From Aeromicrobium sp. (GTDB taxonomy: Bacteria > Actinomycetota > Actinomycetes > Propionibacteriales > Nocardioidaceae): DNA of 32,361 nt. Each line of letters opens with the position of its first letter. Within the stretch, counting starts at the first letter, position 1. This document shows positions 1-32,361 of the stretch, piece by piece. The stretch spans positions 1-32,361 of the forward strand of contig JAOPWZ010000126.1 in the NCBI GenBank assembly GCA_025965435.1, in the 5' to 3' direction. The notes below the pieces were generated by a model. The model saw only the letters and a list, made by a program, of their open reading frames with translations, was not told the DNA's origin and did no database searches. The position numbers and the translations under genes are program-made.

Positions 1-867
1 AAGGAGGCGGTCCAGAACATCCTCGCCCTCCGGTTCGCCAACGGTCTCCTGGAGCCGTCGTGGAACCGTGACCACCTCGCGTCGGTGCAGATCGACATCC
101 CCGAGGAGCTGACGGTCGAGGGTCGCGGCAGCTTCTACGAGGCCACCGGATGCTTCCGCGACATGATCTCCACCCACCTCTCGCAGGTGCTCGGATTCAT
201 CGCGATGGAGCCGCCCGTGCACCTCGACGCGCTGTCGTTGCGCAACGAGAAGGCCAAGGTCTTCCAGGCCATGCGCCCCATCGATCCGGCACGAGTCGTG
301 TTCGGCCAGTACGAGGGCTACCGCGACGAGGAGGACGTGGCCGACGACTCCGAGGTGGAGACCTTCGTCGCCCTCGAGGCGTACGTCGACACCGAGCGCT
401 GGCAGGACGTCCCGTTCCACCTGCGCACCGGCAAGGCGCTCGGCGCCACCCGCCGCACCATCACCCTGACGTTCCGCACCCCGCCCATGGGACGGTTCGA
501 CGGCCACGGCTGCGGGCCCAACCAGCTCGTGCTGGAGCTGACGGACTCGCCGAAGGTCAGCGTCGACCTGCACGCCAAGCGGCCCGGTCCCACGATGGAG
601 CTGATGGGCGCAACGCTCCTCCTCGACCTGTCCGAGGACGATCCGGACGACATCCCGTTGGAGGCGTACGAGCGCCTGCTGCTCGACGTCATGCGCGGGG
701 ACCAGACGCTGTTCACGCGGTCCGACGAGGTCGACCGGCTGTGGCAGATCTGCCAGCCCGTGCTCGACTCCCCGCCGGAGGTGCAGCCGTACGCCCAGGG
801 CTCATGGGGTCCCGACGAGGCGCTGGCGCTGACCGGCGACCTCGGGTGGCGGCTGCCGGATGCCTGA
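1..867 (+). CDS. zwf: glucose-6-phosphate dehydrogenase, C-terminal part (5' end outside window)
   Basis: This is the C-terminal part of glucose-6-phosphate dehydrogenase, which oxidises glucose 6-phosphate to 6-phosphogluconolactone and makes NADPH in the cytosolic pentose phosphate pathway. Frame 1 is open from the first base and opens with KEAVQNILALRFANGLLEP, the stretch just after the catalytic RIDHFLGKE motif, so the NADP-binding half lies upstream of the window. The family C-terminal landmarks are visible: FYEATGCFRDMISTHL, PFHLRTGKAL, AKRPGPTMEL, YERLLLDVMRGDQTLF and WGPDEA. It ends in TGA and overlaps the next gene by 8 bases, which suggests translational coupling. A second, clearly divergent zwf copy lies at 12099-13537 and is frameshifted, so this copy may be the functional one. 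The identification is secure; only the start is missing. Confidence 0.95.
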   Translation, partial: KEAVQNILALRFANGLLEPSWNRDHLASVQIDIPEELTVEGRGSFYEATGCFRDMISTHLSQVLGFIAMEPPVHLDALSLRNEKAKVFQAMRPIDPARVVFGQYEGYRDEEDVADDSEVETFVALEAYVDTERWQDVPFHLRTGKALGATRRTITLTFRTPPMGRFDGHGCGPNQLVLELTDSPKVSVDLHAKRPGPTMELMGATLLLDLSEDDPDDIPLEAYERLLLDVMRGDQTLFTRSDEVDRLWQICQPVLDSPPEVQPYAQGSWGPDEALALTGDLGWRLPDA

Positions 868-2683
868 GCCGGCCCAGGACTGGCCGGCGATCGAGGACCA
901 CGGCCTGATCGGGGACCTGCGGACGGCCGCGCTCGTGGGCACCGACGGCACGATCGACTGGTTCTGCGCACCGCGGTTCGACTCGCCCAGCATCTTCGGC
1001 TCGATCCTGGACCGCGAGAACGGCGGCTCGTGGCAGATCTCGCCGCACGACGGGGCGACCCGCACGCAGCAGTTCTACTTCCCCGACTCCGCGATGCTGG
1101 CGACGCGCTTCCTGACCGGGCACGGCGTCATCGAGGTGCACGACTTCATGCCCGTCCTGGGCGCCGGTGACGCCGACCACCGGCAGCGCCTCGTGCGGCG
1201 GGTCGTGGCGGTCCGGGGAACCACGCGCATCCGCATGCGGCTGGACGCACGGCCCGACTACGGGCGTGCGTCCTGCGCGGCGGAGGCCGTCGAGCACGGC
1301 GTGCTGCTGGAGGGTGACGGCGTGCGGATGGGGCTCAGCGCCTCCACCGAGCTGACGATCGACGAGGGGCTCGTGACCGCCGATGTCGAGCTCGCCACCG
1401 GTGACGTCGCGCTGTTCGTCCTGGAGGTGCTGGGCGACGACGAGGACCCGTGCCGGGCCGAGATCGACGACACGTCGGCCCTGTTCGACGCGACGGCGGC
1501 CTACTGGCGGGGGTGGCTCTCCCAGTCGACCTACACCGGCCGGTGGCGCGAGATGGTCAACCGCTCGGCCATCACGCTCAAGCTGCTGACGCACGAGCCG
1601 ACCGGGGCGGTGATCGCGGCACCGACCACGAGCCTCCCGGAAGTCATCGGCGGTGACCGCAACTGGGACTACCGCTACGTCTGGATGCGGGACGCCGGAT
1701 TCACGCTGTACGCCCTGCTGCGCCTCGGGTTCACCGAGGAGGCCTCGGCCTTCGTCCGGTGGCTGTCCGAGCGGCTCGGCGAGGAGACCGGCCAGGACCA
1801 CGACCTGGGACCCTTGCGGGTGCTGTACGACATCGACGGCAACGTGCCGCAGGAGGAGATCGAGCTCAAGCACCTCTCGGGACACCGTGACTCCCAGCCC
1901 GTCCGGGTCGGCAACGCCGCGGTCGAGCAGCTGCAGCTCGACATCTACGGCGAGCTCATCGACTCGATCTACCTGTTCAACAAGTACGGGGCCGGCATCA
2001 GCAGCGATGCGTGGGCGGACGTCGCGCGGGTCGCCGACTGGGTGTGCGACAACTGGGACCGCGAGGACGCCGGGATGTGGGAGACGCGTAGCGGCCTCCA
2101 CCGGCACACGACGTCACGGTTGATGTGCTGGGTCGCGATCGAGCGGACGATCCGGATGGCCCGTCAGCGCGGCCTTCCGGGTGACATCGTCGGCTGGTCG
2201 GCGGTGCGCGACGAGATCTACCAGCGGATCATGGAGCACTCGTGGGACGACGAGGCCAAGGCGTTCACCCAGGTCGAAGGTGGAACGGCGCTCGATGCGG
2301 GCGTGCTGCTGATGCCGATGGTCAAGTTCCTCTCACCGGCCGATCCGCGGTTCCTCTCGACGCTCGAGGCGGTCGAGGACCGGCTCGTCGTCGACAGCCT
2401 GGTGTTCCGCTACGACCCCGAGCGGAGCCCGGACGGCCTCGACGGGGAGGAGGGCACGTTCTCGCTCTGCTCGTTCTGGTACGTCGAGGCGCTCACCCGG
2501 GCCGGCCGGCTCGAGGAGGCGCAGCTGGCGCTCGACAAGATGTTCACCTACGCCAACCACGTCGGGCTCTATGCCGAGGAGGTCGGGGCGACGGGCGACC
2601 AGCTCGGCAACTTCCCGCAGGCCTTCACCCATCTGGCCCTCATCAGTGCGGCGATCAACCTCGATCGGGCCCTCGACGCCTGA
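860..2683 (+). CDS. glycoside hydrolase family 15 protein (trehalase/glucoamylase-like)
   Basis: This 607-residue cytosolic protein has no signal peptide and belongs to glycoside hydrolase family 15. Members are inverting enzymes that act on alpha-glucosides such as trehalose or malto-oligosaccharides. The N-terminal beta-sandwich starts with the family motif IEDHGLIGDLRTAALVGTDG and IDWFCAPRFDSPS. The (alpha/alpha)6 barrel begins near residue 250 and shows DRNWDYRYVWMRDA (about residues 265-278), VGNAAVEQLQLDIYGE near 351 with a candidate catalytic acid, and FSLCSFWYVEAL near 533-545 with the candidate base. The ATG overlaps the end of zwf by 8 bases, so the two genes are probably one operon. 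This links glucose release to pentose phosphate oxidation. Actinobacterial homologues include trehalases, but substrate specificity cannot be read from the sequence. Confidence 0.93.
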   Translation: MPEPAQDWPAIEDHGLIGDLRTAALVGTDGTIDWFCAPRFDSPSIFGSILDRENGGSWQISPHDGATRTQQFYFPDSAMLATRFLTGHGVIEVHDFMPVLGAGDADHRQRLVRRVVAVRGTTRIRMRLDARPDYGRASCAAEAVEHGVLLEGDGVRMGLSASTELTIDEGLVTADVELATGDVALFVLEVLGDDEDPCRAEIDDTSALFDATAAYWRGWLSQSTYTGRWREMVNRSAITLKLLTHEPTGAVIAAPTTSLPEVIGGDRNWDYRYVWMRDAGFTLYALLRLGFTEEASAFVRWLSERLGEETGQDHDLGPLRVLYDIDGNVPQEEIELKHLSGHRDSQPVRVGNAAVEQLQLDIYGELIDSIYLFNKYGAGISSDAWADVARVADWVCDNWDREDAGMWETRSGLHRHTTSRLMCWVAIERTIRMARQRGLPGDIVGWSAVRDEIYQRIMEHSWDDEAKAFTQVEGGTALDAGVLLMPMVKFLSPADPRFLSTLEAVEDRLVVDSLVFRYDPERSPDGLDGEEGTFSLCSFWYVEALTRAGRLEEAQLALDKMFTYANHVGLYAEEVGATGDQLGNFPQAFTHLALISAAINLDRALDA

Positions 2684-2695
2684 GCGTCCGGGCGA

Positions 2696-3391
2696 TCAGA
2701 TCTCCAGGTCTCCGGCGACGACTCGCTCGGCGATCGTGCCGAGCTCCTCGCCGCGCGAGTACGCCACGGCGCGGAGCAGGGCCAGGGCGTCCTCGTAGCG
2801 CAGGTTGGCCCGGAGCTCCAGCTCGCTCGTCGCGCGGTGCACGACGTCGCGGTCCGTGAGGACCTCCGCGAACACGTGGCCCTGTGCGCCGATCGCCGGG
2901 TCCTGAAGGACAGCGGTCCCGACCACCTGGCCGAGGAAGCGAGCGACGTCCCCGTCCGTCGTGCGGGCGCCCTCCTTGCGATGGGCCATCAGCACCCCGC
3001 GCAGCGGCAGCTCGGAGCGCAACGGGATGGCGATCAGCCGCCCGGAGAAGTCGAGGTCGGCGACGCGGCTGCGCAGCGCCGGCCATCGGTCGTCGCGGAC
3101 GTCGTCCGAGGGGCCGAAGTCGCCCAGGACGACCGTCCCGGTGTCCAGTGCCTCGATGATGGGGCCTTCGCCGGCCGCGTCCTGCAGCGTCTCCAGCCGT
3201 CGTGACAGCGACTGGGTCCAGCACACGGTCGTCCGGCCTTCGTCGACCGTCTCGCTGGTGACGAGGGCGCCACTGGCGTTCAACATGATGCGGCTGGCCT
3301 CGCAGAGACGCCGGCCCAAGGTGGTGAAGGAGCTGACCGACGCAAGGAGCGCGGTGAACCGCGCCAGGGGGGCTTGTGTGATGATCATCAC
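2696..3391 (-). CDS. GAF and ANTAR domain regulator (putative RNA-binding antiterminator)
   Basis: This is a soluble protein of about 231 residues with an N-terminal GAF-like sensor domain, roughly residues 25-150 (RRLCEASRIMLNASGALV, IPLRSELPLRGVLMAH). Its C-terminal helical ANTAR domain (NLRYEDALALLRAVAY, GEELGTIAERVVAG) is of the kind that binds paired RNA hairpins to allow antitermination. GAF-ANTAR proteins are abundant in actinomycetes and usually stand alone, as here. The signal sensed is unknown. The start is uncertain: GTG at 3391 and ATG at 3388 are close to a GGGG run, while an ATG at 3412 would add seven residues. It converges on the GH15 gene with only 12 bases between the stop codons and lies downstream of nhaA on the same strand. 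Confidence 0.85.
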   Translation of the reverse strand: MMIITQAPLARFTALLASVSSFTTLGRRLCEASRIMLNASGALVTSETVDEGRTTVCWTQSLSRRLETLQDAAGEGPIIEALDTGTVVLGDFGPSDDVRDDRWPALRSRVADLDFSGRLIAIPLRSELPLRGVLMAHRKEGARTTDGDVARFLGQVVGTAVLQDPAIGAQGHVFAEVLTDRDVVHRATSELELRANLRYEDALALLRAVAYSRGEELGTIAERVVAGDLEI

Positions 3392-3537
3392 TGTCGCGTG
3401 CCCCCATGCCAACGGCCCAAACTCCCGACACGCCCCGGTTTGGAGGGCATTCCGTTCACAGGGTTACCCACAGCCTGTGCGGACGCTCAAGAGGGACGAT
3501 GGGCCCGGTCAGGTCATGACGTAGGGCTTGCGGCGGC

Positions 3538-4806
3538 TCACCGCTCGTACACGTCGGGGATGCCGTCACCGTCGTCGTCGCGGCGCTCCTCGGCGTCGAT
3601 CGCCCGGTAGTGGCGATTGCGCGTGCGGAGGATCACCGCGGCCACCATCGCCGAGACGAGGGAGCCCGCCAGGACGCCGATCTTGACGTGCTCGTCGGCC
3701 TGGCTGCTCGCACCGTACGCGAGCTCGCCGATCAACAGCGACACCGTGAAGCCGATGCCCGCCAGCACCGAGAGTCCCAGCACGTCGATCCACTCCAGGC
3801 TGTCGTCGAGATCGGCCTTGGTGAAGCGGGACGCCAGCCAGGTCGCACCCAGGACACCGATCGGCTTGCCGACGCACAGGCCGAGCACGATGCCGATCGT
3901 GATCGGGTCGCTGAACGCCGAGCTGATCCCGTCGATCCCGCCGATCGCGACCCCGGCCGAGAAGAAGGCGAAGACCGGCACCGCCAGGCCCGACGAGAGG
4001 GGCCGGACGAGGTGCTCGAGGTGCTCCGCGAGCCCGGGGCCGTCGTGGCCGTCACGACGCAGCACCGGCACCGCGAAGCCGAGCAGCACACCGGCGACGG
4101 TGGCGTGGACGCCGGAGGCGTGGACGAGCGCCCACGTGGTCGCCGCCAGCGGCAGCAGCAGCCACCACGGCGTCAGGCGGCGCTGCACGAGGAGGGTGAA
4201 GAGCCCCAGCGGGACGAGGGCGGCCAGCAGCCAGAACACCTCCAGGTCACTGGTGTAGAACAGCGCGATGATCGTGATGGCCAGCAGGTCGTCCACGATC
4301 GCGAGGGTCAGCAGGAACGTCCGCAGTGCCGTGGGCAGGTGGCTGCTGATGACTGCGAGGACGGCCAGGGCGAACGCGATGTCGGTGGCCGTCGGGATGG
4401 CCCAGCCCCGCAAGGAGCCGTTGAGGTTGACGAGCACGAAGATCAGCGCCGGGACCGCCATCCCGCCGACGGCGGCGAGGACCGGGATGGCCGCGCGTCG
4501 CGGGTCGCGCAGGTCGCCGGCCACGAGCTCACGCTTGAGCTCGAGTCCCGCCACGAAGAAGAAGATCGCCAGCAGCCCGTCCGCGGCCCACGCGCCCAGG
4601 CTGAGGTCGAGGTGCAGCGACGACGGACCGACGACGGTGTCCCGCAGCTCGGCGTAGCCATCGCCCAGGTTGGCCGCGACGAGAGCCGCCAGGGCCGCGA
4701 CGATCAGCAGCACGCCGCCGATGGTCTCGCTGCGCAGGATGGCCGCGATGCGCGAGGCCTCGGGCCATGACCCGCGGCCGAGAAGACGAGGGGGCGTGGA
4801 TGACAT
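3538..4806 (-). CDS. nhaA: Na+/H+ antiporter NhaA
   Basis: This 422-residue integral membrane protein exchanges sodium for protons across the cytoplasmic membrane. It has about twelve hydrophobic segments. Family motifs are present: [33 protein letters not shown] with Thr141 and Asp142 of the unwound helix, and [10 protein letters not shown] with the ion-binding pair Asp172 and Asp173. The ATG is preceded by AGGAG at good spacing. An oddity is the last 13 residues, [13 protein letters not shown], which match the calcium-binding DxDxDGxxD loop of thrombospondin type 3 repeats. The gene is divergent from the gamma-glutamyltransferase gene, leaving about 98 bases for two promoters. The function is clear from the conserved residues. 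Confidence 0.96.
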
Positions 4807-4904
4807 GGGGGCTCCTGGTGGGTCGACAGCATCATGCCGACCAGACTTCCCGGCGCACCTGCTCCCACCCTACCGGTGCCTCGGCGAGCAGGTAGCCTGC
4901 CGGG

Positions 4905-6404
4905 ATGCCGGACGTCGCGATCGCCGCCCCGAACGAAGCCGCTGCCGACGCCGGCGAGCAGGTCGCGCGGGCCGGCGGCAACGCGATCGACGCGGCCCTC
5001 GCCGCGGCGCTCGTGACGATGGTCAACGAGGTCGGCCTGGTGTCCCTCAGCTCGGGCGGCTTCGTCACGGTCCAGCCGCCGGACGGCAGCCCGCCCCAGA
5101 CCGTCGACGGCTGGATGGACATGCCCGGCCGCGGTCGTCCGCTCGGCGGCGGCACGTGGGACATCGACACCGAGTACGGCGGCGGGGTCACCGTGACGAT
5201 CGGCCCCGGGTCGGTCGCGACCCACGGATCGGTGGCCGCGTTCGAGGAGGCCCACCGCCGCTGGGGGAGCATCCCGTGGCGCGAGGTCGTGACCCCCGCG
5301 ATCGCCGTCGCCCGGGGCGGCTTCCGGCTCAGCTCGGCGTCGCGCTACTACCTCGGCTACGTGCATGACAGCATCTTCGGCTGGGACGACCAGAGCCACG
5401 CGGCCGTGCACGACGCCGATGGTGAGATCGAGACCGGGCTGATCATGCTGCCCGATCTGGCGGTGTCGCTGGAGCTCATCGCGGCCGACGGGGCTGCCGC
5501 GCTCCACACCGGTGAGCTCGCCCGGCTCATCAGCGACGACGTCCTGCGTCGCGGGGGCATCCTCGGCGCCGCGGACCTGGCCGCCTACCGCCCCGTCGTG
5601 CGTCCCTCGTTGCTCAGCACCGTGGGCGACTGGACGTTCGGGACCAATCCGCCGCCGTCGGTGGGCGGTGTCTGCGTCGCCGCGATGCTGCGCCTGCTCG
5701 ACGGACGTCCCGGCGGCGCGTGGGACGCCGACGACATCGAGCACCTGGTGCGCGTGCAGCGAGCCGTCCTCGGCCATCGCCTCGACGTGCTCGACGGCAC
5801 CGACGACCTGGCGCGCGATGCCGGAGCGTTCCTGACGCTGGTCGACCGCGATCACCTCGCGGTCCTCGAGTCCGGGTCCACCGCCCACGTATCGGCGACC
5901 GACAGCGACGGCGGCGCCTGCTCCGTGACCGTGTCGTCGGGCTACAGCTCGGGCATGATCGCGCAGGGCACCGGCATCTGGCTGAACAACTGCCTCGGTG
6001 AGCAGGAGCTCAATGCCAGGGGGTTGCACGGCCTGGCCCCCGGGACGCGGCTGCTGTCCAACATGGCGCCGACCGTCGGCCACCACGTCGACGGCTCCGC
6101 GCTGGCGATCGGTTCGCCCGGCGCCGACCGGATCACCACGGCGATCGTCCAGGCCGTCGCGGGATTCGTCAACGGCGGTCTCGGGCTGCAGCAGGCCGTC
6201 GACCATCCACGGGTCCACGTGCACCGGGCCGGTCGGGCCGACGAGGTGGTCAAGACCGAGACCGAGCTCTCGATGTACTACGGCGGCGTCGCCGCCACGT
6301 TGCGGCGTCCGGGCCAGCACATGGTGGCGGCGGCCGACCCGCGCCGCGACGGTGCCGTTCGTCTCGTCCACGGTCCGACGCAGGGGCCTGCGGGTGAGGT
6401 TTGA
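4905..6404 (+). CDS. gamma-glutamyltransferase family protein
   Basis: This 499-residue Ntn-hydrolase of the gamma-glutamyltranspeptidase family would cleave or transfer gamma-glutamyl groups, for example from glutathione-like or polyglutamyl substrates. The N-terminal family block is seen as AGGNAIDAALAAALV. The self-cleavage site is visible as STAHVSATDSDGGACSVT, placing the nucleophile at Thr326 in the TxH context. It is followed by GTGIWLNN and then NMAPTVG, where the family has SSMxPT. There is no signal peptide, although classical GGTs are exported, and the glycine loop after VSLSSGGF is shorter than usual. The start at 4905 is the first ATG of the frame and has only a weak ribosome site. 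It overlaps the next gene by 11 bases. Family membership is secure; the substrate is unknown and the protein may be a cytosolic acylase-like relative. Confidence 0.88.
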   Translation: MPDVAIAAPNEAAADAGEQVARAGGNAIDAALAAALVTMVNEVGLVSLSSGGFVTVQPPDGSPPQTVDGWMDMPGRGRPLGGGTWDIDTEYGGGVTVTIGPGSVATHGSVAAFEEAHRRWGSIPWREVVTPAIAVARGGFRLSSASRYYLGYVHDSIFGWDDQSHAAVHDADGEIETGLIMLPDLAVSLELIAADGAAALHTGELARLISDDVLRRGGILGAADLAAYRPVVRPSLLSTVGDWTFGTNPPPSVGGVCVAAMLRLLDGRPGGAWDADDIEHLVRVQRAVLGHRLDVLDGTDDLARDAGAFLTLVDRDHLAVLESGSTAHVSATDSDGGACSVTVSSGYSSGMIAQGTGIWLNNCLGEQELNARGLHGLAPGTRLLSNMAPTVGHHVDGSALAIGSPGADRITTAIVQAVAGFVNGGLGLQQAVDHPRVHVHRAGRADEVVKTETELSMYYGGVAATLRRPGQHMVAAADPRRDGAVRLVHGPTQGPAGEV

Positions 6405-7428
6405 TGGACAGGTGTCCCCGACGCCGCCCATCGTCATAGGCCACCGAGGTGTGCCCGGTCATCGACTCGAGCACACCAGGCCCTCGTACCTGCTCGCGAT
6501 CGAGCAGGGCTGCGACTACATCGAGCCAGACGACGTCGCGACCAAGGACGGCGTGCTCGTCGTGCGGCACGAGAACGAGATCAGCAACACGACCGATGTG
6601 GCCCACCGGCCCGAGTTCGCGGATCGCAAGGTCGGCAAGGTCGTCGACGGCGTGCACTACGTCGGCTGGTTCACGGAGGACTTCACGCTCGCGGAGATCA
6701 AGACCCTGCGGGTGCGCGAGCGCCTCCCGCAGCTGCGTCCGCACAACATCGTGCTGGCCCACGTCGAGCAGATCCTGACGTTCGACGAGGTGCTCGACAT
6801 CGCCGCTCAGGCGAGCACGGACCGGGACGAGCCGATCGGGGTCTACGTCGAGACCAAGCACCCGACGTACTTCGCATCCATCGGCCTGGACCTCAACGAC
6901 CTGCTGATCGCCGATCTCGAACGCCGCCGCGCCAACCAGGCCGACGCGAAGATCACCATCCAGTCGATGGAGACCGCCAATCTCAAGGCACTGCGCGAGC
7001 GGACGCCCCTGACCCTCGTCCAGCTCATGGACCGTCAGGGTGCGCCCTACGACTTCGTGGCGTCGGGCGACTCGCGGACCTACCGCAACCTGCGCAAGGT
7101 GCCCCAGCTGGAGCGGATCGCCGAGTACGCCGACGGCATCGGGCCCAACAAGAGCCAGGTCATCAAGCGTGACGTGATGGGCCGGCTGTCAGGGGAGACC
7201 AAGCTGGTCCGCCGGGCCCATCGCCTCGGGATGACGGTGCACATCTGGACGATGCGCAGCGAGAACAACTTCCTGCCGGCGAACCTGCGGCAGAGCCGCG
7301 ACAAGGCCGCTCACGGTGACGCGATGGGTGAGTACCTGGCGTTCTTCAACGCGGGGGTCGACGGCGTGTTCACCGACTTCACTCAGACGGCTGTGCGGGC
7401 CCGGGAGGTGTGGTTGGCACGTCAGTAG
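6394..7428 (+). CDS. glycerophosphodiester phosphodiesterase
   Basis: This cytosolic GDPD-family TIM-barrel enzyme hydrolyses glycerophosphodiesters from phospholipid turnover to glycerol 3-phosphate and an alcohol. The family signature is clear: IGHRGVPGHRLEHTRPSYLL with the catalytic HR, then CDYIEPDDVATKDGVLVVRH with the metal-binding Glu and Asp and the second catalytic His. The C-terminal VHIWTMR and GVDGVFTDF complete the barrel. There is no signal peptide. It starts with GTG at 6394, behind AGGGG and overlapping the previous stop, or with GTG at 6412; both keep the domain whole. Its last 50 bases overlap the convergent pspC-like gene at 7379. The neighbour suggests an operon with the gamma-glutamyltransferase gene, perhaps for scavenging. 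Confidence 0.93.
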   Translation: MRFDGQVSPTPPIVIGHRGVPGHRLEHTRPSYLLAIEQGCDYIEPDDVATKDGVLVVRHENEISNTTDVAHRPEFADRKVGKVVDGVHYVGWFTEDFTLAEIKTLRVRERLPQLRPHNIVLAHVEQILTFDEVLDIAAQASTDRDEPIGVYVETKHPTYFASIGLDLNDLLIADLERRRANQADAKITIQSMETANLKALRERTPLTLVQLMDRQGAPYDFVASGDSRTYRNLRKVPQLERIAEYADGIGPNKSQVIKRDVMGRLSGETKLVRRAHRLGMTVHIWTMRSENNFLPANLRQSRDKAAHGDAMGEYLAFFNAGVDGVFTDFTQTAVRAREVWLARQ

Positions 7429-7636
7429 CCTGTCCCCACACCGTGTCGTTCCGGGGTGCCTTGGGCATCAGCACCCAGGCCACGAGGTAGCCGACGATCA
7501 GCGATCCGGCCCCGAGGATGGTGCAGACCACCAGGACGATGCGGATCAGGTTGGTGTCGATGCCGGTGGCCTTCGCCACGCCGCCACAGACGCCTCCCAG
7601 CCACTTGTCATCGGGGGTCCGGGTCAGCTGCTTCAT
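7379..7636 (-). CDS. small PspC-domain membrane protein
   Basis: This 85-residue protein consists of a PspC domain. An amphipathic N-terminal part (TPDDKWLGGVCGGVAKATGID) is followed by one hydrophobic segment, about residues 28-58 (LIRIVLVVCTILGAGSLIVGYLVAWVLMP), and a short Pro/Thr-rich tail. PspC proteins sit in the inner membrane and take part in phage-shock or envelope-stress sensing. The ATG follows AAGGA at a spacing of nine. It overlaps the preceding gene by 29 bases and is the last of three co-directional genes (9118 to 7379), two of which carry PspC domains. The divergent histidine kinase also has one. Its 3' end runs 50 bases into the convergent phosphodiesterase gene. Confidence 0.9.
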   Translation of the reverse strand: MKQLTRTPDDKWLGGVCGGVAKATGIDTNLIRIVLVVCTILGAGSLIVGYLVAWVLMPKAPRNDTVWGQATDVPTTPPGPAQPSE

Positions 7637-7910
7637 CGTGTGGTCCTTCCGGGGTGGGGGTGTGCTGCAGGGGGTCGGGCTTGGTGGGAGTGGGGCGTGG
7701 CCGCAGGGGGTCGTGCTTGGTGGGAGTGGGGCGTGGCCGCAGGGTCGCGGCCACGCCGATGACGCCGAGCGCGATCAGCACGCCGGACGCCGTCAGGCTG
7801 AGCTCGCGAGGCGTCAGGAGGTCCCGCTCCCAGACCGCCCAGTTGCCGACGCAGGCCAGGAAGAACAGCCCGAAGGCCAGCCCCTCCCAGCGGAACGGGT
7901 GCCTGTTCAT
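7608..7910 (-). CDS. small membrane protein with a repetitive Pro/Thr tail
   Basis: I recognise no family for this 100-residue protein. It has two hydrophobic segments (about residues 11-25 and 38-56) and a hydrophilic tail. The tail holds a tandem 12-residue repeat, RPRPTPTKHDPL then RPRPTPTKPDPL, followed by a decayed third copy. The gene overlaps the upstream PspC/LiaF-like gene by 4 bases (ATGA) and the downstream small PspC gene by 29 bases. It therefore belongs to one tightly coupled operon and probably to the same membrane sensing complex. The repeats are near-identical at DNA level, which implies a recent duplication and possible length variation between strains. Confidence 0.8.
   Translation of the reverse strand: MNRHPFRWEGLAFGLFFLACVGNWAVWERDLLTPRELSLTASGVLIALGVIGVAATLRPRPTPTKHDPLRPRPTPTKPDPLQHTPTPEGPHDEAADPDPR
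7667..7746. repeat. 36-base tandem repeat inside a coding region
   Basis: Two 36-base copies (7667-7702 and 7703-7738) differ at a single base, and a partial third copy starts at 7739. The unit begins GCAGGGGGTCG on the plus strand. The period is a multiple of three, so copy changes keep the reading frame of the small membrane protein at 7608-7910 and add or remove 12 residues. Confidence 0.9.
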
Positions 7911-9118
7911 CGGCGGATCACCTCGATGCTGCCGACCTTCTGGTCGATCTGGATGGTCAGGGACGTCGCGGACGGGGTGTCCCCGGCGTCGAGCGAGAAG
8001 TCCGTGCCGTCGTCCTTGAGCCCGAAGAGCGAGATCTCGCCAGCCGTGAGATCCGCGTCGACGTTGACGGGCAGGCCGTCGGGGACGATGACCTTGGTCT
8101 CGCCGATGCCGGTGTCGAGGACGATCGTGCGACCCAGGAGGGCCTCGCGGTCCGCGACCTGGGTCAGGTCGAGCTCGAGCTCACCGACGCCGTGCTCGTA
8201 GCGGGGCAGCACGTCCGCGGCGAAGGGAGGCGTCGGGGTCTGGGAGCCGATGGGTCCATGGGGGAGCACCGAGCCGATCGCCAGGGCGATGGCCAGCAGG
8301 ACCCCGATGCCGATGAGGGAGCCGCCCTCTCCGAAGAACGTCCCGATCAGGAGCCCGACGGCCACGACGGCCAGGGCCACGGCGACGTACGTCGTCCACG
8401 GCACGTCCTCACGGGTCTCCTCGTAGATCAGGGTCGCGGCGAGCGCGATGGCAGTGAGCGAGGCGGTCAGGCCCAGCAGGGCGCGGGACTTGGGCGCGCG
8501 GGCCGTCCGTGCGGCCGGCGGGGCGTCTGCCGGGCGTCGCAGGTCGGCGGGGACCGCGGCGACGTCCCGCTCGCGCGCCTCACGACGCCGCCGGGGCCGG
8601 ATCCAGAACACGTAGCCGATGAGGGCGACGGGGAGCAGCCACCACGCGGTGTCTCCCCACCAGGACCAGCTGCTGTCACCGACGATCGACAGGACCGCCA
8701 GGACGCCGGCCCCGACCAGACCGACGACCCGCACCTGCTCCTCGTTGCGGTCGAGGTTGAACCACTCGGCCGCCAGGCTCTTGTCCGCGTCGTCGGACGG
8801 CAGGAGGATCCACGCGGCGATGTAGAGGATGACGCCGGCGAACCCGGCGACGGTCAGGACCGCGAGCACGATGCGGATGATGACGGGATCGATGTTGAGG
8901 TACCGCGCCGCGCCGGCACACACGCCGGCGACGATGCGGTCGTCGCTCGACCGCTTCATGTCGGCGATGGTGCGCATCCGGCGGGGGTCGAACTCGTCGT
9001 CGGGGCCCGCGCCCGGCGGGTGGCCGGGGCCGCCGGCACTGCCGGGGCTCTCCGGGGGGTCGAGGTGCTGCGTGTCGTTCATGGCTCCATCGTCGTCCTC
9101 CCGGGGGTCCTTGCGCAT
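7907..9118 (-). CDS. PspC-domain membrane protein with LiaF-like C-terminal domain
   Basis: The protein has up to 403 residues. An N-terminal Pro/Gly/Asp-rich cytosolic stretch is followed by a PspC domain, about residues 53-110 (SSDDRIVAGVCAGAARYLNID, then a hydrophobic segment). Four or so further membrane segments follow (residues 130-290). The soluble C-terminal domain is beta-rich (GVGELELDLTQV, LDTGIGETKVIVPDGLPVNVDADLTAGEISLFG) and resembles the C-terminal domain of LiaF and other cell-wall-stress regulators. LiaF-type proteins hold a histidine kinase inactive until the envelope is damaged. That fits the divergent kinase/regulator pair 95 bases away. The start may be ATG 9118 (AGGG upstream) or ATG 9082 (MNDTQHLD). 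It is the first gene of a three-gene operon. The domain assignment is good; the partner role is inferred. Confidence 0.88.
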   Translation of the reverse strand: MRKDPREDDDGAMNDTQHLDPPESPGSAGGPGHPPGAGPDDEFDPRRMRTIADMKRSSDDRIVAGVCAGAARYLNIDPVIIRIVLAVLTVAGFAGVILYIAAWILLPSDDADKSLAAEWFNLDRNEEQVRVVGLVGAGVLAVLSIVGDSSWSWWGDTAWWLLPVALIGYVFWIRPRRRREARERDVAAVPADLRRPADAPPAARTARAPKSRALLGLTASLTAIALAATLIYEETREDVPWTTYVAVALAVVAVGLLIGTFFGEGGSLIGIGVLLAIALAIGSVLPHGPIGSQTPTPPFAADVLPRYEHGVGELELDLTQVADREALLGRTIVLDTGIGETKVIVPDGLPVNVDADLTAGEISLFGLKDDGTDFSLDAGDTPSATSLTIQIDQKVGSIEVIRR

Positions 9119-9212
9119 CGGGTACGACCCTGAAAACGTCCCGGGACGAGTCAGGGTCGGCGCGGGTCGATCCTGGTGGCGCTCGTGGGAGGCGACGTGT
9201 GACGATCACTGG

Positions 9213-10523
9213 GTGACCGACTACCGCCGCGCCTACCGACCGGCCGAGCGCCGGCTCGTCGGCGGCGTTGCCACGGGCGTCGCCGAGCACCTCGGCGTGC
9301 CCGTGCTCTACGTCCGCATCGCCTTCATCGTCGCGACGTGGTTCCAGGGCGTCGGGATCATCGCCTACCTCCTGCTGTGGCGGTTCCTGCCGCTGCAGCG
9401 GCCGGACCTGTCACCCGGCCTGGAGTCGGCGACCCGTCGCGGTCTGCGCAGTGGCAGCCGGACCGGCCCGACCGAGGTCGCCCAGACCGTGGCGCTGGGT
9501 GCGCTGGGCATCGGCGTCCTGCTGCTGATCCAGGCGACCGGGCGGGGCATCAACGACGGCCTGTTCGGCCCGCTGCTCGTTGCCGTGGTCGGTGTCGCGG
9601 TCGTCTGGCGCCAGCTCGACGACGCGACGTGGAGCCGCTGGATGCGGCAGACGTCGGGATGGGCCTTCGCCTCGCGGGTGGCCGCGGGGATCGGTCTCGT
9701 CGCGGTGGCAGCGTTGTACCTGCTGACCAAGGAAGGTGGCTGGGGCGCCGCGCTCAACCTCGCCTCGGCGCTGGTCATCGCGGTGCTCGGCGTCGGCCTG
9801 ATCCTCGGCCCGTGGATCGCGCGACTCAGCGGTGACCTGTCGCAGGAGCGGCGCGAGCGGGTGCGGTCGCAGGAGCGTGCCGACGTCGCCGCGCACCTGC
9901 ACGACTCCGTGCTGCAGACCCTCGCGCTGCTGCAGAAGAACGCCGGCGACGCCGCCGCCGTCGCCACGCTCGCCCGCCGGCAGGAGCGAGAGCTGCGCGA
10001 CTGGCTCTACGGCAACGACGAGCAGGCCGGAGACTCGCTCGTGGCGGCGCTGCGGGCCTCCGCGGCCGAGGTCGAGGACACGCACCACGTGCCGGTCGAG
10101 GTCATCGCCGTGGGCGACGCGCCCCTCGACGCGGACGTCTCGGCGCTGGTGCGGGCGGCCCGCGAGGCGATGGTCAACGCCGCCAAGCACGCCGGTGCCG
10201 ACCGCATCGACGTCTACGCCGAGGCAGGCGGGCAGCAGGCCCAGGTGTTCGTCCGTGATCGTGGCGCCGGCTTCGACCTCTCGGCCATCGCCGACGACCG
10301 CATGGGCGTCCGGGGCTCCATCATCGCTCGCATCGAGCGGCACGGCGGCACTGCCACGATCCGCAGCGAGCCGGGCGGGGGCACCGAGGTCGCCATGAGC
10401 ATCCCGCTGCGAACGCCCGGGCCGAACCCGCCGGACGCCGCCGCACCGCCGACCACCGAGACCGCCGAGGTCCCCGAACCATCCGAAGTCTCCGAAGTCT
10501 CTGAAGAAGGACGTGTCCCATGA
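9213..10523 (+). CDS. PspC-fused sensor histidine kinase (NarL/LiaS type)
   Basis: This 436-residue membrane kinase opens with a PspC domain (residues 8-60, RRLVGGVATGVAEHLGVP plus a membrane helix). Four further hydrophobic segments follow (about 92-108, 118-132, 155-171, 184-200). The HisKA_3-type region RADVAAHLHDSVLQTLALL has the phosphoacceptor His230. The HATPase domain shows the N box EAMVNAAKHAGAD (Asn322) and the G box DRGAGFD. The tail has a short SEVSEVSEE repeat. It starts with GTG at 9213, the frame's best start, though its ribosome site is weak. It overlaps the response regulator gene by ATGA. The shared PspC domain with the divergent operon suggests direct interaction in the membrane. 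It probably phosphorylates the next gene's product in response to envelope stress. Confidence 0.93.
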   Translation: MTDYRRAYRPAERRLVGGVATGVAEHLGVPVLYVRIAFIVATWFQGVGIIAYLLLWRFLPLQRPDLSPGLESATRRGLRSGSRTGPTEVAQTVALGALGIGVLLLIQATGRGINDGLFGPLLVAVVGVAVVWRQLDDATWSRWMRQTSGWAFASRVAAGIGLVAVAALYLLTKEGGWGAALNLASALVIAVLGVGLILGPWIARLSGDLSQERRERVRSQERADVAAHLHDSVLQTLALLQKNAGDAAAVATLARRQERELRDWLYGNDEQAGDSLVAALRASAAEVEDTHHVPVEVIAVGDAPLDADVSALVRAAREAMVNAAKHAGADRIDVYAEAGGQQAQVFVRDRGAGFDLSAIADDRMGVRGSIIARIERHGGTATIRSEPGGGTEVAMSIPLRTPGPNPPDAAAPPTTETAEVPEPSEVSEVSEEGRVP

Positions 10524-11161
10524 CCACGCTTCGTGTCGTGATCGTCGACGACCACGCGATGTTCCGCACCGGGGTGCGCGCCGAGATCGACGGCCCCGTC
10601 GACATCGTCGCGGAGGCCGATGACGTCGACTCCGCGATCGCCGTGATCACCGAGGCCAAGCCCGAGGTCGTCCTCCTCGACGTCCACATGCCCGGCGGCG
10701 GTGGGCTCGAGGTCATGCGGCGCCTGCACACGCGCCATCCGGAGATCAAGTTCCTCGCGCTGTCGGTCAGCGACGCCGCCGAGGACGTCATCGGCATCAT
10801 CCGCGCCGGAGCCCGCGGATACGTCACCAAGAACATCTCGGGTCCCGAGCTGCTCGACGCGATCGGCCGTGTCGCGGCCGGCGACGCGGTGTTCTCGCCG
10901 CGCCTGGCCGGCTTCGTGCTCGACGCCTTCGCCGGGACGATCGAGATCGCCCAGGTCGACGAGGACCTCGACCGGCTGACCGAGCGGGAGCGCGAGGTCA
11001 TGCGGCTCATCGCCCGCGGCTACGCGTACAAGGAGGTCGCCAAGGAGCTGTTCATCTCGATCAAGACCGTCGAGACCCACGTCTCCAGCGTCCTGCGCAA
11101 GCTGCAGCTCTCCAGCCGCCACGAGCTGACCCGCTGGGCCAACGACCGCCGCCTCATCTGA
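10520..11161 (+). CDS. LuxR/NarL-family response regulator
   Basis: This 213-residue transcription factor is the cognate partner of the overlapping kinase. The receiver domain has the acidic pair Asp10/Asp11 (VIVDDHAMFRTGV), the phosphorylation site Asp54 (VVLLDVHMPGG) and Lys104 (YVTKNI). The LuxR-type helix-turn-helix occupies about residues 150-210 (LTEREREVMRLIARGYAYKE, then VETHVSSVLRKL). The ATG overlaps the kinase stop as ATGA. Downstream lies a repeated inverted structure that probably terminates the operon. Its targets are unknown; the divergent PspC/LiaF-like operon is the obvious candidate. Confidence 0.95.
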   Translation: MTTLRVVIVDDHAMFRTGVRAEIDGPVDIVAEADDVDSAIAVITEAKPEVVLLDVHMPGGGGLEVMRRLHTRHPEIKFLALSVSDAAEDVIGIIRAGARGYVTKNISGPELLDAIGRVAAGDAVFSPRLAGFVLDAFAGTIEIAQVDEDLDRLTEREREVMRLIARGYAYKEVAKELFISIKTVETHVSSVLRKLQLSSRHELTRWANDRRLI

Positions 11162-11171
11162 CCCGCCCCCG

Positions 11172-11272
11172 GCGAGTGGTGCACCGGGACCCGCGAGTGG
11201 TGCAATCCGGGGAGAACGAGACGGCGTGTCGTCCCAAGATGCACCACTCGCGGTTGGGTGTGCACCACTCGC
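11172..11272. repeat. GAGT-word inverted repeat array with 21-base pitch (putative terminator)
   Basis: Two direct copies of GCGAGTGGTGCA (11172-11183, 11193-11204) are followed by two inverted copies TGCACCACTCGC (11240-11251, 11261-11272). Both pairs are spaced exactly 21 bases, start to start. The two halves could pair into a long interrupted hairpin with a 35-base loop. It lies between the response regulator stop and the M14 peptidase start, so a terminator role is plausible. Related arrangements occur at 16968-17035 and 29301-29402. Confidence 0.75.
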
Positions 11273-11290
11273 GTGGGTCATGATGGATCG

Positions 11291-12040
11291 ATGAAGTCTT
11301 TCGGGGTCGCCACCGTGTCCGCCATCGCGCTCGTCCTGCCGCTCGGACTCGTGTCGCCGGCCTCGGCGGCGGTGGACGAGAAACGGCCCGCGGTCGTCGA
11401 GACCCGCGTCATCGGGCACAGCGTCAACGGCCGAGCCATCACGGCCTGGCGGTTGGGCAGCCCGAACTCGAGCAAGAAGGTGCTGCTCCTGGGCGCGATG
11501 CACGGCAACGAGAGGGGAGCCGTCAAGACCCTGCGCGCCTTGCGCGACGGGCGGGCGATCGAGGGTGCCGACATCTGGGTCGTCCCCGTGGTCAACCCCG
11601 ACGGGTATGCCAAGAACACCCGGCAGAACGCCCGCAAGGTCGACCTCAACCGCAACTTCTCCACCGGGTGGAAGAGGGCCGGCGGCGCGGTCAACTCTGG
11701 ACGCAAGGCCTTCTCGGAGCCGGAGTCGCGGGCGATCCGCCGGTTCGCCGACGAGATCGACCCCAGGTACACGATCAGCTTCCACCAGCCGCTCAACGGC
11801 ATCGACATCCGCGAGACCGGCAACCGGGCGTGGGCCAAGCGCCTCGCCGCCCAGATCCGGCTGCCGAAGCGGGCGTTCGACTGCTTCTCGAAGTGCCATG
11901 GCACCTACTCGATGTGGTTCCGCAAGCACCACCCCCAGAGCGCCGTCATCACGGTCGAGATGACCAAGAACCCGTCGAACAAGTACCTGGAGCGGATCGC
12001 GCCGCGGGCCATCCTGCGCAGCTTCAACGCGACGCGCTGA
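11291..12040 (+). CDS. secreted M14-family zinc carboxypeptidase (MpaA-like)
   Basis: This 249-residue exported protein has a signal peptide with a hydrophobic core and a likely cleavage after ASA (residue 26). The M14 zinc site is visible: His71 and Glu74 in GAMHGNERG, and His165 in SFHQP. The motif NPDGYAKNTRQNARKVDLNRNF is typical of M14 peptidases, and Glu223 in VITVEM is the likely catalytic residue. The small size resembles the murein-peptide amidase MpaA group, so a role in trimming cell-wall peptides outside the membrane is likely. The ATG at 11291 follows a weak ribosome site. It stands alone between the repeat array and the second zwf copy. Confidence 0.88.
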   Translation: MKSFGVATVSAIALVLPLGLVSPASAAVDEKRPAVVETRVIGHSVNGRAITAWRLGSPNSSKKVLLLGAMHGNERGAVKTLRALRDGRAIEGADIWVVPVVNPDGYAKNTRQNARKVDLNRNFSTGWKRAGGAVNSGRKAFSEPESRAIRRFADEIDPRYTISFHQPLNGIDIRETGNRAWAKRLAAQIRLPKRAFDCFSKCHGTYSMWFRKHHPQSAVITVEMTKNPSNKYLERIAPRAILRSFNATR

Positions 12041-12098
12041 ATCTCGCACCTCGCAGGCGAAAGTTCACGCCGCGGCAACCTGACGGGTCTAGCCTGAG

Positions 12099-13537
12099 GT
12101 GATGGACGAGCCCCATCTGATCGTGCTCTTCGGCGCCACCGGCGACCTGGCCCGGCGCAAGCTGCTGCCGGGAATCATGCACCTGCTGCAGTCCGGGCTG
12201 GTGCCGGACTCGAGAATCATCGGCGTCTCGCTCGACGAGTTCGACGACGACGACTTCCGCGAGTTCGCCGAGAAGGCGTACCGCGAGTTCAGCACCCGCG
12301 AGGTCGACGAGCAGCAGTGGAGCGAGTTCGCGCCCAAGCTGTCGTACGTCAACGTCACGGCCGGACCCGAGGCCCTGGCCGCGGCGGCCAGGGCCCTCGA
12401 GGACGAGCTGGGTGGCGCACCCCGCCGGCTCCACTACCTGAGCGTCCCGCCCAAGGCGGCTCTCGACGTGGTGCACACGCTCGACGCCGCGAAGCTCGTC
12501 GAGCGCTCGCGGATCATCATGGAGAAGCCGTTCGGCACCGACCTCGCGAGCGCCAAGGCACTCAACGCCGAGCTGCACGACGTCTTCGCCGAGGAGCAGA
12601 TCTTCCGCATCGACCACTTCCTGGGCAAGGAGGCGGCGCTCAACATCCTGGCGTTCCGGTTCGCGAACGGTTTGTTCGAACCCATCTGGAACCGCAACTT
12701 CATCGACCACGTGCAGATCGACGTGCCCGAGACGCTGTCGCTCGTCGGACGGTCGGGGTTCTACGAGGGCACCGGTGCGTTCAAGGACATGGTCGTGACC
12801 CACCTGTTCCAGGTGCTCGCGTTCATGGCCATGGAACCGCCGACGTCGCTGGACTCCGACTCGATCAGCGAGGAGAAGAACAAGGTCTTCCGGTCGATGC
12901 TGCCGCTGGACCCGCACAGCGTCGTGCGCGGTCAGTACCAGGGCTACCGCGACGAGGACGGCATCGCGTCCGACTCCGAGACCGACACGTTCGTGGCGCT
13001 CAAGGTCGAGATCGACAACTGGCGCTGGGCCGGGGTGCCGTTCTACCTGCGCACCGGCAAGCAGCTCGCCGAGGGGGCGCGCATCATCTCGATCGCGTTC
13101 AGGGAGCCGCCCAAGAGCATGTTCCCGACCGGATCGGGTGTCGGCCTTGCCGGGCCCGACCACCTGACCTTCGACCTCGCGGACGAGTCGCGGATGTCGT
13201 TGTCGTTCTACGGCAAGCGCCCCGGGCCGGGCATGCGCCTGGACAAGCTCAGCATGCAGTTCGGATGAAGGAGACCGAGCGCGCCGGCCAGGTCCTCGAG
13301 GCCTACGAGCGGCTGATCTACGACGCGATGCGCGGCGAGCACACGCTGTTCACGACCGCCGAGGGCATCGAGCGGCTCTGGGAGCTGTCGGAGCCGTTGC
13401 TCAACGACATCCCGCCCGTCCGGCCGTACGCGGTGGGCACCTGGGGCCCCAACGCGATCCACCAGCTCATCGCACCGAGGGCGTGGCGGCTGCCCTTCGA
13501 GCGCAGCTGGCGCCGGCCGAACACCCTCGCGGACTAG
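12099..13537 (+). pseudogene. zwf: second glucose-6-phosphate dehydrogenase gene, frameshifted near its 3' end
   Basis: The first frame (12099 or 12102 to 13268) encodes a G6PDH from the N-terminal NADP site (LIVLFGATGDLARRKLLPGI) through the catalytic RIDHFLGKEAALNIL to KRPGPGMRLDKLSMQFG, where it meets TGA. The rest continues at once in another frame from about 13265 (MKETERAGQVLEAYERL, DAMRGEHTLF, WGPNAIHQLIAPRAWRLPFE) to TAG at 13537. One missing base explains the break: a third G after 13263-13264 would restore a protein of about 478 residues, the usual length. Both sides keep conserved family residues, so the event is recent or is a base-calling error. It is a divergent paralogue of the copy at 1-867. 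Neither opcA nor tal lies beside it. Confidence 0.88.
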
Positions 13538-13705
13538 CTACTGCTCGGGGCGGTCGCGCCGGGTCAGCTGGTCCTGGATGTCGTGGCCGGGCAGACGCGG
13601 GGACGCCTCGTGGGAGCGGTCGGGGCTCCCGGCGCCGCTCAGGGCGAGGGCGAGCACGGCGATGCCGGCGATGAGCAGCAGCAGGAGGACGGCGGTGAAC
13701 GGCAC
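13538..13705 (-). CDS. small single-pass membrane protein, hypothetical
   Basis: A 55-codon minus-strand frame opens with GTG at 13705 and ends at TAG 13538-13540, directly abutting the convergent zwf stop. The predicted peptide begins VPFTAVLLLLLIAGIAVLAL, a clear N-terminal membrane helix. It is followed by a hydrophilic, charged tail ending DQLTRRDRPEQ. I recognise no family and the ribosome site is weak. The hydrophobic-then-charged pattern and the exact fit into the gap make a real gene more likely than chance. Confidence 0.5.
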   Translation of the reverse strand: MPFTAVLLLLLIAGIAVLALALSGAGSPDRSHEASPRLPGHDIQDQLTRRDRPEQ

Positions 13706-13747
13706 GTCGCCACGCTATCGGGTGCGGCCAACGGTTCTGGGCGCGGA

Positions 13748-14098
13748 TCAGCCCCAGTGGCGCTCGAGGAGGCGGACCGCCTCGTCGCGCGACAGTCCCT
13801 GCCGCCGTGCCTGCAGCACGAAGGCGCGCGCGGCGTCGTCCGTGGCCTCGTCGGGCGCCTGACGGGAGGCGATGAAGGTGCCGTTGCGTCCGCGCGTCTC
13901 GATGACGCCGTCGGTCTCGAGCGCACGGTAGGCCTTGGCGACGGTGTTGGTGGCCAGGTCGAGCGTGGCTGCCAGGCCCCGGACCGTGGGCAGCTTGTGA
14001 CCGGCCGGGTACGAGCCGTCGGCGGCGCCCTCCGCGATCTGGCGGCGCAGCTGCTCGAACGGCGCCTCGGGACCGCTGTGGTCGATCGTCAGCCTCAC
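13748..14098 (-). CDS. GntR-family transcriptional regulator, YtrA-type
   Basis: This 116-residue repressor-like protein has an N-terminal winged helix-turn-helix, about residues 10-78. It shows the family pattern PFEQLRRQIAEGAADGSYPAGHKLPTVR and LAATLDLATNTVAKAYRALE, then GVIETRGRNGTFIA. Only a short helical tail follows, as in the YtrA subfamily, which usually controls adjacent transport or small-operon genes. The GTG start overlaps the stop of the upstream acetyltransferase gene as GTGA, so the two are translationally coupled. No ABC transporter, the usual YtrA partner, is adjacent, so its target and ligand are unknown. Confidence 0.92.
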   Translation of the reverse strand: MRLTIDHSGPEAPFEQLRRQIAEGAADGSYPAGHKLPTVRGLAATLDLATNTVAKAYRALETDGVIETRGRNGTFIASRQAPDEATDDAARAFVLQARRQGLSRDEAVRLLERHWG

Positions 14099-14523
14099 CG
14101 TCTCAGCACCACCATCGGGTAGGGCCGGTCGGCGGCATCCCGCTCGCGGCGGAGCACCTCGACGAAGCCCTGGGAGCGGTAGAAGCCGACGCCCGTCGTG
14201 TTGTCGGCGTAGACCTCGACGCTCGTCGCGCTGATGTCGTCGAGGAGGCGCGTGCCGAGTCCCTGTCCGTGGAAGGGCGGGTCGACGTAGAGCAGCTCGA
14301 CATGGGTGTCGTGGGCGCCGACGAAGGCGATGGCGTCGCCGTCGAGCTCGGCCAGCCGCACGTCCATCGAGGGGAGGTACGAGTCACGGATGAATGGTCG
14401 CATGGCGCTGAAGTCGTCCGGATCCATGAAGGCGTGCGACGAGCGCGCGGCTCGCTCCCACACATCGGTCAACGCGTCGAGATCGGGCTCGCGCGCCGTC
14501 CGGATGCTGACGTGGGGATCCAT
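14095..14523 (-). CDS. GNAT-family N-acetyltransferase
   Basis: This 142-residue cytosolic protein carries a single GNAT fold that transfers an acetyl group from acetyl-CoA. The fold is seen in VSIRTAREPDLDALTDVW at the N-terminus, VELLYVDPPFHGQGLGTRLL with the acetyl-CoA loop QGLG (residues 87-90), and VYADNTTGVGFYRSQGF near the C-terminus. I chose the ATG at 14523. An upstream ATG at 14577 would add 18 poorly conserved residues and leave only 16 bases before the divergent helicase gene. The acceptor is unknown. It is coupled to the downstream GntR gene by a GTGA overlap. Confidence 0.88.
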   Translation of the reverse strand: MDPHVSIRTAREPDLDALTDVWERAARSSHAFMDPDDFSAMRPFIRDSYLPSMDVRLAELDGDAIAFVGAHDTHVELLYVDPPFHGQGLGTRLLDDISATSVEVYADNTTGVGFYRSQGFVEVLRRERDAADRPYPMVVLRR

Positions 14524-14593
14524 GACAGGCCAGTCTAGGACGGCCCGAACCGCTGCGGTCGCTGTCGGGCGCGGCAACTAGGCTGGGGGCACG

Positions 14594-16957
14594 ATGACCT
14601 TGCCGTTCCCCGTACCCCCGATGGGTGGTCCGCCCGTCGCTGCCCCCGGCTCCGCCGACAAGCGGCGCCCCCGCTCCGAGACCCTCCTCGAGGGGCTCAA
14701 CGACGCGCAGCGACAGGCGGTGTCGCACCCGGGTGGGCCGCTGCTCGTCGTCGCGGGCGCCGGGTCCGGCAAGACCCGCGTGCTGACCCGCCGCATCGCG
14801 TGGCTCATCGCGGCGCGCGGCGCCCATCCGGGCTCGATCCTGGCGATCACCTTCACCAACAAGGCCGCCGCCGAGATGCGCGAGCGCGTCGCCGACCTCG
14901 TCGGGCCCCGCGCGCGCATGATGTGGGTCTCGACGTTCCACTCCGCCTGCGTCCGCATCCTGCGGCGTGAGGCCACCAGGTTCGGGTTCACGTCGTCGTT
15001 CACGATCTACGACTCGGCCGACCAGCGCCGGCTCATGACGTTGATCTGCCGCGACATGGAGCTCGATCCCAAGAAGGTCAACCCGCGCGCGGTCCTCAAC
15101 TGGATCTCCAACCTCAAGAACGAGCTCGTCGACCACGAGGCCGCGGCGGGCCGGGCACAGAACCCCACCGAGGAGATCTACGCCGAGGCGTACAAGACGT
15201 ACCAGGCACGGCTGCAGTCGGCCAACGCGATGGACTTCGACGACCTCATCATGAACACGGTCCACCTGTTCCAGGCCTGGCCCGACGTCCGCGAGACCTA
15301 CCGTCGCCGGTTCCGGCACATCCTGGTCGATGAGTACCAGGACACCAACCACGCCCAGTACCAGCTCATCCGGGAGCTGACCGACGCCGACTCCGACCTG
15401 CTCGTCGTGGGCGACTCCGACCAGTCGATCTACGCGTTTCGCGGCGCCAACATCCGCAACATCCTGGAGTTCGAGGACGACTTCCCGAACGCCACGACGA
15501 TCCTGCTGGAGCAGAACTACCGCTCGACCCAGACCATCTTGTCGGCGGCCAACGCCGTCATCAGCCGCAATGAGGGGCGCAAGGACAAGCAGCTGTGGTC
15601 GGCCCAGGGCGATGGCGAGAAGATCGTCGGCTACGTCGGTGACGACGAGCGCGACGAGGCCCAGTTCATCGCCGACGAGATCGACAAGCTGGTCGACGCC
15701 GGCGACGTGTTCTCCAAGGACGTCGCGATCTTCTATCGCACCAACGCGCAGAGCCGGGTGTTCGAGGAGGTCTTCATCCGGGTCGGCCTGCCCTACAAGG
15801 TCGTCGGCGGCGTCCGGTTCTACGAGCGCAGGGAGATCAAGGACGCCCTCGCGTACGTCCGCGTGCTGGTCAACCCGCGCGACACGGTGTCGCTGCGCCG
15901 CATCATCAACGAGCCCAAGCGGGGCATCGGCGACCGGGCCGAGGCCTCGATCCAGCGCCTCGCGACGCTGCACGACATCAGCTTCTGGGAGGCGCTGACC
16001 CGCGCCGACGAGGCCCCCGACCTGGCCACCCGGTCGCTCAACGCGATCCAGGCGTTCACGTCGTTCATGTCCGAGCTCATGACGATGGCCGAGACGGGCG
16101 CACCGGCCGATGCGGTGCTCGAGGCGGCCCTGACCCGCAGCGGCTACCTGTCCGTGCTCGAGCAGAGCACCGACCCGCAGGACGAGACCCGGGTCGAGAA
16201 CCTGGCCGAGCTCGTCGCGGTCGCCCGCGAGTTCGTCGTCGGCGCCAGCACGGTCGACGAGGCTGAGGTGGTCGACGAGGAGCAGTCCGACGCGGTCGAG
16301 GCGATCTCCGACGAGCCGACGCTGGGCGCGGGATCGCTGGCGGCCTTCCTGGAGCAGGTCGCCCTCGTGGCCGACGCCGACCAGATCCCCGACGAGGGCG
16401 ATGGTGTCGTGACGCTCATGACGCTGCACACGGCCAAGGGCCTGGAGTTCCCCGTCGTGTTCCTGACCGGTCTGGAGGACGGCGTCTTCCCGCACATGCG
16501 CTCGCTGGCCGACGTCAAGGAGCTCGAGGAGGAGCGGCGGCTCGCGTACGTCGGCATCACCCGCGCCGAGACCCGGCTCTACGTCACGCGGGCGACGACC
16601 CGAGCGGCCTGGGGCGCCCCGTCGTACAACCCGGCCTCCCGTTTCCTCGACGAGCTGCCGGCGGCGCTCGTCGACTGGCGCCGGCTCGCGTCGCCGCCGA
16701 CGCAGTGGACACCGAGCCAGCCGTCCGCCACGGCCCAGGCGTCGTTCCGGTCGTCCAACGTCGCCGCCCGGTCGAAGAAGGCCGACCGCGAGATCGTGTC
16801 ACTGGCACCGGGCGACCGGGTCAGCCACGACAGCTTCGGCCTCGGTACGGTCATCGCCGTGGAGGGGCAGGCCGAGAAGTCCGTCGCCTCGGTCGACTTC
16901 GGCTCCTTGGGTGTCAAGCGCCTGTTGCTGCGCTACGCCCCCGTCGAGAAGCTCTGA
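14594..16957 (+). CDS. pcrA: ATP-dependent DNA helicase PcrA/UvrD
   Basis: This 787-residue SF1A helicase unwinds DNA 3' to 5' in nucleotide-excision repair, replication restart and RNA polymerase clearing. The motifs appear in order: Q motif LNDAQRQAV, Walker A VVAGAGSGKTRVLTRRIAWL (about residues 53-72), AITFTNKAAAEMRERV, Walker B ILVDEYQDTNHAQYQ, GDSDQSIYAFRGA, EQNYRST and VTLMTLHTAKGLEFPVVF, then YVGITRAETRLYV. The C-terminal 48 residues (GDRVSHDSFGLGTVIAV to APVEKL) form the Tudor-like domain that in PcrA contacts RNA polymerase. The length is normal for the family. A GGGGG run precedes the ATG. The gene is divergent from the GNAT gene and ends before a perfect inverted repeat. Confidence 0.97.
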   Translation: MTLPFPVPPMGGPPVAAPGSADKRRPRSETLLEGLNDAQRQAVSHPGGPLLVVAGAGSGKTRVLTRRIAWLIAARGAHPGSILAITFTNKAAAEMRERVADLVGPRARMMWVSTFHSACVRILRREATRFGFTSSFTIYDSADQRRLMTLICRDMELDPKKVNPRAVLNWISNLKNELVDHEAAAGRAQNPTEEIYAEAYKTYQARLQSANAMDFDDLIMNTVHLFQAWPDVRETYRRRFRHILVDEYQDTNHAQYQLIRELTDADSDLLVVGDSDQSIYAFRGANIRNILEFEDDFPNATTILLEQNYRSTQTILSAANAVISRNEGRKDKQLWSAQGDGEKIVGYVGDDERDEAQFIADEIDKLVDAGDVFSKDVAIFYRTNAQSRVFEEVFIRVGLPYKVVGGVRFYERREIKDALAYVRVLVNPRDTVSLRRIINEPKRGIGDRAEASIQRLATLHDISFWEALTRADEAPDLATRSLNAIQAFTSFMSELMTMAETGAPADAVLEAALTRSGYLSVLEQSTDPQDETRVENLAELVAVAREFVVGASTVDEAEVVDEEQSDAVEAISDEPTLGAGSLAAFLEQVALVADADQIPDEGDGVVTLMTLHTAKGLEFPVVFLTGLEDGVFPHMRSLADVKELEEERRLAYVGITRAETRLYVTRATTRAAWGAPSYNPASRFLDELPAALVDWRRLASPPTQWTPSQPSATAQASFRSSNVAARSKKADREIVSLAPGDRVSHDSFGLGTVIAVEGQAEKSVASVDFGSLGVKRLLLRYAPVEKL

Positions 16958-16967
16958 GACCCACCAA

Positions 16968-17035
16968 CCCGCTGAGTGTGACGTTTCGGGCTGACGCCCC
17001 GCGGAGACCGGCGCGCAAACGTCACACTCAGCGGG
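16968..17035. terminator. 19-base perfect inverted repeat between convergent genes
   Basis: The left arm CCCGCTGAGTGTGACGTTT (16968-16986) is exactly complementary to the right arm at 17017-17035, with a 30-base loop. It sits between the convergent pcrA and M23 peptidase genes and can serve as a bidirectional terminator. There is no U-tract. The arm contains a GAGT word like those in the arrays at 11172 and 29301. Confidence 0.75.
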
Positions 17036-17064
17036 GACGTGCGCCGGGGATGTTGCCGGGGATG

Positions 17065-17847
17065 TTACGGGGTGACGTCGTGGGCCACGAGGGCCGCGTA
17101 CGGGTCGACGGGGCCGCCGCCGCCCGGGTGCACCTCGAGGTGCAGGTGGGGGCCGGTCACGTTGCCGGTGGAGCCGGTGTAGCCGATGACGTCGCCGGGG
17201 CCGACCTGGTCGCCGGGGGAGACGGCGAAGCTGCTCTGGTGGCAGTACCAGATCTCGGTGCCGTCGATGAGGCGGATGATCGTGCGGTTTCCGTACGCGC
17301 CCTCATAGGCGGTGGAGACGACCGTGCCGGCGCCGACCGAGACGATCGTGCTGCCCGAGGGACCGGAGAGATCGAGTCCGGTGTGCACCGTCGACCACAG
17401 GCCGCTGCTCTGGCCGAAGCGAGCGCTGATCCGGTAGCCGGTGACCGGGATGACCCACCGGTTCAACGCGAGCTGCTCGGCTTCCTTGCCGACGGCCGCG
17501 GCGAGCTCCTCGTCGGCCAGGCGCTTCTGCTCCGCCTGGGCCTTGGCCTGGCGGTCGAGCGTCTCGCGGTCGAAGCTGCGGCTGACGTCGACATCGGTCT
17601 GGTCCGGACCCGTGTAGCTCTGGCTGATCGTCTGGTACTTCTCGGCCGCGAGCGAGTTGCCGTCCGCCGAGCCACCGAAGACGGCAGAGCCGAAGGCCGC
17701 CAGGATCAGCGCGAAGGCGCCGGCCATGGCCGGGGTGGGGGTGAAGATGCGGCGGGTGCGGCGGCGCTGGGCGGCTCGCTTGCCGGCCGTGCGCTGCGGG
17801 GTCTGCTGACGTACGTCAAGTCGGCGTTTGGGCGCAGACGATGACAC
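17065..17847 (-). CDS. membrane-anchored M23-family metallopeptidase
   Basis: The protein has 260 residues. A basic cytosolic N-terminus (residues 1-35) and one membrane helix (about 40-58) lead to an extracellular linker with a charged coiled-coil-like part (90-125). The LytM/M23 domain covers about 130-250. Active-site residues are visible: His155 and Asp159 in HTGLDLSGPSG, His203 in IWYCHQSSF, and His234/His236 in GPHLHLEV. The motif GDVIGYTGSTGNVTG is typical. Such enzymes cut peptidoglycan cross-links or act as activators of other hydrolases. The GTG start at 17847 has GGAGG eight bases upstream. It has all the catalytic residues, so it is probably active. Confidence 0.93.
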   Translation of the reverse strand: MSSSAPKRRLDVRQQTPQRTAGKRAAQRRRTRRIFTPTPAMAGAFALILAAFGSAVFGGSADGNSLAAEKYQTISQSYTGPDQTDVDVSRSFDRETLDRQAKAQAEQKRLADEELAAAVGKEAEQLALNRWVIPVTGYRISARFGQSSGLWSTVHTGLDLSGPSGSTIVSVGAGTVVSTAYEGAYGNRTIIRLIDGTEIWYCHQSSFAVSPGDQVGPGDVIGYTGSTGNVTGPHLHLEVHPGGGGPVDPYAALVAHDVTP

Positions 17848-18000
17848 GCAGATGACCTCCGGAACGGTGATTGACGAACGTCCCGAGCCTAGCCGAGGAA
17901 TGGTGACCGACGAAACCGAATGGGAATAATGGGTGGACGTGGATCGGTCGTCCCGCGTGGAACGGGGCAGCGGCTGTGACGGTCTTCACCCTGTGGCAGC

Positions 18001-18264
18001 ATGCGGGACATGGCCGGTGACCGGATCGTCGTGGGATCTGTCGGCGACGACGACGCACGATCCGCCGGGCGACGACTGCGCGACGCGGGTCATGAGGTGA
18101 TCTTCGTCGGCGCCCGGCAGACGCCCGAGCACCTCGTCCGCACCGCCGTGTCGGAGGACGCCGACCGCATCGTGGTCCACGCCGACGCCGGCACGCTGGA
18201 GCTGATCGAGCGACTGTGCGCCGAGCTGGGCGTCCCTCATGTCGCCGTCGAGTCCGTTGTGTGA
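18001..18264 (+). CDS. small stand-alone B12-binding-domain-like protein lacking the cobalamin histidine
   Basis: This 87-residue protein (start ATG 18001, or ATG 18010) has the alternating beta/alpha pattern of the cobalamin-binding domain of methylmalonyl-CoA mutase: RIVVGSVGDD, GRRLRDAGHEVIFVGARQTPEHLV, AVSEDADRIVVH and AELGVPHVAVESV. The domain's DxHxxG motif is not intact. The aligned stretch reads GDDDARSAG, so the lower cobalt ligand His is Ala. It lies 118 bases ahead of sucC, on the same strand. Succinyl-CoA links the two pathways, but a functional connection is only inferred. It could be a degenerate regulator or scaffold. Confidence 0.7.
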   Translation: MRDMAGDRIVVGSVGDDDARSAGRRLRDAGHEVIFVGARQTPEHLVRTAVSEDADRIVVHADAGTLELIERLCAELGVPHVAVESVV

Positions 18265-18278
18265 CGCATTCAACGCGC

Positions 18279-18304
18279 TTTAACTACGGGTTAACGGATA
18301 GAGT
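18279..18304 (+). promoter_or_regulatory. possible promoter/operator ahead of sucCD
   Basis: An AT-rich island in otherwise GC-rich DNA holds the inverted repeat TTAAC-TACGG-GTTAA (18280-18294), followed by GATAGAGT, which could serve as a -10 element. It lies about 80 bases upstream of sucC. No well-spaced -35 box could be assigned. Confidence 0.35.
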
Positions 18305-18382
18305 CGCGAAGGCTCATTTGTGTGACGGCCTCCGGCCGATCCCTTGAGTGCAGCGGAACTCCAACCGAGGACGGACACCACC

Positions 18383-19549
18383 GTGGATTTGATGGAATAT
18401 CAGGCGAAGGAACTCTTCGCCAAGCATGGCGTCGCGACGACGCTCGGCGTTGTCGTCCAGACCGCCGACGATGCCAAGGCCGCAGCCGAGCAGCTGGGTG
18501 GCGTCACCGTCATCAAGGCCCAGGTCAAGGCCGGCGGACGTGGCAAGGCCGGCGGCGTCAAGATCGCCAAGACTCCCGAGGACGCCTTCGAGCACGCGTC
18601 GAACATCCTGGGCATGGAGATCAAGGGCCTCACGGTCAACCGCGTGCTGGTCACGCCGGCGACCCCGCCGATCGAGGAGTACTACTTCTCCTTCCTCCTG
18701 GACCGCTCCAACCGCAGCTACCTGTGCATCGCCAGCGTCGAGGGTGGTGTGGAGATCGAGGAGGTCGCCAAGACCAACCCCGAGGCCGTGCGCCAGATCC
18801 CGATCGATGCCGGCACCGGCGTCGACGAGGCCAAGGCCCGCGCGATCGTCGAGGAGGCCAAGTTCCCGGCCGAGCTCGCCGAGCAGGCCGTCACGATGAT
18901 CCAGGCGCTGTGGAAGGTCTTCGTCGAAGAAGACGCCACGCTCGTCGAGGTCAACCCGCTGGCCCGTCTCGAGGGCGACAAGCTCGAGGCGCTCGACGGC
19001 AAGGTCTCGCTCGACGAGAACGCCTCCGAGGTGCGTCACCCGCACCACGAGGACTTCGTCATGCACGAAGAAGCCGATCCGCTCGAGGCGAAGGCCAAGG
19101 CCAAGGGCCTCAACTACGTCAAGCTCGACGGCCAGGTCGGCATCATCGGCAACGGCGCGGGTCTCGTCATGAGCACCCTCGACGTCGTCGCGTACGCCGG
19201 TGAGAAGCACGGCAACGTCAAGCCCGCCAACTTCCTGGACATCGGCGGAGGAGCCTCCGCCGAGGTCATGGCCAACGGCCTCGACGTCATCCTCAACGAC
19301 CCGCAGGTCAAGAGCGTCTTCGTCAACGTCTTCGGCGGCATCACCTCCTGCGACGCGGTCGCCAACGGCATCAAGGGCGCTCTGGAGCTCCTCGGTGACG
19401 AGGCCTCCAAGCCGCTGGTCGTGCGCCTCGACGGCAACAACGTCGAGGAGGGTCGCGCGATCCTCAACGAGTTCAACCACCCGCTCGTCACCCAGGTGGA
19501 CACGATGGACGGCGCGGCCGACAAGGCCGCCGAACTGGCGAACGGTTAA
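18383..19549 (+). CDS. sucC: succinate-CoA ligase (ADP-forming) subunit beta
   Basis: This 388-residue beta subunit of succinyl-CoA synthetase catalyses the substrate-level phosphorylation step of the TCA cycle with the SucD alpha subunit. The ATP-grasp domain opens with [16 protein letters not shown] and shows [20 protein letters not shown] and [14 protein letters not shown]. The C-terminal ligase domain has [23 protein letters not shown] and [19 protein letters not shown] chose GTG at 18383, giving the usual actinobacterial N-terminus (M)DLMEYQ, rather than the upstream ATG at 18344. The GAGG at 18367 is 12 bases ahead. sucD follows after 9 bases, so the two form an operon. Confidence 0.97.
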
Positions 19550-19558
19550 GGGGCAGAC

Positions 19559-20458
19559 ATGGCAATTTTCTTGACCAAGGACTCAAAGGTCATCGTCCAG
19601 GGCATCACCGGTGGTGAGGGCTCCAAGCACACCGCCCGCATGCTCGCCGCCGGCACCGACGTCGTCGGCGGCGTCAACGCCCGCAAGGCCGGCACCACGG
19701 TCGAGCACAAGGACGCCGACGGCAACACCGTCGAGCTCCCCGTGTTCGGCAGCGTCGCCGAGGCCATCGAGAAGACGGGCGCCGACGTGTCGGTCGCCTT
19801 CGTCCCGCCGGCGTTCACCAAGGACGCCGTCATCGAGGCGATCGACGCCGAGATCGGCCTGCTGGTCATCATCACCGAGGGTGTCCCGGTCCAGGACAGC
19901 GCCGAGTTCTGGGCCTACGCCCAGGGCAAGAAGACGCGCATCATCGGCCCGAACTGCCCCGGCATCATCACGCCGGGCGAGGCGCTCGCGGGCATCACGC
20001 CGGCGAACATCGCCGGCTCGGGTCCGATCGGCCTGGTCTCCAAGTCGGGCACGCTGACCTACCAGATGATGTTCGAGCTGCGTGACTACGGCTTCACGAC
20101 CGCCATCGGCATCGGCGGCGACCCGATCATCGGCACGACGCACATCGACGCCCTCGAGGCGTTCGAGGCTGACCCCGACACCAAGGCGATCGTCATGATC
20201 GGCGAGATCGGCGGCGACGCGGAGGAGAAGGCTGCGGCCTACATCCAGGCGCACGTCACCAAGCCGGTCGTCGGCTACGTCGCGGGCTTCACGGCTCCCG
20301 AGGGCAAGACGATGGGCCACGCCGGCGCCATCGTCTCCGACGGTGCGGGCACCGCGCAGGGCAAGAAGGAAGCGCTCGAGGCTGCGGGCGTCAAGGTCGG
20401 CAAGACGCCGTCCGAGACGGCTGCGCTGATGCGCGAGATCCTGAAGAACCTGGTCTGA
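19559..20458 (+). CDS. sucD: succinate-CoA ligase subunit alpha
   Basis: This 299-residue alpha subunit carries the CoA-binding Rossmann domain ([20 protein letters not shown]) and the phosphohistidine loop with His254 in [12 protein letters not shown], which relays phosphate between succinyl-CoA and the nucleotide. [12 protein letters not shown] and [16 protein letters not shown] are conserved family blocks. The length is normal. It starts 9 bases after sucC, behind an AAGGGG ribosome site. A strong hairpin follows its stop codon. Confidence 0.97.
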
Positions 20459-20472
20459 CACCGACCAGCTGA

Positions 20473-20504
20473 ACGCGCCCCCGGTCCTCGGACCGGGGGC
20501 GCGT
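20473..20504 (+). terminator. rho-independent-like hairpin after sucCD
   Basis: Perfect 14-base arms ACGCGCCCCCGGTC (20473-20486) and its complement (20491-20504) enclose a CTCG loop, 15 bases after the sucD stop. There is no strong T run, as is common in actinomycetes. Confidence 0.85.
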
Positions 20505-20560
20505 CCGTCGTCTGCGGCCGAGTCCGCAACCCCTCACACCCAGTCCCGGACGGATTCATC

Positions 20561-22075
20561 GTGACCCCCTCGTCGTCGGCCACCAACCGCGAGAACGTCG
20601 AACCCACCGTGCGCAACGCGCTCCGCTCACCGCGGATGCTGCGCACCGAGGTGCTGGCCGGTCTGGTCGTCGCGCTGGCCCTGATCCCCGAGGCCATCTC
20701 GTTCTCGATCATCGCCGGGGTCGACCCGCGCGTCGGCCTGTTCGCCTCGTTCACGATGGCCGTGACGATCGCGTTCCTGGGCGGTCGTCCTGCGATGATC
20801 TCGGCCGCCACCGGTGCCGTCGCGCTCGTCGTCGCCCCGGTCATGCGCGACCACGGATATGACTTCCTGATCGCGACCGTGCTGCTGGGCGGCGTCATCC
20901 AGATCCTCCTGGCTGTCGCCGGTGTCGCCAAGCTGATGCGGTTCATCCCGCGATCGGTCATGGTCGGCTTCGTCAACGCCTTGGCGATCCTGATCTTCGA
21001 GGCGCAGATCGACCACCTGATCGACGTGCCGTGGGCCGTCTACCCCATGATCGCGGTGGGCATCGCGATCATCGTGGGATTCCCACGGGCCAACGACGTC
21101 ATCCCGGCGCCGCTCGTCGCCATCGTGGCCCTGACCGCCTTCACGATCATCGGTGCGATCAACGTCCCCGACGTCGGCGACCAGGGCGAGCTGCCCGACA
21201 GCCTGCCGTCATGGTTCGTGCCGGACGTGCCGTTCACCCTGCACACGCTCGAGATCATCGCGCCGTACGCGCTCGCGATGGCGCTGGTCGGCATCCTCGA
21301 GTCGCTGCTGACCGCCAAGCTCGTGGACGACATCACCGACTCCCACTCCGACAAGACGCGGGAGACCTGGGGCCAGGGCGTCGCGAACATCGTCACGGGC
21401 TTCTTCGGCGGCATGGGCGGCTGCGCGATGATCGGCCAGACCATGATCAACGTGAAGGTCTCGGGCGCGCGCACGCGCATCTCGACCTTCCTGGCCGGCG
21501 TGCTCCTGCTGGTGCTCGTCGTCGGGTTCGGCGACGTCGTCGCCCTGATCCCGATGGGCGCACTCGTCGCGGTGATGGTCATGGTCTCGGTCGGCACCTT
21601 CGACTGGCACTCGATCCGGCCGGCGACCCTGCGCAGGATGCCGAAGAGCGAGACGACCGTGATGCTCGCGACGGTCGCCGTCACGGTCTTGAGCCACAAC
21701 CTCGCGATCGGTGTCGCGGTCGGCGTCCTGGTCGCCATGACGCTGTTCGCCCGACGGGTGGCGCACCTGACCGAGACCACACGCACGATCGAGGAGGACG
21801 CGGACGGAGCGCGGCGGGCGGTCTACGCCGTGACCGGTGAGCTGTTCTTCGCGTCCAGCAACGACCTCTACACCCAGTTCGAGTACGCCGACGATCCCGA
21901 CCGGGTCGTGATCGACCTGTCGCGCTCGCACATCTGGGACGCCTCCACCGTCGCATCGCTGGATGCCATCACGACGAAGTACCAGCGCAAGGGCAAGACG
22001 GTCGAGATCGTCGGCCTGGACGGCCCCAGCGCCGAGCGGCACGGACGCCTGAGCGGCGGGCTCGGCGGCGACTGA
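20561..22075 (+). CDS. SulP-family anion transporter with STAS domain
   Basis: This 504-residue membrane protein belongs to the SulP/SLC26 family, which moves sulfate, bicarbonate or other anions. Ten or more hydrophobic segments fill residues 25-400, with family motifs LVVALALIPEAISFSIIAGVDP, PAMISAATGAVALVV and FGGMGGCAMIGQTMINV. The C-terminal STAS domain, about residues 420-495, includes RVVIDLSRSHIWDASTVASLD, with the conserved DxS-type phosphosite context. The GTG start at 20561 follows the sucCD terminator by 56 bases. The substrate cannot be read; no carbonic anhydrase or sulfur genes are adjacent. Confidence 0.93.
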   Translation: MTPSSSATNRENVEPTVRNALRSPRMLRTEVLAGLVVALALIPEAISFSIIAGVDPRVGLFASFTMAVTIAFLGGRPAMISAATGAVALVVAPVMRDHGYDFLIATVLLGGVIQILLAVAGVAKLMRFIPRSVMVGFVNALAILIFEAQIDHLIDVPWAVYPMIAVGIAIIVGFPRANDVIPAPLVAIVALTAFTIIGAINVPDVGDQGELPDSLPSWFVPDVPFTLHTLEIIAPYALAMALVGILESLLTAKLVDDITDSHSDKTRETWGQGVANIVTGFFGGMGGCAMIGQTMINVKVSGARTRISTFLAGVLLLVLVVGFGDVVALIPMGALVAVMVMVSVGTFDWHSIRPATLRRMPKSETTVMLATVAVTVLSHNLAIGVAVGVLVAMTLFARRVAHLTETTRTIEEDADGARRAVYAVTGELFFASSNDLYTQFEYADDPDRVVIDLSRSHIWDASTVASLDAITTKYQRKGKTVEIVGLDGPSAERHGRLSGGLGGD

Positions 22076-22079
22076 GCGT

Positions 22080-22122
22080 CCCTTTCGACAGGCTCAAGGG
22101 GCAGAGGCCAGGCTCAAGGGGC
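22080..22122. repeat. intergenic repeat with TTTCGACAGGCTCAAGGG
   Basis: The convergent gap between the SulP and sigma-like genes holds TTTCGACAGGCTCAAGGG starting at 22083, and a second partial copy AGGCTCAAGGGGC at 22110-22122 that matches 22090-22102, 20 bases earlier. From memory, words close to TTTCGACAGGCTCA recur in intergenic DNA of high-GC actinomycetes. The role is unknown, possibly part of a terminator. Confidence 0.6.
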
Positions 22123-22125
22123 GGG

Positions 22126-23937
22126 TCAGCCGGCGTACTTGAGCCGGGTGGCGGCGCGGCGCGCGATCTTGGTGAACTCGTTCTGGGTGATGTCGTACTC
22201 GCCGGCCGGCGTGAACGTCACCTGCGCGACGTCGGCGCCCCGGCGCACGATCGCGGTGCGGTAGTAGATCTTCTTGCCGTCGGCGACCTCGAAGCCGACG
22301 CGCCACGCGGTGCCGGACGCGGCGGCGACCTTGACCTTGCGCGACTGGTCGACCTCGGCCGACAAGATCTCGTCGCCACAGCCGTCGATCCGCCCGGTGA
22401 TCTCCTGGACGAAGGCCTTGGCCTTCTTGGGCGATGAGAACCGGGCCGTCGTCTCTGCCACGCCGAACTCCTGGGGGAGCCCCTGCGCCTGGTAGAGGAC
22501 GTACACGCGCGAGCTCGCCGAGGTGACCGACTTGCTGGTGTAGGTGGCCTTGTCGCACTGGGTCGCCGCGGGGTTGGTCGCGGCCGAGAACGGCGCCGCG
22601 GCCCACACGCTGTCGATGTCGGCGACCGGGGGGAGATCGACGATGCCGAGGAACGACGGCGCCTCCGTCGTCGGCGGTGGGTCGGTCTTCAGGACCTGGA
22701 TCGAGTCGGAGCACTCGCCGCCGCTGTCCTTGCAGACCTTCGCGACCGAGGCGTTGAGCGTCTGGGCGAACGCCTCGATGTCCGGGCCCTCGGCGCCGTC
22801 CGTCTCGTGGACGAGCGTGCTGGTGACCTTGCCGGAGTGGCTGAAGCCGACCGTGAAGGTCCGCTCCGGGGAGCGGTGGGAGCGCAGCGACAGGATCTGG
22901 AAGTCGCCGATGGGGCGCTGCACGGTGTACGCCGCGACGAGCTGGACGCGGGGATGCTCGCAGTCGGAGTACCACTGCACCAGCTGCTGGTAGGTCTGCG
23001 TGGCGATCTTGCTGTTGCGGGAGACCTCGATCGCCTGGGCGACGCGGGCATTGCCCGGACCGTCGCCGGTGAAGGCCCGGACGAACACCCTGAGCGGGTC
23101 GGGGTCGGCGTAGCGCTGCGTCGGGCAGGTCGCGTAGGGGGTCGTGTTGGCGACGTCGTCGTCGGTGCCCTCCACGGTCCACGTCTTCGACGGGTCGAGC
23201 GTCGCGACCTGGCCGGCGGCCAGCAGGTTGCCGGCGTCGATCTTGCGCGCGTCCAGCACGACATCGGGCCGCTCGGCGCCGATCTTCTGGCGCCGGGGCA
23301 GGTCGGCGCTGGTGGCGAGCGCGTCACCGTCGGTGGCGACGAGCCCTCCGCCGAAGATCACGGCGATGGCCGCCGCCACGAGCAGGATGGTGTTGCGCCG
23401 GCGGCCGCGCCGGGCGGCGCTGCGCACGTCGGCGGCCGGCGGCATGTCGAGCGAGTCGGTCGCGGCAGCCAGGCCATGCATGCGGCGCTCGATCGCATCG
23501 ATGCTCTCGCCCAGCGCGGACTCCAGCTGCGCGAGGGCTGTCGTGACGTTCTCGATACCCTCCTCGGCGGGCAGCCCGACCTCGCGGGACGCCTCCTCCA
23601 GGTCGGTGTTGCCGAGGGTCATCAGCACGATGAGCCGCCGGTCGTCGACCGGCAGGTCGTGCAGCGCGCCCAGGAGCTCGGTGTCGCTGTCCTCCTCGTG
23701 ACGGCGACGCAACGGGTGGGTGCCGCGGCTGAGCGCCGTGATCTTCCAGGCCTCGTTGCGGACGTACGAGAGGGGATGACGGTCGCGGATCTTGGTCCAG
23801 TCGCGCCAGGCGCGACGGTAGGCGTCGACCGTCGACTCGTTGGCGACCTGCCGGTCGCCGCAGACCGCGTACGTGACACGAACGGCGTCGGCGAAGGTCG
23901 AGGAGTAGAAGCTGTTGAACTCGTCGACGCGAGTCAT
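22126..23937 (-). CDS. sigma-factor-like protein fused to a membrane helix and tandem extracellular sensor-like domains
   Basis: This 603-residue protein has three parts. Residues 1-70 resemble ECF sigma region 2 (FNSFYSSTFADAVRVTYAVC, then YRRAWRDWTKIRDRHPLSYV). Residues 86-145 resemble region 4 (LLGALHDLPVDDRRLIVLMT, then GLPAEEGIENVTTALAQLE). A basic stretch and one membrane helix follow (about 183-201). The outer part of about 400 residues looks like two repeats of a PknH_C-like sensor domain, with paired cysteines (for example ATCPTQRY and YSDCEHP, and TQCDKAT and DGCGDE). The ribosome site AAGGAGG is strong. The fold assignments are from pattern only; whether the N-terminal part still binds polymerase is unknown. 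It is divergent from the DUF6350 gene. Confidence 0.75.
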   Translation of the reverse strand: MTRVDEFNSFYSSTFADAVRVTYAVCGDRQVANESTVDAYRRAWRDWTKIRDRHPLSYVRNEAWKITALSRGTHPLRRRHEEDSDTELLGALHDLPVDDRRLIVLMTLGNTDLEEASREVGLPAEEGIENVTTALAQLESALGESIDAIERRMHGLAAATDSLDMPPAADVRSAARRGRRRNTILLVAAAIAVIFGGGLVATDGDALATSADLPRRQKIGAERPDVVLDARKIDAGNLLAAGQVATLDPSKTWTVEGTDDDVANTTPYATCPTQRYADPDPLRVFVRAFTGDGPGNARVAQAIEVSRNSKIATQTYQQLVQWYSDCEHPRVQLVAAYTVQRPIGDFQILSLRSHRSPERTFTVGFSHSGKVTSTLVHETDGAEGPDIEAFAQTLNASVAKVCKDSGGECSDSIQVLKTDPPPTTEAPSFLGIVDLPPVADIDSVWAAAPFSAATNPAATQCDKATYTSKSVTSASSRVYVLYQAQGLPQEFGVAETTARFSSPKKAKAFVQEITGRIDGCGDEILSAEVDQSRKVKVAAASGTAWRVGFEVADGKKIYYRTAIVRRGADVAQVTFTPAGEYDITQNEFTKIARRAATRLKYAG

Positions 23938-24004
23938 GTCAGCCTCCTTCGGACGTCCGGCGTGCCTGTGTGCAACGCGGCAACTTTACAGGGAGGATGA
24001 AGCG

Positions 24005-25219
24005 GTGCCCGCGCCCGTTGAGTCCTCCTACCTCCGGCCGGCCTTCCTGACGGCGATCGCAGCAGCGGTTCTCTCGTGGGCCGCCGCGGCAATCGTCGTG
24101 GTGATCGCTCACGGCGGCTCCGGCTTCTCAGCAGGTTCTTTGGCACGCACCACGATCCGCGTCTGGCTCGTGTCGCTCGGTTCGGGCATCGACGCCGGGC
24201 CGGTGTCGATCGGCCTGGTGCCGCTCGGAGCAACACTGCTGTGCGTCGGCCTGGTCGCCCGCGCGGCCGCCTGGGTCGTGGCCGATCCGCTCGACGAGCT
24301 CCCCGCGTTCGCCGCCGCCTCGGCCGGCGCCTACGGCACGATCGCGGCGATCGCCTCGGCCGCGACGAACGTGGGAGACGTCCACACCTCGGTCGTCCGG
24401 GCGGCGTTCTCGGCGTTCATCGTGGGTGGGCTCGGGGCCGTGTGGGGGTCGGTGCTCCGCCACGGCGACGCCGACCGCTGGTGGTTCACCACGTCGGACG
24501 GCATCCGGGCCGCGGTACGGGCCGCCGTCCCTGGCCTGCTCGCCGTGCTGGGTGCGGCCGCGGTCATCGTGGCGGCGCTGCTGGTGCTCAACGTCGAGCA
24601 GGCGGGAGACCTGTGGGCCCTGCTCGATCCGGGCCTGGGCGGTGGGCTGGCCCTGGCCGTCGGATCGGTCCTGGCGGTCCCGACGCTCGTCCTGTGGACC
24701 GCCTCGGCACTGGTCGGGCCGGGCTTCGCGATCGGCTCGAACACGTCGGTCGACCTGACCGGCTCGCAGCTCGGCCAGGTGCCCGGCTTCCCCCTGCTCG
24801 CCGCCCTGCCGACGCCGGGCGAGTTCCCGGGCTGGGTCTTCGTCCTCGGGCTGGTGCCGCTGCTCGGCGGGATGCTGAGCGGCTGGCGGGTCGATCCCGG
24901 CGAGCGGACGGGGCTGGTGCCCCGCGTCGTGCTCGGTGCCGCCGCGGGCGCGAGCGCCGGACTGGTGCTCGGCGTGCTGATCGGGCTCTCCAACGGGGCC
25001 ATCGGGCCCGGACGGCTGGCTGAGGCCGGACCGCCGACGTTCACCCCGTTGCTCGTCGCCGTGCCGGCGATGGCGCTGGGCGGCGCACTCGGTGCGGTCC
25101 TCGCCCACTATCGTGGTGCCCGTGCCTCCCGCCCCTCGGACACCAGCGCGCCTGGTCGTGCTCGTCTCTGGAAGCGGCACCAACCTCCAAGCGCTGATCG
25201 ACGCGTCGTCCGCGGCTGA
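24005..25219 (+). CDS. DUF6350 multi-pass membrane protein (cell division protein PerM-like)
   Basis: This protein of about 404 residues is nearly all hydrophobic, with nine or ten membrane segments rich in Ala, Gly, Val and Leu. It matches the DUF6350 family, which in actinomycetes is usually found directly upstream of purN and purH, as here. Mycobacterial members (PerM) stabilise the divisome under stress. I chose GTG at 24005, eight bases after GGGAGG. The hydrophilic C-terminal tail ([20 protein letters not shown]) is encoded within the overlap with purN, which is about 98 bases and unusually long. The start and family are fairly secure; the role is inferred from mycobacteria. Confidence 0.85.
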   Translation: MPAPVESSYLRPAFLTAIAAAVLSWAAAAIVVVIAHGGSGFSAGSLARTTIRVWLVSLGSGIDAGPVSIGLVPLGATLLCVGLVARAAAWVVADPLDELPAFAAASAGAYGTIAAIASAATNVGDVHTSVVRAAFSAFIVGGLGAVWGSVLRHGDADRWWFTTSDGIRAAVRAAVPGLLAVLGAAAVIVAALLVLNVEQAGDLWALLDPGLGGGLALAVGSVLAVPTLVLWTASALVGPGFAIGSNTSVDLTGSQLGQVPGFPLLAALPTPGEFPGWVFVLGLVPLLGGMLSGWRVDPGERTGLVPRVVLGAAAGASAGLVLGVLIGLSNGAIGPGRLAEAGPPTFTPLLVAVPAMALGGALGAVLAHYRGARASRPSDTSAPGRARLWKRHQPPSADRRVVRG

Positions 25220-25769
25220 GTACGGAGCCCAGATCGTGGCCGTCGGCGCCGACCGCGACGGCATCGAAGGGCTGGCGCGGGCCGAGCGCCACGGCATCCC
25301 CACCTTCGTGCTGCCGACATCGCAGTTCGAGGACCGCCCGGCGTGGGACGTCGCCCTGGCCGACAAAGTCGCGTCGTACGAGCCCGACCTGGTGGTGCTG
25401 GCCGGCTTCATGAAGCTCGCGGGGCCGGCGTTCCTGGCCCTGTTCGGCGGACGCACGCTCAACACCCACCCCGCCCTGTCGCCCGCGTTCCCGGGCATGC
25501 ACGGGCCGCGCGACGCGCTGGCCTACGGCGTCAAGATCACCGGTGCGACGCTCTTCGTGGTCGACGAAGGGGTCGACACCGGCCCGATCGTCGCCCAGGT
25601 GGCCGTGCCGGTGCTCGACGGCGACGACGAGAGCACCCTGCACGAACGGATCAAGACCAGCGAGCGCGCCATGCTGGTCGAATGGGTCGGCGCCCTGGCG
25701 CGCAACGGCTTCCACCTCGATGACCGGGCCGTACGGCTCGGAGGAGACACACATGACCACCAGCCCTGA
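25122..25769 (+). CDS. purN: phosphoribosylglycinamide formyltransferase
   Basis: This cytosolic purine enzyme of about 215 residues formylates GAR with 10-formyl-THF to give FGAR. It shows the N-terminal substrate loop [16 protein letters not shown], the catalytic Asn and His in [21 protein letters not shown], and the catalytic Asp in [14 protein letters not shown]. The start is one of several in-frame GTGs (25113, 25116, 25122). All lie inside the DUF6350 gene, and none has a clear ribosome site, so translation is probably coupled. It overlaps purH by 17 bases. folD, which supplies the one-carbon chain, lies 2.4 kb downstream. Confidence 0.94.
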
Positions 25770-27321
25770 ATCCTCGACGCGTCCGATCAGGCGCGCCCTC
25801 GTCTCGGTCTACGACAAGACCGGTCTCGAGGAGCTCGCCCGCGACCTGCACGCCGCCGGCGTCTCGATCGTGTCGACCGGCTCGACCGCCAAGGTCATCG
25901 AGGGCGCAGGCGTCCCCGTGACCCCCGTCGAGGAGCTCACCGGCTTCCCCGAGTGCCTCGACGGACGTGTCAAGACGCTGCACCCGCGCGTCCACGCCGG
26001 CATCCTCGCCGATCTGCGACTCGACGATCACGTGGCGCAGCTGGCCGACCTCGAGATCGAGCCCTTCGACCTCGTGATCGTCAACCTCTACCCGTTCACC
26101 GACACCGTCGCCTCGGGAGCCTCGCCCGACGAGTGTGTCGAGCAGATCGACATCGGCGGCCCGTCGATGGTCCGCGCTGCCGCCAAGAACCACCCCAGCG
26201 TCGCCGTCGTCGTGTCTCCCGCGGCGTACGACGAGGTCCGGGCGGCGCTCGGCGCCGGCGGCTTCACCTTCGAGCAGCGCAAGCGGCTCGCTGCCCGGGC
26301 CTTCGCGCACACCGCGGCCTACGACGTCGCGGTCGCGTCGTGGTTCGCCAGCGCGTACGCCCCGAGCGAGGACGGCTGGCCGGACTTCACCGGCGCGACG
26401 TGGGACAAGTCGGCGGTGCTGCGCTACGGCGAGAACCCGCACCAGCAGGCCGCGCTCTACGAGAACGGCCGGGGCGGGCTGGCCGCTGCCGAGCAGCTGC
26501 ACGGCAAGGAGATGTCGTACAACAACTACGTCGACACCGATGCCGCCCGCCGGGCCGCGTACGACTTCGAGCTTCCGGCCGTCGCGATCATCAAGCATGC
26601 CAACCCGTGCGGCATCGCGGTCGGCGCGGACGTCGCCGAGGCGCATGCCCGGGCCCACGCCTGTGATCCCGTGTCGGCGTTCGGTGGGGTCATCGCGACC
26701 AACCGGGCCGTCAGCGTCGCCATGGCGGAGCAGGTCGCCGAGGTCTTCACCGAGGTCATCGTCGCTCCCGACTACGAGCCCGGTGCCGTCGAGGTGCTGC
26801 AGGGCAAGAAGAACATCCGCATCCTGCGCGTCCCGTCCGACGAGACCCCCAGCGCCACCGAGTTCCGCGGCGTCAGCGGCGGTGTCCTCCTCCAGCGCGT
26901 CGACCACGTCGACGCCGACGGGGACGACCCGACCACGTGGACCCTCGCCGCCGGCGAGCCCGCGGACGAGGCCACCCTCGCCGACCTGCAGTTCGCGTGG
27001 ACGGCGTGCCGCGCTGTGAAGTCGAACGCGATCCTCCTGGCCAAGGACGGCGCCTCGGTCGGCGTCGGCATGGGACAGGTCAACCGCGTCGACTCGTGCA
27101 AACTGGCCGTCGAGCGGGCCGGCGACGAGCGGGCGACGGGCGCCGTGGCGGCGTCCGATGCCTTCTTCCCCTTTGCCGACGGACTGCAGGTGCTGCTCGA
27201 TGCCGGGGTGAAGGCCGTCGTCCAACCGGGCGGCTCCGTGCGCGACGACGAGTCGATCGAGGCGGCCAAGGCGGCCGGCGTGACCATGTATTTCACCGGG
27301 ACGCGGCACTTCTTCCACTGA
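25753..27321 (+). CDS. purH: bifunctional AICAR formyltransferase / IMP cyclohydrolase
   Basis: This 522-residue enzyme does the last two steps of IMP synthesis. The N-terminal MGS-like IMP cyclohydrolase domain (residues 1-150) has [39 protein letters not shown] and [14 protein letters not shown]. The C-terminal AICAR transformylase domain has [26 protein letters not shown] with the catalytic Lys-His (about residue 281) and [10 protein letters not shown]. Starting at ATG 25753 gives the expected N-terminus, and GGAGGAG sits eight bases upstream inside purN. A strong hairpin follows the stop. Confidence 0.97.
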
Positions 27322-27326
27322 CGGGT

Positions 27327-27364
27327 GCGCTGACCGGCCGCGATGAGGCAGCGGCCCTCAGCGC
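27327..27364. terminator. hairpin between convergent purH and tetR
   Basis: Outer arms GCGCTGA/TCAGCGC (27327-27333, 27358-27364) and inner arms GGCCGC/GCGGCC (27336-27341, 27351-27356) stack into one stem with a nine-base loop. It lies between two convergent stop codons and can terminate both genes. Confidence 0.75.
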
Positions 27365-27373
27365 CCCGGACGG

Positions 27374-28021
27374 TCAGGCGGTCGGCTCGCGGAGCGCGGC
27401 GACCACGCGGTCGACCTCGGCGGCCCCCAGCACGTGCGCGGCGACCAGCTGACGGATCGCGGTGGTGAGGATGCGGGCCTCGGCGTGATCGGAGCTGAGT
27501 CCTGACTGACGGCGCACCGCCGTACCGGCGATCAGGGCGACGACGGCGGCCGCGATCGCCTCCGGATCGGGGACCCCGACCCGGGCCAGGAGCGACGCCG
27601 CGAGCGACTCGATCGACACCAGGCCCGCGTCCGCCAGGTCGCGCAGCTGCGGCTCCCGGGTCGCGGCGAGGAAGATGGACAGCTCGAGCGCGGCAGCCTC
27701 GGGTCCGCGCCGCGCGAAGACCGTGTCGAAGAGGGCCGTCGCGTCGTCGAGGCTCGCACCTGCCTGCAGGTCGACCGTGGCGAGGGCGTCGAGCTCGCGG
27801 GTCCACTGGACGACGTGGGCGCCGAGCGCCTCGCGGATGAGCTCGTGGATCGACTCGAAGTAGTACGTCGTCGTGGCCGGCGGGAGGCCGGCTCGCGATG
27901 CGACGGCGCGGTGCGTGATCGCCCGCGCGCCGCCCTCGGCGAACAGCTCGATCGCGGCCGCCAGCAGCTCCTCGCGGCGCAGCCGACTGCGCTCCTGGGA
28001 CAGCTGGGCACGGGTGGCCAT
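27374..28021 (-). CDS. TetR-family transcriptional regulator
   Basis: This 215-residue protein has an N-terminal TetR helix-turn-helix, about residues 18-62 (LRREELLAAAIELFAEGGAR, then ITHRAVASRAGLPPATTTYY). An all-helical ligand-binding domain of unknown specificity follows. The ATG at 28021 (MATRAQLSQERSRLRRE) has GAGGAG at good spacing; an ATG at 28108 upstream would add 29 residues of non-conserved sequence. It is divergent from folD with 146 bases between starts and may control itself or folD. A loose inverted repeat GCACC-N9-GGTGC lies upstream of its start. Confidence 0.9.
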   Translation of the reverse strand: MATRAQLSQERSRLRREELLAAAIELFAEGGARAITHRAVASRAGLPPATTTYYFESIHELIREALGAHVVQWTRELDALATVDLQAGASLDDATALFDTVFARRGPEAAALELSIFLAATREPQLRDLADAGLVSIESLAASLLARVGVPDPEAIAAAVVALIAGTAVRRQSGLSSDHAEARILTTAIRQLVAAHVLGAAEVDRVVAALREPTA

Positions 28022-28167
28022 CGTCGCTCCTCGATCATCCTTGTACGCCGCACCAGCTCGGCGGGTGCGCGTGAACCCGTTGAGGGAAAAGTCTATGCGC
28101 CGGCCCATGGCGCTCCAGATCGCTGCCTGCCGCCGGATGACCGGCGTGACGTGGGAGAATCGTCCCC

Positions 28168-29019
28168 GTGACTGCGCAGATCCTGGACGGCAAGGCGGCT
28201 GCGGCCGCGATCAAGGGCGAGCTTCGCGAGCGGGTGACCGCGCTCCGTGACAAGGGCGTGGTGCCGGGGCTGGGGACGATCCTGGTCGGCAACGATCCGG
28301 GCAGCCAGTGGTACGTCGCGGGCAAGCACCGTGACTGCGCCGAGGTGGGCATCGAGTCGATCCGCATCGACCTGCCCGACACGGCGACGCAGGCCGAGGT
28401 CGAGGCCGCGATCGACCAGCTCAACGCCGATCCGATCTGCACGGGCTACATCCTGCAGCTGCCGCTGCCCAAGGGCCTGGACGAGAACGCCGCGATCGGC
28501 CGCATCGACCCGCTCAAGGACGCCGACGGCCTGCACCCGACGAACCTCGGCTGGCTGGTCCTGGGCAAGCAGGCGCCGCTGCCGTGCACGCCTCGGGGCA
28601 TCATCGAGCTGCTCCGCCGCCACGACGTCCCGATCGCCGGCCAGCACGTCGTGGTGGTGGGTCGCGGCATCACCGTGGGGCGTCCGATGGGCCTGTTGCT
28701 GACGCGGCGCAGCGAGAACGCGACGGTGACCCTCTGCCACACCGGTACGAAGGACCTGGCGGCCGAGGTGCGGCGTGCGGACATCGTGATCGCCGCGGCG
28801 GGAGTGCCGGGCATCATCTCGGCCGACATGGTCAAGCCGGGTGCGGCGCTGCTCGACGTCGGTGTGAGCCGCGACGAGAACGGCATCGTCGGCGACGTCG
28901 ATCCGGCAGCCTACGAGGTGGCCGGCTGGATCTCGCCGAACCCCGGCGGGGTCGGTCCGATGACCCGGGCGCTGCTGCTGGCCAATGTCGTCGACACCGC
29001 CGAGCGCCTGAACCCGTGA
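28168..29019 (+). CDS. folD: bifunctional methylenetetrahydrofolate dehydrogenase/cyclohydrolase
   Basis: This 283-residue cytosolic enzyme interconverts 5,10-methylene-THF, methenyl-THF and 10-formyl-THF, supplying the formyl donor for PurN and PurH. Catalytic Lys53 and Tyr49 are in [16 protein letters not shown]. The conserved blocks [35 protein letters not shown] and [11 protein letters not shown] are present. The NADP-binding [17 protein letters not shown] and the C-terminal [17 protein letters not shown] complete the family signature. It starts with GTG at 28168. The stop overlaps the GTG of the next gene, so the pair is coupled. Confidence 0.96.
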
Positions 29020-29291
29020 GGCTGCCACGCAGCCGAGGCTCGCAGTTCTATCTGCTGCAGCTGCTGGTCGTCGCGATCGGGCTCGTCCTGGTCGCGGTCG
29101 GACAGTGGCGCCCCGGCGTGGTGGCGATGGGGCTGGCCTTCGTGGCCGGGGCGCTGGTGCGCTTCGTCGTGCCGATCGACCACACGGGCATGCTGCGCGT
29201 GCGCGGCAAGGCCTTCGACATGGTGTGGATGGGGACGCTGGGCGTCGCGCTGATCGTCCTGCCGATCCTGATCCCCAACCAGCCGGGCTGA
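29016..29291 (+). CDS. DUF3017 small membrane protein
   Basis: This 91-residue protein has three hydrophobic segments ([53 protein letters not shown]) separated by short loops with [17 protein letters not shown]. It matches DUF3017, a family found in actinomycetes directly after folD and before mdh, as here. Its function is unknown. The GTG start overlaps the folD stop by 4 bases (GTGA). A repeat array lies just after its stop. Confidence 0.88.
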
Positions 29292-29300
29292 CCCGCCCGC

Positions 29301-29402
29301 GAGTCACGCAGTCCCGCCGACGAGTCACGTAGACCCGCCGACGAGTCACGTAGCGCCGCGGTGCGGCGCCCCCAGTGACTCCTCAGCGGGTCTGCGTGAC
29401 TC
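29301..29402. repeat. GAGTCACG inverted repeat array with 21-base pitch (putative bidirectional terminator)
   Basis: Three direct copies of GAGTCACG(C/T)AG start at 29301, 29322 and 29343, each exactly 21 bases apart. Two inverted copies with GTGACTC follow at 29375-29381 and 29396-29402, again 21 bases apart. Between them lies GCGCCGCGGTGCGGCGC, itself a hairpin. The array fills the convergent gap between DUF3017 and mdh, so it probably terminates both. It shares layout and pitch, but not sequence beyond GAGT, with the array at 11172-11272. Confidence 0.78.
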
Positions 29403-29419
29403 GTCAGCGCGGCGGGCGC

Positions 29420-30409
29420 TCAGATCAGGCCGAGCTCTTTGACGGCGTCGCGCTCCTCGATGAGCTCCTGAGCCGTGGCGTCCATGCGTCCGCGGCTGAA
29501 GTCGTCGATGTCCAGGCCCTGGACGATCTCCCAGTCGCCGTCCTTCGTCGTGACGGGGAAGGAGTAGATCAGGCCCTCGGGGATGCCGTACGAGCCGTCG
29601 GAGCGCACCGCCATCGAGGCCCAGTCGCCCTCGGGCGTGCCGGTCAGCCAGGTGCGCGCGGCGTCGATCGTGGCCGACGCGGCCGAAGCGGCCGACGAGG
29701 CGCCACGCGCCTCGATGATCGCGGCTCCGCGCTGCGCGACCGTCGGGATGAAGCTGTTCTCGATCCACGACTGGTCGCCCACGACCTCGGCGGCGTTGCG
29801 GCCACCGACCTCCGCGTGGAAGATGTCGGGGTACTGCGTGGCGGAGTGGTTGCCCCAGATCGTCAGCTTCTTGATGTCCGCCACCTTCGAGCCGGTCTTG
29901 GCCGCGAGCTGGGACATGGCGCGGTTGTGGTCGAGGCGCGTCAGCGCGGAGAAGCGCTCCTGGGGGATGTCGGGGGCGTTGCTCATGGCGATCAGCGCGT
30001 TGGTGTTGGCCGGGTTGCCGGTGACGCCGATGCGCACGTCGTCGGCGGCGTTGTCGTTGAGCGCCTTGCCCTGGCCGGTGAAGATCGCGCCATTGGCCGA
30101 CAACAGGTCGCCGCGCTCCATGCCCTTGGTGCGGGGACGCGCGCCGACCAGGAGGGCGAGGTTGACGCCGTCGAAGATGTGGGCGGGGTCATCGCCGATC
30201 TCGACCGAGTCGAGCGTGGGGAATGCGCAGTCGTCGAGCTCCATGACCACGCCCTCCAGCGACTTGAGCGCCGGAGTGATCTCGAGCAGTCGCAGCTGGA
30301 TGGGCGTGTCGGGCCCGAGCAACGCGCCGCTGGCGAGGCGGAAGAGGAGGCTGTAGCCGATCTGGCCGGCGGCGCCGGTGACGGCGACCTTGACGGGAGT
30401 TGTGCTCAC
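29420..30409 (-). CDS. mdh: malate dehydrogenase
   Basis: This 329-residue cytosolic NAD-dependent enzyme oxidises malate to oxaloacetate in the TCA cycle. The dinucleotide site is [21 protein letters not shown] (from residue 8), with Glu43 in [10 protein letters not shown] suited to NAD. The mobile loop [15 protein letters not shown] supplies the substrate arginines Arg91 and Arg97. [13 protein letters not shown] and the catalytic His188 in [12 protein letters not shown] are intact. It starts with GTG at 30409, behind AAGGAG at a spacing of eight. The family and activity are secure. Confidence 0.97.
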
Positions 30410-30431
30410 GAGATGTGCTCCTTGAACGGTG

Positions 30432-30482
30432 CGGAAATCTGGAGATACGTTCCGAAACTAGCGCAGCAGCGTCCGGAAATCT
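30432..30482 (-). promoter_or_regulatory. direct repeat upstream of mdh
   Basis: On the minus strand AGATTTCCG occurs twice (30432-30440 and 30474-30482), exactly 42 bases apart, with a TTTCGGAACG variant between them. This lies in the short AT-richer leader of mdh and could flank its promoter or bind a regulator. No known site is recognised. Confidence 0.3.
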
Positions 30483-30514
30483 TGCCGGGCATGGTCGCGG
30501 CGTCCGTTCGTCGG

Positions 30515-30934
30515 TCAGCGGACCGTCCGCGGCCCGAGATGCCACACCCGGCCACCGAGGCCGACGACCCAGGGGCGCTGCTGCGGACGACGGTCCCTGG
30601 CCCACGTCGTGCGGCACCGGTAGACGCGCTCGACCGCCCGGATCGAGGCCAGTGGCTCCGGCAGCGGGCCGTCATCGGCGACCAGGAAGTCGACGACGTC
30701 GTCGTGCGCGCATCCTCGCCGTTCGTGGCGGCCGGCCCAGGCGTCGAAGCGATCGACGAGATCATCGACCTCCCGCAGGCCCGGGACCGCTGCGACCGCC
30801 TCGCTGCGCCGCTTGGTCCGCAGGACCCGCGTCGTCAGCTCGGCGGACCAGGGATCGAAGCCGTCCGGCACCTGCCCGCGCAGCAGCGACTGCAGGACGT
30901 GCTGCTGGCGGCGCTCGAGCTCCTGCCGGCTCAC
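30515..30934 (-). CDS. small partner protein of the DUF692/MNIO operon, SCO6045-like
   Basis: This 139-residue soluble protein has no membrane segment. The N-terminal half (RQELERRQQHVLQSLLRGQV, PDGFDPWSAELTTRVLRTKR, then VPGLREVDDLVDRFDAWAG) resembles, from memory, a Streptomyces family typified by SCO6045 that also neighbours a DUF692 gene. I could not test this. It may play the part that DUF2063-type proteins play for other DUF692 enzymes, binding the substrate peptide. It is the third gene of a minus-strand operon and overlaps the enzyme gene by 4 bases (ATGA). The C-terminal third is Arg/Trp-rich (RCRTTWARDRRPQQRPWVVG). Function is inferred only from position. Confidence 0.7.
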   Translation of the reverse strand: MSRQELERRQQHVLQSLLRGQVPDGFDPWSAELTTRVLRTKRRSEAVAAVPGLREVDDLVDRFDAWAGRHERRGCAHDDVVDFLVADDGPLPEPLASIRAVERVYRCRTTWARDRRPQQRPWVVGLGGRVWHLGPRTVR

Positions 30935-31809
30935 GACGTCACCCGGGGACGCTGCACAGCCCGCCGCACCCGCGCCAGCTCCGACCTCACGATCTCGGCG
31001 TCGACGTCGGTGTCCCGCTCGAGGAGGACCGGAGGACCGTCGCGCCCCAGCAGGTCGACGACATGTGTGAGGAGGTCGAGGACGTCCTCGGTCATGTCAT
31101 GGGCGTGCGTGTCCCAGTAGACGCCCGACGGATCGGTGAAGCCGCCCGCCACGTGGACGTACGCCACGTGATCCAGCGGCATGCGGTCGAGCTGCTCGCG
31201 CGGGTCGCCGCCCAGCGCGGAGCACGTCGCGTGGAGGTTCGCGACGTCCAGCAGGACGTAGCAGCCGGTGGCCTGCGTGAGCGCTGTGAGGAACTCCGGC
31301 TCGTCCATCGACGACTCGGGCCACGCGAGGGTCGTGGCGATGTTCTCCAGCGCCAGGGGGACGGGCAGTCGCGCCTGGGTCGTCCGGACGTTGTCGACCA
31401 GCACGGCCAGCGAGTCCGGGTTTCGTGCCGCGGACACGAGGTGCCCGGCCTCCAGGACGTCGTCGTGGAGCGCATCCGTGCCCGCAGCGGGCCGGCCGGC
31501 CCGCACGAAGGCGACATGCTCGCTGACCAGGGGAGCGCCCATGGCCGTCGCGAGGGCCCCCAGCCGGTCGATCCGGTCAGCATCCGGTGCCGCCCCGCCG
31601 GCGAGGCCCAGGGTGACCCCGTGCGGGACGACCGTGAGGCCCGAGCGGATCGCCTCGGTCAGGGCGGCCGGGAGCCCGCCGGGCGACACGTTCTCCGCGA
31701 CGACCTCGGCGAACCGCATGCCGCCGCGGGTCTGCTCCAGCAGCTCCTCGGCGATGCCGGGACGCCAGCCGGCGCCGACCCCGAGACCGGCCAGCGGTGA
31801 GCGGGGCAT
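30931..31809 (-). CDS. DUF692 (UPF0276) family multinuclear non-heme iron enzyme
   Basis: This 292-residue TIM-barrel protein belongs to DUF692, now called the MNIO family. Its known members (MbnB, TglH, ChrH, BufB) oxidise cysteine-containing peptides using two or three iron ions. Likely metal ligands are visible in order: His63 (VPHGVTLGL), Glu97 and His98 (VSEHVAFV), Glu155 (LALENIAT), Asp188 (YVLLDVANLH), His219 (YVHVAGGF), and Asp233 and His235 (YWDTHAHD). The first-gene stop and this ATG overlap (TGATG), and the last 4 bases overlap the partner gene. The preceding gene encodes a Cys-rich tail peptide, a candidate substrate. The family is secure; the substrate is inferred from context. 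Confidence 0.92.
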   Translation of the reverse strand: MPRSPLAGLGVGAGWRPGIAEELLEQTRGGMRFAEVVAENVSPGGLPAALTEAIRSGLTVVPHGVTLGLAGGAAPDADRIDRLGALATAMGAPLVSEHVAFVRAGRPAAGTDALHDDVLEAGHLVSAARNPDSLAVLVDNVRTTQARLPVPLALENIATTLAWPESSMDEPEFLTALTQATGCYVLLDVANLHATCSALGGDPREQLDRMPLDHVAYVHVAGGFTDPSGVYWDTHAHDMTEDVLDLLTHVVDLLGRDGPPVLLERDTDVDAEIVRSELARVRRAVQRPRVTS

Positions 31810-32060
31810 CAGCCGCTACCGCCGCCGCAGCCACCCCCGCCACCGCAGGAGGAGCCTCCGCCGCACGAGCTGCCGCCGTCGTGGCCGCCCGAGGAGCCGC
31901 CGTCGCCGCCGCCGGCCCAGTAGGCCCCGCCTCCGGCCGCACCGTACTCACCGGACCGCCGCCGACGCTTGCGGGTCGACGAGGCGGGGGACCGCAGGAG
32001 GCACGTTGCGACCACCGCGACGACGATGGCGACGCCGAGGACGACGAAGGTGATGACCAT
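31809..32060 (-). CDS. membrane-anchored Gly/Ser/Cys-rich peptide, candidate MNIO substrate
   Basis: This 83-residue protein has an N-terminal membrane helix (residues 2-22) and a basic stretch (RKRRRR, 30-35). A low-complexity tail follows that ends SSCGGGSSCGGGGGCGGGSG, with cysteines at 66, 72 and 78, six residues apart. The ATG at 32060 has a strong GGGAGG ribosome site. Its stop overlaps the ATG of the DUF692 enzyme by one base. Gly/Cys-rich tails on small membrane proteins next to DUF692 genes occur in actinomycetes (TIGR04222-type proteins, from memory), but the TIGR04222 domain itself is not evident here. Cytosolic or outside placement of the tail is uncertain; the positive-inside rule puts the tail's basic start in the cytosol. 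Confidence 0.8.
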   Translation of the reverse strand: MVITFVVLGVAIVVAVVATCLLRSPASSTRKRRRRSGEYGAAGGGAYWAGGGDGGSSGGHDGGSSCGGGSSCGGGGGCGGGSG

Positions 32061-32180
32061 GAGAACCTCCCGATCGGGCGGAACCGGAGTCCGTCGACGC
32101 TGACGTGACGCGGAAATGGATCGTCTCAGATGAATGGATGTGGGGGAAGAGGGGACTCTGGGGATCAATGCCGACGTGAG

Positions 32181-32200
32181 ATATCTTGATGTCAAAGGAT
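32181..32200 (+). promoter_or_regulatory. TTGATGTCAA palindrome upstream of icd
   Basis: An AT-rich stretch holds the inverted repeat TTGA-TG-TCAA (32186-32195) within ATATCTTGATGTCAAAGGAT, about 40 bases ahead of the icd start and in the 175-base gap shared with the divergent MNIO operon. It could be an operator or overlap the promoter. I cannot name a regulator. Confidence 0.4.
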
Positions 32201-32235
32201 TTTTCGCGCACCCCAACGGAGGAGTCGCCGCACTC

Positions 32236-32361
32236 ATGGCCAAGATCATCTACACCCACACCGACGAGGCGCCCGCACTGGCGACCTACTCGTTCCTCCC
32301 CGTCATCGAGGCCTACGCCTCGACGGCCGGCGTCGAGGTCGAGACCCGCGACATCTCGCTG
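32236..32361 (+). CDS. icd: NADP-dependent isocitrate dehydrogenase, monomeric type (N-terminus only)
   Basis: The first 42 residues ([20 protein letters not shown], then [22 protein letters not shown]) are the characteristic N-terminus of the monomeric, roughly 740-residue NADP-dependent isocitrate dehydrogenase. It converts isocitrate to 2-oxoglutarate and makes NADPH. Substrate-binding positions in [13 protein letters not shown] are part of the family signature. GGAGGAG lies 11 bases before the ATG. The rest of the gene lies beyond the window. It is divergent from the MNIO operon. Confidence 0.95.

Follow-up and report, generated by a model that had tools for sequence, protein, structure and literature searches.

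Among the proposed substrates of MNIO enzymes, which are described as preferring cysteine, are TIGR04222 proteins, membrane proteins of actinobacteria that end in a Gly/Ser/Cys tail (Antoine et al. 2025; PMC12452194). The tails of these proteins are predicted to be periplasmic, the C-proximal Cys is missing in more than a quarter of them, and many TIGR04222/MNIO clusters seem to be without a partner gene (PMC12452194). In the bufferins and oxazolins, the substrates carry Sec signal peptides, and some bufferins have lipoprotein signal peptides (PMC12452194). Lipid-anchored MNIO products are represented by the DAG-RiPPs of the ChrH subfamily, in which the substrate is recognised via a C-terminal motif and its N-terminal part is variable (PMC12636315).

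The locus compared with these systems here lies in a window of 32,361 nucleotides, the whole stretch of DNA that was analysed, from Aeromicrobium sp. On its minus strand, a peptide gene is followed by a DUF692/MNIO enzyme gene and then by a partner gene, with overlaps of 1 and 4 bases:

31809..32060, minus strand: 83-aa putative MNIO substrate peptide, with a helix at residues 2–20, a basic patch at residues 23–35 and a Gly/Ser-rich tail with Cys 66, 72 and 78
30931..31809, minus strand: 292-aa DUF692/MNIO enzyme (Pfam PF05114), with predicted Fe ligands aligned to 3BWW and TglH
30515..30934, minus strand: 139-aa helical protein, predicted partner of the PME-type 2 kind, whose relatives' domain is fused to or just downstream of MNIO (model pLDDT 83)
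32061..32130, minus strand: upstream block (promoter or leader) including a GGAGG ribosome site, from an alignment of 6 cassettes

The favoured reading, with a probability of roughly 0.55, is that these genes form a minimal MNIO modification cassette, in which a helix-anchored, cytoplasmic Cys tail would be oxidised by the enzyme and its partner and remain membrane-tethered, probably binding copper. Membrane substrates of this kind have been proposed before in a larger form; the peptide here is a stripped-down version that has no TIGR04222 part. Like TIGR04222 systems, it belongs to the Actinomycetota and combines an adjoining MNIO, a predicted PME-type 2 partner and a C-terminal Gly/Ser/Cys tail. 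The Ser/Gly-rich C-terminal region with Cys, present in the window peptide, is a feature of TIGR04222 proteins, though not a strictly defining one. The order of substrate, MNIO and partner in a three-gene operon is shared with the bufferins and oxazolins (BufABC, HvfABC). Unlike the bufferins, however, the window peptide lacks a basic n-region such as Sec signal peptides have, no DUF2282 or Sec-type precursor is present, the partner has no DUF2063 match and the enzyme scores under the BufB cut-off. As in the DAG-RiPPs, the product is predicted to be kept at the membrane, but by a helix rather than a lipid anchor. The original prediction, which is partly supported as a whole, was aware of no characterised precedent for this arrangement; none was found characterised, although similar-tailed membrane substrates (PMC12452194) and lipid-anchored products (PMC12636315) have been proposed or described.

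The overlap sequences, TGATG (1 base) and (G/A)TGA (4 bases), are the same in 6/6 Aeromicrobium cassettes, and the coordinates first assigned to the three genes are right. In the alignment, a block of about 50 nt upstream of the peptide gene is kept across the six cassettes, the sixth (G023) being gapped there. A 24-base core of this block, with up to 3 mismatches allowed, occurs as one copy, at the cassette, in 5/49 Aeromicrobium genomes; no regulon of the element emerged, as the core was not found outside the cassettes in the 49 genomes at the same tolerance. The GGAGG ribosome site before the peptide start at 32060 is kept in 6/6 cassettes, and a longer 146-aa peptide starting at 32249 was ruled out because the conserved site precedes 32060. 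A chance or mis-called open reading frame was likewise ruled out by the ribosome site, the conservation, the coupled overlaps and the proximity of Cys-tail peptides to MNIO genes. The cassette appears to be a discrete module, since the same site between mdh and its divergent neighbour is empty in a complete relative (G034; locus L161), where the mdh start and this neighbour are 212 bases apart, compared with 1827 in the window. The divergent neighbour resembles isocitrate dehydrogenase.

The enzyme is present in 6/49 Aeromicrobium genomes, the source genome included, and the peptide and partner profiles each find the same six, so the trio is all-or-nothing (Fisher p 7e-8, a value that ignores relatedness). 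Of the 37 genomes with a rated completeness of 90% or more and contamination of 5% or less, five carry the peptide and partner. Small edge errors occur in profile A1, where the L011 row is without its first Met and the L013 row has two additional residues. Within the family, few genomes have an MNIO gene (22/341); the share is higher in the class (94/394).

The peptide consists of MVITFVVLGVAIVVAVVATCLL, followed by a stretch with RKRRRR and finally by the Gly/Ser tail with three Cys; a fourth, Cys 20, lies at the end of the helix. No Pfam or NCBIfam model matched the 83-aa peptide or the 139-aa protein above cut-off. A filter for one helix and a Gly/Ser/Cys tail gave 20 matches in the 578 kb lying no more than 1.5 kb from an MNIO gene; 460 kb farther out and 110 kb from other loci gave none. 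One of these matches (L123) was judged to resemble the end of a longer protein, and the peptide of L107 was missed. The short peptides themselves, with that of L107 counted, number 20, from 19 loci; in each, a single helix at the N-terminus is combined with basic residues and a tail rich in Gly, Ser and Cys. Six are from Aeromicrobium, nine from another genus of the same family (g7; eight loci), four from another family (f21) and one from a further family (f7).

Within the tails of these 20 peptides, the residue after Cys is Gly in 74/87 instances and Ser in 13/87, and a spacing of 5 or 6 separates successive Cys in 46/67 cases. In 2000 shuffles, the Cys-Gly share reached at most 0.63, compared with 0.85 observed, and the spacing share at most 0.27, compared with 0.69, kinship being ignored in both comparisons. 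The trio occurs in three gene orders, in different lineages. The order peptide–enzyme–partner is found at 6/6 Aeromicrobium loci, and enzyme–partner–peptide at six of the eight g7 loci with a peptide, the partner not being found at the other two (L107, L108). The f7 locus and three of the four f21 loci have the order enzyme–peptide–partner; at the fourth f21 locus, which has masked bases nearby, the partner was not found.

MNIO/DUF692 membership of the enzyme follows from its match to Pfam PF05114 (MbnB_TglH_ChrH; 210.7 bits, cut-off 25; 3.1e-62). In TglH, iron is bound by H71, H107, E151, D184, H216, E258, N187, D229 and H231 (PMC10880893). All nine ligands have counterparts in the window enzyme, eight by direct alignment to TglH and H63 via 3BWW, which bears out the ligands expected from the start. 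The predicted Fe ligands are H63, H98, E155, D188, H219 and E264, together with N191, D233 and H235, and all nine positions are invariant in an alignment of 7 enzyme homologues. The best NCBIfam match is BufB (152 bits, under the cut-off of 310), and the ChrH model gives 38 bits against a cut-off of 600. Bufferin or methanobactin membership was rejected, as the scores fall under the model cut-offs.

An MNIO open frame was obtained at 137 of 139 non-duplicate loci (exceptions L044 and L081). In this survey, which is non-random in that its 75 Streptomycetaceae loci are the best matches of one scan, the partner domain shares an open frame with the enzyme at 69/137 loci, lies within 0.35 kb downstream at 50/137 (the window included) and was not found at 18/137. 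Because its relatives are fused to the enzyme or encoded just downstream of it, the 139-aa protein is assigned, on sequence grounds, as the predicted MNIO partner, in agreement with the role originally given to it. It lies after the MNIO gene and is without the DUF2063 signature, as in the PME-type 2 kind. A DUF2063 match was found in 4/47 partner relatives, at best 2.9e-4, and in none of these cases was it the window protein.

AlphaFold2 models had pLDDT values of 83 for the window partner and 85 for a Streptomyces relative. When one partner model was compared by Foldseek with 350,542 PDB chains, chain 7dz9_C of the MbnABC complex ranked first (E 1.0, not significant alone). In the second partner list, 8hci_A of the TglHI complex ranked second (E 1.8, not significant alone) and 7dz9_C ninth; 3DEE was absent from the lists of the partner models. 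The two chains were taken as MbnC and TglI, since in each entry the enzyme is found in other chains. The cassette resembles TglHI and MbnBC in combining an MNIO with a partner and conserving the iron ligands, and chains of both complexes rank first or close to it in the partner lists at E-values not significant alone, but the precursors differ. A comparison of the partner profile with PDB sequences gave nothing useful, and partner alignment A2, in which the L013 row is in the wrong frame, was left out of the conclusions.

Natural fusion of enzyme and partner into one open frame was seen at 62/75 Streptomycetaceae loci (L022–L098; for example, L047:3432-4796). Such in-frame partner domains, present at 69/137 loci overall, may explain why a partner seems absent from many Streptomyces clusters. 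An HvfBC fusion was used in PMC13419390. Neither the short form nor a natural MNIO–partner fusion appeared in the titles and opening abstracts of the open-access DUF692/MNIO literature searched, and the fusion passages of PMC12452194 describe neither.

In the favoured reading, the lone N-terminal helix of the 83-aa peptide would insert into the membrane and leave the N-terminus outside, and the Gly/Ser/Cys tail would be kept in the cytoplasm by the basic patch. The 139-aa partner would guide the enzyme to its substrate, and the enzyme, using its multi-iron site and O2, would oxidise the cysteines in the [SG]-C-[GS] motifs. Judging from knowledge of the family, the oxidation products would probably be oxazolone/thioamide or thiooxazole-type groups, and the final product a membrane-tethered, probably copper-binding tail at the inner face of the membrane.

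The positive-inside rule is a rule of thumb for the orientation of membrane helices. No Lys or Arg precedes the helix in 19/20 short peptides, and one does so in the remaining peptide, whereas the 25 residues after the helix hold 4–10 in all 20. The charge around the helix thus predicts an N-out/C-in orientation in 20/20, although the peptide of L107, with +5/−6 after the helix, gives a weak topology signal. By the positive-inside rule, these basic residues suggest that the tail is cytoplasmic, which is also the side on which an enzyme without a signal peptide should work. The 'surface-tethered' product initially envisaged is therefore not favoured. On this prediction, the tail would act as a metal buffer in the cytosol, as distinct from a ligand at the cell surface.

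The strongest rival, though still an unlikely one, keeps the same chemistry but moves the tail across the membrane once it has been modified in the cytoplasm. The product would then be a metal ligand tethered at the surface, as has been put forward for TIGR04222 proteins and in the original prediction. The predicted periplasmic location of TIGR04222 tails and the Sec signal peptides of bufferins and oxazolins (PMC12452194) argue for this rival. It has to contend with the basic residues between helix and tail and the 0–1 Lys/Arg before the helix in all 20 short peptides. Applied to 57 longer Cys-tail proteins, the same charge test divides them: 21 favour the outside, as this rival would have it, against 30 inside and 6 ties. 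The outcome varied with the number of helices detected, proteins with at least four leaning outside (19/33) and those with two or three leaning inside (20/24). Given this mixed result, the contrast in topology between short and long forms rests on the prediction in PMC12452194, and a firm claim that the tail flipped from outside to inside was reduced to a possibility.

A second rival, rated slightly lower still, makes the peptide a membrane dock, or an iron or copper donor, for the enzyme, the true substrate being encoded elsewhere. The original expectation that the peptide is conserved beside the enzyme holds at 6/6 Aeromicrobium cassettes, but four g7 loci (L099, L100, L101 and L103) have retained a same-clade enzyme, and neither peptide nor partner was found near it. 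These four, together with L129, are the same-clade enzymes without a nearby peptide that speak for this rival, as do the Streptomyces MNIO–partner fusions without a nearby Cys tail. At L129 and L143, enzyme and partner are present and the peptide was not found. A mechanical filter found no Cys tail within 2.5 kb at 60/137 loci, 37 of them enzyme–partner fusions; it misses at least L106, L107, L128, L136 and L142, where a tail is present, and some loci end early. Such a tail need not accompany an MNIO with a partner, given the loci without one, which include four from Streptomyces (L047, L077, L089 and L027) where a 259–315-aa, 3-helix protein without a Gly/Cys tail adjoins the fused enzyme–partner. 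Against a dock or donor stand the fixed Cys-Gly/Ser pattern and spacing, the all-or-nothing trio and the MNIO preference for Cys stated in PMC12452194. The flanks of the four g7 loci resemble those of L107 and L108, which carry the peptide.

In methanobactin-type logic, a leader is removed. Release by a protease of the modified Gly/Ser/Cys tail as a soluble metallophore, with the helix acting like a leader, has this precedent and is nevertheless improbable, as neither a protease nor an exporter is encoded within the coupled trio and 19/20 short peptides have no basic n-region.

Returning to the membrane-tethered, inward-facing tail, its relation to the TIGR04222 proteins can be traced in part. 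None of 18 short peptides scanned, the window peptide among them, matched TIGR04222 at E ≤ 1 (of the 20, those of L107 and L110 were left out), whereas 10 of 11 longer Cys-tail proteins scanned matched above cut-off, the exception being that of L145. A TIGR04222 protein of similar layout occurs in the same order (L016, 118 bits). Hydropathy gives the short peptides one helix, in contrast with the several transmembrane segments of TIGR04222 proteins, and their tails are predicted inside rather than outside as in PMC12452194. A TIGR04222 protein encoded elsewhere in the source genome was considered as the true substrate and rejected: the sole protein matching at E ≤ 0.001, of 604 aa (L018:6019-7833; G000:C117), is encoded on a different contig from the MNIO. 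This protein has a poly-Gly end and no Cys in its tail; the source genome is 59% complete, and further TIGR04222 genes may be missing.

In an enzyme tree of 63 rows, the enzymes with short peptides fall in two clades. The first, to which the Aeromicrobium enzymes belong, comprises 20 rows, 15 with a short peptide and 5 without (support 100/99), and the second 5 rows, four with a short peptide and one without (support 100/96). The second is nested inside a clade of 12, the other enzymes of which adjoin either the L145 protein or proteins that include five TIGR04222 matches. Since its enzyme clade is nested among TIGR04222-linked enzymes, the f21 short peptide is best read as derived by reduction from the long form. 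A bolder and more tentative proposal, held with less confidence than the cassette itself, is that Actinobacteria at least twice reduced an MNIO substrate to a helix and a repeated [SG]C[GS] tail on the cytoplasmic side. The result would be a class of ribosomal peptides that, once modified, are never exported but stay tethered to the membrane for good as an inward-facing metal buffer, possibly a mirror of the outward TIGR04222 tails.

With three coupled genes and an 83-aa putative substrate, the cassette offers a very small system for asking how MNIOs act on actinobacterial membrane substrates, a question left open by PMC12452194. Some loci hold more than one Cys-rich candidate beside a single MNIO. 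Two different short Cys-tail peptides stand in tandem at L106, the g7 locus with two copies, and L127 carries two Cys-tail proteins, one of 309 aa with multiple helices and one of 137 aa with 3 helices, together with a Cys-rich open reading frame of 65 aa that has no helix.
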